DNA of 64,000 bases from assembly GCF_003667275.1 (NCBI RefSeq), contig NZ_RCNV01000004.1, positions 124,001 to 188,000 of the forward strand, read 5' to 3'. A program made the position numbers and the translations under genes. This document shows, in pieces, positions 1 through 64,000 of the stretch. Every line of letters begins with the position of its first letter. Positions within the stretch are counted from its first letter, which is position 1. Source of the DNA: Mesonia aquimarina. Lineage in GTDB: Bacteria; Bacteroidota; Bacteroidia; Flavobacteriales; Flavobacteriaceae. Below the pieces are notes generated by a model that had not been told where the DNA came from, made no database searches, and saw only the letters and a list, made by a program, of their open reading frames with translations.

Positions 1-140
1 AAATGCGTCAGTAATAAACTGCCGGTAGACGATCCTATAAACATATCGTAATTACGTTTTTGCACTCGAATTAAATGTTCGGCTACGCCACCGGCATAAG
101 CACCTTTACTTCCCCCTCCTGAAATGACTAATGCACGCAT
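1..140 (-). CDS. Patatin-like phospholipase, N-terminal part (cut by window edge)
   Basis: Only the first 46 codons are inside the window. The reading begins MRALVISGGGSKGAYAGG and shortly after has GSSTGS. The first is the glycine-rich oxyanion-hole motif (GGGxKG) of patatin-like lipid acyl hydrolases, and the second is the GxSxG nucleophile elbow carrying the catalytic Ser. The catalytic Asp would lie outside the window. The ATG shares one base with the TAA stop of the M1 aminopeptidase upstream, so the two are probably co-transcribed and translationally coupled. Substrate is unknown; members hydrolyse phospholipid or neutral lipid esters. Identification as a family member is firm, a specific function is not. 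Confidence 0.8.
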   Translation of the reverse strand, partial: MRALVISGGGSKGAYAGGVAEHLIRVQKRNYDMFIGSSTGSLLLTH

Positions 141-2221
141 TATTTAAGTTGTTTTTGTAAATATTCTTGTTGCGACGCGGAATATTCTTGTTGAAATTGT
201 AAAATTCTTTTTTGGTGATAATCATTAGTCAATAATTCTCGTAATAATTCTCTACAAAAACTTCTAAAACGCCATACTTGATGCTCACAACCTTGTAATA
301 AATCTTTATAGTTTTCTGCTGAAAATGAATCGATTTGAAATAAATATCCAAAAGCATTTTCTCTAATCTCATATGCAAATTGAGGCGAGGTATAACCCGA
401 AAGTTGCTGATAAATTTGCTGCTTTTTCTGAGGCTGATAATCTTGGGTAACCAAATGTAAGGTTAACCACAACAACTCAACATTTTTATTACTAAAACCT
501 TCTATACCGGCTAACGCATCTAAATATTGATGTCGATTTTGAGGGAAATTTTGCCATAAATTAAAAAGTGCTTTTTCCTTTGTTAAATAGGAATCGTCTT
601 GTAGCAAACTTTCATATTCAGTTTTTAATTGCTTCGGAATTTGCGTTAAGCTTGAAGCAATTGCTTGACGAACTAAGATGTTATTGGTTGCAAATGCTTT
701 TTTATAAAGCTCAAGAACATTTTGTGGATTCTCCTCGGCTAATTGATAAACTACTTCTTGTCCAATATATTCATTCACTGGAAAATTTAAAGCTTTTGCT
801 AACTGCTCCCGTTTTTCTTGAAGCGGAATTTTTCTTAAAGCCGAAATTTGAAAAAACTTCAGCATAAAAGGAGATTTCTTAAGAGAATTAAAAGCTTGCG
901 TAGATTGAAAAGCTGATTGTTCTAGCCAGTCTACTTTAAAGTTATTTAAATCTATTCCGCTAACAGATTCTATTTCGGAGAGAAAATCTGAAGTTTCTAC
1001 ATTGTTAAATCCATTTTTTAACAAATAATTTTGCACTCCTTTTTTAAACGCCTCTGCCCCTACTTTTTCACGCAAAATATGTAACGCCCAAGCACCTTTT
1101 TGGTAAAAAGTAAGCGAACTTGCTTTTCCGTTTAAAAGTGCTTCGCCTTTTCCGTTATTACTCATTTCACGTAATTGCTCAGCAGTTTCGTATAATTTAT
1201 GGTAATAATAATCTTCTCCAAAAATTTCTTTTTCGGCCATTAAAGCATAAAAAGTTGCAAAGCCTTCGTGAAGCCAATGATGCGTTGAAGATTTTTCGGT
1301 TACAAAATCACCAAACCATTGGTGTGCTAATTCGTGTGCGTTTACGTTGACATAATTTCGATCGATAAATCCAATAGAATCGGTTAAAAAACTATCAGAA
1401 AAAATTGTAGCGGTCGTATTTTCCATTCCTGCATAAAGAAAATCGCGTACAGGAATTTGTTTATAATTTTGCCACGGAAAAGGAACACCGATTTCTTCTT
1501 CAAAAAAATCGAAGATTTGTTGAGAATAGCGATAAGTTGGTTCTACTTTTAATGAGTCTTTCGGTTCAAAATACAATTTCATCGGAATACCACTAGCTGA
1601 AGAAATTTCTTTAGCTTGAAAATTTCCAAAGGCAACCGCGACTAAATAACTACTCATCGGATTTTTCATATCGAATTTCCAGGTCGTTGTTTTAGCTTCG
1701 GTATTTTTATCAACTAATTTCCCATTGGCAATTACGCTATAGTTTTTAGGCACTTTATATGAAAGATCAAATTCTATTTTATCATTCATATCGTCTATAC
1801 TCGGCAACCAGTGCGAGGTGTATTTTCCTTGTCCTTGCGTCCAAACTTGATTGCTCGCAGAGTTTTCCCAGCCAACAAAATAAATGGTTTGTTTAGGTTT
1901 TACCGTGTAATTAAATTTTATAGTGTAGTTTTTTTCCGCTTTAAATTTTTTCTTAATCCAAATTTTATCTGCTGTTGTATTTAATTTCACTTTAGTTGAA
2001 GAATCTTCTGCTAATGCAACCTGAATGTTTTTAGCATCCAAAAAAATAGAATCAGTGTTTTTTAGTATTGAAAAATGATAACTGATTTCACCTTTTAGCA
2101 GTTTTTCTTGTGGTAAAATTTCTATTACACCTTCAGCTTTATTAAAATTTACACTTTCAAGTTGTTGCGCAAATAAAGACGTGCTAATAAAAAAAAAGAC
2201 AATTACAAAAACGTTTTTCAT
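140..2221 (-). CDS. M1 family zinc aminopeptidase, exported
   Basis: A 693-residue protein starting MKNVFVIVFFFISTSLFAQQ, a clear signal peptide with cleavage near the AQ. An upstream in-frame start at 2245 would put eight residues before this signal and is less likely. The gluzincin zinc site HELAH lies near residue 296, followed 18 residues later by the third ligand Glu (WLHEGFATF). The exopeptidase substrate motif appears as AGMEN in place of the usual GAMEN. The enzyme should remove N-terminal residues from peptides in the periplasm or at the surface. A C-terminal helical-repeat region of about 200 residues follows the catalytic part. Its stop overlaps the patatin-like gene start by one base. 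The gene is divergent from recG. Confidence 0.9.
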   Translation of the reverse strand: MKNVFVIVFFFISTSLFAQQLESVNFNKAEGVIEILPQEKLLKGEISYHFSILKNTDSIFLDAKNIQVALAEDSSTKVKLNTTADKIWIKKKFKAEKNYTIKFNYTVKPKQTIYFVGWENSASNQVWTQGQGKYTSHWLPSIDDMNDKIEFDLSYKVPKNYSVIANGKLVDKNTEAKTTTWKFDMKNPMSSYLVAVAFGNFQAKEISSASGIPMKLYFEPKDSLKVEPTYRYSQQIFDFFEEEIGVPFPWQNYKQIPVRDFLYAGMENTTATIFSDSFLTDSIGFIDRNYVNVNAHELAHQWFGDFVTEKSSTHHWLHEGFATFYALMAEKEIFGEDYYYHKLYETAEQLREMSNNGKGEALLNGKASSLTFYQKGAWALHILREKVGAEAFKKGVQNYLLKNGFNNVETSDFLSEIESVSGIDLNNFKVDWLEQSAFQSTQAFNSLKKSPFMLKFFQISALRKIPLQEKREQLAKALNFPVNEYIGQEVVYQLAEENPQNVLELYKKAFATNNILVRQAIASSLTQIPKQLKTEYESLLQDDSYLTKEKALFNLWQNFPQNRHQYLDALAGIEGFSNKNVELLWLTLHLVTQDYQPQKKQQIYQQLSGYTSPQFAYEIRENAFGYLFQIDSFSAENYKDLLQGCEHQVWRFRSFCRELLRELLTNDYHQKRILQFQQEYSASQQEYLQKQLK

Positions 2222-2310
2222 ACATGAAATTTGAATACCCCGCAAAATACAAAAAATCGTTTTCTCGGGATAACCAAAGTTGATTTTAGAAGTTTTCCTA
2301 TCTTCGTTTT

Positions 2311-4416
2311 ATGAATTCAGGAAATCTGCAAACTCCCATAGATTATCTAAAAGGCGTCGGACCGAATCGAGCCGATATCCTTCGCAAAGAATTGGGTATT
2401 CATATATTTGGCGACTTACTGAATTTATTTCCTAATCGATATATCGATAAAACGCGTTATTATAAAATAAACGAGCTTCAACAAAATTCTGCTGAAGTAC
2501 AGATCGTTGGAAAAATAACACATATAAAATCGGTTGCACAAAAACGCGGAAAACGCTTGGTTGCTGACTTTGTAGATGAAACCGGAAAAATGGAATTGGT
2601 TTGGTTTCGCGGAAATAAATGGCTGAAAGAAAGCTTAAAAATTAATGAACCTTATGTAATTTTTGGGAAAGTAAATTGGTTTAACGGTAGTTTTTCAATG
2701 CCGCATCCCGATATGGAATTGCTAAAAGAGCATCAGCAAAATATGCGCGTGGCGATGCAACCTATTTATCCTTCTACCGAAATATTGAGCAACCGCGGAA
2801 TTAGCAATCGCGTGATTATAAAAATTATTCAGCAGGTTTTTCTAGAAAATAAAAAAGGATTTTTAGAAACCTTGCCGCAATCGCTTCGGAAAGAATTAAA
2901 ATTAATTTCAAAAACCGAAGCACTTTTTAATGTTCATTTTCCGCAATCGCCAGAAAAATTAACGCAAGCGCAATTCCGATTAAAATTTGAAGAGCTTTTT
3001 TATATTCAGCTTCAATTATTGATTAAAAATAGGTTACGAAAGCAAAAAATTAAAGGTTTTGTTTTCGATGAAGTTGGCGAATATTTTAATCAGTTTTATA
3101 AAAATTTTCTTCCGTTTGAATTAACCAATGCGCAAAAACGCGTTGTGAAGGAAATTAGAAACGATTTAGGAACCGGCGCCCAAATGAACCGTTTATTGCA
3201 AGGCGATGTGGGTTCAGGAAAAACCATTGTCGCTTTTATGTCGTCTTTACTGGCGCTAGATAATAAATTTCAGGCGTGTATTATGGCACCAACCGAAATT
3301 TTGGCTACGCAACATTATAACGGTTTACAAGAATGGTGCGAAAAACTCGGAATTACGATTGAGCTACTGACCGGTTCAACAAAAAAATCTGGCAGAAAAA
3401 TCATCCACGAAAATTTAGAATCGGGCGAACTTCATATTCTAGTTGGAACACACGCTTTGCTAGAAGATAAAGTTCAGTTTCAAAATTTAGGACTCGCTAT
3501 TATTGATGAACAACATCGTTTTGGCGTGGCGCAACGTGCTAAACTTTGGAAGAAAAATACTATTCCGCCGCATGTTTTAGTGATGACCGCAACGCCAATA
3601 CCACGAACTTTGGCGATGAGTTTGTATGGCGATCTCGATATTTCTGTAATTGACGAATTACCACCGGGAAGAAAATCGATTAAAACGGTGCATCGTTTTG
3701 ATAATAATAGGTTGAAGGTTTTTCGATTTATTCGTGATGAAATAAAAAAAGGAAGACAAATTTATATTGTTTATCCGTTAATTGAAGAAAGCGAGTCGAT
3801 GGACTACAAAGATTTAATGGATGGGTACGAAAGTATTGCGCGTGATTTCCCGATGCCGGAATATCAAATTTCTATTGTTCACGGAAAAATGAAACCCGCC
3901 GATAAAGATTACGAAATGAAGCGTTTTGCCAATGGCGAAACGCAAATTATGGTGGCAACTACGGTAATTGAAGTCGGTGTAAATGTAACCAATGCCAGCG
4001 TAATGATTATTGAAAGTGCAGAACGATTCGGGCTTTCGCAATTGCACCAATTGCGCGGTCGCGTTGGTCGTGGCGCTGAACAAAGTTATTGCATTTTAAT
4101 GACCGGCCACAAACTTTCTAGTGATAGTAAAACACGTTTAGAAACGATGGTAAAAACCAACGACGGTTTTGAAATTGCTGAAGTAGATTTAAAATTACGT
4201 GGGCCCGGAGATATTATGGGAACGCAACAAAGTGGCGTTTTAAATTTAAAAATTGCTGATATTGTAAAAGACAATCAGATTTTAAAAAGTGCGCGGTTTT
4301 ATGCTATGAAATTATTGAAAGAAGATCCAAATTTAGAAGAGGAAGATCATAAAATTGTTCGTTATACTTATAATCTTATCGCTAAAGACAAAACCATTTG
4401 GAATTATATAAGTTGA
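2311..4416 (+). CDS. recG: ATP-dependent DNA helicase RecG
   Basis: At 701 residues this is full length for RecG, the superfamily 2 branch-migration helicase that remodels stalled forks and Holliday junctions. The N-terminal wedge/OB domain covers roughly residues 1-230. Walker A is GDVGSGKT near residue 298, the DExH box is DEQH near residue 399 with the following HRFG, and the C-terminal helicase motif VI region reads QLRGRVGRG. The TRG-like end (GPGDIMGTQQSG) is present. The ATG at 2311 follows a short 65-bp intergenic space shared with the divergent aminopeptidase gene. It converges on a tiny membrane-protein gene, with one base between the two stops. Confidence 0.97.
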   Translation: MNSGNLQTPIDYLKGVGPNRADILRKELGIHIFGDLLNLFPNRYIDKTRYYKINELQQNSAEVQIVGKITHIKSVAQKRGKRLVADFVDETGKMELVWFRGNKWLKESLKINEPYVIFGKVNWFNGSFSMPHPDMELLKEHQQNMRVAMQPIYPSTEILSNRGISNRVIIKIIQQVFLENKKGFLETLPQSLRKELKLISKTEALFNVHFPQSPEKLTQAQFRLKFEELFYIQLQLLIKNRLRKQKIKGFVFDEVGEYFNQFYKNFLPFELTNAQKRVVKEIRNDLGTGAQMNRLLQGDVGSGKTIVAFMSSLLALDNKFQACIMAPTEILATQHYNGLQEWCEKLGITIELLTGSTKKSGRKIIHENLESGELHILVGTHALLEDKVQFQNLGLAIIDEQHRFGVAQRAKLWKKNTIPPHVLVMTATPIPRTLAMSLYGDLDISVIDELPPGRKSIKTVHRFDNNRLKVFRFIRDEIKKGRQIYIVYPLIEESESMDYKDLMDGYESIARDFPMPEYQISIVHGKMKPADKDYEMKRFANGETQIMVATTVIEVGVNVTNASVMIIESAERFGLSQLHQLRGRVGRGAEQSYCILMTGHKLSSDSKTRLETMVKTNDGFEIAEVDLKLRGPGDIMGTQQSGVLNLKIADIVKDNQILKSARFYAMKLLKEDPNLEEEDHKIVRYTYNLIAKDKTIWNYIS

Positions 4417-4417
4417 T

Positions 4418-4597
4418 TTAAAAAGATCTAAGCATAATTGCCTGCGCTAAAAATGCCAGAAACCATATTCCCCATAAAACAAAAAAAAGTTTATTTTCTT
4501 TAATTTTAGAAGCGTATTTTTGTGCAACTGTTTTTGCAAAATAGACTACTGCAAAAGAAGCAGTCACAGAAAATAAAATTAATAAAACGTTTTCCAT
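4418..4597 (-). CDS. Small two-helix membrane protein, 59 residues, unknown
   Basis: An open frame of 59 codons runs from ATG at 4597 to TAA at 4418, one base away from the convergent recG stop. The protein starts MENVLLILFSVTASFAVVYF and ends LAQAIMLRSF. It has two hydrophobic stretches (about residues 3-21 and 37-55) separated by a short lysine-rich loop (QKYASKIKENK), a typical hairpin membrane topology. The frame fills the recG to lipoprotein gap almost exactly and its composition looks coding, with charged residues confined to the loop and ends. I do not recognise a family. It may be an accessory membrane peptide; function unknown. Confidence 0.65.
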   Translation of the reverse strand: MENVLLILFSVTASFAVVYFAKTVAQKYASKIKENKLFFVLWGIWFLAFLAQAIMLRSF

Positions 4598-4644
4598 AAA
4601 GAAATTTGGTGGGTGAAAATTTCAAATATATAGTTTTAAAATTT

Positions 4645-5094
4645 TTACTGCCTGATTTTTTTTAAAACAAATAAAACCTCTTTTTCATCATCAGCAATTC
4701 GAGCAATTAAATTTTCGTCTTTAATTTTATAATCAATAATTTTCGGAAAATAATTAATATCATTTCTAGCCCTAAAGTTATCTTTCTTTATATCCTCAAG
4801 CGGAAATAAAACCGGATTTTCGTGAACACCTTCCACTTTATAAATCCACTGATTTTTCTCCTTCAATAAAGTCAAATTTTCTTTAAAGACAGTATCGCTT
4901 TCTTTTAAAGTGAAACCAATACCTACATATTTTTTGGTATTAATTTTTTTCCAAATTTCAAATGTTCTTTCATCTGAATTTTCATTAATTCGCTGCCAAT
5001 TTCCGATAAGCCAATCAAAGTTAACTTCCGGTTTTTCACAGCTAATAGATATGAATAAAAACCCAATAAATAATATTGAAAAATAGCGATTCAT
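4645..5094 (-). CDS. DUF6265-like lipoprotein
   Basis: A 149-residue protein with an N-terminal hydrophobic segment followed by ISISCEKP, a lipobox with Cys at about residue 19, so it is probably a lipoprotein. After it comes WLIGNWQR and then FEIWKK, the pattern of small Bacteroidota beta-barrel proteins grouped as DUF6265, which carry a conserved G-x-W near the start. The fold is expected to be a calycin-like barrel, but no enzyme or ligand role is established. It stands alone between the small membrane protein and the divergent pheT. The lipobox and family pattern are visible; any role in binding a hydrophobic ligand would be a guess. Confidence 0.7.
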   Translation of the reverse strand: MNRYFSILFIGFLFISISCEKPEVNFDWLIGNWQRINENSDERTFEIWKKINTKKYVGIGFTLKESDTVFKENLTLLKEKNQWIYKVEGVHENPVLFPLEDIKKDNFRARNDINYFPKIIDYKIKDENLIARIADDEKEVLFVLKKIRQ

Positions 5095-5191
5095 ATTCAG
5101 AGAATTTAATTGTTAAAGATAAGTTTAAAATCAAGATTATTTTTCAAAAAACCTAGTGTAATTTTGCTTCTAGATTTGCCAAAATTAATCC

Positions 5192-5199
5192 TATCTTTG
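5192..5199 (+). promoter_or_regulatory. Bacteroidota -7 promoter box for pheT
   Basis: TATCTTTG matches the TAnnTTTG -7 element used by the Bacteroidota primary sigma factor and lies 24 bp before the pheT ATG. TTTG/TTTTG stretches upstream are at 13 and 25 bp spacing, so the -33 element is not clear. Confidence 0.6.
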
Positions 5200-5223
5200 C
5201 CAACCGAAAAAAGCACATAAACC

Positions 5224-7653
5224 ATGAAAGTTTCATACAACTGGATAAAACAATTTATTAAAACCGATTGGAATGCCGAAAAAACCGGAAAACTCTTAAC
5301 CGACCTTGGTTTGGAGGTTGAAGGAATCGATAAATTTGAGTCGGTAAAAGGTGGCTTAGAAGGTATTGTGGTAGGTCACGTGCTTACCTGCGAAAAACAC
5401 GAAAATGCCGACCGGTTAAAAGTTACCACGGTAGAAATTGGTGAAGATGAACCGGTGCAAATTGTATGTGGAGCGCCAAATGTAGAAGTTGGTCAAAATG
5501 TGCCCGTAGCCACTGTTGGCACAACTTTATATACTGAAGCCGGCGAAGCTTGGAAAATTAAAATGGGTAAAATTCGTGGTGAAGTAAGCCATGGGATGAT
5601 TTGTGCCGAAGATGAATTAGGTCTAGGAAAAAGCCACGACGGCATTATGGTTCTTGATGAAAAACTTACTCCGGGAACACCCTTAAAAAAAGTTTTTGAT
5701 GTTGAAACCGATAATATTTTTGAAATTGGCTTAACACCAAACAGAGCTGATGCGATGAGTCATTACGGCGTAGCTCGCGATTTAAAAGCAGGCTTTATTC
5801 AGCAAGAAATAAATACCGCTTTAGATTCTCCTTCGGTTAGTAATTTTCATGTAGAAAACAGAAGCAAAAGAATTTTAATAGAAGTTGAAGATTACGATTT
5901 AGCACCGCGTTATTGCGGAGTTACACTTTCTGAAATAAAAGTTGGTCCTTCTCCTAAATGGTTACAAAACCGATTAAAAGCAATTGGCCTAACTCCTAAA
6001 AATAATGTAGTTGATGTCACAAATTACGTGATGCACGAGTTAGGACAACCGCTACACGCCTTTGACGCTGACCAAATTTCCGGGAATAAAATAAAAGTTC
6101 AGCGTGCTAAAGCTGGTACAAAATTTACAACCTTAGATGAAGTTGAACGCAAATTGCACGAAGATGATTTAATGATTTGCGATGCCGAAAAACCGCTTTG
6201 TATTGCCGGTGTTTTTGGTGGACTAGATTCTGGAGTTACTGAAAAAACGAGTAGCATTTTTCTAGAAAGTGCCTATTTTAATCCGGTAAGCGTTCGTAAA
6301 ACTGCTAAACGTCACGGACTTAATACCGATGCGTCTTTTAGGTTTGAACGCGGAATTGACCCTAACATTACAAAATATGCCTTGCGAAGAGCTGCATTAT
6401 TAATTCAGCAAACTGGTGGTGGTTATGTTTCTAGTGATATTGATGATGTGTACCCAAAGAAAATTGAAGATTTCCAGGTATTTTTAACTTTTGATAAAAT
6501 CAACAAATTAATCGGGCAAGAAATTGAAAGTGAAACCATTAAATCTATTCTAGCTTCACTGGAAATTCGTGTCAATAATGTAACTGAAAGTGGTTTAGGC
6601 TTAACTATTCCCGCATACCGAGTTGATGTGCAACGTGAAGTTGATGTAATTGAAGAAATTCTTCGTGTTTATGGTTATAACAATATTGAATTTAATGAGA
6701 AACTAAACGCATCCATTTCAAATTCAACTCGATTTGAAGATTATAAACTTCAGAATATTATTGCTAATCAATTGGTTGGACAAGGATTTTACGAGATGAT
6801 GGCCAACTCATTAACCAGTAAAGAATACGCAGATTTATCTGAAGATCTAAAAGCAGAACACAATATAGAAATGCTAAATCCGCTGAGTCAAGATTTATCA
6901 GCAATGCGCCAATCTTTATTATTTAGCGGTTTAGAAGCTGTCGCTTATAATTTGAATCGGAAAAATGAAAATTTAAAGTTTTTTGAATTTGGAAAAAGCT
7001 ATCATAATTTTCCCGGTTCCGGAAGAACAGAACAAAAGCATTTAAGTCTTTTAATAAGCGGAAACAGAACACAAGAACGTTGGAACAGCGCTCCTAAAAA
7101 AAGTGATTTCTTCTATGCAAAGGGAATAATCACTGCTGTTTTAGAACGTTTAGGAATTACAGATTTTGATTTTAAACCTTTAACTTCTACTAATTTTTCT
7201 GAAGGTGTAGCATTGCACTACAAGAAAAATAAATTAGTAGAATTTGGTGTAATTAAAAAATCGATTTTGAAAAAATTTGCAATAGACCAAGAAGTGCTTT
7301 TTGCAGATTTTGATTGGAGTAAAGTAATAGAATTTGTAAAAAAACAACAAACTAGTTTTACGGCTATTTCTAAGTTTCCGTCAGTGAGGAGAGATTTTGC
7401 CTTATTGTTAGATGATTCGGTGAGCTTTCAAGATATTTATGACATCGCTGTAAAAACTGAGAAGAAAATTTTAAAACAAGTAGAACTTTTTGATGTTTAT
7501 GAAGGAAAAAATCTTCCGGATGGTAAAAAAAGTTATGCAGTAAGTTTTACTTTTCTGGATGAAAAGAAAACCTTAACCGATAAGCAAGTTGATAAGGTGA
7601 TGAATAAACTTCAAACACAATTTGAAAAACAACTAAACGCATCCCTTCGATAA
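5224..7653 (+). CDS. pheT: Phenylalanine-tRNA ligase beta subunit
   Basis: An 809-residue protein of standard length for the PheT chain of the alpha2-beta2 phenylalanyl-tRNA synthetase. The EMAP/OB tRNA-binding domain lies at about residues 40-155 (VVGHVLTCEKHENADRLKV, then GMICAEDELGLG). The B3/B4 editing region follows (NNVVDVTNYVMHELGQPLHA, residues ~260-280), then B5 and the synthetase-like core. The FDX-ACB anticodon-binding domain ends the protein (SKFPSVRRDFALLLDD from ~residue 717). The partner pheS is not next to it, as is common in this phylum. The stop is followed seven bases later by an inverted-repeat element that probably ends the transcript. Confidence 0.97.
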   Translation: MKVSYNWIKQFIKTDWNAEKTGKLLTDLGLEVEGIDKFESVKGGLEGIVVGHVLTCEKHENADRLKVTTVEIGEDEPVQIVCGAPNVEVGQNVPVATVGTTLYTEAGEAWKIKMGKIRGEVSHGMICAEDELGLGKSHDGIMVLDEKLTPGTPLKKVFDVETDNIFEIGLTPNRADAMSHYGVARDLKAGFIQQEINTALDSPSVSNFHVENRSKRILIEVEDYDLAPRYCGVTLSEIKVGPSPKWLQNRLKAIGLTPKNNVVDVTNYVMHELGQPLHAFDADQISGNKIKVQRAKAGTKFTTLDEVERKLHEDDLMICDAEKPLCIAGVFGGLDSGVTEKTSSIFLESAYFNPVSVRKTAKRHGLNTDASFRFERGIDPNITKYALRRAALLIQQTGGGYVSSDIDDVYPKKIEDFQVFLTFDKINKLIGQEIESETIKSILASLEIRVNNVTESGLGLTIPAYRVDVQREVDVIEEILRVYGYNNIEFNEKLNASISNSTRFEDYKLQNIIANQLVGQGFYEMMANSLTSKEYADLSEDLKAEHNIEMLNPLSQDLSAMRQSLLFSGLEAVAYNLNRKNENLKFFEFGKSYHNFPGSGRTEQKHLSLLISGNRTQERWNSAPKKSDFFYAKGIITAVLERLGITDFDFKPLTSTNFSEGVALHYKKNKLVEFGVIKKSILKKFAIDQEVLFADFDWSKVIEFVKKQQTSFTAISKFPSVRRDFALLLDDSVSFQDIYDIAVKTEKKILKQVELFDVYEGKNLPDGKKSYAVSFTFLDEKKTLTDKQVDKVMNKLQTQFEKQLNASLR

Positions 7654-7660
7654 AAAATTA

Positions 7661-7796
7661 AAGAGGCTGTCTAAAAAGAATAAAAAAAATGTCATTCTGA
7701 ATTTATTTCAGAATCTCATCTTTCTGAATTACAATTAAATATGAGAACCTGAATCAAGTTCAGGTTGACAAAAGTAGACTTTTTAGACAGCCTCTT
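7661..7796. repeat. 136-bp element with 18-bp perfect inverted ends (copy 1)
   Basis: The element is bounded by AAGAGGCTGTCTAAAAAG (7661-7678) and its exact reverse complement (7779-7796), then a T run. Inside are two shorter palindromes: TTCTGAA/TTCAGAA (7695-7701 and 7707-7713) and AACCTGAA/TTCAGGTT (7746-7753 and 7759-7766). A second, closely similar copy lies at 29987-30121. It begins 7 bp after the pheT stop and contains no open frame. It could act as a transcription terminator on either strand, or be a non-autonomous mobile repeat. Confidence 0.9.
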
Positions 7797-7844
7797 TTTT
7801 TATGCCTAAAATTCCTATTTTTAGAAAAGTAACAATCAATTTTT

Positions 7845-8294
7845 ATGGAAATTAATAAAGAATTCATTATTAAAATGGCAGAAAACTTAATTCCGCTTCA
7901 TCAGTTTTTAGGTCTTAAAGTTTTATCTTTAGAAAGCGGTTATGCAAAAGTAAGAGTTCCTTTTAAAAAAGAAGTTGTTGGCGATGTTAGAAATAATCGC
8001 TGGCACGGTGGGATAATCGCAACAATAATGGATTCAGTTGGAGGAATTGTGGGAAGCACTTACGGCTCTTCTACCAAAGATAAAATGGCAACAATAGATT
8101 TGCGTGTAGATTATTTAAAAGCTGCTCAAGACTCTGCCTTAATTGTTGAAGGAGAACTGGTGCGCTTAGGAAACAGAATAATGGTAGTAAGAATGCGTGC
8201 ATTTTCTGAAAATGATGAAAACAACTTGATTGCTGAAGGAAAAGGCGTTTATAATTTTATTAGAATGCAAAAAAAAAAGCGACCAATAAATTGA
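7845..8294 (+). CDS. Hotdog-fold thioesterase (PaaI/YbgC-like)
   Basis: A 149-residue hotdog-fold protein. The family signature reads HGGIIATIMDSVGG from about residue 54, in which the Asp acts as the catalytic acid/base of PaaI-type acyl-CoA thioesterases, and the strand pattern MATIDLRVDYLKAA matches the long beta strand after it. It should hydrolyse an acyl- or aryl-CoA, but the substrate cannot be read from the sequence. It is a single gene between the repeat element and a convergent fasciclin gene. Its TGA stop (8292-8294) lies in the loop of its own terminator hairpin, so the last codons (KKKRPIN) also encode the stem. Confidence 0.88.
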   Translation: MEINKEFIIKMAENLIPLHQFLGLKVLSLESGYAKVRVPFKKEVVGDVRNNRWHGGIIATIMDSVGGIVGSTYGSSTKDKMATIDLRVDYLKAAQDSALIVEGELVRLGNRIMVVRMRAFSENDENNLIAEGKGVYNFIRMQKKKRPIN

Positions 8295-8304
8295 TCGCTT
8301 TTTT
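8272..8304. terminator. Intrinsic terminator overlapping thioesterase stop
   Basis: AAAAAGCGA (8274-8282) pairs with TCGCTTTTT (8295-8303) around a 12-base loop, giving an A-run/stem/T-run that would work in both directions, also ending the convergent fasciclin transcript. Confidence 0.75.
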
Positions 8305-8332
8305 GATTTTCAAAGCAATAAATTTTCCCAAA

Positions 8333-8890
8333 TTATTTTTTAGGAAGTAAAACCGTATCAACAACGTGAATTACCCCATTAGATTGCATAACATTTGCAA
8401 TAGTTACTGTAGCTACGTTTCCGGCAACGTCTTTAATTTTCACCATATCGCCATCCATCATTGCAGTTAACTTTTCGCCATTTACAGTTTTGAAGGTAAA
8501 TTTTCCATCATTTTTTTTAATCATCTTCATGATTTTTTTTGCGGTCCATTTTCCTGAAGCTACGTGATAAGTTAAAATTCCTTGTAACATTTTTTTATTT
8601 TCCGGCTTCAATAAAGTTTCTACAGTTCCGTTAGGTAATTTTTCAAAAGCTGCATTGGTTGGTGCAAAAACCGTAAATGGTCCTTCTCCTTGTAAAGTTT
8701 CAACTAAACCTGCAGCTTTTACAGCAGCAACAAGCGTTGTGTGATCTTTAGAATTTACTGCGTTTTCAACAATATTTTTTGAAGGATACATTTCAGCTCC
8801 GCCAACCATTTTAGTTTGTGCATAAGTAAATCCACTTAGCAAAATTGTTATTGCTAAAATTGTCTGTTTTAAAACACTTTTCTTTTTCAT
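8333..8890 (-). CDS. Secreted fasciclin (FAS1) domain protein
   Basis: A 185-residue protein with signal peptide (ILLSGFTYAQ) and a single FAS1 domain covering about residues 45-183. Motif H1 is present as GPFTVFAPTNAAF, followed by the YHVASGKW segment and the C-terminal H2-like part (SNGVIHVVDTVLLP). FAS1 domains mediate adhesion and occur widely as exported proteins in marine Flavobacteria, where some are induced by light; that regulation is knowledge about relatives, not seen here. It is monocistronic, with a terminator shared with the thioesterase gene. Stand-alone FAS1 proteins of this size are common. Family assignment is secure. Confidence 0.93.
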   Translation of the reverse strand: MKKKSVLKQTILAITILLSGFTYAQTKMVGGAEMYPSKNIVENAVNSKDHTTLVAAVKAAGLVETLQGEGPFTVFAPTNAAFEKLPNGTVETLLKPENKKMLQGILTYHVASGKWTAKKIMKMIKKNDGKFTFKTVNGEKLTAMMDGDMVKIKDVAGNVATVTIANVMQSNGVIHVVDTVLLPKK

Positions 8891-9066
8891 AATAATTAAT
8901 TTTTAGTTCGCTACATAAACGAGATTAGCTTCACGTAAGGTTTTACAAATTATCTACTTTAATAATTTTTTAACTATTGTAAATTAATAAGGCAGGTGTT
9001 AAACTTTGATTTTTAATTAAATAGAAAAATAAGATTGATTAATTTAGTTGAACTAATTTAGATGCT

Positions 9067-9786
9067 ATGAAGATTTCTAAAACAAATATTCAAGAGAAAC
9101 TTAGCAACTTAAAAAATAAACAGGTTGCCGAAAAGGAAATTTTAGATGATGTTTTTAAGATTTTAAAAGAAGATACTCTAATTGAAGAAAGCATTATTGA
9201 AAGCTTAGGCGAAGAATCTGCAGCTATAAAAAATGACTTCAATTTTGAATTATTAGAAACTGCTCATATTTATCATCTAGACCACATCAAAGAAATTTGT
9301 ATTCAATACAGACTTCGGTTTTTAGATTCTCATTTATTTAAACATGAAATCCCAATAGAAGCCATTTATAAAATAAAACACTTACAAAAAACACATAATC
9401 TAAATTTAAGAGGCTTTAAAATCATGGCTCCGTCAAAGGCTTTTAAACTAAAAAATGCAGACGATCCGTTATTATTTGCGCCAATCGGTAACGGCTATTT
9501 TTATTTAATACATAAATGGGGAAATGATTTACATCCGTTTAGAAAATTTAAAATGTGGTGGTTTAAAAGTTTAGAAAATTTTCTGCTTTTACTATTCATA
9601 ATGAGTTTTGCGATTACTGCACTATTGCCCTCTAATCTATTTACAAAAGATCAAAGTGGCGCAGAGTTTTTAATGATTGCTTTTTTTATGTTTAAATGGA
9701 TTGGCGGAATGGCGATTTTTTACGGCTTTAAAAAAGGGAAAAATTTTAACACTTCAATTTGGAATAGTACCTATTTTAATGCGTAG
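9067..9786 (+). CDS. Hypothetical membrane protein, 239 residues
   Basis: I do not recognise a family. The first ~170 residues are soluble and charged, starting with a lysine/glutamate-rich helical region (residues 1-55). Then comes a conserved-looking stretch, HIYHLDHIKEICIQYRLRFL (residues ~77-96), and a KLKNADDPLLFAPIGNGYFY segment near residue 135. Two transmembrane helices follow at about 173-192 and 203-223, with the C-terminus outside the second. The Asp/His-containing HxxHLDHIKxxC pattern is worth noting as a possible metal or protein-contact site. A 78-residue membrane ORF follows 12 bp later. Upstream, a 15-base block is shared with the 5' region of the SRPBCC gene at 46224. Confidence 0.7.
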   Translation: MKISKTNIQEKLSNLKNKQVAEKEILDDVFKILKEDTLIEESIIESLGEESAAIKNDFNFELLETAHIYHLDHIKEICIQYRLRFLDSHLFKHEIPIEAIYKIKHLQKTHNLNLRGFKIMAPSKAFKLKNADDPLLFAPIGNGYFYLIHKWGNDLHPFRKFKMWWFKSLENFLLLLFIMSFAITALLPSNLFTKDQSGAEFLMIAFFMFKWIGGMAIFYGFKKGKNFNTSIWNSTYFNA

Positions 9787-9798
9787 TTTTGGCGCCGA

Positions 9799-10035
9799 AT
9801 GATTTTAAAAAATGCCATAATCAGGTTTTCAACACCTTTTATAAGCTTACTATTTATTAGCATAGGCTTTTTTTCGGCTGTAAATTTAAATTCAATAAGC
9901 ACTTATTTTCATACGTTTATAGCGCTTAATTTTGTTTTAATTTCATTCATTTTAAGCATAAATATTCTTTACAAAAAAGATAAACGTTTTTCTAAACGTG
10001 TCAAACAGGTCAAACCTGTGTTTATTAAGAAGTAA
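9799..10035 (+). CDS. Small membrane protein, 78 residues, doubtful
   Basis: A 78-codon frame with two hydrophobic segments (about residues 13-30 and 37-57) and a strongly basic tail (KKDKRFSKRVKQVKPVFIKK). It starts 12 bp after the preceding membrane-protein gene and is in the same direction, so it may be its operon partner. Caution is needed: its last third overlaps short palindromes (ACAGGT/ACCTGT at 10005-10019 and the hairpin starting at 10027), so the C-terminus may be encoded by a repeat-like sequence. No family is recognised. It may be a real short protein or a chance frame kept open by an A/T-rich region. Confidence 0.45.
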   Translation: MILKNAIIRFSTPFISLLFISIGFFSAVNLNSISTYFHTFIALNFVLISFILSINILYKKDKRFSKRVKQVKPVFIKK

Positions 10036-10064
10036 CCTGTTGATAATACGCCATTACTTCTTTT
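10027..10064. terminator. Hairpin after the 78-residue ORF
   Basis: AAGAAGTAA (10027-10035) is the exact inverse of TTACTTCTT (10054-10062), with an 18-base loop and TT following. The left arm includes the stop codon of the preceding ORF. A weak terminator or a palindromic repeat remnant; a second small palindrome ACAGGT-CAA-ACCTGT lies just before it at 10005-10019. Confidence 0.45.
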
Positions 10065-10114
10065 CACTAACAATTATCCTAATTTTATTTTACTAGTTAT
10101 TTTAACCATTTATC

Positions 10115-11320
10115 ATGAAAAACAAAGACCTCTTAAAAATTGCAGAAGATTTTGGTAGTCCAGTATATGTTTACGACAGCGAAAAAATTGCTTCACAATA
10201 TAAACGCTTAACAGGTGCTTTTAAACAGGTAAAAAAACTTAAAGTAAATTACGCTGTAAAAGCTTTATCAAACATCAATATTTTAAAATTACTTAAAAAC
10301 TTAGGAAGTGGTTTAGATACAGTTTCTATCCAAGAAATAAAATTAGGTTTAGAAGCAGGAGTTCCAGCAGAAAAAATAATTTACACGCCAAACGGTGTTT
10401 CGCTAGAAGAATTAGAAATGGCGGTAAAATTAGGCGTTCAGATTAATATAGATAATTTATCAATTCTAGAACAATTTGGCACAAAATTCCCTAAAACTCC
10501 GGTTTGTATCCGTATAAACCCCCACGTTATGGCCGGTGGAAATACTAATATTTCTGTAGGACATATTGATTCTAAATTTGGAATTTCCATTCACCAAATG
10601 CCACATTTATTGCGCATTGTTGAAAATACCGGAATGCACATTAACGGAATTCACATGCATACCGGAAGTGATATTTTAGATGTTGAAGTTTTCTTATATG
10701 CTTCTGAGATTTTATTTGATGCTGCTAAAAATTTCAAAGAACTAGAGTTTATTGATTTTGGAAGCGGATTTAAAGTACCTTATCACGAAAATGATATTTC
10801 AACAGATGTTGAAGAATTCGGAAAAAAATTAAGTAAACGTTTTAATCAATTCTGTAAAACTTACGGAAAAGAATTAACCTTAGCATTTGAACCTGGAAAA
10901 TTTTTAGTGAGTGAAGCTGGTTATTTTCTGGTAAAAGTAAATTCTGTAAAACAAACCACCTCTACGGTTTTTGCTCAAGTAGATTCGGGATTTAATCATT
11001 TTATTCGTCCAATGTTTTATGGCACTCAACATGAAATTGTAAATATAAGTCATCCTACAAAACACAAACGTTTTTATTCTGTAGTAGGCTACATTTGCGA
11101 AACCGATACCTTTGCTAACAATAAACCTATAGCTGAAATTTCTGAAGGAGATATTTTAGCCTTTAAAAATGCGGGAGCTTACTGTTTTTCTATGGCTAGC
11201 AATTACAACGCACGTTTTAAACCTGCTGAAATTTTATGGTATAATAACGAAGCTAAATTGATTAGAAAACGTGAAACATTTGAAGATTTATTGCATAATC
11301 AAGTAAGTGTTGATTTATAA
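10115..11320 (+). CDS. lysA: Diaminopimelate decarboxylase
   Basis: A 401-residue PLP enzyme of the alanine-racemase/ornithine-decarboxylase fold. It converts meso-diaminopimelate to L-lysine and CO2, the last step of lysine synthesis. The PLP-binding Lys is K49 in NYAVKALSN. HMHTGSD near residue 180 and the FGSGF phosphate-binding loop near 215 follow the family order, and EPGKFLVSEAG lies near 258. GAYCFSMASNYNAR near the C-terminus is the substrate/PLP-contacting end segment. The ATG at 10115 gives the normal N-terminus of this fold. It is alone in its transcription unit, with a terminator about 65 bp downstream. Confidence 0.95.
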   Translation: MKNKDLLKIAEDFGSPVYVYDSEKIASQYKRLTGAFKQVKKLKVNYAVKALSNINILKLLKNLGSGLDTVSIQEIKLGLEAGVPAEKIIYTPNGVSLEELEMAVKLGVQINIDNLSILEQFGTKFPKTPVCIRINPHVMAGGNTNISVGHIDSKFGISIHQMPHLLRIVENTGMHINGIHMHTGSDILDVEVFLYASEILFDAAKNFKELEFIDFGSGFKVPYHENDISTDVEEFGKKLSKRFNQFCKTYGKELTLAFEPGKFLVSEAGYFLVKVNSVKQTTSTVFAQVDSGFNHFIRPMFYGTQHEIVNISHPTKHKRFYSVVGYICETDTFANNKPIAEISEGDILAFKNAGAYCFSMASNYNARFKPAEILWYNNEAKLIRKRETFEDLLHNQVSVDL

Positions 11321-11382
11321 TTTTGTACGTTAAACTCTACTTAAATTGAATTTTCTATTGAAGTGAAAACCTTAACTTTAAT

Positions 11383-11417
11383 AAACTATCTCGAGACAAA
11401 CCCACGAGGTAGTTTTT
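11383..11417. terminator. Terminator after lysA
   Basis: AACTATCTCG (11384-11393) pairs with CGAGGTAGTT (11405-11414), one G-T pair, an 11-base loop and a following TTT. Suits the end of the lysA transcript. Confidence 0.65.
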
Positions 11418-11489
11418 AGAAACAAATTTTCAATTTTATGGCAAGTCATCGAGTTTTTCCCTTTGGCGGTGCCAATAAAAACTAAAGTT

Positions 11490-11732
11490 ATGAGTAACGA
11501 AGAATCAATTTATGAAACCGTTTACACCGGAAGCGAAGTAAATATTCAATATTTACAGTCTATTTTAGAAAAAGCCGATATTCATTCTATTGTAAAAAAT
11601 AATTTTGAATCTGGTTTACGTGCAGGTTTTGGCGGTGGTTTACCAGGTCAAGTACAATTATTAGTAGAAAAATCTCATTTAGACGAAGCAAAAAAAATTG
11701 TTGAGGCAACTTTTTCTTCAGAAAACGAATAA
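11490..11732 (+). CDS. DUF2007 family small protein
   Basis: An 80-residue protein from ATG at 11490 (MSNEESIYETVYTG); an in-frame TTG at 11463 would add nine residues and is less convincing. The order is a short strand (YETVYTGSEVNIQYLQSIL), a helix, a glycine-rich turn (GLRAGFGGGLPGQVQLLV) and a final helix (DEAKKIVEATF). This is the layout of DUF2007, labelled a putative signal-transducing protein, where a short alpha/beta unit often sits fused to zinc ribbons. Here it stands alone with no zinc ribbon. Partner and signal are unknown. A strong hairpin ends the gene immediately after the stop. Confidence 0.8.
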   Translation: MSNEESIYETVYTGSEVNIQYLQSILEKADIHSIVKNNFESGLRAGFGGGLPGQVQLLVEKSHLDEAKKIVEATFSSENE

Positions 11733-11764
11733 AAAAAGCCCGGAATATTTTCCGGGTTTTTTTT
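11731..11764. terminator. Bidirectional terminator
   Basis: CCCGGAA (11739-11745) and TTCCGGG (11750-11756) with a 4-base loop, flanked by an A run and a T run. It separates the DUF2007 gene from the convergent M48 protease gene and would serve both. Confidence 0.88.
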
Positions 11765-11781
11765 ATGTGGTTTCACTCTAA

Positions 11782-12597
11782 TTATTTTATAAAAGAAGTT
11801 ACTCCAAATTTTTTAGCTTCAGCTTTCGCCTCATCAGACCACGCTTGCAAATTATTTATTCTTGTATCGTTAGACGGGTGTGTACTCAATAATTCTGATG
11901 GTGCTCCTCCTCCACTATTTGCTTTCATGCGTTGCCATAATTTAGCCGCTTCATCAGGATCGTATCCGGCAATTGCCATTAAAGTTAAACCAATTTTATC
12001 GGCTTCCGTTTCGTGACTTCTGCTAAAAGGTAGCATTACGCCCACTTGAGAACCTACACCATAAGCGGTATTAAAAATTTCTTGGTTTTCATCTTCAAGA
12101 GCTACATTTCCAACAACAGCACCAAGCTGTTGCAACTGTCCTGCACTCATACGCTGTTGTCCATGATTAGCCAAAGCGTGAGCAACTTCGTGTCCCATAA
12201 CCACAGCTAAACCTGCTTCATCTTGAGTAATTGGTAAAATACCTGTATAGACTACAATTTTTCCACCCGGCATACACCAAGCATTTACAGCTTCATCTTT
12301 TACTAGATTATACTCCCACTTATAATTTTCTAAATATCCTTCATATCCATTTGCATTCAACCATCGTTCTGAAGCAGTAGCAATTTTTTGTCCTACGCTC
12401 TTTACCATTTGAGATTCAGAAGTTCCTCGTATTACATTATTTTCTTGTAGAAACTGATCGTATTGTTGAAATGAAGTAGCTAAAACATTAGAATTAGGAA
12501 CTAAAGCTAAGGTTTTCTTACCGGTAAAAGGATTCTTATTACACGAGCTTAAGAGCATTAAAACACCCAAAAAAATACTAATTTTATTCAATTTCAT
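11782..12597 (-). CDS. M48 family zinc metalloprotease, lipoprotein
   Basis: A 271-residue protein from ATG 12597 (MKLNKISIFLGV); the longer frame to 12666 adds 23 residues ahead of the signal and is rejected. The lipobox is LLSSC with Cys 19, so the protein is anchored in a membrane facing the periplasm. The zinc site HEVAH begins at about residue 136, and the third ligand lies in SHETEAD. A C-terminal STHPSNDTRINNL segment closes the peptidase domain as in Ste24p/BepA/LoiP relatives. LoiP-type enzymes take part in outer-membrane protein quality control; that role is plausible here but inferred. No TPR region follows, so it is not a BepA. Confidence 0.92.
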   Translation of the reverse strand: MKLNKISIFLGVLMLLSSCNKNPFTGKKTLALVPNSNVLATSFQQYDQFLQENNVIRGTSESQMVKSVGQKIATASERWLNANGYEGYLENYKWEYNLVKDEAVNAWCMPGGKIVVYTGILPITQDEAGLAVVMGHEVAHALANHGQQRMSAGQLQQLGAVVGNVALEDENQEIFNTAYGVGSQVGVMLPFSRSHETEADKIGLTLMAIAGYDPDEAAKLWQRMKANSGGGAPSELLSTHPSNDTRINNLQAWSDEAKAEAKKFGVTSFIK

Positions 12598-12726
12598 AAG
12601 AGTTGGTTTTTTGTTATTGATATTAAAATTACAAAATTGATTTAGATGAATTTTAAAGTTTATCATCGCTTTAACAAAACCGAATAAAAAGAACGGTACA
12701 ATATTTGTAATTTTATTAAAAAATAA

Positions 12727-13209
12727 ATGATGAAAAAATTAAGTCTCTTGATATTATGCAGCGTTTTTCTTTTTAGCTGCAACGGAAATGCGCAGAAAAA
12801 AAAGAAAAGTGAACAATTTGAAATTCAAAAAACAGATGCCGAATGGAAAGCTGAATTATCAGATGAAGAATATTATATTCTCAGAAAAGCAGGAACCGAA
12901 AAACCATTTTCTAGTCCGTTAAATAGTATTAAAGAGCCAGGAACTTTTGTTTGTGCTGCTTGCGAAAATAAACTTTACAAAACAAAACATAAATTTAAAA
13001 GCGGTACCGGATGGCCAAGTTTTGACAGACCTATTGAAGGTGGTGTTTTTTATTCAACTGACAATAAATTAGGGTATACCAGAAACGAAGTTTTATGTGC
13101 AAAATGCGGCGGACATTTAGGACATGTTTTTGATGATGGGCCGCCAGAAACTACAGGAAAACGCTATTGTATGAATGGTGATGCAATGAAGTTTATTCCA
13201 GAAAAATAA
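12727..13209 (+). CDS. msrB: Peptide-methionine (R)-S-oxide reductase, exported lipoprotein form
   Basis: A 160-residue MsrB with a lipobox (VFLFSC, Cys 18), so it probably repairs oxidised methionine in the envelope. Zinc cysteines are C76/C79 and C124/C127. The catalytic Cys is C148 in KRYCMNG. The GWPSF signature is present (KSGTGWPSF), but position 94 is Thr where the classical resolving Cys sits. It must therefore be recycled another way, by a different cysteine or directly by a thioredoxin-like reductant. A second MsrB gene follows after 12 bp and keeps that Cys. The pair is most likely one operon with the lipoprotein gene behind it. Confidence 0.95.
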   Translation: MMKKLSLLILCSVFLFSCNGNAQKKKKSEQFEIQKTDAEWKAELSDEEYYILRKAGTEKPFSSPLNSIKEPGTFVCAACENKLYKTKHKFKSGTGWPSFDRPIEGGVFYSTDNKLGYTRNEVLCAKCGGHLGHVFDDGPPETTGKRYCMNGDAMKFIPEK

Positions 13210-13221
13210 TAACATTTCAAT

Positions 13222-13617
13222 ATGAAAAAATATAGCATAGAAAAATCTGAAGAGCAATGGAAAAATGAACTCTCAGAAGAACAATATAGAGTTTTACGTA
13301 AACAAGGAACCGAAGCCCCTCACACCGGAAAATACAACATGCATTTTGAAAATGGTAAATATTTTTGTGCCGGTTGTGGCAACAAATTATTTGAAAGCGA
13401 AGCAAAGTTTAAAAGCAATTGCGGTTGGCCAAGCTTTGATAAATCTGTTGAAGGAAGTATTGAATATAAAAAAGACAACACCTTTAGAATGATTAGAACA
13501 GAAATTCTATGTGCTAATTGTGGCGGTCATATTGGTCATGTCTTTGACGACGGTCCAACAGAAACAGGCCAGCGCTATTGCGTAAATTCTGCAAGTATAA
13601 ATTTTGATAACCAATAA
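13222..13617 (+). CDS. msrB: Peptide-methionine (R)-S-oxide reductase, cytoplasmic form
   Basis: A 131-residue MsrB without a signal peptide, so cytoplasmic. Zinc cysteines are C49/C52 and C97/C100, the catalytic Cys is C120 in QRYCVNS, and the resolving Cys is C67 in KSNCGWPSF, the position used by thioredoxin-recycled MsrB. It reduces methionine-R-sulfoxide residues in proteins. The gene starts 12 bp after the stop of an exported MsrB with which it shares the overall pattern. The two differ in location and in the resolving Cys. A lipoprotein gene follows 10 bp later in the same direction. Confidence 0.96.
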   Translation: MKKYSIEKSEEQWKNELSEEQYRVLRKQGTEAPHTGKYNMHFENGKYFCAGCGNKLFESEAKFKSNCGWPSFDKSVEGSIEYKKDNTFRMIRTEILCANCGGHIGHVFDDGPTETGQRYCVNSASINFDNQ

Positions 13618-13627
13618 TATAAATACC

Positions 13628-14170
13628 ATGAAAAAACTTATTCTTATATGTCTATCTATTTTTACATTGATCGCTTGTGAAGGGGATCGTGGTCCACAAG
13701 GACCTCCGGGATTTGACGGACAAAATATTTTAGGAAGTACCATAGAATTTACAGCTGATTTCCCGTTAAGTAACGAAGTCTACTTTGATTTTTTTGATAA
13801 CGGAATTGAAGTTTTTGAATCTGACGCTATTTTAGTTTATCGTTCAGAACAAACTATTTCAGATCCTTCTGGTCCCATAAATGTTTGGAAACAATTGCCG
13901 CAAACTATTTATTTTAATAATGGTACAGAATTGGCCTATAATTTTGACCATACATTTGAAGATGTTCGCATTTTTATTGAAGGAACAACAAATTTTGACA
14001 CCCTAAATCCGGATGAATATTATAACAATCAATTATTTAGAATAGTTATTGTTCCTTCAGACTTTGCTAACGATCCTAGTATAAATCTAGAAACTTATCA
14101 ATCGCTACTTAAAGAAGTTCAAAAACAAGGATTTCAACTGGATCCAAAAACAATACGTGTAGAAAAATAG
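13628..14170 (+). CDS. Lipoprotein with short collagen-like stretch
   Basis: A 180-residue protein from ATG 13628 (MKKLILICLSIFTLIACEGD). The upstream in-frame start at 13604 lies inside the preceding stop region and adds eight residues before the signal. The lipobox is LIAC. Directly after it is a collagen-type run, GDRGPQGPPGFDGQN, with Gly at every third position over about five triplets, which is common at the tether of surface lipoproteins in this phylum. The remainder, rich in Phe, Tyr and acidic residues, has the look of an all-beta domain and matches no family I recognise. It follows the two msrB genes closely and may be co-transcribed with them. Confidence 0.7.
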   Translation: MKKLILICLSIFTLIACEGDRGPQGPPGFDGQNILGSTIEFTADFPLSNEVYFDFFDNGIEVFESDAILVYRSEQTISDPSGPINVWKQLPQTIYFNNGTELAYNFDHTFEDVRIFIEGTTNFDTLNPDEYYNNQLFRIVIVPSDFANDPSINLETYQSLLKEVQKQGFQLDPKTIRVEK

Positions 14171-14279
14171 GCTAGAATAACACTATAACTAACAAAATAT
14201 TGATGAAAATAACTTTTAATTTTTATTCAACTAAAAAATAAGATATTTAATAAAAGTAATTTTTATAAACTCACACTAA

Positions 14280-14312
14280 AAAATCCCTATAACTTTTCGT
14301 TATGGGGATTAT
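14280..14312. terminator. Hairpin upstream of lpdA
   Basis: AATCCCTATAAC (14282-14293) and GTTATGGGGATT (14299-14310) form a 12-bp stem with one G-T pair and a 5-base loop. The downstream flank lacks a strong T run on the + strand, so it may end the lipoprotein transcript weakly. Confidence 0.6.
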
Positions 14313-14356
14313 TGTTTAAATTCGCAATTCTTAATTCAGCTTAAAAAGTATTAGAC

Positions 14357-15748
14357 ATGAGTAAATATGATATTATTGTTTTAGGTAGTGGCCCTGGAGG
14401 TTATGTAACCGCAATTAGAGCCTCTCAATTAGGTTTTAAAACCGCTGTAATCGAAAAAGAAAATCTAGGTGGTGTTTGCCTAAACTGGGGGTGTATTCCT
14501 ACCAAAGCTTTGCTAAAAAGTGCAGAGGTTTTTGATTACCTAAACCATGCCGAAGACTATGGATTGAAAGTAGAAAAAGCTGACAAAGATTTTAGTGCGG
14601 TTGTAAAAAGAAGTCGAAATGTTGCTGAAGGAATGAGCAAAGGAGTTCAATTCTTGATGAAGAAAAACAAAATTGATGTTATTAATGGCTTCGGAAAAGT
14701 AAAATCAGGAAAAAAAGTTAGCGTTGAAGATAAAGATGGCAACAAAAAAGATTACGAAGCAGATAACATAATTATAGCTACAGGTGCACATTCTCGCGAA
14801 TTACCAAATTTAAAGCAAGATGGCGAAAAAGTTATTGGCTATCGTGAGGCAATGAGCTTAAAAAAGCAACCTAAAAAAATGATTGTTGTTGGCTCTGGAG
14901 CAATTGGTGTAGAGTTTGCTCATTTCTATAATACGATGGGAACTGACGTTACTGTAGTAGAATATTTACCAAATTTAGTTCCGTTAGAAGATCAAGATGT
15001 TTCAAAACAATTTGAAAAATCATTCAAAAAAGCCGGTATAAAAGTAATGACCAACGCCTCTGTAGAAAGTGTTGATACTTCAGGTAAAACAGTAAAAGCG
15101 AAGGTTAAAACCAAAAAAGGTGAAGAAACTTTAGAAGCTGACGTTGTTCTTTCTGCCGTTGGTATTAAATCAAATATAGAAAATATTGGTTTAGAAGATT
15201 TAGGTATTAAAACCGATAAAGATAAAATTGTGGTAAACGAATGGTACCAAACTAACGTTCCTGGCGTTTATGCAATTGGAGATGTAGTAGCCGGACCGGC
15301 ATTAGCGCACGTTGCTTCAGCTGAAGGAATTCTTTGTGTTGAAAAAATTAAAGGGATGAAAGTAGAAGCCTTAGACTACGGTAATATTCCTGGTTGTACT
15401 TATGCTACTCCGGAAATCGCGAGTGTAGGTATGACAGAAAAACAAGCTAAAGAAGCAGGTTATGAATTAAAGATTGGTAAATTTCCATTCTCTGCCTCAG
15501 GAAAAGCAAGTGCAGCCGGTAAAAAAGATGGCTTTGTAAAAGTAATTTACGATGCTAAATATGGTGAATGGTTAGGTTGCCATATGATTGGTGCCGGAGT
15601 AACTGACATGATTGCTGAAGCAGTTTTAGGTAGAAAGTTAGAAACTACCGGACACGAAGTCTTAAAAGCAGTTCACCCTCACCCAACCATGAGTGAAGCG
15701 GTTATGGAAGCTACTGCAGCAGCTTATGATGAAGTAATTCATATCTAG
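14357..15748 (+). CDS. lpdA: Dihydrolipoyl dehydrogenase (E3)
   Basis: A 463-residue flavoprotein that reoxidises dihydrolipoamide in the pyruvate and 2-oxoglutarate dehydrogenase complexes and the glycine cleavage system. The FAD-binding GSGPGG starts at residue 10. The redox-active pair is C41/C46 in GGVCLNWGC. The NAD-binding GSGAIGVEF lies near residue 178, and the second FAD motif YAIGDV near 310. The C-terminal catalytic His lies in HPHPTMSE near residue 440. It stands alone, not beside E1 or E2 genes, and may be shared between complexes. A strong terminator follows 25 bp after the stop. Confidence 0.97.
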   Translation: MSKYDIIVLGSGPGGYVTAIRASQLGFKTAVIEKENLGGVCLNWGCIPTKALLKSAEVFDYLNHAEDYGLKVEKADKDFSAVVKRSRNVAEGMSKGVQFLMKKNKIDVINGFGKVKSGKKVSVEDKDGNKKDYEADNIIIATGAHSRELPNLKQDGEKVIGYREAMSLKKQPKKMIVVGSGAIGVEFAHFYNTMGTDVTVVEYLPNLVPLEDQDVSKQFEKSFKKAGIKVMTNASVESVDTSGKTVKAKVKTKKGEETLEADVVLSAVGIKSNIENIGLEDLGIKTDKDKIVVNEWYQTNVPGVYAIGDVVAGPALAHVASAEGILCVEKIKGMKVEALDYGNIPGCTYATPEIASVGMTEKQAKEAGYELKIGKFPFSASGKASAAGKKDGFVKVIYDAKYGEWLGCHMIGAGVTDMIAEAVLGRKLETTGHEVLKAVHPHPTMSEAVMEATAAAYDEVIHI

Positions 15749-15773
15749 ATATATAATTGATATATTTTGAATC

Positions 15774-15806
15774 AAAAAAAGTCCCGAAAAATTCGGGACT
15801 TTTTTA
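15774..15806. terminator. Bidirectional terminator after lpdA
   Basis: AAAAGTCCCGAA and TTCGGGACTTTT flank a 3-base loop, with an A run to the left and a T run to the right. It lies between lpdA and a convergent lipoprotein gene. Confidence 0.9.
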
Positions 15807-15824
15807 TTAATTATGCTATTAGAA

Positions 15825-16379
15825 TTATAATGATGGATTGATCTTTGCTTCAAACTCCATATCTAATTCTACTTCTAAGTTGTTAGCATCTTCTGTGCTT
15901 TCAAATTGTATAACTAACATTAAACTTTCAGATTTAGCATATTCATCTAAATATTGATCGGTAGTAGTGAGATCTATTGTTGTACTTCCCGAAGGTATAT
16001 TATCTGTACTTGCAACCTCCAAATACTCTAAATTATCGGTTCTTAATCCTAAAGTCACAGAGTTTACAAAATCAAAATTCTCCTGATCGTCTGCACTTAG
16101 TAACGATATGTCCAAATCATCTAATTGAATATCTTCAACTTGGTCTATTGTCTCATCTGAACCTGTTTCATCCTCTAATGCTCCACGAAGATTAAGTTCA
16201 GTTTCTACCGGGATTTCAAAAATATTTGCGGGTAAATATTCAATACTGGCAGTTTCACTAACAGAAATATTATCAATAGTTCTGATTTGATCTACAGCAT
16301 CTTCAACATCATCTTCACTACATGAAGTAAAAATAAGTCCTAAAAATAATGCGGGTAATAAAAAAATTCTCTTGTTCAT
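15825..16379 (-). CDS. Acidic lipoprotein, unknown
   Basis: A 184-residue protein with signal sequence and lipobox (LIFTSC, Cys at about residue 20) followed by a strongly acidic stretch (SEDDVEDAVDQ). The rest is rich in Asp, Glu, Leu and Thr with alternating hydrophobic residues, suggesting a beta-sandwich. Similar short lipoproteins are frequent in Flavobacteria and usually carry no named domain. It is a single gene between the lpdA terminator and the PP-loop/aroQ pair. An acidic motif right behind the lipidated Cys can act as a lipoprotein export signal to the cell surface in Bacteroidota, so surface exposure is possible but not proven. Confidence 0.65.
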   Translation of the reverse strand: MNKRIFLLPALFLGLIFTSCSEDDVEDAVDQIRTIDNISVSETASIEYLPANIFEIPVETELNLRGALEDETGSDETIDQVEDIQLDDLDISLLSADDQENFDFVNSVTLGLRTDNLEYLEVASTDNIPSGSTTIDLTTTDQYLDEYAKSESLMLVIQFESTEDANNLEVELDMEFEAKINPSL

Positions 16380-16475
16380 AATAATAGTTTTTTGTTCAAT
16401 TCAAAACAAGAAAAATTATAATGACTAGTCTCTCAAGTTCTCGTTAAATATTACATAACAAAAACTTAATACGTT

Positions 16476-17195
16476 TTATCCTAAAATCAAATCTTGATAC
16501 CAGAATTGATAATCCCAAGAAGCTTTTTCTTCTTTAAAACAATCATCTTCATCAGAAGGAGTGTAATCTCTCAGAACTTTTTCTCCTAGTTTAAAACGAA
16601 CAGGTTTATAGAATAATGGACCATCAAAAACAAATGTGTGAAACTCGCCATTTTCTCCACAAGGGTCTACATCTGAAGGTAAATCGTTTAAAAATTGATT
16701 ATCTATTATTCTTCCGCAAAAGCTCTCATCTAAATATTTAGCGCTTGTACAAACCACAATTGCTTTATAGCCTAATTGAATAAATTCAGTAATTAGTTTA
16801 TGTGTATTTTTTTTCCATAAAGGAAAAACCGGTTGTAAATTAACTACTAGTAGTTCCTTTTCACGATAGGCTTTTAAATCTTCCAAAAATATATCACCAA
16901 AAATAGCGTGGGTAAAACCTTCTTTCTTTAAAAGTTGTACATGGTTCTTCATTTTGGTATTGTAGGTTTCTATTGACACATTTCCACTTAGAGGAATTGT
17001 ATGTAAAGGAATTTGTAAAGCTTCTGCTTGCTGTTCGAGTAAATTGATGGAGAGACCATGCATTGAAACTCTATTAAAATCTGTATTTACAGTGGTTACC
17101 AATTTTTCAATGGTATACTTTTTTTGATTTTTCAACATATGTAAAGCAAACATCGCATCCTTACCGCTACTCCAATTGATATAAGTCTTATTCAT
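16476..17195 (-). CDS. PP-loop ATPase, diphthine-ammonia ligase (Dph6) family
   Basis: A 239-residue member of the adenine-nucleotide alpha-hydrolase superfamily. The PP-loop is WSSGKDAMFAL at residues 8-18, in the SGGKDS position, and later parts read FGDIFLEDLKAYREK and CGENGEFHTFVFDGPLF, both hallmarks of the Dph6/MJ0570 group. In archaea and eukaryotes that group makes diphthamide, which bacteria lack, so the bacterial substrate is unknown; adenylation followed by amidation or thiolation of a substrate is expected. The start overlaps the end of aroQ by 8 bp, so the two are translationally coupled, but their functions show no clear connection. Confidence 0.85.
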   Translation of the reverse strand: MNKTYINWSSGKDAMFALHMLKNQKKYTIEKLVTTVNTDFNRVSMHGLSINLLEQQAEALQIPLHTIPLSGNVSIETYNTKMKNHVQLLKKEGFTHAIFGDIFLEDLKAYREKELLVVNLQPVFPLWKKNTHKLITEFIQLGYKAIVVCTSAKYLDESFCGRIIDNQFLNDLPSDVDPCGENGEFHTFVFDGPLFYKPVRFKLGEKVLRDYTPSDEDDCFKEEKASWDYQFWYQDLILG

Positions 17196-17619
17196 TCTTA
17201 TCTAATTCTAAAAAACTTAATACTGCTAATTCATAACTTTTTAATCCAAAACCACTAATACTACCGAAAGCGTGTGCTGATATATATGATTTCTGACGAA
17301 ATTTTTCGCGGGCATAAATATTAGAAATATGAACTTCTACAACTGGAATAGAAATTGCTCTTACAGCATCTGCTATTGCAATAGAAGTATGCGTATAAGC
17401 TGCAGCATTTAAAATTACTGCTTGAAAAGTTTGTTTAGCTTCTTGTAAGGCGGTTACTATATCTCCCTCACTATTACTTTGATAATGGGAAAGTTCTACA
17501 TCTTTTAGCTTAAACTGCAGTTGCATAAAATAATCATCAAAACTTTTGCTACCGTAGATTTCCTGTTCTCGTTCTCCTAAAATATTAAGATTAGGACCGT
17601 TTATTATTAGTATTTTCAT
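17188..17619 (-). CDS. aroQ: 3-dehydroquinate dehydratase, type II
   Basis: A 143-residue type II dehydroquinase, the usual length of this dodecameric shikimate-pathway enzyme that converts 3-dehydroquinate to 3-dehydroshikimate. The N-terminus has INGPNLNILGEREQEIYG, including the catalytic Tyr. NAAAYTHTSIAI (residues ~73-84) supplies the substrate-binding Asn and conserved residues, and EVHISNIYAREKFR (near residue 98) carries the catalytic His. The usual PG in the third motif reads NA here, a small variation seen also elsewhere. It is first in a two-gene operon with the PP-loop ATPase. Confidence 0.95.
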   Translation of the reverse strand: MKILIINGPNLNILGEREQEIYGSKSFDDYFMQLQFKLKDVELSHYQSNSEGDIVTALQEAKQTFQAVILNAAAYTHTSIAIADAVRAISIPVVEVHISNIYAREKFRQKSYISAHAFGSISGFGLKSYELAVLSFLELDKNE

Positions 17620-17642
17620 AGGTTAAAGATAGTATTTTCCAT

Positions 17643-17676
17643 AAAAAAAGCGAAGAGTTTAAATCTTCGCTTTTTT
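17643..17676. terminator. Terminator after first barrel gene, also for aroQ region
   Basis: AAAAAGCGAAGA and TCTTCGCTTTTT with a 7-base loop (GTTTAAA). It lies just downstream of the minus-strand barrel gene ending at 17694. Nearly the same hairpin recurs at 18291-18323. Confidence 0.9.
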
Positions 17677-17693
17677 CACATTGAGTGTTTATA

Positions 17694-18212
17694 TTAGAAT
17701 TTGTAACCTACACCAATCTGCAAAGAATTAATATGACCTTTAAAATCATCTCCTCCATCTTTGAAACGATTTGTTAACTCAAAACTATATCTAGCGTCAA
17801 TAAAAAAGTTTTCTGTGATATCATAACTTGCGCCAAAAGTAGCATCAATTCCAAAAGTATTAACTCCTTCTACAGCTTCTTCTAAATCTAATGTTCCTTG
17901 AGGACCAGCGAGGATTGCAAAACCACTATCTGCAATATAATATTTTGCTAATATTGGAATAAATAAAGCACTTCCTTCTCCAGCATTTCCATATAAAAGT
18001 TCTGGTTGTACATGAAAGTTTTCTGAAACTCCTATATCAACCAATCCTCCAATTAAAAATCCAGCTTCGCTGTTAGAAACATCGCCATCGGGAGTTTCAA
18101 TTTCTGCTTGAACATTTAAAAATCCAGCTTTAACGCCAAAATCTACTGTTTGTGATTGAGCTGTAAAAACACCCATTGCTACAACAACAGCTGTTAAAAA
18201 TAATTTTTTCAT
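17694..18212 (-). CDS. Outer-membrane beta-barrel protein (paralogue 1)
   Basis: A 172-residue protein with signal peptide (MKKLFLTAVVVAMGVFTAQSQ) and then alternating strands typical of the OmpA-like/PorT-like 8-strand barrel (VDFGVKAGFLN, ISENFHVQPELLYG, ITENFFIDARYSF), ending in Lys-Phe as many outer-membrane proteins do. It is the first listed of three such genes in a row on the same strand, each with its own promoter box and terminator. No ligand or binding role can be read. The strongest evidence is the signal peptide plus the aromatic, Gly-rich strand ends and the final Phe. Confidence 0.85.
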   Translation of the reverse strand: MKKLFLTAVVVAMGVFTAQSQTVDFGVKAGFLNVQAEIETPDGDVSNSEAGFLIGGLVDIGVSENFHVQPELLYGNAGEGSALFIPILAKYYIADSGFAILAGPQGTLDLEEAVEGVNTFGIDATFGASYDITENFFIDARYSFELTNRFKDGGDDFKGHINSLQIGVGYKF

Positions 18213-18238
18213 AATTTGATTTAGTTTAAATTTTGCTG

Positions 18239-18246
18239 CAAATATA
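18239..18246 (-). promoter_or_regulatory. -7 promoter box of barrel gene 1
   Basis: On the minus strand this reads TATATTTG, matching TAnnTTTG, about 27 bp before the ATG at 18212. Confidence 0.6.
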
Positions 18247-18290
18247 TTATTTTAATACAAACAACTATTTCATATAAAACTTTATTTCAT

Positions 18291-18323
18291 AAAAAAAGCG
18301 AAGACTTTAAATCTTCGCTTTTT
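18291..18323. terminator. Terminator after second barrel gene
   Basis: AAAAAGCGAAGA (18293-18304) and TCTTCGCTTTTT (18312-18323) with loop CTTTAAA. The stem is identical to the hairpin at 17643-17676 and the loop differs at its first two bases. Confidence 0.9.
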
Positions 18324-18345
18324 AATAGTATTTAAAATTCTCGGT

Positions 18346-18843
18346 TTAGAATTTATAAGCTGCACCTATTCCTAAAGCACTAGCATTACCTCCATCTAAA
18401 CTAATTCCTTTGTAAAATGCAAAAACATCAATTTTCATAGTTTGATACCCTGCTTTTGGTTGATAGTAAAAACCAGAATCACTAACTTCATCATCTGTAC
18501 TTAAAGCATAACCTAAGTCTACTCCTCCAAACCAGTTTTCTGCGAAACTATATCTTGCAGAAGCAGCAACAGGAATATAACTTAAATCTTCGGCTTCAAC
18601 TGTCCCTAATGGAGTGTCAAATTCTTCTCCTAAGAAAGTAGTATAACCAGTAGCAATACCAACATCAAAACCTTCTCCTACGTTCCAATGATAGCTAGCA
18701 TCAATTCCTAAGTTTAAAGTAGTAAATTCTTCTACGTCACCCATAGGTAAACCTACATGTGCTCCTAATTTAAAACCCTCTTGAGCTTGTGCTCCAAAAA
18801 TTCCCAGTGTTGCAATTGCAACAGTAAGTAACATTTTTTTCAT
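18346..18843 (-). CDS. Outer-membrane beta-barrel protein (paralogue 2)
   Basis: A 165-residue protein with signal peptide (MKKMLLTVAIATLGIFGAQAQ) followed by an 8-strand barrel pattern: FKLGAHVGLPMG, LGIDASYHWNVG, VAASARYSFAENWFGGVDLGYAL, and a C-terminal Lys-Phe. Its signal peptide and terminal strand resemble those of the two flanking barrel genes, and its terminator is almost the same as that of paralogue 1, so the row probably arose by duplication. The size suits the opacity-protein/OmpW-like small barrels. Ligand unknown. Confidence 0.85.
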   Translation of the reverse strand: MKKMLLTVAIATLGIFGAQAQEGFKLGAHVGLPMGDVEEFTTLNLGIDASYHWNVGEGFDVGIATGYTTFLGEEFDTPLGTVEAEDLSYIPVAASARYSFAENWFGGVDLGYALSTDDEVSDSGFYYQPKAGYQTMKIDVFAFYKGISLDGGNASALGIGAAYKF

Positions 18844-18873
18844 AATAGATTTATTTTAGTTTTAATTTATAGC

Positions 18874-18881
18874 CAAATATA
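18874..18881 (-). promoter_or_regulatory. -7 promoter box of barrel gene 2
   Basis: Minus strand TATATTTG, 30 bp upstream of the ATG at 18843, matching TAnnTTTG. Confidence 0.6.
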
Positions 18882-18950
18882 AAATTATTTTTAAATAATT
18901 ATGTTAAAAAATTAACTTTAAACATAACTTAATTTTCAGATAACATTATA

Positions 18951-18982
18951 AAAAAAGAGGGGTTTAAAAAACCCTCTTTTTT
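18951..18982. terminator. Terminator after third barrel gene
   Basis: AAAAAAGAGGG and CCCTCTTTTTT with a G/A-rich loop (GTTTAAAAAA). Unlike the other two terminators of the row it has its own stem sequence. Confidence 0.88.
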
Positions 18983-19001
18983 CTTTTTGACTAAATTTTA
19001 C

Positions 19002-19631
19002 TTAAAACATAAAACCTACACCAGCTTGCCATACAGAATTTTTAATATCAACGCCTGAGTCGTCATCACTAAAAATTTTCGATAATCCGTGGTTGTATCT
19101 TCCTTGAATAAAGAAACCATTATCAAACTTATACTCTACCCCGGCGGCTATGCTAAAATCAATATCATTTGGTTCTGGTAATAAATCTGAATTGATATCA
19201 CCACCATCTGAATTTGGTTGGTAATCTACCTCGTCATTAATTAAAAATCCAATTTGTGGACCTGCGTGTACGTTTAGACCTTCAATTAAATAAATTTTTG
19301 CTAATACAGGAATTTGAATGTAATCTAATTGATATTCTATATTTTCATCATTATCAAAAAGATTGTCTTGATCTATTTGTTTGATGTCAAACCCTTGTCC
19401 GGAATACAAAACCTCTGGTTGAATAGAAAACCGCTCTCCAAAAGGAACTTCGGCTACAAAACCAGCATTAAAACTTGTTCTAGATTCTGAATCCCAAGAA
19501 TCATCTCCTGTGAAGTTTGAAAAATTAACTCCTCCTTTTACTCCAATTTGCACTAAATCAGAATCGGCTTGTGCATGAGCACTTCCTAAACCTAATACTG
19601 CCAAAGCAGCTGTAAACAATAGCTTTTTCAT
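19002..19631 (-). CDS. PorT-family outer-membrane beta-barrel protein (paralogue 3)
   Basis: A 209-residue protein with signal peptide (LAVLGLGSAHAQ) and a barrel region that begins VQIGVKGGVNFSNF, the usual opening of the PorT/outer-membrane beta-barrel-2 family in Bacteroidota. It continues with RFSIQPEVLYSGQGF, YIQIPVLAKIYLI and LNVHAGPQIGFLI, all typical strands, and ends in WQAGVGFMF with the C-terminal Phe. True PorT functions in the type IX secretion/gliding machinery, but this family is large and most members have no assigned role, so I do not call it porT. It is the most upstream of the three-gene row. Confidence 0.87.
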   Translation of the reverse strand: MKKLLFTAALAVLGLGSAHAQADSDLVQIGVKGGVNFSNFTGDDSWDSESRTSFNAGFVAEVPFGERFSIQPEVLYSGQGFDIKQIDQDNLFDNDENIEYQLDYIQIPVLAKIYLIEGLNVHAGPQIGFLINDEVDYQPNSDGGDINSDLLPEPNDIDFSIAAGVEYKFDNGFFIQGRYNHGLSKIFSDDDSGVDIKNSVWQAGVGFMF

Positions 19632-19656
19632 ATCATAAATGTTTTTTGTTCGAGGG

Positions 19657-19664
19657 CAAATTTA
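19657..19664 (-). promoter_or_regulatory. -7 promoter box of barrel gene 3
   Basis: Minus strand TAAATTTG, 26 bp before the ATG at 19631, a TAnnTTTG match. Confidence 0.55.
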
Positions 19665-19745
19665 TGAGTCATTACATCAACATTATCACAATAAAAATTA
19701 AAATTCACTTAAATATTTATTAATATTATTCCTAATTTTACCAAT

Positions 19746-20645
19746 GTGAAATGGAATCAATTACTTAAAGATTATCAACATTATCTTAGAATAGAACGGG
19801 GTTTATCTTCAAATTCTATTGAGAATTATAGTTACGATATTCATAAGCTAATTAACTATTTAAAAGCGCATCAAATTAAAGAATCTCCAGCAGACATTCA
19901 AGAAAGTACCATTCAACAATTTATTTATTCAATTGCTAAAAGCTCTTCAAGTGTAAGAACTCAAGCTAGAATTATAGCGGGTTTACGAGGTTTTTTTTCT
20001 TATTTAATTTTTGAAAATTATAGAGAAAATAATCCGCTAGATTTAATTGAAGCTCCAAAGATTGGCAGAAAGCTCCCCGATACTTTATCTACACAAGAAA
20101 TTGATGAACTAATAAAAAATATAGATTTAAGTAAGCCAGAAGGAGAAAGAAATAAAGCTATTATAGAAACTTTGTATAGTTGCGGATTACGTGTTACTGA
20201 GCTTGTTAACCTTAAAATTTCTGACCTTTTTTTTGAAGAAGGCTTCATAAAGGTAAGCGGAAAAGGAAATAAAGAACGTTTTGTACCCATTAGCAATTAT
20301 ACTACTAAACTAATTGAAACGTACAGGAATAAAATCAGGGTTCATATTTCTATAAAGAAGCAGTTTGAAGATACTTTATTTCTAAATAGAAGAGGAGGAA
20401 AACTAAGCCGAGCTATGATTTTTACAATTGTAAAACGTTTAGCAGAAGAAGCTCAGTTAAACAAAAAAATAAGCCCTCATACTTTTCGTCATTCATTTGC
20501 TAGTCATTTATTAGAGAATGGAGCAGATTTAAGATCTATTCAACAAATGTTAGGACACGAGAGTATTACAACTACTGAAATTTATATGCACACTGATAGG
20601 TCTCAACTAAAAAAAGCCATTCAAAAATTTCATCCTAGATCATAA
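19746..20645 (+). CDS. xerD: Tyrosine recombinase XerD/XerC-type
   Basis: A 299-residue tyrosine recombinase, the length of XerC/XerD, which resolves chromosome dimers at dif. It starts with GTG at 19746 (MKWNQLLKDY); no ATG lies in a suitable place. The N-terminal SAM-like domain covers residues 1-95. The catalytic set is complete: R149 (CGLRV), a Lys in the KGNKER turn near 173, H245 and R248 (HTFRH), H271 (LGHES) and the nucleophile Y280 (TTTEIYMHTD). Position next to housekeeping genes and no flanking repeats argue for the host Xer protein rather than a phage integrase. Whether it is XerC or XerD cannot be fixed without comparison. Confidence 0.9.
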   Translation: MKWNQLLKDYQHYLRIERGLSSNSIENYSYDIHKLINYLKAHQIKESPADIQESTIQQFIYSIAKSSSSVRTQARIIAGLRGFFSYLIFENYRENNPLDLIEAPKIGRKLPDTLSTQEIDELIKNIDLSKPEGERNKAIIETLYSCGLRVTELVNLKISDLFFEEGFIKVSGKGNKERFVPISNYTTKLIETYRNKIRVHISIKKQFEDTLFLNRRGGKLSRAMIFTIVKRLAEEAQLNKKISPHTFRHSFASHLLENGADLRSIQQMLGHESITTTEIYMHTDRSQLKKAIQKFHPRS

Positions 20646-20747
20646 AATTGAGCTATGTTAGGAATTCATATTAAAATTCTGCTAAAGTGACATTTATATT
20701 TCTAAACTCTTACTAATAAATTTATCTTAGGTAAAAAATTAATTACT

Positions 20748-21684
20748 ATGAATTATTTAGAATTTAGAAACGGAGATAAAATGCCAGCAATAGGTATCTG
20801 AACCTAAAAAAGTAGAAAAAGCAGTTAAACACGCTTTAAAAAATGGATATGAACACATAGATTGCGCAGCGGTTTATGGTAATGAAACTGAAGTTGGAAA
20901 TGCTTTACAAGCCGTGTTTAATGAAGGAGAAATTAAACGAGAAAATGTTTGGGTTACCTCGAAACTGTGGAACAATGCACATAAAAAAGAAGATGTAATA
21001 CCTGCATTAAAAAACACTTTAAACGACCTAAAATTAGATTATTTAGATCTTTATTTAATGCACTGGCCAGTAGCTTTTAGACCAGGGTTAGAGGGGTTTC
21101 CTGAGAAAGATGAAGACTTTTTATCCTTAGATGAAGTTCCAATTATAGAAACCTGGAACGCTATGATAGAAGCTAAAAAACAAGGATTAGTAAAACACAT
21201 AGGAGTTTCTAATTTTAGCAGCAAAAAATTAGCTGACCTACTTGAAAAAACAAATGATGCGCCAGAGATGAATCAAGTAGAACTGCATCCTTACTTACAA
21301 CAAAAAGATTTAATAGATTATTGCAAAAAAAATAATATCCATCTTACTGCTTACTCTCCTTTAGGTAGTGGTGATAGAAGTGATGAAATGAAAGCTGAAA
21401 ATGAACCATCATTACTCGAAAATGAAACTATAAAAGCAATTGCTGAAAAACATGAAGCATCTGCAGGCCAAATTTTAATTAAATGGGCAGAACAAAGAGG
21501 AACAGCGGTTATACCTAAATCTACCAACGAGGGAAGAATTGAAGAAAATATTAAAAGTGCTGCTATAAAATTAAATGAAAACGATTTAAATGAAATCAAA
21601 AAATTAGATAAACATTTTAGATATGTAACAGGAGAGTTTTTTGTAACCGAAGGAAACTCATATTCGAATATTTATGATGAGTAA
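20748..21684 (+). pseudogene. Aldo/keto reductase with N-terminal frameshift
   Basis: The ATG at 20748 begins MNYLEFRNGDKMPAIGI and then meets TGA at 20799. In another frame, starting about position 20797, the sequence continues SEPKKVEKAVKHALKNGYEH, then IDCAAVYGNE with the catalytic Asp and Tyr of aldo/keto reductases, and runs to 21684. The catalytic Lys region (LYLMHWP) and the NADPH-binding part (GTAVIPKSTNEGRIEEN) are intact. The expected LGTWK between IG and SEP is missing, which fits a 14-base deletion. The downstream frame has only a GTG at 20914, past the active-site Tyr, so a functional start is unlikely. A real inactivating mutation or an assembly error are both possible. Confidence 0.85.
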
Positions 21685-21747
21685 TTATTTGATAAATCCA
21701 TTATAGGAATTAAAATATTTAATAACGATCAATAATTAATTCTTGTA

Positions 21748-21870
21748 ATGGATTTATTAAACATCATCACTTTCTTGTTAAATTTATTAGTCTTTTTAAT
21801 AATTATAACTTCAGACAATATTGATATAAAATTTCCTTTCAGAATAGTTGTTATAACACTCAATGCCTAA
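21748..21870 (+). CDS. Possible 40-residue membrane peptide
   Basis: In the 313-bp space 21685-21997 the only frame worth noting runs from ATG 21748 to TAA 21870. It encodes one hydrophobic helix (MDLLNIITFLLNLLVFLIII) followed by a short polar tail (TSDNIDIKFPFRIVVITLNA). No family or promoter box is recognised. Such hydrophobic frames occur by chance in A/T-rich DNA, so this is a weak call. Nothing else, neither tRNA nor clear hairpin, was seen in that space. Confidence 0.25.
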   Translation: MDLLNIITFLLNLLVFLIIITSDNIDIKFPFRIVVITLNA

Positions 21871-21997
21871 CCCTTAATCTCATAAATAATTGGTAAAACA
21901 TTGAAAAATGTTACTAAATTGAGCTCAGGAGAGTGGAACATTAATTTTTTTAATTGAGAATAATCTCAATATTTTATAACTTTTTAAAAATAAATTA

Positions 21998-23017
21998 TTA
22001 GTTGAGGTTTTTCAAAATTGCTTTAAGCTCCTCGTGGTTTTGCTTGGTATAATCTAAATGAGTTACTATGCGTAACTTACCTTCACCCATTGCACTGATA
22101 ATTATATTTTTTTCTTGAAGTAAATTTAAAAAACCTGACTGATCAATTTTATCTTTCAAATAAAAAATCACAATGTTTGTTTCTATAGGTTCAACCTTTT
22201 CTACATAAGCTTGTTCTGATAAAATCTCTCCTAATTCATACGCTCTTTTATGATCTTCAGCTAAGCGTTCAATATTATTTTCTAAAGCATATAAACCAGC
22301 AGCAGCCATGAATCCAATTTGTCGCATTCCGCCGCCTAAAACTTTTCGAACCCGCATAGCATTTTTCATAAGTTTTTCATCTCCTATCAAAACAGATCCC
22401 ATTGGGGTTCCTAAGCCTTTAGAAAGACAAATTGATATCGTATCAAAAACTTCTCCGTATTGTTTTGGGGACTCTCCTTTTGCTACCAATGCATTAAAAA
22501 GTCTGGCGCCATCAAGATGTAATCCTAAACAATGCTTCTCACAAACTTTTTTAACACGTCTTATTTCTTCAAAATTATAGCAAGCTCCGCCTCCTTTATT
22601 TGTAGTATTTTCTAAACAAACCAAACGCGTTAACGGACTGTGGTAAAAATCTGGGGGGTTTATTGCTTTTTCAATTTGTTCTGCTCTAATCATCCCCCGA
22701 TCTCCATCAATCAACTTACAAGAAACACCACTATTAAAAGAAGCTCCACCTCCTTCATAGTTATATACGTGAGCCCATTTATCACAAATTAGTTGTTCAC
22801 CGGGCTGGGTGTGTAATTTTATTGCAGCTTGATTTGCCATACTTCCAGTAGGAAAAAAAAGGGCATGTTTTTTTCCAAACATTTTTGCTAAACGCTCCTC
22901 TAATAAATTTACTGTAGGATCTTCCTTATACACGTCATCTCCTACCTTTGCATTTAAAATAGCCTCCATCATCCCGGGTGTTGGCTTTGTAATTGTATCA
23001 CTTTTTAAATCAATCAT
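21998..23017 (-). CDS. ltaE: Low-specificity threonine aldolase family PLP enzyme
   Basis: A 339-residue fold-type I PLP enzyme that should cleave L-threonine or L-allo-threonine to glycine and acetaldehyde. The N-terminus reads MIDLKSDTITKPTPGM, the family start, followed by GDDVYKEDPTVNLLE. HLDGARLFNA near residue 170 carries the Asp that pairs with the PLP pyridine nitrogen, and SKGLGTPMGSVL near 200 holds the PLP-binding Lys. Related GntG-type enzymes act on other beta-hydroxy amino acids, so the exact substrate is open. Single gene, divergent from prfB. Confidence 0.9.
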   Translation of the reverse strand: MIDLKSDTITKPTPGMMEAILNAKVGDDVYKEDPTVNLLEERLAKMFGKKHALFFPTGSMANQAAIKLHTQPGEQLICDKWAHVYNYEGGGASFNSGVSCKLIDGDRGMIRAEQIEKAINPPDFYHSPLTRLVCLENTTNKGGGACYNFEEIRRVKKVCEKHCLGLHLDGARLFNALVAKGESPKQYGEVFDTISICLSKGLGTPMGSVLIGDEKLMKNAMRVRKVLGGGMRQIGFMAAAGLYALENNIERLAEDHKRAYELGEILSEQAYVEKVEPIETNIVIFYLKDKIDQSGFLNLLQEKNIIISAMGEGKLRIVTHLDYTKQNHEELKAILKNLN

Positions 23018-23063
23018 TATTATATTTTTGATCTTTAAAACTATAAAATAAACCTGAAATAAT

Positions 23064-23093
23064 TTTGCAAAAACAAGCTAAATCCTATTTTTG
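23064..23093 (+). promoter_or_regulatory. prfB promoter
   Basis: TTTG (23064-23067) and TATTTTTG (23086-23093) are separated by 18 bp, a good match to the Bacteroidota TTTG/TAnnTTTG promoter. The start codon follows 24 bp later. Confidence 0.7.
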
Positions 23094-23117
23094 TTTATAA
23101 TAAATATTTCAAAAAAG

Positions 23118-24213
23118 ATGATAACCCAAGAACAGGTAAAAAACTTAAAAGATCGTGTAACCTCTCTAAAACAATATCTTTGACATAGATGCCAAAAAGG
23201 TAGAAATTGCTAATGAAGAGGAAAAAACCTTTGCCCCAAATTTTTGGGATAATCCTCAAAAAGCAGAGAAAATTTTAAAAGCACTTAACTCAGAAAAGAA
23301 CTGGGTGACTGATTACAAAGAGGTTAAAACCTTAGTTGAAGATCTTGAGGTGATTTTTGAATTTTTTAAAGAAGATGAAGCTTCTGCAGAAGATGTAGAA
23401 AATAGATACACAAAAGCACTTCACAAAATTGAAGATTTAGAATTTAGAAATATGCTTTCTGAAGAGGGCGATACGTTAAGTGCTGTTCTTCAAATAACTG
23501 CCGGCGCAGGTGGAACAGAAAGTTGTGACTGGGCTGCTATGTTAATGCGAATGTATTTAATGTGGGCAGAAAAACAAAACTACAAAATTAAAGAACTTAA
23601 CTACCAAGACGGAGATGTTGCCGGCATTAAAACAGTAACCCTAGAAATCGAAGGCGATTATGCATTTGGATGGTTAAAGGGAGAAAATGGCGTGCATAGA
23701 TTAGTAAGGATTTCACCATTTGACAGTAATGCAAAAAGGCATACTTCTTTTGCTTCGGTTTATGTTTACCCAATGGTAGATGATTCTATTGAAATTGATA
23801 TAAATCCTTCAGACATAGAGATCACCACTGCTAGATCTAGTGGAGCTGGTGGACAGAATGTAAATAAAGTTGAAACTAAAGTTCAGCTAACCCATAAACC
23901 AACCGGAATTCAGATTTCTTGTTCTGAGACACGATCTCAACACGATAATCGCGCAAGAGCTTTACAAATGTTAAGATCTCAGCTATATGAAATAGAGTTA
24001 CAAAAGCAATTGGCACAACGGGAAGACATCGAAGCTGAGAAAAAGAAAATAGAATGGGGTTCTCAAATTAGAAATTATGTGATGCATCCTTATAAGTTGG
24101 TAAAAGATGTACGTACAGCAGAAGAAACAGGAAATGTAGACGCTGTAATGAATGGACACATAGATCCTTTCTTAAAATCGTATTTAATGATGATGGGCCA
24201 ACGTGAAGAATAA
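23118..24213 (+). CDS. prfB: Peptide chain release factor 2, with programmed +1 frameshift
   Basis: The gene is read in two frames. From ATG 23118 the first 21 codons encode [20 protein letters not shown] plus Leu, then UGA at 23181-23183 in the context CTT TGA C. A +1 shift on CTT gives GAC from 23182 and the rest of RF2 ([16 protein letters not shown] and so on), for 364 residues in total, the normal length. The stop-recognition tripeptide SPF is at about residue 199 and GGQ ([11 protein letters not shown]) at about 244. RF2 reads UGA and UAA and so controls its own synthesis at this site. An SD-like stimulator such as AGGGGG is not visible upstream of the shift site, in keeping with the weak SD use in Bacteroidota. 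Confidence 0.96.
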
Positions 24214-24267
24214 TTGTTTAAACAGAAAAAATTAGTTATATTATATTCAAATAATTTAAAAAACACT

Positions 24268-24609
24268 ATGATTAAAATTTACCACAATCCCCGATGTTCT
24301 AAATCTAGAGAAGGATTAAAAATATTAGAAGAGTCTGGTAAAACATTTACTATTGTTAAATATTTAAATCAGCAGTTAGAAAAAGAAGAAATTGAAGAAA
24401 TTTTAAATTTACTGGATATTCCTGCTGAAAAGCTTATTAGAACCAACGAGAAAATTTGGAAAGAAAATTTTAAAGGAAAAGACCTTTCTAAAGAAGAGCT
24501 AATAAGTGCGATGCAAGAACACCCAAAATTGATAGAGCGTCCAATTGTAGTTACGAAAGAAAAAGCTATTATTGGTAGACCTCCTGAAAAAATTAAAGAC
24601 ATTTTATAG
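24268..24609 (+). CDS. ArsC-family (glutaredoxin-fold) reductase
   Basis: A 113-residue protein from ATG 24268; a longer frame exists upstream but starts in the prfB stop region. It opens MIKIYHNPRCSKSREGL, with the active-site Cys at residue 10 in the NPRCSKSR pattern of glutaredoxin-type arsenate reductases and Spx-like proteins. The later RPIVVTKEKAIIGRPPE segment is the ArsC family end with its Arg residues. No arsenic resistance gene (arsB, acr3, arsR) is next to it, and Flavobacteria often have such lone ArsC homologues, so arsenate reduction is not certain. Distance to prfB is 54 bp. Confidence 0.85.
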   Translation: MIKIYHNPRCSKSREGLKILEESGKTFTIVKYLNQQLEKEEIEEILNLLDIPAEKLIRTNEKIWKENFKGKDLSKEELISAMQEHPKLIERPIVVTKEKAIIGRPPEKIKDIL

Positions 24610-24681
24610 GTTTTTAACGTTAGAATAGCAATTAGATCATTTTTTTTATTTAATTTGTAAATTATACCTAAAACTTAAATT

Positions 24682-25053
24682 ATGAAAAGAATACTATTAC
24701 TCTTTACAATTATGATTTTTTCTTGTCAATTTTCAGTTGCACAAGACTTACTTCAAGGAGATCCTAAAAAAGGAGTTGAAGAAAACGTCAACCGGTACAC
24801 AGAATACCTTAAAAAAGAACTTGTTTTAAATACAAAACAGGAAAACATTGTAGAAAGCAATTTAACAGAATTCTACATGAATATTAGAGACTTAAAGCAA
24901 GCTAACATGAATAAAAAAGACTTCAATAGAAGATTTGTTGTTTTAAAAGAAAATAATATTAATCGAATGCGCAATGTATTAACAAAACCACAATTTGATA
25001 AATACATTACAATTTTAGAAAAAGAACAAGAAAAATTAAATAAAAAGAAATAA
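24682..25053 (+). CDS. Exported helical protein, unknown
   Basis: A 123-residue protein with an N-terminal signal (MKRILLLFTIMIFSCQFSVAQ), probably cleaved after AQ. The mature part is charged, lysine-rich and mostly helical (NVNRYTEYLKKELVLNTKQE, then LKENNINRMRNVLTKPQFDK), which resembles the short Spy/CpxP-like or DUF-type helical periplasmic proteins in which a helix-turn-helix pattern repeats. That similarity is only structural impression. It ends at a clear terminator and lies upstream of a TonB-dependent receptor gene in the same direction but separated from it by the terminator. Confidence 0.6.
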   Translation: MKRILLLFTIMIFSCQFSVAQDLLQGDPKKGVEENVNRYTEYLKKELVLNTKQENIVESNLTEFYMNIRDLKQANMNKKDFNRRFVVLKENNINRMRNVLTKPQFDKYITILEKEQEKLNKKK

Positions 25054-25076
25054 CTTTTTATTTAATTTTTTTATTG

Positions 25077-25107
25077 AACCACCTTTAAGACAAAGGTGGT
25101 TTTTTTA
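25077..25107. terminator. Terminator before TonB receptor gene
   Basis: AACCACCTTT (25077-25086) and AAAGGTGGTT (25092-25101) with a 5-base loop and a T run. Confidence 0.9.
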
Positions 25108-25176
25108 TTAGCATAGATTTAACACACTTTCATTTAAACGTATTGCTTTTTTGAGTGTCATAAAATAAAAAACTAC

Positions 25177-27660
25177 ATGAAATTACTTTTTACAAGCGCA
25201 AAATTAAGTCTTGTCTTTTTTCTATTATTTATTCCGCTTTTGGTATTCTCTCAAGATTCTTATACTGTAAAGGGAAGTGTGGTAGATAAAGATGCAGGAA
25301 TCCCACTAGAATATGCTACAATTACCTTTAAAGATACTGCTGGAAATTATGATGATCAAGGTGGAGTAACCGATTTTGATGGAAATTTTAATGTAGAAGT
25401 AAAAGAAGGTACTTATAATATATTGGTTGAATATATTTCTTTTGAACCAAAAACTTTTAAAAATAAGACTGTCAACAGTAATACCAATCTTGGTAAAATT
25501 TCTTTAGGAATTAGTGCCGATAATTTAAATGAAGTTGTAGTTACAGCAGAAACAACACAAGTAGATGTTAGGCTTGATAAAAAAATATATAATATAGGTA
25601 AAGACTTAACTACACAAGGAGCAACAGTAAGCGACGCTTTGAGCAATGTACCTTCAGTTACGGTAGATATTGAAGGTGGCATAAGTTTGCGAGGAAATGA
25701 AAATGTTAGGATTCTAATAAACGGAAAACCTTCTGCAATGGCAGGTTTTGGCGATACAAATGTTTTTCAACAATTACCAGCAGATGCTATTGAACGTGTT
25801 GAAGTAATTACCAGTCCCTCTGCGAGATATGATGCTGAAGGTTCTGCCGGTATTCTCAACATTATCTTAAAGAAAGAAAAAACACTTGGTTTTAATGGTT
25901 CGGTTTCAGCAAACTTAGGTTTTCCCGCAAATAGTCAAATTTCGACAAACTTAAATCTACGTACCGATAATTACAATATTTTTACAACCATTGGTAATTA
26001 TTATAGAAAATCTCCCGGTAATGCTTTTTTTGATAATGACTATAATACTGGTAATTTTGATAGAATTATTGAAGATCGCGAATATGATAGAAACTATACG
26101 GGCTTTAATGCAAATGTTGGAATGGAATATTTCTTAAATGATCAATCTTCTATTACCGCTAGTATTTTCACACGTTTTGGTGATGATAAAGATGTTACCT
26201 CAAACAATACTTCTCGATTTAATAATAATAGCTTAGATAGTAGAACATTTAGAGAACAGATAGAAAAAGAAAAGGACGAAAGTTACCAAGCTTCAGTAAA
26301 TTATATCAATCGTTTTAATGACGAAGGTCATGAGTTAACCGCAGATGTACAATATTCTTATGATAATGAGGATAAACCAACTTCTATTGAAGAAAACCTA
26401 ACTTTTCCTTCTAGTTCATTAATTGCCAGAGAAAATATTTTTGAAATCGAAACTCAAAATGAATTTCTTATTCAAGCAGATTATGTTTTACCCATGGGTG
26501 AAGCACAATTTGAAGCCGGTTATCGTGGTAACTTTGAAGAAGAGATTACAGATTATACACTAGACACACTTGATATCTCTACAGGAAATTTTAATACTGA
26601 CCTAACACTTTCAAACAAGTTTACCTACACAGAAAACGTAAATGCTTTTTACTCACAATACGGTAATAAATTAGGCGATTTCTCATTCTTGTTAGGTTTA
26701 CGATTAGAGCATACACAGCTTAAAGGAGAAGTAGAAACTTTATTACCTGAAAATTCCTTAGAAGATATTTTAGGAGTTGATTTTGATACTAACTTCAACA
26801 AAAATTATTTAGGTTTATTCCCAACTGTAAATTTAATATACGAACTCCAAGAAGACGAAAATATTACCTTAGGATATAATAGAAGAATTAACAGACCACG
26901 TGGTTGGTATATCAATCCATTTCCTTCGCGTTCTAGTAGAACAAATGTTTTTCAAGGAAACCCTGATCTAGACCCTGCATTTTCCAACCAATTTGATTTA
27001 GGTTACTTACGTAAATGGGAGAAGCTTACTTTAACTGGATCTGTTTACTATCAACGGGAAACCGGTTCTTTTGAACGGGTACAATTAGATCCTGATGATT
27101 CTAATGTTACAGCAGACGGAATACCAATTGTACGTACAATTCCTATTAATCTTGCAACTGAAGAACGTTTTGGTGGTGAAATAGGAACCATTTATAATCC
27201 TGCAGATTGGTTGCGATTAAACGCAAGTTTTAACTTTTTCCGCTCAGTAACTGAAGGAGAATTTCAAGATGTAGATTACGGAAATGAAAATACCAGTTGG
27301 TTTGGACGTTTTAGTGGAAAAGTAACCTTACCCGGCCAGATTGATTGGCAAACTAATACTTTCTATCGTGGACCACGACAAAGCGCTCAAACAGAAACTG
27401 AAGGTATTTTTTCTATGAACCTTGCTTTTAGTAAAGAGGTAATTCCAGATAATTTAACCGCTTCATTTAATATAAGTGATGTATTTAATTCTAGAAAAAG
27501 AAATTCATTAACAGTGACAGATAATGTAACCACAGATAGTGAATTTCAGTGGAGAGAAAGACAATTTACCGTTTCTTTAATTTATAGATTTAATCAGCCG
27601 AATAAAAAAGGTAGAAACGAAAGCAGTAATTCTGATTTTGAAGGAGACGACGGCTTTTAG
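25177..27660 (+). CDS. TonB-dependent receptor, outer-membrane beta-barrel family
   Basis: An 827-residue receptor with signal peptide (FLLFIPLLVFSQ). A carboxypeptidase-regulatory-like/CarboxypepD domain lies at about residues 30-110 (YTVKGSVVDKDAGIPLEYAT, GVTDFDGNFNV), as in many Bacteroidota transporters. It is followed by a plug domain (LSNVPSVTVDIEGGISLRGN near 150-170) and then a long barrel ending in FTVSLIYRFNQPNKKGRN. The C-terminal tail after the last strand is polar and short. A partner SusD-like lipoprotein is absent, so it belongs to the lone outer-membrane receptor type, typically for a metal chelate or peptide rather than a glycan. The ligand cannot be determined. Confidence 0.92.
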   Translation: MKLLFTSAKLSLVFFLLFIPLLVFSQDSYTVKGSVVDKDAGIPLEYATITFKDTAGNYDDQGGVTDFDGNFNVEVKEGTYNILVEYISFEPKTFKNKTVNSNTNLGKISLGISADNLNEVVVTAETTQVDVRLDKKIYNIGKDLTTQGATVSDALSNVPSVTVDIEGGISLRGNENVRILINGKPSAMAGFGDTNVFQQLPADAIERVEVITSPSARYDAEGSAGILNIILKKEKTLGFNGSVSANLGFPANSQISTNLNLRTDNYNIFTTIGNYYRKSPGNAFFDNDYNTGNFDRIIEDREYDRNYTGFNANVGMEYFLNDQSSITASIFTRFGDDKDVTSNNTSRFNNNSLDSRTFREQIEKEKDESYQASVNYINRFNDEGHELTADVQYSYDNEDKPTSIEENLTFPSSSLIARENIFEIETQNEFLIQADYVLPMGEAQFEAGYRGNFEEEITDYTLDTLDISTGNFNTDLTLSNKFTYTENVNAFYSQYGNKLGDFSFLLGLRLEHTQLKGEVETLLPENSLEDILGVDFDTNFNKNYLGLFPTVNLIYELQEDENITLGYNRRINRPRGWYINPFPSRSSRTNVFQGNPDLDPAFSNQFDLGYLRKWEKLTLTGSVYYQRETGSFERVQLDPDDSNVTADGIPIVRTIPINLATEERFGGEIGTIYNPADWLRLNASFNFFRSVTEGEFQDVDYGNENTSWFGRFSGKVTLPGQIDWQTNTFYRGPRQSAQTETEGIFSMNLAFSKEVIPDNLTASFNISDVFNSRKRNSLTVTDNVTTDSEFQWRERQFTVSLIYRFNQPNKKGRNESSNSDFEGDDGF

Positions 27661-27680
27661 GCTCTAGAAAAAAGAGTATA

Positions 27681-27718
27681 AAAAAAAGGGAAGCAAAAAA
27701 TTTGCTTCCCTTTTTTTT
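27681..27718. terminator. Strong bidirectional terminator
   Basis: AAAAAAAGGGAAGCAAA pairs with TTTGCTTCCCTTTTTTT around AAA, ending the TonB receptor gene on the + strand and the small membrane gene on the - strand. Confidence 0.92.
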
Positions 27719-27733
27719 ATTGAATACTATATA

Positions 27734-27916
27734 TTATTTAGAGCTTAACTCTTTTTCTTTTTTCTTTTCGTCACGTTTTTCTTTAATCATTTCAATAATA
27801 GAACCTCCAATCCAATAAGGAACTACAAAAGTGATTAAAAAAATCATCAACCAAAAACCAATGGTTGCAATTGTTCCAAACGCTAAAAAACCAAGATACT
27901 GATCAAATTCAAACAT
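27734..27916 (-). CDS. Small membrane protein, 60 residues
   Basis: From ATG 27916 (MFEFDQYLGFLAFG) the protein has 60 residues: one long hydrophobic region of about 30 residues (LGFLAFGTIATIGFWLMIFL, then ITFVVPYWIGG), followed by a basic/acidic tail (EKRDEKKKEKELSSK). The longer frame to 27958 is rejected because it would start inside the likely promoter: TATATTTG sits at 27947-27940. No family is recognised; it resembles small bitopic or hairpin membrane proteins found throughout the phylum. It is a single gene between two strong signals. Confidence 0.6.
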   Translation of the reverse strand: MFEFDQYLGFLAFGTIATIGFWLMIFLITFVVPYWIGGSIIEMIKEKRDEKKKEKELSSK

Positions 27917-27939
27917 AGTAGAGATGTTACATTTTAATG

Positions 27940-27972
27940 CAAATATAAAACAAAGCATTCACTAACTCCAAA
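27940..27972 (-). promoter_or_regulatory. Promoter of the small membrane gene
   Basis: On the minus strand TTTG (27972-27969), then 21 bp, then TATATTTG (27947-27940), a good TTTG/TAnnTTTG pair. It fixes the start codon at 27916 rather than 27958. Confidence 0.6.
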
Positions 27973-28021
27973 TGAAATTTTAATTTTATCAACAATAAAA
28001 ATTCAAAACTTTGCTTTAGTA

Positions 28022-28405
28022 TTATTGACTAGAATGTAAACCTATCATATTTCCCTCAGAATCTTGAACTAAAGAAACAAATCCGTGTTCACCGATAGAC
28101 ATTTTTGGCTGTATGATTTTTCCTCCAGCACCTTCTACTCTTCCTTCTTCTGCAGCACAGTCTATGCAAGAAAAATAAACAATGGTTCCATTTCCTTGTA
28201 TTTGCATGTTTTTTATTTTCACCAAAGCACCAGAAGTATTCAGGCTTTTCTCATCCATCGGGAAAGCAAGCATTTCTAGTTCATCATTATCTATTGGTAA
28301 TTTCGATAATTGAAATTGAAATACTGTTTCATAAAATTTTTTAGCACGGTTTAAATCATTTACATAAATTTCAAACCAGCCTACGGGATTAATTGGCTTT
28401 TCCAT
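28022..28405 (-). CDS. VOC-fold (glyoxalase/bleomycin-resistance-like) protein
   Basis: A 127-residue vicinal-oxygen-chelate fold protein, the size of one paired-beta-alpha-beta-beta-beta unit dimer. It begins GWFEIYVNDLNRAKKFYETV, the standard first module, and its second module reads GTIVYFSCIDCAAEEGRV, ending GFVSLVQDSEGNMIGLHS, a typical VOC terminus with the metal-ligand Glu position replaced by the less common GL. Function within the family (glyoxalase, antibiotic binding, methylmalonyl-CoA epimerase and others) cannot be inferred. It stands alone between the small membrane gene and fumC. Confidence 0.85.
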   Translation of the reverse strand: MEKPINPVGWFEIYVNDLNRAKKFYETVFQFQLSKLPIDNDELEMLAFPMDEKSLNTSGALVKIKNMQIQGNGTIVYFSCIDCAAEEGRVEGAGGKIIQPKMSIGEHGFVSLVQDSEGNMIGLHSSQ

Positions 28406-28538
28406 AATAATATTTTTGTTTAATATTTATCTCAACTCTAATTGTAAAATTACAGTTTAAAGGTATTTAATTAAATTATAATAAGTCAAATTCAATGTAT
28501 TAAACATTGATTTTATAGCAGAATTAACTTCAAAATCT

Positions 28539-28546
28539 TATTTTTG
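28539..28546 (+). promoter_or_regulatory. -7 promoter box of fumC
   Basis: TATTTTTG, a TAnnTTTG match, 26 bp before the fumC ATG. No convincing -33 TTG at the usual spacing. Confidence 0.55.
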
Positions 28547-28572
28547 AAATCCTAAATTAAAAACACCAAATC

Positions 28573-29970
28573 ATGTCATATCGTATAGAAAAAGATACTA
28601 TGGGCGAGGTAAAAGTACCTGCCGATAAACTTTGGGGAGCACAAACTGAACGCTCTCGTAATAATTTTAAAATAGGACCTGCAGGATCTATGCCATTAGA
28701 AATTGTGTATGGTTTTGCTTATTTAAAAAAAGCCGCTGCTTATACAAATGAAGCTGCTGGCGTTCTACCTACAGAAAAAAGAGATCTTATTGCTAAGGTT
28801 TGTGATGAAATTTTAGAAGGAAAACATGACGATCAATTTCCGTTGGTAATTTGGCAAACCGGATCTGGTACACAAAGTAATATGAATGTGAATGAAGTAA
28901 TTGCAAATAGAGCTCACCAATTAGCAGGAAAAACAATTGGTGAAGGTGAAAAAAGTTTACTTCCTAATGATGATGTAAATAAATCTCAATCTTCTAACGA
29001 TACTTTTCCTACAGGAATGCATATTGCAACCTATAAAAAAGTAGTAGAAACTACCATTCCTGGAGTGAAACAATTACGTAATACACTTCAGAAAAAAGCA
29101 GAAGAATTTAAAAAAGTAGTGAAAATTGGACGTACACATTTTATGGATGCTACTCCCCTAACTTTAGGGCAAGAATTTAGTGGTTATGTTTCTCAATTAG
29201 ATCACGGCTTAAAAGCATTAGAAGCCACTTTACCTCATTTAGCTGAATTGGCTTTAGGAGGAACCGCAGTAGGAACAGGTTTAAATACCCCAAAAAATTA
29301 TGCCAATGATGTAGCAAAATATATTGCTGATTTTACTGAACTTCCTTTTACTTCTGCTGAAAATAAATTTGAAGCTCTAGCTGCACACGATGCTTTAGTG
29401 GAAACACACGGAGCTTTAAAACAGTTGGCGGTTTCATTGAATAAAATAGGAAACGATATTAGAATGTTAGCATCGGGACCTCGAAGTGGAATTGGAGAAA
29501 TTATTATCCCGGCAAACGAACCAGGTTCTTCTATTATGCCAGGAAAAGTAAATCCTACGCAATGTGAAGCTTTAACCATGGTTTGCGCACAAGTTATTGG
29601 TAACGATGTTGCGATGAGCGTTGGTGGTATGCAAGGACAATTTGAATTAAATGTATTTAAACCAGTTATGGCAGCCAACTTATTACAAAGCGCTCAATTA
29701 CTTGGTGATGCTTGTGTTTCTTTTGAGGAGCATTGCGCAAATGGAATTGAGCCTAATCAAGAACGAATTGATGAGTTGCTTAAAAATAGCTTGATGCTAG
29801 TTACTGCTTTAAACACTAAAATAGGTTATTATAAAGCAGCAGAAATTGCAACAACAGCACATAAAAACGGAACTACACTAAAAGAGGAAGCTGTTAATTT
29901 AGGATACACTACAGCAGAAGAATTTGATGAGTGGGTAAAACCTGAAGATATGGTTGGAGAAATAAAATAA
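28573..29970 (+). CDS. fumC: Class II fumarate hydratase
   Basis: A 465-residue iron-independent fumarase, normal length, that interconverts fumarate and malate in the citric acid cycle. The N-terminus [14 protein letters not shown] and the [15 protein letters not shown] segment are fumarase II signatures, and the family signature [15 protein letters not shown] lies near residue 318. The catalytic His is in the [17 protein letters not shown] region near 195. It belongs to the fumarase/aspartase/adenylosuccinate-lyase superfamily; aspartase and fumarase differ only in few positions, but the overall match is to fumarase. The stop is followed after 16 bp by copy 2 of the repeat element. Confidence 0.96.
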
Positions 29971-29986
29971 ATATTATCTAAATTAA

Positions 29987-30121
29987 AAGAGGCTGTCTAA
30001 AAAGATTATAAAAGGGTCATTCTGAATTTATTTCAGAATCTCATATTACTGAAATACAAATCAATATAAGAACCTGAATCAAGTTCAGGTTGACAAAAGT
30101 AGACTTTTTAGACAGCTTTTT
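29987..30121. repeat. Inverted-repeat element (copy 2)
   Basis: The left end AAGAGGCTGTCTAAAAAG (29987-30004) is identical to copy 1 at 7661. The right arm CTTTTTAGACAGC (30104-30116) is intact for 13 bases, and then CTCTT is replaced by a T run. The internal palindromes TTCTGAA/TTCAGAA and AACCTGAA/TTCAGGTT are conserved. It lies between the convergent fumC and histidine-kinase genes, so it may end both transcripts. Confidence 0.9.
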
Positions 30122-30122
30122 T

Positions 30123-31202
30123 TTATGCTTTAAAATTTAATGTAAACGTCGTTCCTACATTTACTCTACTTTCTACTTGAACGCTTCCACCCAAAGTTTC
30201 TATCAGGTTTTTTACCAAATATAAACCTATACCTCTACTCTCATGGTTTGAAGTAAATTTTTGATGTAAACTAAAAATTTTATCTCCTATTTTTTTCATA
30301 TCAAAACCTATTCCGTTATCAGAAAAAATAAGTTGAGGGATGTTATTAATTTTACGAGACTTAATAGAAATGATTAGTCTACGATTGTTGCTAGAGTATT
30401 TTAAGGAATTAGAAATTAAATTTAATAATATGCTTTGAAGAAAAAACTCATTAGATGTAAGATGCGTTAATTCAGAAAAATCTACTTCAAATTTTGCATT
30501 AGATAAATTCACTAACTCATTTATTGAATTTTTCACATTAGAAAAAACGTCTTCTAAATATATTTTTTCAACAGACTCATTTATCTTTTTATCATTACTA
30601 ACCGCATCAACATATTTATTGAGCGTATTATTCATCTCTAAATTAGCGTCATTTAAAAGTGCAACATACTTTCTCGTTTCCGAATCTTCAATTTTTGAAA
30701 GATCTAATAAACTGAATAAAGAAATTACATTACTTACTGGTGATCTTAAATCATGAGAAATCATATAAGTAAATTTCTTAAGATCTGCATTAGATTTTGC
30801 AAGCTTCAATAAAAGTGAATTTCGCTCCTCTTCTAATTTTTTTATATGAGTAATATTTTTAGCAACCGCATAAATTAAATCATTTTCTTCCTCAGAAATT
30901 GAAGTCCAAGAAAGCCAAACAATATCTCCATTTTTAGTGATGTATCGGTTTTCTAAATTTAGAAGTGGAACCTTATTCTTTAGGCTATTTCTGAATTCTG
31001 AGGTTTTTTTTTTATCTTCTTCATAAATCAAGTTATTTATGGGAATTTTTAATAACTCATCTATACTGTAACCAAGAAGATTAGAAAAAGCGGGATTTAC
31101 TTTTTTTAAATAGCCATCATAACCCGCAATACAGAGAATGTCTGGAGTTAAATTAAAAAAACGTTCTAGATTAAATTCGCCTTCTTTAGTTGGATTGAGC
31201 AT
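30123..31202 (-). CDS. PAS-domain sensor histidine kinase
   Basis: A 359-residue kinase without membrane helices. A PAS domain occupies about residues 10-125 (ILCIAGYDGYLKKVNPAFSN, then PAC-like IVWLSWTSI). A short coiled-coil follows, then the H box MISHDLRSPV with H150. The ATPase part has the N box (LLNLISNSLKYSS), G1 (DNGIGFD) and G2 (ESRGIGLYLVKNL). It probably senses a cytoplasmic cue, but there is no response regulator next to it. It lies 7 bp downstream of the ResB/CcsA gene in the same direction, so they may be co-transcribed, though a functional link with cytochrome assembly is only inferred. Confidence 0.92.
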   Translation of the reverse strand: MLNPTKEGEFNLERFFNLTPDILCIAGYDGYLKKVNPAFSNLLGYSIDELLKIPINNLIYEEDKKKTSEFRNSLKNKVPLLNLENRYITKNGDIVWLSWTSISEEENDLIYAVAKNITHIKKLEEERNSLLLKLAKSNADLKKFTYMISHDLRSPVSNVISLFSLLDLSKIEDSETRKYVALLNDANLEMNNTLNKYVDAVSNDKKINESVEKIYLEDVFSNVKNSINELVNLSNAKFEVDFSELTHLTSNEFFLQSILLNLISNSLKYSSNNRRLIISIKSRKINNIPQLIFSDNGIGFDMKKIGDKIFSLHQKFTSNHESRGIGLYLVKNLIETLGGSVQVESRVNVGTTFTLNFKA

Positions 31203-31209
31203 TTATATT

Positions 31210-34200
31210 TTACTTTTTGAAATAACGTTGGTATTTTCTTCTCGCTAAGAATCCAACTAAAATCCAAACTCCAAAAGCTATTCCTATAAATTTATAACTA
31301 ATTATTTGATCTCCGCTTGCATAAGAATGTAAACCGGTTAAATAAAAATTCACACCAAAGTAAGTCATCATAATTGAAGAAAAAGCAAAAACTGCTGCCC
31401 AATTAAAAGCAAACTTACTACGCAAACCAGGCACTAATCGCATATGAATTACAAATGCATAAACCATAATACTAATTAAAGCCCAGGTTTCTTTAGGATC
31501 CCATCCCCAATAGCGCCCCCAACTTTCGTTTGCCCATTGACCACCTAAAAAGTTTCCGATCGTAAGCATTACTAAACCAACGGTTAAAGCCATTTCTGTA
31601 ATGATTGTAAGCTCATTGATGTTGAGCTGCATCTTTCTTCGATTTTTATCGGTAGTTAAAATCATTAAAATTAAAGAAACCAATCCTAAAATCATTCCCA
31701 ACGTAAACGGACCGTAACTTGCCACAATAACAGCCACATGAATCATTAACCAATAAGAATCTAGAACTGGGACGAGATTAGCTATTGCTGGATCCATCCA
31801 GTTCCAATGTGCAATCATTAAAATCATAGCAGCTACAAAAGCAGTAGATGCAATTGTTAAATCACTTTTTCTGCCAAAAGCTAAACCAAAAAACATAGTT
31901 GCCCAACCTACATAAATCATACTTTCGTATGCATCACTCCATGGAGCATGACCCGAAATATACCAACGGGCAATAAGACCTGCAGTATGCAAAATGAAGA
32001 GAAGCAGAATAATAACTTTACTAATATTTACAATTATTCTAACGCCTTTTTTATCATAGAAAATTTGAAGAATAACAAATAAAAACATCACTAAACCAGC
32101 CAGCATATATTGCCAAAATAAACCTCTAAAAACATCATATTTATTATAAAGAATTTCAGCTTCTATTTTTTGTTCTGAAGGCATTACTTCTGCACCATAT
32201 TTTTTCTGAAAATCTTTTATACTAGCTAGCATTTCGTCTGCTTTACTATAATTATCTGTTGACTTTGCCGTTTGGATAACCTGCATATAATATGGAAGTA
32301 TTTTACTTACATATAGCGAATCTGCCCCTGTGAATTTACCCGGATTTTCTCTAATTTCCATATAAGAAAGCCACTTGTTATTTTCGGCGTTTGGAATTGG
32401 AAATATCTTTAAAACTTTTCCTTCTAATGCATTATAAAGTAGATTCACCTTTTCATCTGCAGAAATAAAATCTTTTTGAAACTGATTTTTCACTTCAGTT
32501 CTATAGGCGTTTTCTAAATATGGAGAAAGTTTATAATTTCCTTTAGCATCAAAAAAGTTCGCCAAAGGAATGTGTTTTTTACCTTCTTCAACTCCTAAAA
32601 TATGATGTAAACTATCGTTTTTTGCTTTTACGTTAATTAAAGGAACATTGTACCAAATGGTCGGGTTTTCTGTCATAGAAAATAAAACCTGATCACTATT
32701 TAAACCTTCATAAGAGTCGCTTTTACTTAGTTTTCTTAGCAATTCTGATGAATATGTATTTGCAGGTTTCATTCTTCCGCCGGCATCTTGAATAACTAAA
32801 CGGCCAAAGTTTTTAGCATGCTTTTCTGAAATTGCATTGTTCTTTATAACAGAATCAATTTTAAATTTCTCAAACTGCATCGGCATAGTGTTATGCGTTT
32901 GGTGTGCATCAACTTCCGCTATAGTGTCGCGCTGTTCATTAATTTCTCCTGAAGTAGCATCTTGTGCAAAACTTGAAAAACCGATTAAAAATGCTAATAC
33001 ACCAAGCATTTTAGCTTTCTTATTTTTCACTTTATCTAATTGTACTTTTAGTTTTCCGAAGCGAGAACCTTTATCAAAAAGAATAAGCATCAAGCCCAAA
33101 TAGAGTAAAAAGTAACCGATATAAGTTATCCAAGTTCCCCACCAATCATGATTTACTGAAAGAATGGTTCCTTTTTCATCAGGATCAAAAGAGGCTTGAA
33201 AAAAGCGATAACCTTCATGATCTAACACATTATTCATATAAATTTCGTGCGCAGTAGTTTCGCCATTATCTATTAAGTCAACTTTACTTTTAAACGATTG
33301 ATAACTTGGAGTAGGATTATCTTCGGTTCCCGGATATTTTTTGGCGATAAAATCTTTTAAACGAATAGCAAATGGAAGTTCATATTCTTTACTTCCATAA
33401 CGAACATTAACATCTAAACCACCAACTTTTATCGTTTTTAATTCATTAACCATTCCTTTGGCGCCCAGTAAATTTACTTCTTTAGATTCACCCTTACTTG
33501 TTACTTTTAAAACCACACCATCTGCTTGTCCTTTTTGCATTGTTTCTGAAGGTACCAAATCATATTTACCTTTTACCACAGGATCTGGAAATACAAACTG
33601 CATGCCTGCCATGTTGTAGAGAGAACGCATCATAAGCGGCTGTACAGAATCAGCTACAACATTGCCTTGTTTTCTATCTGCCATCCGCATATAGCTTCCT
33701 TCAAAAGGGGAAGAAATTTGATAACCTTCTTCACTTACTTGAATATTTATTGCACCTTCAGTAGGTTTATTATAAGCAAATAAAATATTGTGAATACTGC
33801 TAATCTCGCCTTCTTCTAAATAATGATCGTGTCGGTTTCCGTCTCCTGCTTCTACAATCTTTAAGTAATTTTTTCCGTTTTCATCAGGAATTAATCCTTC
33901 CTCTGCTCCTTCAATATAATTTACGACTTCAAAATTTACCGGTTGTCCTTTAAAATCTGTAGAAATCTTTTTATTGTTATTAATTCCCGGCGCTAAAAGC
34001 AGCTCATGGTTTTGAGATCTACGCAATGGTTCACCATTAAATTCACCATCAATTATAGTGGTTAAATATGTTTTTTCTGACAACATTTTATTCGTCATCT
34101 CGCCTTCTCGAATAGGCATAATTCCTTCGTATCCAATATAACGCGTTACGCCAGCACCTATAATTATTAAAAAGAAAGCAACGTGTAATAAAAGTGTGCT

Positions 34201-34434
34201 CCATTTTTCTCTTTTCCAAAGTTGGTATCGCTTTATATTTCCCGCAAAATTAACGGCAAAAAGCACCATAATTGCTTCAAACCACCAGGCATTATAAATC
34301 CAGACTCTTGCTGTTGCAGTGGTGTAAGAATTTTCTACAAAAGTTCCTACGGCCATTGCCAACGCAAAAACAATAAATAAAAGGGCCATTAATCGAGTTG
34401 AAAAAAGAAATTGAGTAAGCTTCTTTTGAATCAT
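31210..34434 (-). CDS. Cytochrome c biogenesis protein, ResB-CcsA fusion
   Basis: A 1074-residue system II cytochrome c synthase that joins ResB (CcsB) and CcsA in one chain, as in many Bacteroidota. The N-terminal part has several helices (LFSTRLMALLFIVFALAMAV at the start) and a large periplasmic ResB region. The C-terminal half holds CcsA with the tryptophan-rich heme-handling loop WGRYWGWDPKETWALIS near residues 966-982 and about eight membrane helices. It moves heme outward and attaches it to CXXCH cytochromes. An unusual point is a signal-peptide-like segment inside the protein (residues ~476-492, MLGVLAFLIGFSSFAQ), where the two halves meet. A histidine-kinase gene follows. Confidence 0.92.
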   Translation of the reverse strand: MIQKKLTQFLFSTRLMALLFIVFALAMAVGTFVENSYTTATARVWIYNAWWFEAIMVLFAVNFAGNIKRYQLWKREKWSTLLLHVAFFLIIIGAGVTRYIGYEGIMPIREGEMTNKMLSEKTYLTTIIDGEFNGEPLRRSQNHELLLAPGINNNKKISTDFKGQPVNFEVVNYIEGAEEGLIPDENGKNYLKIVEAGDGNRHDHYLEEGEISSIHNILFAYNKPTEGAINIQVSEEGYQISSPFEGSYMRMADRKQGNVVADSVQPLMMRSLYNMAGMQFVFPDPVVKGKYDLVPSETMQKGQADGVVLKVTSKGESKEVNLLGAKGMVNELKTIKVGGLDVNVRYGSKEYELPFAIRLKDFIAKKYPGTEDNPTPSYQSFKSKVDLIDNGETTAHEIYMNNVLDHEGYRFFQASFDPDEKGTILSVNHDWWGTWITYIGYFLLYLGLMLILFDKGSRFGKLKVQLDKVKNKKAKMLGVLAFLIGFSSFAQDATSGEINEQRDTIAEVDAHQTHNTMPMQFEKFKIDSVIKNNAISEKHAKNFGRLVIQDAGGRMKPANTYSSELLRKLSKSDSYEGLNSDQVLFSMTENPTIWYNVPLINVKAKNDSLHHILGVEEGKKHIPLANFFDAKGNYKLSPYLENAYRTEVKNQFQKDFISADEKVNLLYNALEGKVLKIFPIPNAENNKWLSYMEIRENPGKFTGADSLYVSKILPYYMQVIQTAKSTDNYSKADEMLASIKDFQKKYGAEVMPSEQKIEAEILYNKYDVFRGLFWQYMLAGLVMFLFVILQIFYDKKGVRIIVNISKVIILLLFILHTAGLIARWYISGHAPWSDAYESMIYVGWATMFFGLAFGRKSDLTIASTAFVAAMILMIAHWNWMDPAIANLVPVLDSYWLMIHVAVIVASYGPFTLGMILGLVSLILMILTTDKNRRKMQLNINELTIITEMALTVGLVMLTIGNFLGGQWANESWGRYWGWDPKETWALISIMVYAFVIHMRLVPGLRSKFAFNWAAVFAFSSIMMTYFGVNFYLTGLHSYASGDQIISYKFIGIAFGVWILVGFLARRKYQRYFKK

Positions 34435-34456
34435 GAGAGGGTATTTAAAAACGCTG

Positions 34457-34464
34457 CAAAGTTA
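34457..34464 (-). promoter_or_regulatory. -7 promoter box of the ResB-CcsA gene
   Basis: Minus strand TAACTTTG, a TAnnTTTG match, 22 bp before the ATG at 34434. Confidence 0.5.
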
Positions 34465-34560
34465 TTGATTTTTGTCTGATTATAGGGCTTATAACAACAG
34501 CAAAATACACGTAAAAATGTTAATTTTAGACGACTCAAAGATTTTTAATATTTTAGCGGA

Positions 34561-35310
34561 ATGATAAAAGTTGTTTTACTAGGCGCAGGAAATGTTGCAA
34601 CCCATTTATTTAATGCTTTTGATGAAGCTAAAAACATTTCTATTGAGCAGGTTTTTAGCCGAAAAGAAAGCTCATTAACTTCTTTTGAAAAGAAAACTGC
34701 AGTTACAACTTCTTTAGAAAATCTTAAAGAAGCTGATGTGTATATTCTAGCTGTAAAAGATGATGCGGTAAAAAATGTGATTGAAAAAATTCAGTATAAA
34801 AATGGCTTAATTGTACATACTTCGGGCAGCGTTCCTTTATTAAAATCGGCTAAAAATAACGGTGTGTTCTATCCGTTACAGACATTTTCTAAAAATACTG
34901 CAGTAGATTTTTCTAAAATTCCGCTTTGCATTGAAGCTGATATTGATGAAAATTTAGCTTTATTGCATCAACTAGCAAATTCTATTTCTAATTCGGTTTA
35001 CGAAATTTCTTCAGAACAACGAAAATCGCTTCATCTTTCTGCGGTTTTTGTGTGCAACTTTGTAAACCATTTGTACAGTATTGGCGAAGATTTATGTCAA
35101 GAAAATAAAGTTCCGTTTGAAATTTTGCATCCCTTAATTTTAGAAACAGCAAGAAAAGCAAGTGTTAATTCTCCAGCTTCTGTACAAACGGGTCCGGCGG
35201 TTAGAAATGATCAAAAAACAATAGATTTTCATTTAGCGCAATTAAACAAGGCTGATTATTCTAAAATTTATACCTTGCTCACCGATTCAATTCAGCAAAA
35301 AAATGGATAA
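34561..35310 (+). CDS. Rossmann-like/DUF2520 domain protein
   Basis: A 249-residue protein. The N-terminus MIKVVLLGAGNVATHLF is a GxGxxxxxx nucleotide-binding Rossmann motif, and the domain is of the pyrroline-5-carboxylate-reductase-like type. The C-terminal half is the all-helical DUF2520 dimerisation domain (SLHLSAVFVCNFVNHLYSIG). It is thought to be an NAD(P)-dependent dehydrogenase of unknown substrate. The stop overlaps the kdsC start by 8 bp, and the four genes 34561-37316 are tightly spaced, so this is the first gene of an operon with kdsC, the UbiA-like gene and maf. Confidence 0.9.
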   Translation: MIKVVLLGAGNVATHLFNAFDEAKNISIEQVFSRKESSLTSFEKKTAVTTSLENLKEADVYILAVKDDAVKNVIEKIQYKNGLIVHTSGSVPLLKSAKNNGVFYPLQTFSKNTAVDFSKIPLCIEADIDENLALLHQLANSISNSVYEISSEQRKSLHLSAVFVCNFVNHLYSIGEDLCQENKVPFEILHPLILETARKASVNSPASVQTGPAVRNDQKTIDFHLAQLNKADYSKIYTLLTDSIQQKNG

Positions 35311-35809
35311 AAATTATAAAGAAATTTTAAACGACATTAATACGTTTGTTTTTGATGTTGATGGCGTTTTAACCAACGGTTCTATTTTAGTTTCTACGGA
35401 AGGCGAATTATTGCGTTCTATGAATATTAAAGATGGTTACGCTTTAAAAAAAGCCGTAAAAGCCGGTTATACAGTTTGTATTATTTCCGGCGGAAAGAAT
35501 GAAGGTGTTCGCCAGCGTTTGCGCGGTTTAGGAATTACCGATATTCATTTAGGTGTAGAAAATAAAGTAGATTGTTTAGATGAATTTTTTGATGTCTATA
35601 ATATAAATCCAGATCATGTAGTTTATATGGGCGATGATATGCCAGATACGCATCCAATGAAATTAATTGGTTTACCAACTTGCCCGCAAGATGCGGTTTC
35701 TGAAGTAAAAGCAATTTCTAAATATGTGTCGCATAAAAAAGGCGGCGAAGGTTGTGCTCGTGATATTATTGAGCAAGTCTTGAAAGTGCAAGGAAAATGG
35801 AACTCTTAA
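35303..35809 (+). CDS. kdsC: 3-deoxy-D-manno-octulosonate 8-phosphate phosphatase
   Basis: A 168-residue HAD phosphatase of the KdsC type, a small alpha/beta enzyme without a cap domain that works as a tetramer. It hydrolyses KDO-8-phosphate to KDO for lipopolysaccharide synthesis. The nucleophile and acid Asp are D18 and D20 in FDVDGVLTNG. The Lys/Asp motifs are VYMGDDMPD (near residue 112) and the SGGKNEG turn. It overlaps the DUF2520 gene by 8 bp. The kdsB gene of the same pathway is 13 kb away on the other strand. Confidence 0.92.
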   Translation: MDKNYKEILNDINTFVFDVDGVLTNGSILVSTEGELLRSMNIKDGYALKKAVKAGYTVCIISGGKNEGVRQRLRGLGITDIHLGVENKVDCLDEFFDVYNINPDHVVYMGDDMPDTHPMKLIGLPTCPQDAVSEVKAISKYVSHKKGGEGCARDIIEQVLKVQGKWNS

Positions 35810-35821
35810 AATTTTAGTCCG

Positions 35822-36733
35822 TTGAAATATTTAAAACTCATACAATTACCGGAAGTTTTTTTGGTAATTTTTACGCAATATTTAATTAAATATTATTTGT
35901 TTGAACCTTTTGGAATAGATATTACGCTAAATGGTTTCGGTTTGTTTTTAGTTTCGCTTTCGTCGGCTTGTTTGGTGATGGGAAGCCAAGTTATTTCGGC
36001 TATTTTTCAAGCAAAATCTATTCAAATAAACGAACCTGAAAGCACTATTGTTGGTAAAGATATTTCTGAAAAAAATGCCTATAATTTTTTTATCGTTTTA
36101 AATGTAATTGCTGTTTTAATTGGTTTTTATCTAGCTAACATTATTGGCAAACCCATGTTTTCTGCCCTATTTATAGTTGTTTCTGCTTTAACTTATATTC
36201 ACGCTTCTTTCTTAAAAAATTATGCTTTTATAGATAACATTCTGTTGAGTATTTTAGGTGCTTTTAGTGTATTAGCGTTAGGTTTATTCGATTTGCTTCC
36301 AGCAATTACAACAACTAATCAAGCATCGCAAACAACAATTTTTTCAATTTTAATTGATTATACTGTTTTTGCTTTTTTAATGGTTTTATTACTTGAATTA
36401 ATTAATGATCAAAAAAATGTAAATGGTGATTATAAAATTGTTATAAAAACTTTACCTATAATTTTAGGAAAAGAACGGACAAACAAAATTATTTTTATCC
36501 TGTCAATTTTGCCTATCGCCGCAGTTTTGTATTACATGTATACGTATTTGTATCATAATCAATATGCATTGTTATACGTTTTGCTTTTAATTGTAGCTCC
36601 ACTACTCTACTTTATGGTAAAAATTTGGAACGCTTCAACACAAAAAAATTATAAGCATTTGGCTTTTATTTTGAAAATTATTTTGTTTCTAAGCGTTATG
36701 TCTATTGGACTTTATCAATACATCCTTTTATAA
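35822..36733 (+). CDS. UbiA-family membrane protein with altered first Asp motif
   Basis: A 303-residue protein starting with TTG at 35822 (MKYLKLIQLPEV), with about eight to nine membrane helices in the UbiA prenyltransferase pattern. The second motif LINDQKNVNGDYKIVIKTLP (residues ~190-212) is of the expected NDxxxxxGDxxxxxKTLP type, with one Asp replaced by Asn. The first motif, normally NDxxDxxxD (IINDIYDQETDAINKP in relatives as I recall), reads VISAIFQAKSIQINEP here, so all Asp that bind Mg2+ and diphosphate are gone. It may be a non-catalytic family member. It lies between kdsC and maf with a 12-bp and a 1-bp gap. Confidence 0.75.
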   Translation: MKYLKLIQLPEVFLVIFTQYLIKYYLFEPFGIDITLNGFGLFLVSLSSACLVMGSQVISAIFQAKSIQINEPESTIVGKDISEKNAYNFFIVLNVIAVLIGFYLANIIGKPMFSALFIVVSALTYIHASFLKNYAFIDNILLSILGAFSVLALGLFDLLPAITTTNQASQTTIFSILIDYTVFAFLMVLLLELINDQKNVNGDYKIVIKTLPIILGKERTNKIIFILSILPIAAVLYYMYTYLYHNQYALLYVLLLIVAPLLYFMVKIWNASTQKNYKHLAFILKIILFLSVMSIGLYQYILL

Positions 36734-36734
36734 T

Positions 36735-37316
36735 ATGCTTCAAGAAAAATTAAAAAATAATCAACTTATTTTAGCTTCGGGTTCACCTAGGAGACAACAA
36801 TTTTTAAAAGATTTAGGACTCGAATTTTCAATTGAATTAAAACCGGTTGAAGAAGTTTACCCGCCTGAATTAAAAGGAGCAAAAGTAGCTGAATATTTAG
36901 CTGAACTAAAAACAACTCCTTTCAAAAATAAATTAAAAGCGAATGAAATTCTAATCACCGGCGATACGATTGTTTGTTTAGATGAAAAAGTCTTAGGAAA
37001 ACCCGCAAATGAAGAAGAAGCACACCAAATGTTAGAATTGCTTTCTAACAGAAGTCACGAAGTTATTTCGTCAGTTTGTTTAACTTCAGCGGAAAAAAGT
37101 GTTGTTTTTCACGATGTTACTAAAGTGCACTTTAAGGAATTAACTATTGAAGAAATTAGCTTTTATATTCAAGCGCATCAACCGTATGATAAAGCAGGAG
37201 CATATGGAATTCAAGAATGGATCGGTCAAATAGGCGTCGATAAAATTGAAGGTTCATATTTTAATGTCATGGGAATGCCGCTTCATTTATTGTACAAATA
37301 TTTAATGGATTTTTAA
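36735..37316 (+). CDS. maf: Maf-like nucleotide pyrophosphatase
   Basis: A 193-residue Maf/HAM1-related protein from ATG 36735 (MLQEKLKNNQLILASGSPRR); the frame continues upstream to 36705 but there overlaps the UbiA-like gene. Maf enzymes hydrolyse dTTP, UTP and modified pyrimidine nucleotides and were first seen as septum-formation inhibitors. Motifs are ILASGSPRR near the N-terminus, ITGDTIV near 73, and the C-terminal YDKAGAYGIQEWIG. It starts 1 bp after the preceding stop, as the fourth gene of the DUF2520-kdsC operon. A TAnnTTTG box follows it before the MscS gene. Confidence 0.92.
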   Translation: MLQEKLKNNQLILASGSPRRQQFLKDLGLEFSIELKPVEEVYPPELKGAKVAEYLAELKTTPFKNKLKANEILITGDTIVCLDEKVLGKPANEEEAHQMLELLSNRSHEVISSVCLTSAEKSVVFHDVTKVHFKELTIEEISFYIQAHQPYDKAGAYGIQEWIGQIGVDKIEGSYFNVMGMPLHLLYKYLMDF

Positions 37317-37371
37317 GCCTATTTTTTAGTTTAAAATCTTATTCCTAAAGTTTTTCGAGTTTATAAAATGC

Positions 37372-37379
37372 TATCTTTG
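37372..37379 (+). promoter_or_regulatory. -7 promoter box of the MscS gene
   Basis: TATCTTTG, a TAnnTTTG match, 22 bp before the MscS ATG. It suggests that this gene can be transcribed separately from the maf operon. Confidence 0.55.
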
Positions 37380-37401
37380 TCTAAAAAAGTAGGGCATTTT
37401 T

Positions 37402-37941
37402 ATGCAAGAATTATTTCAACTTTACCAAAAAGAAATTACCTATACTATTGCCGTAATTATTATTTTATTGGTGTTTCGTTTTAGTTTAAAAACCACCGCA
37501 AATAAAGTAGGAAAACGACAAGATATAAATCTTGCGCGCATAAAATTAATGTTCCGCTACATTAATGTTTTAGTGATTTTTATTGCCATATTTTTATTGC
37601 TACTGGTTTGGGGACTAGAAGTTTCTCAACTTTCTCTGGTATTTTCTTCGGTTTTTGCAGTTGTAGGCGTAGCGCTTTTTGCGGTTTGGTCTATTTTAAG
37701 CAATATTACTTCTGGTGTAATTTTGTTTTTCTCGTTTCCCTATAAAATTGGTGATCAGATAAAAATTCACGATAAAGACGCACCTATAGAAGCTGTTATT
37801 GAAGACATTAAAGCTTTTCAATTGCATTTAAGAACAACCGATGGAGAGTTTATAACTTATCCTAACAATTTAATTTTACAAAAACCGGTTTCTTTAATAA
37901 AGAAAGATGCCTTTGTAGATGATGATAAAGATGCGCTCTAA
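37402..37941 (+). CDS. Short MscS-type mechanosensitive channel
   Basis: A 179-residue member of the MscS family with two to three membrane helices (TYTIAVIIILLVFRFSL, LVIFIAIFLLLLVWGL) and the beta domain start GVILFFSFPYKIGDQIKIHD. In full-length MscS (286 residues in E. coli) a large cytoplasmic chamber follows; here the protein ends soon after the beta domain, with only about 50 more residues. It could be a minimal channel or an accessory subunit, and cytoplasmic-chamber loss changes the ion filter. It follows the maf operon but carries its own promoter box. Confidence 0.82.
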   Translation: MQELFQLYQKEITYTIAVIIILLVFRFSLKTTANKVGKRQDINLARIKLMFRYINVLVIFIAIFLLLLVWGLEVSQLSLVFSSVFAVVGVALFAVWSILSNITSGVILFFSFPYKIGDQIKIHDKDAPIEAVIEDIKAFQLHLRTTDGEFITYPNNLILQKPVSLIKKDAFVDDDKDAL

Positions 37942-37978
37942 CAAAAGTTAAAATACTTTTCCTTGCTTATAAAGTTGT

Positions 37979-37986
37979 TATATTTG
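37979..37986 (+). promoter_or_regulatory. -7 promoter box of the PIG-L gene
   Basis: TATATTTG, a TAnnTTTG match, 27 bp before the ATG at 38014. Confidence 0.55.
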
Positions 37987-38013
37987 AAGTGATTTCAAAA
38001 AAAAAAGCTTCAA

Positions 38014-40503
38014 ATGAAGAAATTCTTCCTACTTATTTTAGTAGCATTTACAAGTCTTAGCAACGCACAAGCTCCACAAAAATTAAACAGTTCAGAAATT
38101 TACCAGGCCATAGAGCAACTCAATTTTTTGGGTTCTGTTTTATATTTGGCAGCGCATCCAGATGATGAAAATACAAAATTAATCTCTTATTTTTCTAACA
38201 AAGTTCATGCTAGAACCGCTTATCTTTCTTTAACACGAGGCGATGGCGGACAAAATTTAATCGGCCCCGAAATTAGAGAAGCCTTAGGCGTAATTAGAAC
38301 ACAAGAATTATTAGCCGCTAGAAAAATTGACGGCGGAAATCAATTCTTTTCCAGAGCAAACGATTTTGGATATTCAAAAACACCACAAGAAACTTTAGAA
38401 ATTTGGAACAAAGATGAAGTATTGAGTGATGTAGTTTGGATGATTAGAAAATTTCAACCCGATGTAATTATAAATCGTTTTGATCATAGAACTGAAGGTA
38501 CCACTCACGGTCATCACACTGCTTCGGCGCAACTAAGCGTAGAGGCTTTTGATATTGCTCCAAAAAAAAGTAGTTATCCAGAGCAATTAAAATTTTATGA
38601 TACGTGGCAACCTAAACGCCAGTTTTTTAATACTTCTTGGTGGTTTTACGGAAGTCAAGAACGTTTTGAAAAAGCAGATAAATCTAATATGTTTACCGTA
38701 GATATTGGTGCGTATTATCCTTCTAAAGGAGTTTCTAACACAGAAATTGCTTCAGCCAGTAGAAGTCAGCATAAATCGCAAGGTTTTGGAAATACTGCAA
38801 AACGCGGAAGCGAAACAGAATATATTGAATTTATAAAAGGTGATTTTCCTAAAAATCCTACAAGTGTTTTTGACGGAATTGATACAAGTTGGAATCGTGT
38901 AAAAGACGGTAAAAAGATAGGTGAAATTTTAGCTGAAGTACAAGAGAATTACAATTTTGAAAAGCCTTCAGCCAGCTTGCCAAAACTATTAGAAGCTTAT
39001 CAACTTATCCAAAATTTAGGGAATAAACATTGGAAACGTGTAAAAACGGCAGAGATTAAAAATATTATTCTAGCCTGCGCCGGTTTATATTTAGAGGTTT
39101 CTACTAATCAAGAATTAGCAACACCTTCAGAAGAAATTCAGCTTTCTATTGAAGCTATTAATAGAAGTGATTTTGAAACAAAATTTACAACAATTTCTTT
39201 TCAACCGACTGATGAAAATTTAGAAATCGAAGAGAAATTAAATTTCAATGAAGTTTATCAAAAAAATATCAGCCTAAAAATTCCGAGTAATTTTCAATAT
39301 TCTTCTCCGTATTGGTTAAATGAAAATAGCAGCTTAGGAATGTATAGCGTTAACGATCAAGAAAAGCGTGGTTTACCGGAAAATAAGCCAACATTAACTG
39401 CATATTTTTATTTAGACTTTAATGGCGTTAAAATTCCTTTTGAAAAACCTGTAGTTTACAAAACAAACGATCCCGTAAAAGGTGAAGTTTATAAACCTTT
39501 TTCTGTAGTTCCTAAAATTTCAGTTTCAACTGAAAATGCAAACATTGTTTTTAACAGTCAAAAACCACAACAAATCGAAGTTAGTTTAACTTCGTTTACA
39601 GATCATATTTCAGGAGAATTAGTACTTCCCGCTCCCAACGGATGGAAAATTTCACCAGAAAAAATTAGCATAGATTTTTCAAAAAAAGGGGAGCAAAAAA
39701 AGTTTTATTTCAATGTCACACCTCCAAAAAATAAAGATGAAGTTTTTCTTTATCCTGTTTTTAAAACTGAAGCTCAGCAATTTAATCAGCAATTAACCAG
39801 TATAGATTATAATCATATTCCGAAGCAATTAATTTTGAGTGCTTCAGCTATAAAACTGATTAAACTTTCTATTGAAAAACGCGGAAAAAATGTGGCTTAT
39901 ATCCAAGGCGCCGGTGATGTTGTTCCGCAAAGTTTACGCACAATTGGTTATCAGGTAGATATTATTTCACCTGAAAATATTACCAAAAACAGCCTAAAAA
40001 ATTACGATGCACTTATCTTAGGAATCCGAGCGTATAATACAATTGAAAATTTAAATTATAAGCAAAACCTATTTTTTGATTATGTAAAAAATGGTGGAAA
40101 TATGATTGTTCAATACAATACCACAAGGGGTTTAAAAACCAATAATTTGGCGCCCTATTCTTTAGAACTTTCTAGAAATCGAGTAACCGATGAGTTTTCG
40201 GAAGTCAATTTTTTAGCACCAGAACATTCTGTTTTAAACTATCCAAATAAAATTACAGCCGAAGATTTTAAAGGTTGGGTACAAGAACGCGGCTTATATT
40301 TCCCTGATAAATGGGATGAAAAATTCACCCCAATTTTGGCCATGAAAGATAAAGGAGAACAAGAAACCAATGGAAGCCTACTGGTTGCTCCATATGGAAA
40401 AGGACATTATATTTATACAGGATTAAGCTTTTTTAGAGAGTTTCCTGCCGGAGTTTCTGGAGCATATCGTTTGTTTGCCAACTTAATTTCAATCGGAAAA
40501 TAA
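38014..40503 (+). CDS. Exported PIG-L family deacetylase, long form
   Basis: An 829-residue protein with signal peptide (FTSLSNAQ). The PIG-L/LmbE metal-dependent deacetylase domain is N-terminal: AHPDDE at residues 47-52, the metal-binding HGHHTASAQ further on. PIG-L members remove N-acetyl groups from N-acetylglucosamine-type substrates. The middle holds beta-sandwich domains, and the last ~220 residues (GKNVAYIQGAGDVVPQSLRT, then a Rossmann-like stretch) resemble a glutamine-amidotransferase or ThuA-like domain without an evident catalytic triad. Its stop overlaps the next small gene by 1 bp, and a sodium/solute symporter follows, so deacetylation and uptake may be coupled. Confidence 0.85.
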   Translation: MKKFFLLILVAFTSLSNAQAPQKLNSSEIYQAIEQLNFLGSVLYLAAHPDDENTKLISYFSNKVHARTAYLSLTRGDGGQNLIGPEIREALGVIRTQELLAARKIDGGNQFFSRANDFGYSKTPQETLEIWNKDEVLSDVVWMIRKFQPDVIINRFDHRTEGTTHGHHTASAQLSVEAFDIAPKKSSYPEQLKFYDTWQPKRQFFNTSWWFYGSQERFEKADKSNMFTVDIGAYYPSKGVSNTEIASASRSQHKSQGFGNTAKRGSETEYIEFIKGDFPKNPTSVFDGIDTSWNRVKDGKKIGEILAEVQENYNFEKPSASLPKLLEAYQLIQNLGNKHWKRVKTAEIKNIILACAGLYLEVSTNQELATPSEEIQLSIEAINRSDFETKFTTISFQPTDENLEIEEKLNFNEVYQKNISLKIPSNFQYSSPYWLNENSSLGMYSVNDQEKRGLPENKPTLTAYFYLDFNGVKIPFEKPVVYKTNDPVKGEVYKPFSVVPKISVSTENANIVFNSQKPQQIEVSLTSFTDHISGELVLPAPNGWKISPEKISIDFSKKGEQKKFYFNVTPPKNKDEVFLYPVFKTEAQQFNQQLTSIDYNHIPKQLILSASAIKLIKLSIEKRGKNVAYIQGAGDVVPQSLRTIGYQVDIISPENITKNSLKNYDALILGIRAYNTIENLNYKQNLFFDYVKNGGNMIVQYNTTRGLKTNNLAPYSLELSRNRVTDEFSEVNFLAPEHSVLNYPNKITAEDFKGWVQERGLYFPDKWDEKFTPILAMKDKGEQETNGSLLVAPYGKGHYIYTGLSFFREFPAGVSGAYRLFANLISIGK

Positions 40504-40613
40504 TGAAAGAAAAACCCGAAAAATACCATTGGAAAAAAGCGTATACCTATATGCTAATTGCCAATGCCGTTTATTTAATTGCCTTTTACTTTTTGATGAA
40601 ATTATTTTCCTAA
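40503..40613 (+). CDS. 36-residue membrane peptide between PIG-L and symporter
   Basis: ATG at 40503 shares its A with the PIG-L stop and the frame ends with TAA at 40613, encoding 36 residues: a charged N-terminus (MKEKPEKYHWKKAY) and one membrane helix (YMLIANAVYLIAFYFLMKLF). The symporter starts 9 bp after its stop. The position, the start/stop overlap and the single helix with a positively charged cytoplasmic side make it a credible small subunit of the transporter, in the manner of short accessory peptides of sodium/solute symporters. No family name is known to me. Confidence 0.6.
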   Translation: MKEKPEKYHWKKAYTYMLIANAVYLIAFYFLMKLFS

Positions 40614-40622
40614 GCCTTTTCT

Positions 40623-42308
40623 ATGCATTATTTAGATTTAATTGTACTTCTTGCCACGCTTTCTTTCATTGTAATTTTCGGGTATTACAACACCCGAAAA
40701 AACACAAGCGTTAACGATTATTTAAAAGGCGGAAATGAAGCGCGTTGGTGGACAGTTGGTCTTTCGGTTATGGCAACTCAAGCAAGTGCAATTACTTTTT
40801 TATCTACCCCAGGACAAGCTTTTCATAGCGGAATGGGTTTTGTTCAATTTTATATTGGACTTCCTATCGCTATGATTATTATCTGCATGGTTTTTGTGCC
40901 CATTTATCACCGATTAAAAGTTTACACGGCTTATGAATATTTAGAAAGTAGATTCGATTTAAAAACACGTACGTTAACTGCACTACTCTTTTTAATTCAA
41001 CGGGGTTTAGCAGCAGGAATTACCATCTTTGCTCCTGCCATTGTATTATCTGCTGTGTTGGGCTGGAATTTAGTTAGCTTGAATATTATTATCGGAATTT
41101 TGGTTATAGTATACACCGTTTCGGGCGGAACAAAAGCAGTTAGCATTACCCAAAAACAGCAAATGGCAGTAATTTTTATAGGAATGATTACTGCATTTTT
41201 TCTGATTACGAGTTATTTACCTGAAAATATTACCTTTTCTAATGCCATAGAAATTGCTGATGCAAGTGGTAAAATGGAAATATTAGATTTTTCTTTTGAT
41301 TTTGATAATCGCTATACGTTTTGGAGCGGAATTATTGGTGGTACTTTTTTAGCACTATCGTATTTTGGCACAGATCAAAGTCAAGTACAGCGCTATCTCT
41401 CGGCAAGCTCTTTAAAGCAGAGTCAGATGGGACTTATTTTTAACGGCTTTTTAAAAGTACCGATGCAATTTTTCATCCTGCTGCTCGGGGTAATGCTGTT
41501 TGTGTTTTATCAATTTAATAATTCTCCTTTAAATTTTAATCCCGCCGCAAAAAATGCAGTTGAAAATACTTCTTATGAAAAAGAGTACAATCAGTTACAA
41601 AATCAATTAGAAAAAAATCGGCAAAAAAAATCTACTGCTGCTTTAAATTTTGCTCAAACACCGGCTAGTCAATTCGATAAAAAGAAAGCCTATAAAAATG
41701 AATTACAACAGCTTAATCAACGAGAAGTTGAGTTAAGAGAGAAAGGAAATGAAGTTGTAAATCAGGCTAATAAAACCATAGAAACCAACGATAAAGATTA
41801 TGTTTTTATTCATTTTATTTTGAATAATTTACCGCGCGGCTTAATCGGTTTATTATTGGCAGTAATCTTAAGCGCAGCCATGTCTTCTACTGCATCAGAA
41901 TTAAATGCTTTAGCTTCTACAACGGTAATCGATTTATATAAAAGAAACGTTTCTGAAGAAAAAAATGATGCCCATTTTTTAAAAGCTTCTAAACTTTTCA
42001 CCTTGATGTGGGGTGTTTTAGCAATTCTTTTTGCGTGTACAGCTAATTTATTCGATAATTTAATTCAGGTTGTCAACATTATCGGATCCATTTTTTATGG
42101 AAATGTTTTAGGAATTTTTCTGCTTGCTTTTTTTATAAAATTTGTAAAAAGCAACGCTACTTTTATAGCTGCATGTATTACTCAAGCAATTGTTGTTACA
42201 GTTTGGTGGTTAGATATTATGCCCTATTTATGGCTTAATTTATTAGGCTGTGCATTGGTAATGGCGCTAGCAATAACATTTCAATTAACAAGCCCGAAAA
42301 AAGATTAA
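40623..42308 (+). CDS. Sodium:solute symporter (SSS family) with coiled-coil loop
   Basis: A 561-residue transporter of the SSS/LeuT-fold family with about 13 membrane helices. The start has LIVLLATLSFIVIFGYYNTR; the SSS pattern LKGGNEARWWTVGLSVMATQ and the Na+-binding region follow. Family members move sugars, amino acids or organic acids with Na+. Between residues ~296 and 392, however, there is an about 95-residue polar insert rich in Gln, Lys, Glu and Asn, with coiled-coil character (EYNQLQNQLEKNRQKK), before membrane helices resume at NNLPRGLIGLLLAVIL. The gene follows the PIG-L deacetylase and the 36-residue peptide; sugar uptake is a fair guess. Confidence 0.88.
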   Translation: MHYLDLIVLLATLSFIVIFGYYNTRKNTSVNDYLKGGNEARWWTVGLSVMATQASAITFLSTPGQAFHSGMGFVQFYIGLPIAMIIICMVFVPIYHRLKVYTAYEYLESRFDLKTRTLTALLFLIQRGLAAGITIFAPAIVLSAVLGWNLVSLNIIIGILVIVYTVSGGTKAVSITQKQQMAVIFIGMITAFFLITSYLPENITFSNAIEIADASGKMEILDFSFDFDNRYTFWSGIIGGTFLALSYFGTDQSQVQRYLSASSLKQSQMGLIFNGFLKVPMQFFILLLGVMLFVFYQFNNSPLNFNPAAKNAVENTSYEKEYNQLQNQLEKNRQKKSTAALNFAQTPASQFDKKKAYKNELQQLNQREVELREKGNEVVNQANKTIETNDKDYVFIHFILNNLPRGLIGLLLAVILSAAMSSTASELNALASTTVIDLYKRNVSEEKNDAHFLKASKLFTLMWGVLAILFACTANLFDNLIQVVNIIGSIFYGNVLGIFLLAFFIKFVKSNATFIAACITQAIVVTVWWLDIMPYLWLNLLGCALVMALAITFQLTSPKKD

Positions 42309-42313
42309 TTATC

Positions 42314-42345
42314 GTAAAAAAAAGCCGGATAAAAATCCGGCTTTC
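42314..42345. terminator. Bidirectional terminator after the symporter
   Basis: AAAGCCGGAT (42321-42330) and ATCCGGCTTT (42335-42344) with an AAAA loop. On the minus strand the following T run is long, so it suits the convergent DUF2911 gene especially. Confidence 0.9.
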
Positions 42346-42365
42346 TTGCATTTAGTTGTTGAATC

Positions 42366-43208
42366 TTAATTACTCCACTCCTCAATAGAAGCTTCATTCA
42401 TTTTTACATAATCAGTATTTCCTGCTTTTTTAGCTCCTTCAATAGAAAGTTCAGCTGTTTTAATAGCTTCTTTTTGCATTCCTAATTCTGCTTGAATTAA
42501 TGCTTTTTTACGCATCATATAAAAAGGTAAGCCATTTTTTTGCATTTTTTCTGATTTTTCAATCCACTCTAATGCTTGGTCCATATCTTTATTTGCTTCG
42601 TAATAATAATTTGCGGCAGCATAATAATCGTTTGCTGTTGGATTTCCTTTCAGTGTTGTCTTAATACTTTCCATTGTTTTTTCCTCAGTAGGAACTTCAA
42701 TAGAAACATAAGCAACGGTAGATTCCCAAATAAAGTTCAAAGTTGCTGAATTATTTGATAAGTTATCTAGCATAATGGTAAAGGTTTCCATATTAAACGG
42801 AAGCTGATCTGTTTTTGCTTCTACATTTACAGCAACTTTACTTTTGTCCCATTCTTTTGGTAACCCCCAATTAGAGGCATCTTTATAAAAAATTACTTCC
42901 CAACGATCTTCCATCGGTTTTGTAAAAACTGCATAAGTTCCTTTTTCTAATTTTTTACCACCAATTTTCACATCATCACTAAAAGTAATTTTTGTATTTT
43001 CGTTAGCTCCTGTTCTCCACATTTTATTGTAAGGTACTAAGCCTCCAAAAATTGTTCTTTCACGCATTGCTGGTCTAGAATAAGCAATTGTAATTTCTGT
43101 AAGACCAACCATTTGTTCTGTTTTTGCAAGCGGACTTGGTTGTGGTGCTTTTACTTGTGCAGAGACAAAAGCTGTTGTTAAAAATAAAAGTAAGGCTAAT
43201 TTTTTCAT
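42366..43208 (-). CDS. Exported DUF2911 domain protein
   Basis: A 280-residue protein with signal peptide (LFLTTAFVSAQ). The DUF2911 domain (residues ~25-175) has the family's VTLTEITIAYSRPAMRERTIFG-like start (split here as ITIAYSRPAMRER and TIFGGLVPYNKMWRTGANEN) and the beta-rich YAVFTKPMEDRWEVIFYKD part. The C-terminal 100 residues are helical (YAAANYYYEANKDMDQALEW) and resemble a TPR-type repeat. The family is common in Bacteroidota and has no known activity. It shares its terminator with the convergent symporter gene. Confidence 0.9.
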   Translation of the reverse strand: MKKLALLLFLTTAFVSAQVKAPQPSPLAKTEQMVGLTEITIAYSRPAMRERTIFGGLVPYNKMWRTGANENTKITFSDDVKIGGKKLEKGTYAVFTKPMEDRWEVIFYKDASNWGLPKEWDKSKVAVNVEAKTDQLPFNMETFTIMLDNLSNNSATLNFIWESTVAYVSIEVPTEEKTMESIKTTLKGNPTANDYYAAANYYYEANKDMDQALEWIEKSEKMQKNGLPFYMMRKKALIQAELGMQKEAIKTAELSIEGAKKAGNTDYVKMNEASIEEWSN

Positions 43209-43349
43209 TGTATTTTTTTGTTTTTGTTCTAGGTAAAAATAAAAGAAATAATTGATTTAAAATTGAGAAAACTGAATTTATAAACTTATGTGTAAATTAT
43301 TATTAAAAAAACAATAAGCTTGTTATCTTTACAATTACAATTCAACATT

Positions 43350-45584
43350 ATGAAAAAAGTTCTACCATTTATAATTTTGCTATTTTCTGGTTTTATGCTA
43401 TTTGCTCAAAACCCTTGGTCTAAAGCAAACCAGCGAGGTGCAAATGAAGATGACCTTTTAAATAAAAATTTAACTGTCAAAAATTATACACTTTTTGCTT
43501 TAGATGAATCATTTTTAAATCAACATATTTCTAAAGCACCACAGAGAAACACCACTGAAAAAAGTAATGCAGAATTATATTTTCCAGTTTCCGGTTCATC
43601 GTTTAAACTATTCAAGCTGTATAAAACGAAAACGTTGAGTGAAGGTTTAGCTAAAAAATTCCCATCAATAAAATCGTACATAGGAGAAACAGCAGACAAA
43701 AAATACAAGATTAGAATCACCTTAAGTCCGCAAGGTTTTTTTGGAATGATTTCTCATGGGGAAGAAATAACTTATATTAATCCTAACAACAAATCTGGAA
43801 GTATTTACACTGTATTCAGGAAGAAATCAATTACCGCTACAAATACTTTTCTAAACTGTTTATCTGATAAAAAAATATCCGCAAAGAAATCTACACAACC
43901 GGTAACACAGGCTGATGTAGATGATGCAACCTTACGAAATTATGAACTTGCCGTAGCTACAACAGGAGAATATGCCCAGTTTCATATTAATCAAATGAAT
44001 TTAAATAATGCCTCTACATTTCAACAAATGACAGGAGTCTTGGCAGCAATCACCACAACGATTGATCGCGTAAATGAAGTTTACGAGCGTGATTTAGCAA
44101 TAACATTTACATTAGTTCCTAATAATGATTTAATTATTTATTTAAATCCAAATACAGATCCTTTTACAAACTCCAACCCAGGAATTCTCATTAACGAAAG
44201 TCAAACAGAAATTAATAGTACAATTGGTAACTCAAATTATGATATTGGTCACACATTTAGTACAGGAGCTGGTGGATTAGCTGCACTTTTTTCGGTTTGT
44301 ACTAATGCAAAAGCTAGCGGAGTTACTGGAATATCGGCACCTATAGGAGATCCTTTTGATGTGGACTATGTTTGTCATGAATTTGGCCACCAATTTGGCG
44401 CTAACCACACGTTTAATGGTGATAATGGAAGCTGTGGGAGTAACAGAAATAATGCAACCGCAGTAGAACCCGGAAGTGGTGTAACTATAATGGGATATGC
44501 CGGTTTATGTCCGGGTGAAAATATTCAAAATAATAGTATTCCCTTTTTTCACGCCATTAGTATAGATGAAATTTTTAATAATCTAACTAATGGTCCAGGG
44601 GGAGCTTGCCCTGATAATCAACCTATTTCAAATCAAGCTCCGGTTATACAAACGGTTCCTAATTATACTATTCCCTCAAGAACTGCTTTTGCCTTAGAAG
44701 CTAGCGCAACGGATGCTGATGGAGATAATTTAACCTATAGTTGGGAGCAGGTAGACAATGAAATTGCCATAGCACCACCTTCTGCTTTTTCTTCAGAAGG
44801 CGCTTTATTTAGATCTGTTGATGCTTCAAGTTCACCTATTAGATATTTTCCTCAATTAGCGAATATAGTAGATGGTAATCTAACACCCACTTGGGAAGTT
44901 ATACCGATTGTAGCTAGAGATATAAATTTTAGCTTAACGGTCAGAGACAATAATCCTAATGGCGGTCAAAATACTCGTGAAGATTTTTCTATAAATGTCA
45001 CTAGTAATGGACCATTTAGAGTCACTAGTCAAAATAACTCAAGTCTTTCCTATAATCAAAATGAAACCGTTCCTATAACATGGGATGTTGCAGGAACTAC
45101 TGGCAACGGAATTAATACACCAACAGTTGATATTTTATTATCTTATGATAATGGAGTAACTTTTCCTGAAGTTTTAATAAGTAACGTCCCTAATGATGGA
45201 TTACAAAATATTTCTACTCCAATAGGTACCGCTTCTGAAAATTGTAGAATTATGGTAAAAGCTGTAGATAATATTTTTCTGGCCGTAAATTCTGAGCCTT
45301 TTGAAATTACAAATATTTTGAGTAATCCTACGGTACAAAATATTCCATTTGCTTTATACCCTAACCCTACAAATAATGGAAAATTTGTTGTCAATTTAGA
45401 TAATAGTGGAGAACCGGCAAGATTAACAATTTATAATTTACAAGGTAGATTAATCTACACTCAAGATTTACAACAGAATATTAATAAACATTCTATAAAC
45501 TTAAACAATCCACAATCAGGCCTTTATCTTGTAAAAGTTTCTAAAGGATCCAATACTATTGTAAAGAAATTGCTTGTTAAATAG
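43350..45584 (+). CDS. Reprolysin-like (M12B) metallopeptidase with T9SS sorting domain
   Basis: A 744-residue secreted peptidase from ATG 43350 (MKKVLPFIILLF); the preceding in-frame start at 43320 adds a non-signal leader and is rejected. The metzincin zinc site HEFGHQFGANH begins at about residue 343, and the Met-turn may be the VTIMGYAG segment. An N-terminal propeptide-like region precedes the catalytic domain, and beta-sandwich domains follow (EASATDADGDNLTYSWEQ is cadherin/PKD-like). The last ~75 residues (ALYPNPTNNGKFVVNL to TIVKKLLVK) are the type IX secretion type A C-terminal domain, so it is exported to the cell surface or medium. A degradative role is likely. Confidence 0.94.
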   Translation: MKKVLPFIILLFSGFMLFAQNPWSKANQRGANEDDLLNKNLTVKNYTLFALDESFLNQHISKAPQRNTTEKSNAELYFPVSGSSFKLFKLYKTKTLSEGLAKKFPSIKSYIGETADKKYKIRITLSPQGFFGMISHGEEITYINPNNKSGSIYTVFRKKSITATNTFLNCLSDKKISAKKSTQPVTQADVDDATLRNYELAVATTGEYAQFHINQMNLNNASTFQQMTGVLAAITTTIDRVNEVYERDLAITFTLVPNNDLIIYLNPNTDPFTNSNPGILINESQTEINSTIGNSNYDIGHTFSTGAGGLAALFSVCTNAKASGVTGISAPIGDPFDVDYVCHEFGHQFGANHTFNGDNGSCGSNRNNATAVEPGSGVTIMGYAGLCPGENIQNNSIPFFHAISIDEIFNNLTNGPGGACPDNQPISNQAPVIQTVPNYTIPSRTAFALEASATDADGDNLTYSWEQVDNEIAIAPPSAFSSEGALFRSVDASSSPIRYFPQLANIVDGNLTPTWEVIPIVARDINFSLTVRDNNPNGGQNTREDFSINVTSNGPFRVTSQNNSSLSYNQNETVPITWDVAGTTGNGINTPTVDILLSYDNGVTFPEVLISNVPNDGLQNISTPIGTASENCRIMVKAVDNIFLAVNSEPFEITNILSNPTVQNIPFALYPNPTNNGKFVVNLDNSGEPARLTIYNLQGRLIYTQDLQQNINKHSINLNNPQSGLYLVKVSKGSNTIVKKLLVK

Positions 45585-45589
45585 ATAAC

Positions 45590-46099
45590 TTAATAACTCA
45601 ACTCTAAACTATCTATTATTTGCGGAACACTATTATTTTTGAAGTCTAATTGCAGCTTTCCATTTTTTATAGAAAGTCTACCTTCAGTAATTTTAAAATA
45701 ACCTGCTGCACCTTTGCAATAGCAAAACCTACCATGAATTAATTTTACTTTCTGTAAATTATCATTTTCATAGAACAAAGTGTTTTCTTGTGAAGGGATT
45801 TCAAAAATAACTTCTTCTTTGTATTGAGCATCTTCTGCCTCTTGAGCCATTTTTTGTGTATAGGTAAATTTTATAACTTTAGAAGATGTATTTGTTATAA
45901 ATTTTGGAAATAACATATCTGCGTCATCTTTTTGCATCAATATACTCGTGTCCTCCATAACTTCCACAATGCAATCTCCTGATTTTTTGCAAGCACTTTC
46001 TAAAGTAACATTCTGACTAATAGACTTTTCAAAAGATTCTGTTTTCACGGATTTACACGAAAAAAATAATGTCAACACTAGTAATAAAAATACTCTCAT
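45590..46099 (-). CDS. Lipoprotein, unknown
   Basis: A 169-residue protein with N-terminal signal and lipobox (LTLFFSCKS, Cys at about residue 14). The mature part has a CKKSGDCIVEV stretch with two Cys and a beta-rich pattern (FTYTQKMAQEAEDAQYKEEV, then FCYCKGAAGYFKITEG). No domain is recognised; the RFCYCKGAAG part may form a disulfide or bind a metal. It is a single gene convergent with the metallopeptidase gene (5 bp between stops) and divergent from the SRPBCC operon. Confidence 0.65.
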   Translation of the reverse strand: MRVFLLLVLTLFFSCKSVKTESFEKSISQNVTLESACKKSGDCIVEVMEDTSILMQKDDADMLFPKFITNTSSKVIKFTYTQKMAQEAEDAQYKEEVIFEIPSQENTLFYENDNLQKVKLIHGRFCYCKGAAGYFKITEGRLSIKNGKLQLDFKNNSVPQIIDSLELSY

Positions 46100-46223
46100 A
46101 AAATAGGGTTTTTTTAAAAATAAGCTTTTTCAAATGCTTTAAACCGTATTGAAAGAAAAGAATAACTTTTGTTTAACTTTTTTTGCTTTTATTTAAACAT
46201 AAAGTTGATTAATTTAGTTTTTG

Positions 46224-46688
46224 ATGAAAATATATACACTACACAAAAAACAAAATTTGCCAATATCTTTAGAAAAAGCTTGGCAATTTTTAGCAGATCC
46301 AAAAAACCTTAAAGAAATTACGCCAGACTATATGGGCTTTAATATTAAAGGTGGCGCAGATCGTCAAATGTACGAGGGTCAAATTATTGAATATATAGTT
46401 ACACCAATTTTAGGAATTAAAACTAAATGGGTTACGGAAATTACGCACGTAAAAAATAAAGAATATTTTGTAGACGAACAACGCTTCGGCCCTTATAAGC
46501 TTTGGCATCATAAACATTTTATAAAAGAAATTGATGGTGGCGTAGAAATGGAAGATTTACTACATTATAAATTACCGATGGGAAAATTAGGTCAGCTAAC
46601 ACATCCTTTTTTGGTAAAACCAAAACTCGAAGAAATATTTCAATACAGAGAGAAAAAATTAGAAGAACTTTTCGGAAAATATAAATAG
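46224..46688 (+). CDS. SRPBCC (START-like) family protein
   Basis: A 154-residue protein from ATG 46224; the TTG at 46221 just before it is not preferred. The fold is the SRPBCC helix-grip type: the start LHKKQNLPISLEKAWQFLAD is the usual first strand and helix, and the end helix LEEIFQYREKKLEELF closes the pocket. Members bind hydrophobic ligands; the bacterial function is unknown. It opens a three-gene operon with an SDR and a photolyase (2 bp and -1 bp spacing). Its upstream region shares a 15-base block with the gene at 9067. Confidence 0.88.
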   Translation: MKIYTLHKKQNLPISLEKAWQFLADPKNLKEITPDYMGFNIKGGADRQMYEGQIIEYIVTPILGIKTKWVTEITHVKNKEYFVDEQRFGPYKLWHHKHFIKEIDGGVEMEDLLHYKLPMGKLGQLTHPFLVKPKLEEIFQYREKKLEELFGKYK

Positions 46689-46690
46689 TT

Positions 46691-47386
46691 ATGAAAAACA
46701 TCTTACTCATTGGCGGAAGCTACGGAATTGGTTTTCAAGTTGCTAAAGAACTTCAAAACGATTACAACATTTTTATAGCCTCAAGAACAAATGAAAAATT
46801 AAACGATTTAAATGTAACGCATCTAGAATTTGATGCTTATAAAGACGAAATCGAAAATTTAGATCTTCCCGAAACCATAGACGGTTTAGTTTATTGTCCA
46901 GGAACAATCAATCTAAAACCTTTTAAAATGCTTTCGGCAGAGGCTTTTGAGAAAGATATACAGAAAAATTTCATTTCATTGGTAAATGTTCTAAAAGGCT
47001 TACTTCCAAAACTTCAAAATTCAAATCAAGCAAGTTTGGTTTTTTACAGTACTATTGCTGTGCAAACCGGAATGCCTTTTCATACAAGCGTTGCCGCAGC
47101 AAAAGGTGCAATTGAAGGTTTCGCAAAATCACTTGCAGCAGAATATGCACCAAAAATTCGAGTAAATGTAATCGCGCCATCGCTAACCGACACGCCACTT
47201 TCTGAGAAACTATTAAATAATAACAAGAAAAAGGAAAAAATGAATGAGCGTCATCCGCTTAAGCGTGTCGGTAAAAAAGAAGATTTGGCTTATATGACTG
47301 CTTTTTTACTGTCTGATAAAAGTAGCTGGATTACCGGTCAGGTTTTTGGAGTCGATGGCGGACTTTCTTCATTAAATTTAAATTAA
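46691..47386 (+). CDS. Short-chain dehydrogenase/reductase
   Basis: A 231-residue NAD(P)-dependent SDR. The cofactor motif is LIGGSYGIGFQVAKEL at residues 5-20, the conserved Asn region reads VYCPGTINL near residue 77, and the catalytic Ser/Tyr/Lys region is Ser in FYSTIAVQTG with VAAAKGAI near residue 138; the usual Tyr of YxxxK is changed to a Val/Ala context (SVAAAKGAI), so the Tyr is missing and the catalytic set is incomplete. It may be a non-classical SDR. The end FGVDGGLSSL is the family C-terminus. It is coupled to the next photolyase gene by a 1-base stop/start overlap. Confidence 0.85.
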   Translation: MKNILLIGGSYGIGFQVAKELQNDYNIFIASRTNEKLNDLNVTHLEFDAYKDEIENLDLPETIDGLVYCPGTINLKPFKMLSAEAFEKDIQKNFISLVNVLKGLLPKLQNSNQASLVFYSTIAVQTGMPFHTSVAAAKGAIEGFAKSLAAEYAPKIRVNVIAPSLTDTPLSEKLLNNNKKKEKMNERHPLKRVGKKEDLAYMTAFLLSDKSSWITGQVFGVDGGLSSLNLN

Positions 47387-48696
47387 TGAGTACACAAAAA
47401 TATAGCATATTTTGGTTTCGAAGAGACTTAAGAATAGACGATAATGTTGGTTTTTTAGCTGCTTTAAAAAGTGATTATCCGGTTTTACCCATTTTTATTT
47501 TTGATACTGAAATTTTAAACGATTTACCAAAAGATGATGCTCGTGTAACTTTTATATATCAGAAAACTCAAGAAATAAGAAGAATTTTTCAAGAGAAATA
47601 TGACAGTTCACTTGCTATTTATCAAGGAAAACCTGAAGAAATTTTTAAAAAACTAGTTGAAGATTTTTCGATTGCTGAAGTTTATACTAATCGCGATTAT
47701 GAACCTTACGCAAAAGAACGGGATGAAAAAATAGATGATTTTTTAGCTGACCATAATATTGAATTTAAAACCTTTAAAGATCAAGTTATTTTTGAAAAAA
47801 GTGAGGTTGTAAAAAAAGATGAAACGCCATATTTGGTTTACACGCCATATATGAAACAATGGAAGAAAAAATTTGATACTAAAAAATTAAGAATTCATTA
47901 TACTTCGCAATATTTAAAAAATTTAATTCAAAATTCTCGCTTACCAAACTTATCACTTTCAGATATTGGTTTTGAAAAATCTACTATTGAAGTGCCAGAA
48001 TATGAATTAACGCCTACTTTAATTGAAGAATATGATGAAAAAAGAAATATTCCTTCTAAAAACGGAACTTCAAATTTAAGTCCGCATCTGCGATTTGGAA
48101 CTGTTGGCATCAGAAAAATAATAAAAAAAGCGATACAAGAAAAAGATGAAACTTTTTTTGAAGAGCTCATTTGGCGAGAATTCTTTATGCAAATTCTATA
48201 TCATTATCCTAAAACGGTAACCGATGCTTTTAAAGAAAAATACGACCGAATTGAATGGCGAAACAACAAAGCTGAATTTAATAAATGGAAGGAAGGAAAA
48301 ACCGGCTATCCTTTAGTAGATGCGGGAATGCGACAATTAAATAATTCTGGAATAATGCACAATCGAGTCCGAATGGTTGTGGGTAGTTTTTTATGCAAAC
48401 ATTTATTGATCGATTGGCGTTGGGGCGAAGCTTATTTTGCTGAAAAATTACTCGATTACGAAATGTCTTCTAATGTGGGAAATTGGCAATGGGTTGCTGG
48501 AAGTGGCGTTGATGCTACGCCTTATTTCAGAATTTTTAATCCGACTTCGCAACTCGATAAATTTGATAAAGACCGAAAATACGTAAAAAAATGGGTTCCT
48601 GAATTTGATACCGAAGATTACCCAGAACCAATGGTAAATCACAAAGAAGCACGTGAACGTTGTTTAAAAGTTTATAAAAAAGCGGTTAGTAATTAA
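47386..48696 (+). CDS. phrB: Deoxyribodipyrimidine photolyase
   Basis: A 436-residue cryptochrome/photolyase-family protein, slightly short for class I (E. coli PhrB is 472). The N-terminal photolyase domain begins [14 protein letters not shown], and the C-terminal FAD-binding region contains [20 protein letters not shown], then the [20 protein letters not shown] segment close to the FAD. It should repair cyclobutane pyrimidine dimers using blue light. It is third in the SRPBCC-SDR-photolyase operon. Its stop overlaps that of the convergent kdsB gene by four bases. The FAD and repair signatures favour photolyase over a pure cryptochrome. Confidence 0.92.
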
Positions 48697-49442
48697 TTAG
48701 CTAATAATTTTCTAGCTTTTTCTAAATCCTCCGGGGTATCGATACCGATTGTTTTTAAATCGGTTTCTACCATTTTTATATTTTTCCCGTATTCTAAATA
48801 ACGGAGGCATTCTATTTTTTCAGCATTTTCAAGCTCAAGCATAGGTAAGTTGTAAAAATCCATTATAGCTTTTTTTCTAAACGCATAAATTCCAATGTGT
48901 TTAAAATGCGTAACATTGGCTTCTTCATTTCGAACAAACGGAATTGGCGATCTTGAAAAATAAAGTGCAAAATCATTCTTATTGGTGATCACTTTTACAT
49001 GATTCGGGTTCAAAATATCTTCTTCGGTTTCTAAAGCTGTTTTTAAGGAAGCTAAATCTATTTCGGCAGCATCTTCTGCATAAAAAACTTCTAGCAATTT
49101 TTCTAAACTTTTTTGCTGAATAAAAGGTTCATCTCCTTGAACATTTACGACAATATCAACCTCTAAATTTTCTACAGCTTCTGCAATTCTATCACTTCCG
49201 CAGTCGTGTTCTTTTTTACTTTTTATAGCCTTCCCTCCTATTTTTTCAATTTCATTAAAAATAATATCGCTATCGGTTACCACGTAAACTTCCTGAAAAA
49301 GATTGGTTTCTACTGCAGCTTCATAAGTTCGTTGAATTACTGTTTTTCCTGCTAAATCTTTCATTAATTTTCCGGGAAAACGAGAAGCGGCATAACGCGC
49401 CGGAATCATTGCAATAACTTTTAATTTTGAAGGCTTTTTCAT
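48693..49442 (-). CDS. kdsB: 3-deoxy-manno-octulosonate cytidylyltransferase
   Basis: A 249-residue CMP-Kdo synthetase, normal length, that activates KDO with CTP for lipopolysaccharide assembly. The N-terminus has [20 protein letters not shown] with the nucleotide-binding Arg and Lys. [12 protein letters not shown] near residue 97 gives the metal-binding Asp, and the ending [13 protein letters not shown] is the family C-terminus. It follows a helicase gene by 6 bp on the same strand and overlaps the photolyase stop on the other strand. It pairs in pathway with kdsC at 35303. Confidence 0.95.
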
Positions 49443-49448
49443 AAAAAA

Positions 49449-50870
49449 TTAGTTAAAAAATTCATCTTTAAATCCGATAAGGTATAATTTGTCTTTAGCG
49501 CGCGTACAAGCGGTGTACAACCATCGCAAATAATCTTCGGTAATTCCGTCTTTTAAATAAGGTTGTTCTACAAAAACGGTGCTCCATTGCCCACCTTGCG
49601 ATTTATGACATGTCATTGCATAGCTGAATTTTACTTGTAAGGCATTAAAATATTTATTGTTTTTTACCTTCAAAAATTTCTTGTATTTACTGCGTTCATC
49701 CTCATAATCTTTCATTACTTCTTCGTACAATCGGTTAGATTCTTCGTAAGGTAAAGAAGGCGTGTTAGCATCTAAGGTGTCCAAAATTAAGACCGTTTCA
49801 AACGGGCGCATATTTGGGTAATCTACCATCTGAATTTTCACTTCAGCAAAGCGAAAACCGTATAAATTTTTAATGTCAAAAATTTCTAATATTTCAATTA
49901 TATCGCCATTCGCAATAAATCCGGCATCAGAATTTGGTTTAATCCAAAAATAATTATTTTTGACCACCATTAAAAAATCACCGGCAGCTAATTCACTTTC
50001 GCGAAAAAGAATTCTAGATCTAATTTGTTGATTGTAAATGTTTGCTCGCTTGTTAGACCTTACCACAATTGCGGTTTCTTCGTGCCCATTATTATCGTAA
50101 GCTTCATTAATAGCGTTCATAATTTCGTAGCCATCGGTTAAGCGCTCGAAATCTTTCCCGACTTTTTCTTTAAATTTAAACGTATCGTAAAATTCATCTT
50201 TTAAGGCTTCACGAAGTAAGGTTGCGTTTTCTAAAATTCCGCTTTTTTCTTGCTGACGAACAACTTCGTTTAACTCCAAATGTGTTACTTCTTTTTGATA
50301 AGTTAAGCCTAGCTTATTTTGATCTAAAGCCGGACTCAATGTTAGATTTACCGGTGGTAATTGTGCAGTATCACCTATAAAAATTAATTTACAGTTATGT
50401 CCTGCGTAGACGTAATCTATTAAATCATCTAACAACGAACCGTTTTCAAAAAGTTTAGAATCGCTAGGATAATCCGAAATCATAGAAGCTTCATCTACAA
50501 TAAAAATAGTATTCTTATGCTTATTGGGTTGAAGTGTAAACTGCAATTTTGCAGCTCCAGATTTTTTTGGGTAATAAATTTTTTTATGAATGGTATGCGC
50601 CTGATATCCTGAGTAATTACTCATCACTTTTGCAGCTCTACCGGTAGGTGCGGCCAATACAGGACTTTTTTTTAGCTTCCATAAATTTTTAACAACCGTA
50701 CCAATTATAGTAGTTTTTCCAGTTCCGGCATAACCTTTGAGGACAAATAATTGATCTTTGTCATCGCTTACAATAAATTCTGAAAGTTTTTGTAAAGCTA
50801 TATCTTGTTGACTTGTTACTTGATGTTCAAAGTCTTTTATTAAAAGTTTATAAAATTCTTGTGCAGTCAT
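49449..50870 (-). CDS. RecD-like superfamily 1 helicase (AAA ATPase)
   Basis: A 473-residue SF1B-type helicase from ATG 50870 (MTAQEFYKLLIKDF); the upstream 13 residues begin before any credible start. Walker A is GYAGTGKTTI near residue 45, the DEAS region reads FIVDEASMIS, and the Arg finger/motif VI part is LYTACTRAKDKLYLIGF at the C-terminus. A UvrD/RecD C-terminal fold (TCHKSQGGQWSTVFVE) precedes it. Relatives are RecD2/Dda-type DNA helicases that unwind 5'-3'. The following kdsB is 6 bp away, probably only a shared transcript. Confidence 0.85.
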   Translation of the reverse strand: MTAQEFYKLLIKDFEHQVTSQQDIALQKLSEFIVSDDKDQLFVLKGYAGTGKTTIIGTVVKNLWKLKKSPVLAAPTGRAAKVMSNYSGYQAHTIHKKIYYPKKSGAAKLQFTLQPNKHKNTIFIVDEASMISDYPSDSKLFENGSLLDDLIDYVYAGHNCKLIFIGDTAQLPPVNLTLSPALDQNKLGLTYQKEVTHLELNEVVRQQEKSGILENATLLREALKDEFYDTFKFKEKVGKDFERLTDGYEIMNAINEAYDNNGHEETAIVVRSNKRANIYNQQIRSRILFRESELAAGDFLMVVKNNYFWIKPNSDAGFIANGDIIEILEIFDIKNLYGFRFAEVKIQMVDYPNMRPFETVLILDTLDANTPSLPYEESNRLYEEVMKDYEDERSKYKKFLKVKNNKYFNALQVKFSYAMTCHKSQGGQWSTVFVEQPYLKDGITEDYLRWLYTACTRAKDKLYLIGFKDEFFN

Positions 50871-50950
50871 TAAAAAGTAAAGCTTTAGATAAAAACCAAA
50901 GATAACCACGGATTTTTATCTTGGAAACTTTTACGAATAAAAAAAAGTTG

Positions 50951-50958
50951 TAGATTTG
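50951..50958 (+). promoter_or_regulatory. -7 promoter box of the pseudopilin-like gene
   Basis: TAGATTTG, a TAnnTTTG match, 35 bp before the ATG at 50994. It drives the three-gene run ending with rsmD. Confidence 0.5.
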
Positions 50959-50993
50959 CGTAGATACAAATTAAATTATAAAAATACTTGGGA

Positions 50994-51644
50994 ATGAGAC
51001 TTGTAATTCAATTGATTCTTTGGGCGGTTATTGGTGTTTTAGGTTACCTTACTTTTATGTCTGTGTATGAACCTATTCAATTTAATAAAGTAAAAGAAGC
51101 CCGTTACCAAAAAGTAATTGAACGTTTAAAAGATATTCGTAAGGCAGAACTTGCTCATAAAGAGGTAACAGGGAAATTTACCGGAAGCTTTGATAGCTTA
51201 GTTCGTTTTATAGATACAGCAGAATATACGATTACACAGCGTAGAGATACTTCATATTTAGATAAAGAATATCAAAAAAATTATGGAGTAGATAAAATGA
51301 TTCAAGATGTAATTGTAGATACTATTGGTACTGCACCGGTAAAAGATTCTATCTTCAAAAACTCTAGTCGTTACAAGAAAATGATGTATGTTCCTACAAC
51401 AGATAAGAAAAAGTTTGACTTAGCTGCCGGAACGGTTTATAAAAACAATACAAATATTCCTGTATTTGAAGTAAAGGTTGCAAAAGATGTAATCTTAGCA
51501 GATCAAGATTCTGATGAAGTTGCTTTAGAAAAACAAGTGATTTCTGTTGATGGCGTAAATGGAGAATACTTAAAAGTAGGTTCTTTAGAAGAAGTAAACA
51601 CCAACGGAAACTGGCCTAAAGTTTATGGAGCAAACGACGAGTAA
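50994..51644 (+). CDS. Membrane-anchored protein with pilin-like N-terminus
   Basis: A 216-residue protein from ATG 50994; an in-frame TTG at 50988 is not needed. One N-terminal membrane helix (MRLVIQLILWAVIGVLGYLT) is followed by a long polar helix (QKVIERLKDIRKAELAHKEV) and TGKFTGSFDSLVRFIDT, an arrangement that recalls type II/IV pseudopilins (helix, then a TGKYPxSLEEL-like loop), but without a type IV prepilin cleavage motif. The C-terminal half is beta-rich and unknown. It overlaps the DUF3822 gene by 20 bp, and rsmD follows. A partnership of pilin-like and PilM-like proteins is inferred, not proven. Confidence 0.6.
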   Translation: MRLVIQLILWAVIGVLGYLTFMSVYEPIQFNKVKEARYQKVIERLKDIRKAELAHKEVTGKFTGSFDSLVRFIDTAEYTITQRRDTSYLDKEYQKNYGVDKMIQDVIVDTIGTAPVKDSIFKNSSRYKKMMYVPTTDKKKFDLAAGTVYKNNTNIPVFEVKVAKDVILADQDSDEVALEKQVISVDGVNGEYLKVGSLEEVNTNGNWPKVYGANDE

Positions 51645-52458
51645 GCCTCATACAAAACAATATAAATTGTCCATCTTGATTAATCAGGGTGGACTTTCTT
51701 TTTGTATTTCTAATATAGAAAACAATAAACTTGTGTCTTTTTTTACCGAAGATTTTTCTGAAAAAAAAGATCCTGAATATATTGAAAAGCAATTAGAACA
51801 TATTTTAGCATATAAATTGAAAGATTATAAAAGTCAAATTGAAAAAGTAATCGCAATTTATGCTAATCCTCTTTATACGCTTGTTCCACGGGCTATCTTT
51901 AATGAAAAAAAACTAACAGATTATTTAAAATATAATATTAAAATCTTACCGACAGATGTGGCGGCGGTAGACCAACTTTCCACAACTGCTATAAATACTG
52001 TTTTTATTCCCTTTACAAATATTAATAATTACTTATTTGATAATTTTGGAGAGTTTACATTTAAGCATGCTTCTAGTGTCTTAACTGAAAATGCAATCAA
52101 AAATAGCGGTGCAAAAACTCAAGTTTACATAAATGTACAGCATTTTAGTTTTGATATTTGTATAGTAGATAGTAATAATAAATTACTGCTTTGTAATAAC
52201 TTTCCTTATGAAAGTCCAGAAGATTTTGTGTACTATATTTTATTTACTTTTGAGCAACTTTCACTAAATCCTGAAGAAATCCCAATTTATCTAAGTGGTT
52301 TTATTGATGAGGAAAAATCAGCTTACGCTCTGTTATACAAATATGTACGACATATAAATTTTGTAGAAAATACTAGTCAAATAAATTTTGATGAACGTAT
52401 TTTTACCAAACAAAAATATCATCAACATCACCTTATATTAAGTACCTTATGCGAATAG
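51625..52458 (+). CDS. DUF3822 family protein (PilM/actin-like)
   Basis: A 277-residue protein of the DUF3822 family, which is found in Bacteroidota. The beginning (KLSILINQGGLSFCISNIEN) has the small-residue strand-turn of an actin-like phosphate loop, and QVYINVQHFSFDICIVDSNN in the middle resembles the second phosphate segment of PilM/FtsA-type ATPases. Alternation of strand and helix supports an ASKHA fold, but the nucleotide-binding residues are not conserved well enough to be sure. The start lies within the preceding gene and the end overlaps rsmD by 10 bp, so the three are translationally coupled. Confidence 0.75.
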   Translation: MEQTTSKPHTKQYKLSILINQGGLSFCISNIENNKLVSFFTEDFSEKKDPEYIEKQLEHILAYKLKDYKSQIEKVIAIYANPLYTLVPRAIFNEKKLTDYLKYNIKILPTDVAAVDQLSTTAINTVFIPFTNINNYLFDNFGEFTFKHASSVLTENAIKNSGAKTQVYINVQHFSFDICIVDSNNKLLLCNNFPYESPEDFVYYILFTFEQLSLNPEEIPIYLSGFIDEEKSAYALLYKYVRHINFVENTSQINFDERIFTKQKYHQHHLILSTLCE

Positions 52459-52985
52459 TTTCCGGAAAATTTAAAGGAAAACGAATTGTAGCCCCAAAAA
52501 AGCTTCCAATCCGCCCCACAAAAGATATGGCAAAAGAGGCACTTTTTAATATTTTAGCTAATCGTGTACACTTTTCAAGTCTTTCTGTTTTAGACCTATT
52601 TGCAGGTTCTGGGAATATTAGTTACGAATTTGCTTCTAGAGGAACCGAAAATTTAATAGCAGTTGATGCTAATTATAATTGTATAAAATTTATTAGTCAA
52701 ACCTCCAATCAACTAGAAACACCAATAAACACTATAAAAAGTGATGTATTTAGTTATTTAGAAACATGCAAACAAAAATTTGATCTTATTTTTGCTGATC
52801 CACCTTATGATTTTGAAACTGAGAAATTTCAAGAAATAAGTCACCTGGTTTTTTCTAATAATTTAGTAAATGAAGAAGGTCTTTTAATTATTGAGCATTC
52901 TAAGCATACAGATTTATCAACTACTAAAAATTTTAAAGAACAGCGAAAATACGGAGGCTCTGTATTTTCTTTTTTTCACACTTAA
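52449..52985 (+). CDS. rsmD: 16S rRNA (guanine(966)-N2)-methyltransferase
   Basis: A 178-residue RsmD-type methyltransferase. It methylates N2 of G966 of 16S rRNA in the 30S subunit. The N-terminal MRIVSGKFKGKRIVAPK and the later RPTKDMAKEALFNIL are family signatures. The SAM-binding motif is VLDLFAGSGN near residue 52, and motif IV is FADPPYD near 116, the DPPY used for N-methylation of an exocyclic amine. Its start overlaps the DUF3822 gene by 10 bp, and a 134-residue gene follows after 18 bp. Confidence 0.95.
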   Translation: MRIVSGKFKGKRIVAPKKLPIRPTKDMAKEALFNILANRVHFSSLSVLDLFAGSGNISYEFASRGTENLIAVDANYNCIKFISQTSNQLETPINTIKSDVFSYLETCKQKFDLIFADPPYDFETEKFQEISHLVFSNNLVNEEGLLIIEHSKHTDLSTTKNFKEQRKYGGSVFSFFHT

Positions 52986-53003
52986 CACTAATTAAATTTT
53001 TTT

Positions 53004-53408
53004 ATGATTTCTCACGCCCCAGTTAAAATCATTAAAAATGAAATTGCATACCTAGAACTTTACGAAGATTATATTTTAAGTTCTGTAAATGAAGGAATTT
53101 TAATAGATGACGACATACTTCATTGGTTTCTTATGCTTTTTGATAAATATTATCCCAAAAAAAAATTTGGATATATTACTAATAGAATTAATCAGTATTC
53201 TCTAGATCCTACAGTTTACCCACTTTTGGCTATGCATAATAGTCTAGAAGCTATGGCTGTAATCAGTTATACAAATTTAGGTCAACAAAATGCTTTTTTT
53301 GAAAAAGGCTTTTTTAATAAACCTTTTGATGTTTTTTCTAATATAGAAGAAGCTAAAAATTGGGTCTTTTCAGTGTTACATATAAATAAGAAAAAAGTAG
53401 ACCTGTAA
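53004..53408 (+). CDS. STAS/SpoIIAA-like small protein
   Basis: A 134-residue protein with alternating strands and helices (KIIKNEIAYLELYEDYILSS, AVISYTNLGQQNAFFEKG), of the STAS/SpoIIAA-like type often found in Flavobacteria. The N-terminus begins MISHAPVKI with a strand start, and the final helix SNIEEAKNWVFSVL suits that fold. Function unknown. The end overlaps the 3' end of the RNase P RNA gene on the opposite strand by 11 bases. It follows rsmD by 18 bp and may be transcribed with it. Confidence 0.55.
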   Translation: MISHAPVKIIKNEIAYLELYEDYILSSVNEGILIDDDILHWFLMLFDKYYPKKKFGYITNRINQYSLDPTVYPLLAMHNSLEAMAVISYTNLGQQNAFFEKGFFNKPFDVFSNIEEAKNWVFSVLHINKKKVDL

Positions 53409-53690
53409 GCCGGATTCTGTTTATTTTAAAATAAAATACCCTTATCATTTATCTAGAATTTTTGTTGCCAAAAATTTCTGAGCTGCCTACCCTCCAGCAT
53501 TGACTGAGCAATCTTAAACGCTGGTTTACATGACATTGCACCGCATAGAGTTTACCTGATTTCACTACAGCATTACCTGTACATTCTTTCTGCTGCACTT
53601 GTCCTGATTTCACAACCGACGGCCGTTAGCCGCTATGCTGCTCTATGGTGTCCGGACTTTCCTCTAAAAATTAGCGATAAGGCGGTCTAC
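53398..53690 (-). ncRNA. rnpB: RNase P RNA
   Basis: Read on the minus strand, the RNA starts near 53690 with GTAGACC, which pairs with GGTCTAC (53404-53398) near its 3' end as helix P1, followed by a T run. Conserved bacterial RNase P elements are in place: GAGGAAAGTCCGGAC (53664-53650) at the 5' side and ACAGAATCCGGCTTACAG (53420-53403) at the 3' side, plus GAAA tetraloop-type repeats (GTGAAATCAGG). The RNA subunit cuts the 5' leader from tRNA precursors. A TATATTTG promoter box lies directly upstream. It fills the 420-base gap between the STAS-like gene and dnaX. Confidence 0.95.
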
Positions 53691-53697
53691 TTTACTG

Positions 53698-53705
53698 CAA
53701 ATATA
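53698..53705 (-). promoter_or_regulatory. rnpB -7 promoter box
   Basis: Minus strand TATATTTG, a TAnnTTTG match, 7 bases before the first paired base of the RNA at 53690, a fitting distance to the transcription start. Confidence 0.7.
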
Positions 53706-53801
53706 ATTTATCAAATAGTTTATCGTCATAATAATAGAGAAATTGTGAATAAAATTTTACAGAATTAAATTGAAAGCCTGTCATCTTTTTCAAGCTATTT
53801 A

Positions 53802-53809
53802 TATATTTG
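53802..53809 (+). promoter_or_regulatory. -7 promoter box of dnaX
   Basis: TATATTTG, a TAnnTTTG match, 19 bp before the dnaX ATG at 53829. No -33 TTG at the usual spacing. Confidence 0.6.
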
Positions 53810-53828
53810 CTGTAAGTTTATAATTTCT

Positions 53829-55550
53829 ATGGAACAATTTGTAGTATCAGCCAGAAAATACCGCCCAGAAACTTTTGAAGATGTTGTGGGCCAAAAGGCT
53901 ATTACAAACACCTTAGAAAACGCCATAAAAAATAATCATTTAGCGCAAGCTTTACTTTTTACGGGTCCGCGCGGTGTTGGCAAAACTACTTGCGCCAGAA
54001 TTCTAGCCAAAAAAATAAATCAACAAGCTACCGAAGATACCCAAGAAGATTTCGCTTTTAATATTTTTGAGTTGGATGCGGCTTCAAATAACTCGGTAGA
54101 TGATATTAGAAATTTAATAGATCAGGTTAGAATACCTCCACAAGTTGGAAAATATAAAGTCTATATTATAGACGAGGTTCATATGCTTTCGCAAGCAGCT
54201 TTTAATGCTTTTTTAAAAACCTTAGAAGAGCCCCCAAAACACGCAATTTTTATTTTAGCGACTACAGAAAAGCATAAAATAATACCTACTATTTTATCGC
54301 GTTGTCAAATATTTGATTTTAAACGAATAACTGTAACCGATGCTAAAGAATATTTAGCTAGAATAGCTAAAAACGAAGGAGTAAACGCAGAAGACGGTGC
54401 ATTGCATATTATTGCTCAAAAGGCAGATGGTGCTATGCGTGATGCACTTTCTATTTACGATCGTGTTGTTAGTTTTAGCGGAAAAGATCTAACAAGAACT
54501 GCCGTTACAGAAAACTTAAACGTTCTTGATTATGAAACTTATTTTACTTCAACCGATTTAATTCTTGAAAATAAAATTCCAGAACTTCTTCTTCAATACA
54601 ATGAGGTTTTAGCGAAAGGTTTTGATGGGCATCATTACATTGCTGGCTTAGCTTCTCATTTTAGAGATTTGCTCGTTTGTAAAAATCAGTCTACAATTCA
54701 ACTTTTAGAAGTTGGCGAAGAAACTAAAGCAAAATATTTTGAACAATCTCAAAAAGCTTCACAAGAATTTTTGTTGAAAGGAATTGAATTAGCAAATGAG
54801 TGCGATTTAAAATACAAATCGAGTAAAAATCCGCGCCTGCTGGTAGAATTAACCATTATGCAATTAGCCTCTATCACTTTTGATGGAGAAAAAAAAAAGT
54901 CTGAGCGCTTCATAATACCGGCTTCTAATTTTATAAGCACTAAAAAAGCAGTTCCGGTTTCTTCAGCATCTAAAGAAATTATTCAGGAAAATGAGCATCC
55001 TGTAGATGCCTCTCCCGTAATAGCCGGTGAACGTAATTCTTTACCCGAAAAATCTACATCTACACGGCCTAAATTAGGGTTAAAATCTAAAAAGAAAACT
55101 TCAGGTTTATCTATAAAAAGTATTAGTGAGAAGAAAAAATTGCAAGAAGAACAGGCAAAAAAGGTAATGGCAAGTAAAGTAGAACTTGATGAAGACTTTA
55201 CTGAAACGCAAGTTCTAGCTGCTTGGAACGAACATATTACTAAACTAAAAAAAAGAGGCGCAAAAATTTTAGCTTCCATTTTAGAAACAGACACACCAAC
55301 TATAAACGGAAAAGTTTTACAAATAGAACTTCCAAATTCTACTATGAAAGTAGAGTTAAATCGAGCAAAAGGACCGCTTTTAAATTACATAAGAAAGCAA
55401 GTGAAAAATAGTTTTATTGAGCTCGAAATTACAGTAAATGAAGAAGTTTCAAAAAAATATGCTTTTACAACGCGCGAAAAATTTGAAAAACTTAAAGAAA
55501 AAAATCCGTTAATAGATAAATTACGTTCAACTTTTGATTTAGATATTTAA
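53829..55550 (+). CDS. dnaX: DNA polymerase III subunit gamma/tau
   Basis: A 573-residue clamp-loader ATPase. Walker A is GPRGVGKTT at residues 46-54, and the Walker B/DEAH region reads VYIIDEVHMLSQAAFNA near 115. SRCQ with the Arg finger follows near 155. The zinc-binding Cys cluster that bacterial DnaX normally has between Walker A and the ELDAASNN motif is absent; QQATEDTQEDFAFN takes its place, as in other Flavobacteria. The C-terminal ~200 residues are a charged linker and a short domain for the polymerase. The stop is 3 bp from miaE. No slippery run for a gamma-form frameshift is evident. Confidence 0.95.
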   Translation: MEQFVVSARKYRPETFEDVVGQKAITNTLENAIKNNHLAQALLFTGPRGVGKTTCARILAKKINQQATEDTQEDFAFNIFELDAASNNSVDDIRNLIDQVRIPPQVGKYKVYIIDEVHMLSQAAFNAFLKTLEEPPKHAIFILATTEKHKIIPTILSRCQIFDFKRITVTDAKEYLARIAKNEGVNAEDGALHIIAQKADGAMRDALSIYDRVVSFSGKDLTRTAVTENLNVLDYETYFTSTDLILENKIPELLLQYNEVLAKGFDGHHYIAGLASHFRDLLVCKNQSTIQLLEVGEETKAKYFEQSQKASQEFLLKGIELANECDLKYKSSKNPRLLVELTIMQLASITFDGEKKKSERFIIPASNFISTKKAVPVSSASKEIIQENEHPVDASPVIAGERNSLPEKSTSTRPKLGLKSKKKTSGLSIKSISEKKKLQEEQAKKVMASKVELDEDFTETQVLAAWNEHITKLKKRGAKILASILETDTPTINGKVLQIELPNSTMKVELNRAKGPLLNYIRKQVKNSFIELEITVNEEVSKKYAFTTREKFEKLKEKNPLIDKLRSTFDLDI

Positions 55551-55553
55551 TTT

Positions 55554-56135
55554 ATGCTAGGTTTAAAACTTCCCACAGACCCAAGATGGGCAAATATTGC
55601 CGAAAAAAACATCAAAGAAATTTTAATAGATCACGCTTATTGCGAACAGAAAGCGGCTTCAACTGCAATTTCGTTAATTGTAAGTTTTCCGGAATATGAA
55701 GAATTAGTAATCGCAATGACCGATTTAGTGCAAGAAGAGATAAGCCATTTTAAAATGGTTCACGATAAAATCGTGGAACGAGGCTATACCATGGGAAGAG
55801 ACCGACGCGATTATTACGTGGTAGAATTGATGAAGTTTTTCCCGAAAGGTGGAAGCAGAATCAACCAAATGGTTCATCGATTATTATACGCGGCATTAAT
55901 TGAAGCAAGAAGTTGCGAACGGTTTAAATTGTTATCTGAAGAGCTAGAAGAAAAAGAATTACGCACGTTCTACAAAAAATTAATGATTAGTGAAGCCAAT
56001 CATTATACCATGTTTTTAAATTTTGCCAGGAAATATGGAGATACAGAAGAGGTAAATCAAAAATGGCAAGAACTCTTAGAATACGAAGCCAAAATTATGC
56101 AGAGCTTTAGCGATGGCGAAGGAATTCACGGATAA
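55554..56135 (+). CDS. miaE: tRNA-(ms2io6A37) hydroxylase
   Basis: A 193-residue ferritin-like diiron protein. MiaE hydroxylates the isopentenyl side chain of ms2i6A at tRNA position 37. The diiron ligands are in the QEEISHF segment (residues ~61-67, the EExxH pattern) and the SEANHYTMF part near residue 150. The Ala/Arg-rich IEARSCERFKLLSEEL helix gives the middle pair. Because it needs O2 and iron, it is an oxygen-dependent tRNA modifier. It starts 3 bp after the dnaX stop and is followed 9 bp later by a methyltransferase gene. Confidence 0.9.
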   Translation: MLGLKLPTDPRWANIAEKNIKEILIDHAYCEQKAASTAISLIVSFPEYEELVIAMTDLVQEEISHFKMVHDKIVERGYTMGRDRRDYYVVELMKFFPKGGSRINQMVHRLLYAALIEARSCERFKLLSEELEEKELRTFYKKLMISEANHYTMFLNFARKYGDTEEVNQKWQELLEYEAKIMQSFSDGEGIHG

Positions 56136-56144
56136 ATCATAAAA

Positions 56145-56759
56145 ATGAGTAACAAGAAACAACATTGGGAAAATGTTTACGAAACTAAAGATTTAAATCA
56201 AGTGAGTTGGTATCAAACTACGCCCAAAACTTCACTAGAGAGTATAAAAAAAGCGGAGTTAAAAAAAGATGCAGCAATTATTGATATTGGTGGCGGACAT
56301 AGTTTTTTGGTTGATCATTTAGTCAATTTAGGCTACACAAATATTAGCGTATTAGATATTTCTGAAAAAGCGCTAAAAAAAGCTCAAGATCGTTTAGGTG
56401 AACAAGCTACAAAAGTGAATTGGGTTGTAAGTGATGTTACTTCTTTCCAGCCTTCACAAAAATATGATTTATGGCATGACCGCGCGGCTTTTCATTTTTT
56501 AACTGAAGAAAATGATATTCAAAATTATTATAAAGTTTGTACTTCTGCTTTAAAAAGTGGAGCGCAATTAATGATAAGTACTTTTGGTGAAAATGGTCCA
56601 AAAAAATGTAGTGCTTTACCTACAGAAAATTATAATTCCGAAAAATTAAATCAAGTTTTTAACGAAAATTTTGATCAGGTAAATTGTTTTACTGAAAATC
56701 ATATCACGCCAAATAAGAAAAATCAGGAATTTCAGACCTGTATTTTTCAGAGAAAATAA
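56145..56759 (+). CDS. Class I SAM-dependent methyltransferase
   Basis: A 204-residue class I methyltransferase. Motif I is IIDIGGGHSFLVDHLV near residues 45-60, followed by ISVLDISEKALKKAQ as the second strand, and the WHDRAAFHFLTEENDIQNYY region is motif IV and its surroundings, typical of the small-molecule methyltransferases related to thiopurine/tellurite enzymes. The substrate is unknown. It may share a transcript with miaE (9 bp gap). The N-terminal HWENVYETKDLNQVSWYQ is a typical opening for this subgroup. Confidence 0.82.
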   Translation: MSNKKQHWENVYETKDLNQVSWYQTTPKTSLESIKKAELKKDAAIIDIGGGHSFLVDHLVNLGYTNISVLDISEKALKKAQDRLGEQATKVNWVVSDVTSFQPSQKYDLWHDRAAFHFLTEENDIQNYYKVCTSALKSGAQLMISTFGENGPKKCSALPTENYNSEKLNQVFNENFDQVNCFTENHITPNKKNQEFQTCIFQRK

Positions 56760-56821
56760 ACTATTTCAGGTCAAGCCCACGGAGCATTTTAATAGAAAAA
56801 AAATTCAATTTCAAAACAAGT

Positions 56822-57724
56822 CTAATTTTCTTCGGCTTTTGCTTCGTTGTAAAGTGATTTTATAATTCCATCGGCAAGTCCAATTTTTGGAACATAAACT
56901 TTTCTGGCTCTGCTCCATTTCATGGCAGAAAGGTAAATTTTTGCTGCTGGAATAATTACATCTGCCCTATCTTGATTCAAATTCAATTCAGAAATTCGTT
57001 CTTCGTATGTAAGCGAATTTAACAGCTGATAATAAGAGCTCAAATAAAAATAAGATAAGGGTTTACCCATTTTTTTTCCGCTTGATTTGAATATATTATT
57101 AATATTTCCTCCGGAACCAATTAACGAAATTTTTGAGTAATTTTTTGTTTGCATTTTAATCCAATCTTCTACATCATCCCACATTTTATCTTCTACAATA
57201 TCATTTAATAAACGTACTGTTCCTAATTTAAATGATTTTGAAGCAATAGTCTTTCCGTTAGAATACATGGTTAATTCGGTACTTCCACCACCTACATCTA
57301 CATACAAATAGTTTTTATCATCTTGTATTAATTCGTGTAAATCTGTTGCTGCTATTATAGCCGCTTCGTGTTCACCATCAATTATTTCAATATCTATTCC
57401 GGTATCATTTCTTACTTTCTCCGCTAACATTTTTCCATTGGAAGCATCGCGCATTGCAGAAGTAGCACAAGCTTTGTAGCGTTCTATTTTATGAGATTTC
57501 ATCAATAAATCAAAAGCGCGCATGGTATCTTCCATCCGAAGTAAATTTTCTTCAGAAATTTTTCCATTAACAAAAACATCTTCCCCTAGACGGATAGGTA
57601 CACGCACTAAGGATGTTTTTTTAAACGTAGGTTCTTTATTTTCGGGTTCGGTAATAGTAGAAACCAATAATCTTACGGCGTTAGAACCGATATCAATTGC
57701 TGCGTATTTTCTGATTTTTAGCAC
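56822..57724 (-). CDS. ppx: Exopolyphosphatase (Ppx/GppA family)
   Basis: A 300-residue phosphatase of the ASKHA fold, starting with GTG at 57724 (MLKIRKYAAIDIGSNAVRLLV). The phosphate-1 motif is AIDIGSNAVRLLV, and the phosphate-2 motif YVDVGGGSTELTMY near residue 140. The length matches the short Ppx/GppA form of this phylum, without the C-terminal HD domain. It should hydrolyse terminal phosphates of long polyphosphate or pppGpp. It lies 7 bp downstream of ppk, so synthesis and breakdown of polyphosphate are in one operon, with sixA ahead of ppk. Confidence 0.9.
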   Translation of the reverse strand: MLKIRKYAAIDIGSNAVRLLVSTITEPENKEPTFKKTSLVRVPIRLGEDVFVNGKISEENLLRMEDTMRAFDLLMKSHKIERYKACATSAMRDASNGKMLAEKVRNDTGIDIEIIDGEHEAAIIAATDLHELIQDDKNYLYVDVGGGSTELTMYSNGKTIASKSFKLGTVRLLNDIVEDKMWDDVEDWIKMQTKNYSKISLIGSGGNINNIFKSSGKKMGKPLSYFYLSSYYQLLNSLTYEERISELNLNQDRADVIIPAAKIYLSAMKWSRARKVYVPKIGLADGIIKSLYNEAKAEEN

Positions 57725-57731
57725 GTAGTTT

Positions 57732-59804
57732 TTATTTATGATGAGCCAATTTTTCTAAGTAATAATCGTAAGTAGCAAACTGACTTCTTAATTTAGGCTT
57801 TTTATTTTTTCTATAATCGTTTTCTTTAGTTGATGAAAAATCGCGCGCTTTTACATTGTCATTCCAACAAATATTAAACGTGTCTAATAATTCTTTTTGA
57901 ATGTCTTCTTGATAAATTGGGCAAGTAATTTCTACTCGATTATCGAGGTTTCTTGTCATCCAATCTGCGGAAGAAATAAAGGTTTTTCTATCGCCTCCAT
58001 TTTCAAAAATATATAATCGCGGATGTTCTAAGTATTTATCAATAATACTAATAGCTTCAATATTCTCACTCATTCCCTTAACACCAGGGATTAAACAACA
58101 AATACCACGAACAATAATTTGTATTTTAACTCCCGCATTACTCGCTTCATATAATTTATCAATCATTTTTCGATCAGACAAACTATTAAACTTAATTTTT
58201 ATACCGTTTGGCTTTCCTGCTTTTGCGTTGGCGATTTCTACATTAATTAAACGCTCAAAAGCATTTCTAGAATAATGTGGAGAAACTATAATATGCTTGT
58301 ATTTATTTACTTTATAATTAATTTCAAAAAAGTTGAATACCTTATTTACATCTTTTAATAAAGATTGATGTGCCGTAAAAAGTGTATAATCAGTATAAAT
58401 TTTTGCTGTTGCTTCATTAAAATTTCCGGTACTTATAAAACCATATTTTTTTAATTTTTTATCTTCTAACCGCTCAATAACACAAGCTTTACTATGTACT
58501 TTTAGTCCAGGAACCCCAAAGATTAATTTTACTCCTTCACGCTGCATTTGTTCTGCATAACGAATATTGTTAGCTTCGTCAAAACGAGCGCGTAACTCAA
58601 TTGCCACTGTTACGGTTTTTCCATTTTTAACGGCATTGATTAACGAACTGGCAATGTGGGAAATTTCTGCTAATCGATAAATGGTAATTTTAATACTTTT
58701 TACCATAGGGTCTAATGCGGCTTCTCGTAAAAATTTAACCGTATAAGAAAAAGTATGGTAAGGTGTATATTGCAAATAGTCTTTATGCTCTATTTTTTGA
58801 AGTAAACTTCCGTTTAGCGATAAACCTTCTACCGGCAGGGCAGCATATTTTGGATACAATAAATTTTTTGCATTTAAGCTCGGAAAATTCATATAATCTT
58901 TCCTGTTATGATAACGACCACCGGGAATAATACTATCAGAATCATCAATTCCCATCTTAGAAAGTAAAAATTTAAGCGTATCCTTATCTATATTTTTATC
59001 GTAAACAAAACGAACAGGTTCTCCTTCTATTCTATCTTTTATACTTGATAATAGTTTTTCAATATAACTTTTATCTAAATCGCCACCCATATCCAATTCT
59101 GCATCTCGTGTAATTTTAATCATATGTGCAGAAATAGTTTCGTAATCAAAAATGCTAAAAAGGCTCTTTAAATTATATCGAATTAAATCATCTAAAATAA
59201 TAATATATTTATCCTGATTTTCTGAAGGCAACTCTACAAAACGCCCGATTCCTCTCGGGATTTCGATTAAAATATAGCGTTTTTCTAAGGCTTTTCCTTC
59301 TTCTTTTTTCAAGGTCATTTTTACGGCTAAATAAGCAGCACTATCTTTTAAACGCGGAATTTCTTCTAAATCGTTTAATACAATAGTTACCAATGCTGGA
59401 CTCACTTTTTGAAGAAAAAAATCTTGTACAAATTGCCCTTGTTTTTCTGAAACCTCATCTTCTTTAATAATAAAGATACCGTGTTCTTTTAACTTTCGTT
59501 GAATATTACTCAGAATCTTTAGACTTGTACTTTGCTGCTGAATAACTATTTGCGTAATTTCCTTCAGCAGTTCACTTGCTGTAACACCTCCCAGTGCTTT
59601 TTTACCACCTTTCCCGGCTTGATCAATTCGTTTTACGGTAGCGTAACGCACCTTAAAAAACTCATCTAAATTATTTGAAAAAATTCCTAAAAACCGAAGC
59701 CGTTCTAATAATGGTACGCTCTCATCTGCGGCTTCTTGCAACACACGTGCATTAAATTGTAACCAACTAATTTCTCTATTAATGTAGGTTTTTTTATTAT
59801 CCAT
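57732..59804 (-). CDS. ppk: Polyphosphate kinase 1
   Basis: A 690-residue PPK1 of normal length, which makes inorganic polyphosphate from ATP via a phosphohistidine. The N-terminal part begins NREISWLQFNARVLQEA. The middle PLD-like core has HSKACVIERLED near residue 430, with the catalytic His, and YGFISTGNFNEATAKIY follows. The C-terminal HxK-type segment comes from PHYSRNAFERLIN. Membrane association is typical. It starts exactly one base after the end of sixA and is followed by ppx, so the three form an operon on this strand. Confidence 0.96.
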   Translation of the reverse strand: MDNKKTYINREISWLQFNARVLQEAADESVPLLERLRFLGIFSNNLDEFFKVRYATVKRIDQAGKGGKKALGGVTASELLKEITQIVIQQQSTSLKILSNIQRKLKEHGIFIIKEDEVSEKQGQFVQDFFLQKVSPALVTIVLNDLEEIPRLKDSAAYLAVKMTLKKEEGKALEKRYILIEIPRGIGRFVELPSENQDKYIIILDDLIRYNLKSLFSIFDYETISAHMIKITRDAELDMGGDLDKSYIEKLLSSIKDRIEGEPVRFVYDKNIDKDTLKFLLSKMGIDDSDSIIPGGRYHNRKDYMNFPSLNAKNLLYPKYAALPVEGLSLNGSLLQKIEHKDYLQYTPYHTFSYTVKFLREAALDPMVKSIKITIYRLAEISHIASSLINAVKNGKTVTVAIELRARFDEANNIRYAEQMQREGVKLIFGVPGLKVHSKACVIERLEDKKLKKYGFISTGNFNEATAKIYTDYTLFTAHQSLLKDVNKVFNFFEINYKVNKYKHIIVSPHYSRNAFERLINVEIANAKAGKPNGIKIKFNSLSDRKMIDKLYEASNAGVKIQIIVRGICCLIPGVKGMSENIEAISIIDKYLEHPRLYIFENGGDRKTFISSADWMTRNLDNRVEITCPIYQEDIQKELLDTFNICWNDNVKARDFSSTKENDYRKNKKPKLRSQFATYDYYLEKLAHHK

Positions 59805-60290
59805 CTATTTAAAAGTCTTAGGAAATAAGGTTACTAATGTTTTTCCTTTGCTGATTTCTTTCCAAGAATTTACGTCAAAATCTATAACCACTAAACCTGT
59901 AGTCGGCACATTATCTATGGCTTTATCTCCCAGTAAATTCACTAAAACTGTCATAGCAGGATTATGACCAAAAACCATCAATTTATCTATTGAATTATCT
60001 TGATTTTTGATTATCGAAAGTAATTCATCTTCATCAAAAGTGTATAAATCGTCTATTACTTTAAAATCCTCATCAGCTACAGAAAGTCCTTTTTTAAAAA
60101 GTTTTGCAGTTTCTAAAGCTCTAACCGCTTTGCTTGAAATTAGTTTTATCGGTTTATTTGCATATAACTTAAATGCATTTATTATTAATTCAGCATCAGT
60201 ATAACCACGTTTTTTTAGTGGTCTTTTTTCATCAGGCAAATTATTTTCCCAAGAAGATTTTCCGTGACGTACTAAAATTAATTTTTTCAT
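59805..60290 (-). CDS. sixA: SixA-like phosphohistidine phosphatase
   Basis: A 161-residue histidine phosphatase of the SixA type. The catalytic RHG reads LVRHGKSSWEN at residues 6-16 with the phosphohistidine His, and the second core His is in MVFGHNPAMTVLV near residue 110. SixA in E. coli dephosphorylates the Hpt domain of ArcB or the PTS protein NPr. Here it abuts ppk without a gap, and PPK1 itself carries a phosphohistidine, so a link with polyphosphate metabolism is a fair hypothesis. pdxH lies upstream with an 18-bp space. Confidence 0.88.
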   Translation of the reverse strand: MKKLILVRHGKSSWENNLPDEKRPLKKRGYTDAELIINAFKLYANKPIKLISSKAVRALETAKLFKKGLSVADEDFKVIDDLYTFDEDELLSIIKNQDNSIDKLMVFGHNPAMTVLVNLLGDKAIDNVPTTGLVVIDFDVNSWKEISKGKTLVTLFPKTFK

Positions 60291-60307
60291 TTTTAAAACG
60301 TTTTAAA

Positions 60308-60955
60308 TTAAGGTGCTAAGCGAATTACATTCCACTTATTATCTTTATCTAACGAATATTTAAAGCGATCGTGTAATCTATTTGGTCTGCCTTGCCAAAA
60401 CTCAATTGCATGAGGTATTACAAGATAACCGCCCCAATTAGACGGCCTCTTTATAGTTTTGTTTTTATATTCTTCTTCAGTTGCTTTTAATTTTTTTTCC
60501 AGCACTTCTCTATTGGCTACTGGTTCACTTTGAGGCGAAACAATTGCCCCTAAACGACTTCCTTCTGGTCTGGAATTAAAATAAGCATCAGATTCTTCTT
60601 CAGAAACTTTTTCTGCTGTACCTGTAATAATAACTTGACGTTCTGCTGCAGGCCAAAAAAAAGATAATGAAACGCGCGGATTTTTAGCGATTGATTTTCC
60701 TTTTTCACTTTGATAATTGGTATAAAAAACAAAACCTTCTTCTTTAATTTTTTTAAGAAGTACTACTCTATTTTTAGGAAATCCATCTAAACCAACTGTA
60801 CTAATTGTCATAGCGTTAGCTTCATCTATAGCTCCTAAACTTTCGGCATAAGCAAACCACTGCTGAAAAAGTGTAATCGGATTTTTTTCTAAATTCTCTA
60901 AACGAAGCTCGTCCTTTTTATAGACTTTACGATAGTTTTCTAAATTTTTTTCCAT
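60308..60955 (-). CDS. pdxH: Pyridoxamine 5'-phosphate oxidase
   Basis: A 215-residue FMN flavoenzyme of normal length that oxidises pyridoxine or pyridoxamine 5'-phosphate to PLP. The split-barrel fold shows NRVVLLKKIKEEGFVFYTNY (FMN-binding region) near residues 60-80, then SLSFFWPAAERQVIITG, and the C-terminal HAIEFWQGRPNRLHDRFKYS motif that binds the PLP phosphate. It is 18 bp ahead of sixA in the same direction. Its stop closes with VIRLAP, as in E. coli PdxH. Confidence 0.96.
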   Translation of the reverse strand: MEKNLENYRKVYKKDELRLENLEKNPITLFQQWFAYAESLGAIDEANAMTISTVGLDGFPKNRVVLLKKIKEEGFVFYTNYQSEKGKSIAKNPRVSLSFFWPAAERQVIITGTAEKVSEEESDAYFNSRPEGSRLGAIVSPQSEPVANREVLEKKLKATEEEYKNKTIKRPSNWGGYLVIPHAIEFWQGRPNRLHDRFKYSLDKDNKWNVIRLAP

Positions 60956-61063
60956 ACTGCAATTTACAAGAATACAGCTTAAGGAAAAAGTGAAATTTAA
61001 AAGTTTAATTGATAATTAAAGGTTAATGATCCAAAATCTATTTTAAACTTTTTTGTCCAAAAA

Positions 61064-61972
61064 TTAATCAAATTGAATTTTCTTTCCGTCTTGAGCTAAA
61101 ATCACTTGACTAAAAACGCTTTCTGCTTCTTGTTTAAAAACCTCAGTTCCATCATAACGCGTGGAATAGTGACCTAATATTAAATTTTTTGCTTCAGCTA
61201 ATTTTGCTATTGTAGCAGCTTCTTTTGCTGTAGAATGCTTTGTGGACTGACACAAATGTGAGTGAGTTTCTAAAAATGTTGCTTCGTGATACAAAGCGGT
61301 AACCCCTTTAATTTGTTCGGCAATTTCTGGCTTAAAAGCTGTATCACTGCAAAAAGCATAACTTTTTGGTGACGTTGGCGGCGCAGTCAATTTTTCATTA
61401 GAAATTACAGTCCCGTCTTCTAAAATTGCGTCTTTACCTTTTTTTATGCTTCTGTAATAGGCTACATCAATTTCATAATTCAATACCTCATTCATCAATA
61501 ATTTTCTGTCGCCTTCTTTTTCTTTAAATAAAAAACCATTGGTATAAACTCGATGATCTAACGGAATGGTTTCTACACTTACTTTTTGATCTTCAAAAAT
61601 AAGTTCTGAAGATTTATCTTCTAATTCATGAAAAATTAATTGATAACTAGTCCAAGATTTTGAAAGCTTCAATTGAAGCATAATTATTTCTTTAATTCCT
61701 TTTGGACCGTAAATATGAAGCTCCGTTTTTCTATTCAGTAAACTAAAGGTTGAAATTAAACCAATTAATCCAAAAAAATGATCGCCGTGTAAATGTGAAA
61801 TAAAAACGTGCTTAATTCTAGAAAATTTGATTTTATGCTTGCGTAAAGCAACTTGAGTTCCCTCTCCACAATCAATTAAAAAAAGTTGGTTATTAATTTC
61901 TAATACCTGAGCTGTAGGATTATTAAAGGTTCTAGGAGTTGCAGAATAACAGCCTAATATGTTAAGCTTCAT
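61064..61972 (-). CDS. rnz: Ribonuclease Z
   Basis: A 302-residue metallo-beta-lactamase fold endonuclease from ATG 61972 (MKLNILGCYSATPRTF); the TTG at 61981 is not used here. It removes the 3' trailer from tRNA precursors. The metal site is HLHGDHFFG near residue 62, with further ligands (GHYSTRYD near the end). The exosite region for tRNA clamping sits in the middle (LDHRVYTNGFLFKEKEGDRK). The gene lies behind a 112-residue gene by 11 bp and may form a unit with it, pyrB and pyrR. Confidence 0.93.
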   Translation of the reverse strand: MKLNILGCYSATPRTFNNPTAQVLEINNQLFLIDCGEGTQVALRKHKIKFSRIKHVFISHLHGDHFFGLIGLISTFSLLNRKTELHIYGPKGIKEIIMLQLKLSKSWTSYQLIFHELEDKSSELIFEDQKVSVETIPLDHRVYTNGFLFKEKEGDRKLLMNEVLNYEIDVAYYRSIKKGKDAILEDGTVISNEKLTAPPTSPKSYAFCSDTAFKPEIAEQIKGVTALYHEATFLETHSHLCQSTKHSTAKEAATIAKLAEAKNLILGHYSTRYDGTEVFKQEAESVFSQVILAQDGKKIQFD

Positions 61973-61983
61973 ACAAGCCAAAA

Positions 61984-62322
61984 TTAAAACGCGCCTAAAT
62001 CGCGCTCTATTTCTTCCATCTGAATGATGTCTCCGGCTTCTCTTAGGGTAGGAACTACCAATAATTCTTCTGGTACGTTATCAACATCAATTGCTGAAGT
62101 TACTAAAACAAATGAATGATTTTCTGAACGATGCTTGTTAGATAAATTCAAAAAATTAAAAATGTCTTCTAAAGTTGTTTGTTTTTGATTCAATAAATTT
62201 ACAACAACATTTTTATCGCTAAACTGATTGTAAGCTTCATTCTCTAAAAATTGAGCAAATTCTTTTAAACTTTTATTGTTGTCTTCAAGAATCCAATAAT
62301 TTTCTTCTTTTTTAATATCCAT
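61984..62322 (-). CDS. Small protein between pyrB and rnz
   Basis: A 112-residue protein starting MDIKKEENYWILEDNNKSLK. It has a short strand-helix-strand arrangement (NVVVNLLNQKQTTLEDIFNF, HSFVLVTSAIDVDNVPEELL) like a STAS-type or thioredoxin-like small domain, and an acidic tail (QMEEIERDLGAF). No named family is recognised with confidence. It occurs next to rnz in relatives as I recall, so it may act with ribonuclease Z, but this is inferred. It starts 5 bp after the end of pyrB and precedes rnz by 11 bp. Confidence 0.65.
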   Translation of the reverse strand: MDIKKEENYWILEDNNKSLKEFAQFLENEAYNQFSDKNVVVNLLNQKQTTLEDIFNFLNLSNKHRSENHSFVLVTSAIDVDNVPEELLVVPTLREAGDIIQMEEIERDLGAF

Positions 62323-62327
62323 CTTGC

Positions 62328-63257
62328 TTACTGTTTAATTTTTGAGGCCAATAAATAAATAATTGCCATTCTTACTGCTACGCCATTTTCTACTTGATTA
62401 AGAATAATTGCGTGATCAGAATCGGCTACATCACTGGTTATTTCTACTCCTCTATTTATAGGACCCGGATGCATTACCGTAATTTCTTTAGATAGCGAAT
62501 CAAGTATTTTTTTATTTAAACCGTATTGCTGTACATATTCTCTTGTACTTGGAAAATAACTAATTTCCATTCGTTCATTCTGTACGCGTAACATATTAGC
62601 TACATCGCACCATTCTAGTGCTTTTCTTAAATTAGTTTCTACCTCAACACCTAAACTTTCTATATATTTTGGCATTAAAGTTTTTGGACCACAAACTTTT
62701 ACATTTGCCCCTTGCAATTTCAAAGCAAAAATATTACTTAATGCCACACGACTATGTAGAATATCGCCTACAATAACCACATTCTTTCCGGCAACTTCAC
62801 CTAGTTTTTCTCTTATGGAATAAGAATCCAATAAAGCTTGAGTTGGATGCTCATGAGCACCATCCCCGGCATTTATTATACTGGCATTTACGTGTTGTGA
62901 AAGAAAAACGCCAGCTCCTGGATTGGGGTGTCTCATCACAACCATATCTACCTTCATTGATAGGATATTATTTACCGTATCTATTAAAGTCTCTCCTTTT
63001 TTTACGGAAGAAGAAGCTGCAGAAAAATTAACTACGTCAGCGCTTAAGCGTTTTTCTGCTAACTCAAATGAAAGTCGAGTTCGGGTACTATTTTCAAAAA
63101 ATAAATTAGCAATGGTAATATCTCTAAGCGAAGGAACTTTTTTAATAGGCCTATTGATCACTTCTTTAAAATGATCTGCTGTTTTAAAAATTAAATCTAC
63201 ATCTTCTTTAGTGATGTATTTTATTCCCAATAAGTGGTCTACACTTAATTCACTCAT
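62328..63257 (-). CDS. pyrB: Aspartate carbamoyltransferase catalytic subunit
   Basis: A 309-residue ATCase catalytic chain, full length, joining carbamoyl phosphate and aspartate in pyrimidine synthesis. The carbamoyl-phosphate motif STRTRLSFE is near residue 56, GDGAHEHPTQALLDSYSI near 130 carries the active-site His and Gln, and the aspartate domain ends in HPGPINRGVEI near 265. The gene for the regulatory chain (pyrI) is not present, so the enzyme is probably of the unregulated class. It follows pyrR by 11 bp. Confidence 0.96.
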   Translation of the reverse strand: MSELSVDHLLGIKYITKEDVDLIFKTADHFKEVINRPIKKVPSLRDITIANLFFENSTRTRLSFELAEKRLSADVVNFSAASSSVKKGETLIDTVNNILSMKVDMVVMRHPNPGAGVFLSQHVNASIINAGDGAHEHPTQALLDSYSIREKLGEVAGKNVVIVGDILHSRVALSNIFALKLQGANVKVCGPKTLMPKYIESLGVEVETNLRKALEWCDVANMLRVQNERMEISYFPSTREYVQQYGLNKKILDSLSKEITVMHPGPINRGVEITSDVADSDHAIILNQVENGVAVRMAIIYLLASKIKQ

Positions 63258-63268
63258 GCTAATATTTA

Positions 63269-63808
63269 TTAATTATTTACAAGGTAAACACAATCTTCTC
63301 CTTCGTTTTCTTTCCAATTTACCTTTACACGTTCCTCATTTATCGCGTCAACTTGTCTTCCGTTATAATCTGGTTGAATGGGTAGATGACGGCTAAATCT
63401 TCGGTCTATTAACGTCAATAATTCTATTTCTTTAGGTCTTCCAAAAGATTGAATAGCAGTTAAGGCTGACCGAATACTTCTTCCGGTATATAATACGTCA
63501 TCTATAAAAATTACACGTTTGTCTTCAACTAAAAAATCAATTCTAGTTTTATTGGCTTCTAAAGGTTTTTTACTTCGTCTAAAATCATCTCTATAAAAAG
63601 TAATATCAAGTTTTCCTGTTTTTACTTCAGTAATTTGATAATCCCTTTCTAATTTTTGTTGTAAACGTTCGGCTAAAAAAGTACCTCTAGGCTGAATTCC
63701 AATAAACACCGATTCAGAAAAATCATTGTGTTTTTCTATAAGTTGACAAGCCAAACGGTGAAGTATGATCTCTATTTCTGTTTCGTTCAGTAAGATTTTT
63801 TGGCTCAT
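63269..63808 (-). CDS. pyrR: Pyrimidine operon regulator/uracil phosphoribosyltransferase homologue
   Basis: A 179-residue PyrR-type phosphoribosyltransferase from ATG 63808 (MSQKILLNETEIE); the TTG at 63817 is rejected. The PRPP-binding loop is RVIFIDDVLYTGRSIR near residue 95. PyrR proteins bind mRNA leaders of pyr genes and have weak uracil phosphoribosyltransferase activity. The position directly upstream of pyrB fits such regulation, but no leader attenuator is seen between the genes (11 bp). The promoter box at 63839-63872 drives both. Whether it binds RNA in this phylum is not known to me. Confidence 0.92.
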   Translation of the reverse strand: MSQKILLNETEIEIILHRLACQLIEKHNDFSESVFIGIQPRGTFLAERLQQKLERDYQITEVKTGKLDITFYRDDFRRSKKPLEANKTRIDFLVEDKRVIFIDDVLYTGRSIRSALTAIQSFGRPKEIELLTLIDRRFSRHLPIQPDYNGRQVDAINEERVKVNWKENEGEDCVYLVNN

Positions 63809-63838
63809 CGATGTCAATTTCTAATTGAATTCTTGTCA

Positions 63839-63872
63839 CAAAAGTAAGGAAAATTATTATTTTGATAATCAA
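63839..63872 (-). promoter_or_regulatory. Promoter of the pyrR-pyrB operon
   Basis: Minus strand TTG (63872-63870), then 23 bp, then TACTTTTG (63846-63839), a TAnnTTTG match, 31 bp before the pyrR ATG. Confidence 0.55.
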
Positions 63873-63884
63873 GCCCGGCAAGTT

Positions 63885-64000
63885 TTACGAGGCATTATTT
63901 TTTAATTCTTTCATTATTTCAGAAAATAACTTATAAGAGTTTATACGGTCTTCGTGTTTATAAATGTGAGAAGCTACAATTACCTCATCTACTTTTGTTT
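63885..64000 (-). CDS. C-terminal end of a luciferase-like (LLM) flavin oxidoreductase
   Basis: Only the last 37 codons are in the window, ending at TAA 63887-63885 in the frame TKVDEVIVASHIYKHEDRIN, then SYKLFSEIMKELKNNAS. The sequence VDEVIVASHIYKHEDRINSY is the typical final helix of LLM-class flavin-dependent oxidoreductases, in which D-E-x-x-V-x-S-x-x-Y/H recurs near the end. Substrate and cofactor use cannot be inferred from this part. It is transcribed in the same direction as pyrR, but 76 bp and a promoter box separate them. Confidence 0.8.
   Translation of the reverse strand, partial: TKVDEVIVASHIYKHEDRINSYKLFSEIMKELKNNAS

Follow-up and report, generated by a model that had tools for sequence, protein, structure and literature searches.

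In the window (the whole 64-kb stretch of DNA analysed here), pheT is followed immediately by a 136-bp palindromic repeat, of which a second copy lies behind a lyase gene. The question raised by this locus is whether such a repeat is a terminator, a mobile element or both, and what could have moved it. The sequence-only reading had suggested either a MITE or a REP/BIME-type repeat, and each guess proved apt for one part: outside, the element has the behaviour of a MITE, and inside it holds a pair of REP type. The analyses described below favour, with a probability of about 0.8, a non-autonomous MITE with IS1182-type ends, which would replace a terminator hairpin with its own two-way terminator.

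Architecture of the element and its copies in the host genome

The coordinates of both copies and of the adjoining genes are presented in Table 1. The arms of copy 1 form the perfect inverted repeat of 18 bp that had been noticed from the letters (19 bp if A7660 and T7797 are counted), and the 64-kb window contains four matches to the arm when up to 3 mismatches are allowed, against 0.09 expected from shuffled sequences. The two inner palindromes and the equal internal order of the second copy were likewise borne out. In both copies the palindromes share one unit type (tag-stem-loop-TCTCAT) and stand in inverse orientation to each other, with the GTC-containing tag directed outward and the CTCAT tail inward; GGTC precedes REP unit A in copy 2. 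No ORF of at least 80 aa overlaps either copy, which agrees with the non-coding nature assigned to the element, and the upstream gene, named as pheT in advance, is pheT by its domains. Folded as a single strand, each copy forms one long hairpin; for copy 1 the energy is -56.3 kcal/mol (z -9.7 for the plus and -9.0 for the minus strand), and copy 2 has z -7.5 against shuffles. The Rfam scan of positions 7500-8000 showed no match near the gathering score.

Table 1. Positions of the two copies, their parts and the neighbouring genes in the window.
Feature	Position	Strand	Remarks
Whole element, copy 1	7661..7796	- (= alignment A1 orientation)	159.9 bits against model R1, built from 14 copies, copy 1 among them
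Copy 1 left arm, terminal inverted repeat	7661..7678	+	
Copy 1 right arm, terminal inverted repeat	7779..7796	-	
Copy 1 REP unit A	7690..7719	+	TGTC tag, stem ATTCTGAA/TTCAGAAT, tail CTCAT; family described in the available part of PMC3733652
Copy 1 REP unit B	7741..7770	-	TGTC tag, stem AACCTGAA/TTCAGGTT, inverted relative to unit A
T run 3' of the outer stem, copy 1	7795..7801	+	read as the putative terminator U-tract of pheT
Whole element, copy 2	29987..30121	-	135 bp, 158 bits
Copy 2 left arm, terminal inverted repeat	29987..30004	+	
Copy 2 right arm, terminal inverted repeat	30104..30121	-	2 mismatches
Copy 2 REP unit A	30016..30044	+	
Copy 2 REP unit B	30066..30095	-	
pheT	5224..7653	+	identity by domains; presumed to end at copy 1
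Aspartase/fumarase-type lyase gene	28573..29970	+	presumed to end at copy 2
PAS/histidine kinase gene	30123..31202	-	convergent, 3' end against copy 2

The search of the host genome (3.28 Mb in 25 contigs) showed 18 exact matches of the 15-base core of the end and none of the reversed control. The covariance model based on 14 copies gave at least 67 matches, counted on both strands. These correspond to at least 40 loci, 26 of them strong (>90 bits) and 14 weaker (E up to 0.001), and the locus counts are lower bounds because 150 of 5007 candidates were scored. The genome-wide count proposed with the sequence-only reading thus gives 26 strong copies, not merely two. Their alignment revealed one unit of the TTCTGAA type and one of the ACCTGAA type, with variants. 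The element has a near-fixed size of about 131 bp between the GAGG and CCTC ends. A short (about 135 bp), non-coding repeat with 18-bp arms and 26 strong copies corresponds to what is called a MITE, for which terminal inverted repeats of 15-30 bp are typical. Some copies carry an extra palindrome, e.g., TTCCGATAGTTATCGGAA, nested in the loop of an inner REP hairpin (L060, L062, L072 and L078 in the host, L135 and L137 in G007), and consist of three hairpins, each within another.

Gene ends and terminator-like properties

The expectation that copies lie just after stop codons was confirmed for the host, where a stop codon is present within 39 nt of all 26 strong copies according to simple ORF calls. 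Fifteen of these copies are situated between convergent and 11 between tandem genes, none lies between divergent genes, and a divergent position was observed for one of the 14 weaker loci. The same analysis was performed on named genomes. A scan of a genome collection for exact 16-base arms with a total length of 117-144 bp retrieved 81 elements in 80 loci, 78 of which were placed between genes: 48 convergent, 30 tandem and 0 divergent. The remaining gaps of 100 bp or more in these loci, used as a control, comprised 10 convergent, 107 tandem and 59 divergent ones (Fisher test, 2e-21 for convergent and 1e-11 for divergent pairs; copies from the same genome are not independent). A stop codon lies within 77 nt of 76 of the 78 placed elements, with an overlap of up to 19 nt in three cases, and is 310 and 335 nt away from the other two. 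Simple scripts that take the longest frame supplied the ORFs, with a minimum of 50 aa for the host copies and 90 aa for the named genomes, and individual genes may be misassigned for that reason.

The flanks of the elements are A-rich upstream and T-rich downstream, which is the pattern that a two-way terminator would need. In copy 1, both the sequence and the fold show a G+C-bearing stem followed by a U run, as in an intrinsic terminator, and the element is predicted to end transcription. The outer stem, whose loop of about 100 nt is too long, is missed by a simple terminator scan, which allows loops of 3-8.

The outer stem was compared over its 18 pairs in the 26 strong host copies. Standard pairs make up 92.9%, and 19 double-changed cells occur in 10 of the 18 pairs, a number reached by none of 500 shuffles and by slid versions only up to 5. 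Moreover, 420 of 467 pairs are Watson-Crick pairs, compared with 389 (sd 4.2) with swapped partners. One reading of this covariation is that selection may have maintained the hairpin; in others, one arm would have corrected the other during replication, or variant copies would have descended from each other.

It could also be supposed that the element is a MITE which occupies 3' ends through its choice of target or through purifying selection, with no terminator role at all. Selection would leave insertions away from promoters, and an outer stem that encloses about 100 nt also suits this explanation, which we nevertheless regard as unlikely. The A-rich flanks before and T-rich flanks behind the element argue against it, and so do the double changes that keep the stem pairs, though arm-by-arm conversion could keep them too. 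It is opposed further by the hairpin exchange described in the next section.

Three orthologous site pairs were available among the named loci. In Kordia (L186/L213) the cores are 88.9% identical only if one is inverted, with flanks identical at 95.7%, and in Gramella/Christiangramia (L238/L243) the core is 90.5% identical if inverted, with flanks at 82.3%. The Winogradskyella pair (L205/L212) has the same orientation and an identity of 99.0%. In-place inversion of the core would follow from arm-to-arm recombination as well as from an exchange for a sister copy.

Distribution, probable recent movement and exchange of hairpins

Many of the 81 elements come from genomes named as Flavobacteriaceae; further genera carrying matches are ones that we take to be Flavobacteriaceae, and with these the family covers most matches. 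Others were found in Prevotellaceae, Prolixibacteraceae, Marinilabiliaceae, Saprospiraceae, Sphingobacteriales, Bacteroidales and other Bacteroidia. Outside Bacteroidota, one Chlorobiota MAG and one Sulfurovum MAG gave matches, which may be binning errors. The length distribution has its peak at 131 bp (41 of 81 elements, with 65 of 81 at 130-132 bp), and the arm and length counts are conditioned by the search pattern, which demanded both. Despite this steady length, the hairpins inside the arms belong to different sequence types in different species. When G063 was inspected by eye with no length limit and ends of at most 1 mismatch, 14 of 21 pairs measured 131 bp, and the remaining ones were one of 126, two of 132, three of 133 and one of 57 bp; unpaired ends were present too. 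The search with the host model in the host and 59 relatives gave a match in 20 relatives, some of these matches being REP pairs in another envelope. A copy of Mesonia algae (L231) and one of G003, a genome of the host's genus, agree when compared by eye, and Mesonia is accordingly the probable genus of the host. Shorter elements with the same arms were also noted: L109 (G021), which has no REP pair, and pairs of 57, 60 and 79 bp.

Signs of movement come from Flavivirga rizhaonensis (G060), in which 41 distinct elements were collected, mainly as BLAST matches to two elements in L179. Exactly 131 bp was found in 35 of the 41, and the 35 fall into a group of 27 (at least 96.9% identity to the first member) and a group of 8 (at least 98.5%). 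This identity extends over all 131 bp, the arms and spacers among them. We infer from these two near-identical groups that the element has moved and spread recently, and since the arms and spacers are repeated along with the core, the moving unit would be the whole element, not the REP pair alone.

These data have to be weighed against the idea of an ordinary terminator that became large and alike by convergence or gene conversion, without transposition. Such an origin would be in keeping with an occupied terminator slot, with native stems that differ among the relatives at that position and with co-varying arms. It fits poorly with 16-bp arms and a near-constant length throughout Bacteroidota, with near-identical whole units at unrelated sites of one genome and with the existence of IS that have the same ends (see below), and of all the explanations considered we give it the least credence.

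The sites occupied in F. rizhaonensis were compared with 1.6 Mb of the 4.9-Mb genome of F. amylovorans (G065) and with loci of other relatives. Both flanks were located in a relative for 5 of the 41 elements, and a sixth site (the first in L179) was compared by eye from its upstream flank. In the relative, the slot is taken by an ordinary hairpin with a T-run at 4 of the 6 comparable sites (L370, L378 and both in L179), and for three of these both flanks could be aligned. The clearest exchange is that in L378, which reads TCTAAA-element-TTTTTATTATGAAAT, whereas the relative has TCTAAA-AGCTAAAATATCATTTATTTTAGCT-TTTTTTATTATTAAAT. As the relative's hairpin is missing at these four sites, they would otherwise be without a terminator, which speaks against a MITE with no terminator role. 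At the L374 site the relative carries an element of this type that is older and degenerate, and the L392 site, with a left flank that aligns poorly, is ambiguous. Other relatives, inspected by eye at the two L179 sites, have mostly simple hairpins with varied stems, and at one of these sites the neighbour gene differs.

The sites of the window copies were examined in 15 same-genus relatives, which are too distant for the alignment of flanks. None of the 15 has the element within 250 nt downstream of pheT, and a hairpin with a T-run occupies the slot in 12 of them (it is absent in G001, G006 and G012). The slot behind the lyase gene contains a hairpin and T-run in 14 of the 15 relatives, one of them scored weak by the script. 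In G014 (L270) a variant element with its own, mutually matching arms (AGAGGTTGTTTAAATAGTA) lies behind the lyase gene, at the site of window copy 2. Relatives thus have sites free of the element, as would be looked for in a mobile repeat. Beyond what the sequence-only reading had proposed, the element most likely replaces a native terminator hairpin and does not land beside one.

The junctions gave no sign of the target-site duplication that had been suggested as a check, as repeats of at least 3 bp do not exceed chance in any set: 3 against 2.7 by shuffling in the 81 named-genome elements, 0 against 0.09 in 25 host copies and 2 against 0.93 in the 41 F. rizhaonensis elements. The host set comprises 25 of the 26 strong copies, L073 having given no arm pair within the limits of the script. 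The missing duplication is not decisive against a MITE because IS1272 reportedly makes none. The bases flanking the element were also compared with each other. In F. rizhaonensis the mean palindromic run is 3.29 bp, compared with 2.03 for swapped flanks (0 of 1000 shuffles), with single cases of up to 11 bp; in the 81 named-genome elements it is 2.72 against 2.22 (0 of 500), where the excess does not reach beyond base four. The difference is not significant for the 25 host copies (3.08 against 2.87, 88 of 500). Palindromic flanks are read as the base of the old hairpin, which would still be standing.

REP pairs, the candidate mover and related systems

Searched with up to 3 mismatches on both strands, the REP-like pattern matches the host genome 101 times, with a few sites counted double, and the reversed control gave no match. 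Changes in the stems compensate each other, and at least 11 of the REP places listed lie, by eye, outside the 40 element loci. In 59 of the 81 cores GTCA stands on the left and TGAC on the right, against 1.5 expected from shuffled cores, and the reverse arrangement occurs in none. The looser GTC/GAC arrangement was found in 71, compared with 11.2 expected, and ten cores are without even that. The inner part has the structure of a head-to-head CGTC REP dimer, with a C/TGTC tag outside, a stem of 8-9 bp, a loop of 4-5 nt and A-T as the first two pairs, and the window units end in CTCA, not in a CCA tail.

A second, unrelated envelope around a similar REP pair was observed in L105 at about 1481-1630 (G005), L104 (G009), and L121-L127 and L134 (G011), with ends like TTGATTATCCGTTAT and TTGAATGTCCGTAAT. 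Its copies are near-identical by eye across the three relatives, three G011 contigs start inside it, and it looks recently mobile. REP pairs are therefore carried by at least two envelopes.

These results raise the question of whether the REP pair itself is mobile by means of a RAYT tyrosine transposase, as in REPINs, with the arms being the stem of an invaded terminator. That the inner units are REPs, that they are present outside the element loci and that REP pairs occur without the arms would all be expected then. We consider such an origin improbable. The host genome contains no Y1_Tnp (RAYT) gene, as would be needed for REPINs. Y1_Tnp matches were found in 24 of 59 relatives, and the 30 Y1_Tnp loci of relatives contain 3 GTC-tagged hairpin units against 1.5 expected by shuffling, in a scan that, as a control, sees a unit in 25 of the 26 host elements. 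Furthermore, whole 131-bp units of F. rizhaonensis, with arms and spacers, are 97-100% alike, and equal arms surround different REP types across species (exact arms being set by the search).

The preferred reading, a MITE with IS1182-type ends, needs a transposase supplied from elsewhere. The sequence-only reading had placed any host transposase outside the window, and degenerate IS1182-type IS with matching ends are indeed present elsewhere in the genome. The DDE_Tnp_1 search of the host genome gave five matches. One of them, L482, is an IS that measures about 1.69 kb and whose transposase is broken; its ends GAGGTCGTCTAAAAAC and CTTTTTAGACAGCCTC differ from those of the element by 3 mismatches over both ends, and its flanks ATGCAAAA and TTTTGCAT are again a palindrome. 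In L478 related ends, with 4 mismatches in all, lie 1573 bp apart. Its 357-aa ORF matches IS1182 (NF033551) at 5.9e-62 and 210 bits, compared with a curated cut-off of 270, and spans only positions 155-484 of the 488 of the profile, the upstream part being in another frame. The proteins of L478 and L482 are 55-64% identical. A third host IS, L481, has an IS1182 gene above the curated cut-off and shares with two Kordia copies (L484 and L491) the ends CTGTCTCAAAAC, which are related to, but different from, those of the element. The element and the IS have only the terminal 16-18 bp in common. All four ends of the matching IS (L482:1354-1395, and L478) form hairpins of their own, and three of these are strong.

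Of the 12 genomes searched, 7 gave IS1182-type matches; there were none in G061, G063, G067, G003 and G007, all five of which have elements. Among the 30 loci of the IS1182 search, an end with at most 3 mismatches was found in L487 alone, a locus of another Flavivirga, where a single such end has one mismatch and precedes an IS1182-type fragment by 90 bp. F. rizhaonensis contains IS1182-type fragments only, none with such ends, and L479 and L480 have no such ends. No intact IS with exactly matching ends was found in the host and the genomes searched, in which several G011 loci are interrupted by contig ends. Two distant end pairs, 1.9 and 3.7 kb apart, were considered as a longer autonomous partner and judged to be due to chance.

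The transposase acting on the element is presumably of the IS1182 type. We propose that this enzyme, acting in trans, would cut into a terminator hairpin, and that most of the stem-loop would be lost with no target duplication arising. The element would then end up between the old A-tract and the old T-tract, and its arms, together with the retained T-tract, would pair into a large hairpin that could serve as a terminator on both strands. The interior would be a head-to-head CGTC-type REP pair that varies by species.

The individual steps have precedents. According to the available part of PMC4923244, IS1272 of the IS1182 family inserts into hairpins, partly deletes the stem-loop and makes no target duplication; both orientations occur at one target, and 5 of 7 first targets were terminators by RNA-seq. 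The element shares hairpin targeting, stem-loop deletion and the lack of target duplication with IS1272 and TnSha1 as described there. Unlike the staphylococcal, transposase-bearing IS1272/TnSha1 (3022 bp for TnSha1), it is a 131-bp non-coding unit of Bacteroidota with other ends, and it forms a terminator-like hairpin itself (PMC4923244, same part).

CGTC REPs are described in the accessible part of PMC3733652 as head-to-head heterodimers adjoining stop codons, with no transposase known, with some dimers inside longer palindromes and with a CCA tail in most, but not all, of them. The units of the element resemble them in the outward C/TGTC tag, the 8-bp stem starting with two A-T pairs and the 5-nt loop, and the dimers in having two different units each and in lying close to stop codons. 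They differ from that description in the CTCA tail and in the fact that the dimer rides in IS1182-type ends, and that part of PMC3733652 contains no description of such an envelope around CGTC REP dimers. Together, as far as these two sources were available, the IS1272 precedent and the description of CGTC REPs explain most of the present observations.

Inverted REP pairs are also found in REPINs/RAYT and in E. coli BIMEs, the latter being two-way terminators (PMC2965389, in the part available); here, however, the host genome is without a RAYT gene and the mobile unit takes in the outer arms. In its size, end repeats and lack of coding capacity the element is similar to the MITEs NEMIS, RUP and Nezha, which are named in the part of PMC3733652 at hand; the element itself shows no target duplication and exchanges a terminator hairpin. 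The literature search for this repeat, including its end letters GAGGCTGTCT, found nothing, which is a weak negative as most subscription papers lie outside such a search. PMC3677179 and PMC5484467 contain, in the parts available, a primer and a CRISPR-table entry. Each of the pieces is known, and the searchable literature contained no account of their combination, of the phylum-wide spread or of terminator exchange by a non-coding element.

Whether the element is a self-compensating transposon, whose insertion would destroy a terminator that its own body then replaces, is in our view an even bet. If it is, new copies would be nearly cost-free, and terminators would spread through the phylum as mobile parts. 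In that case the near-fixed 131 bp, the swappable REP hairpins and the in-place inversion would suggest that the transposase obeys a rule of size or shape. The finding links CGTC REPs with no known transposase (PMC3733652) to the removal of terminator hairpins by IS1272 (PMC4923244), both as given in the available parts of these papers, and the REP dimers would gain their missing vehicle. If this holds, the evolution of terminators by exchange would become directly testable, and a small transposon would be rewriting the 3' ends of the genes of a phylum while replacing what is lost.
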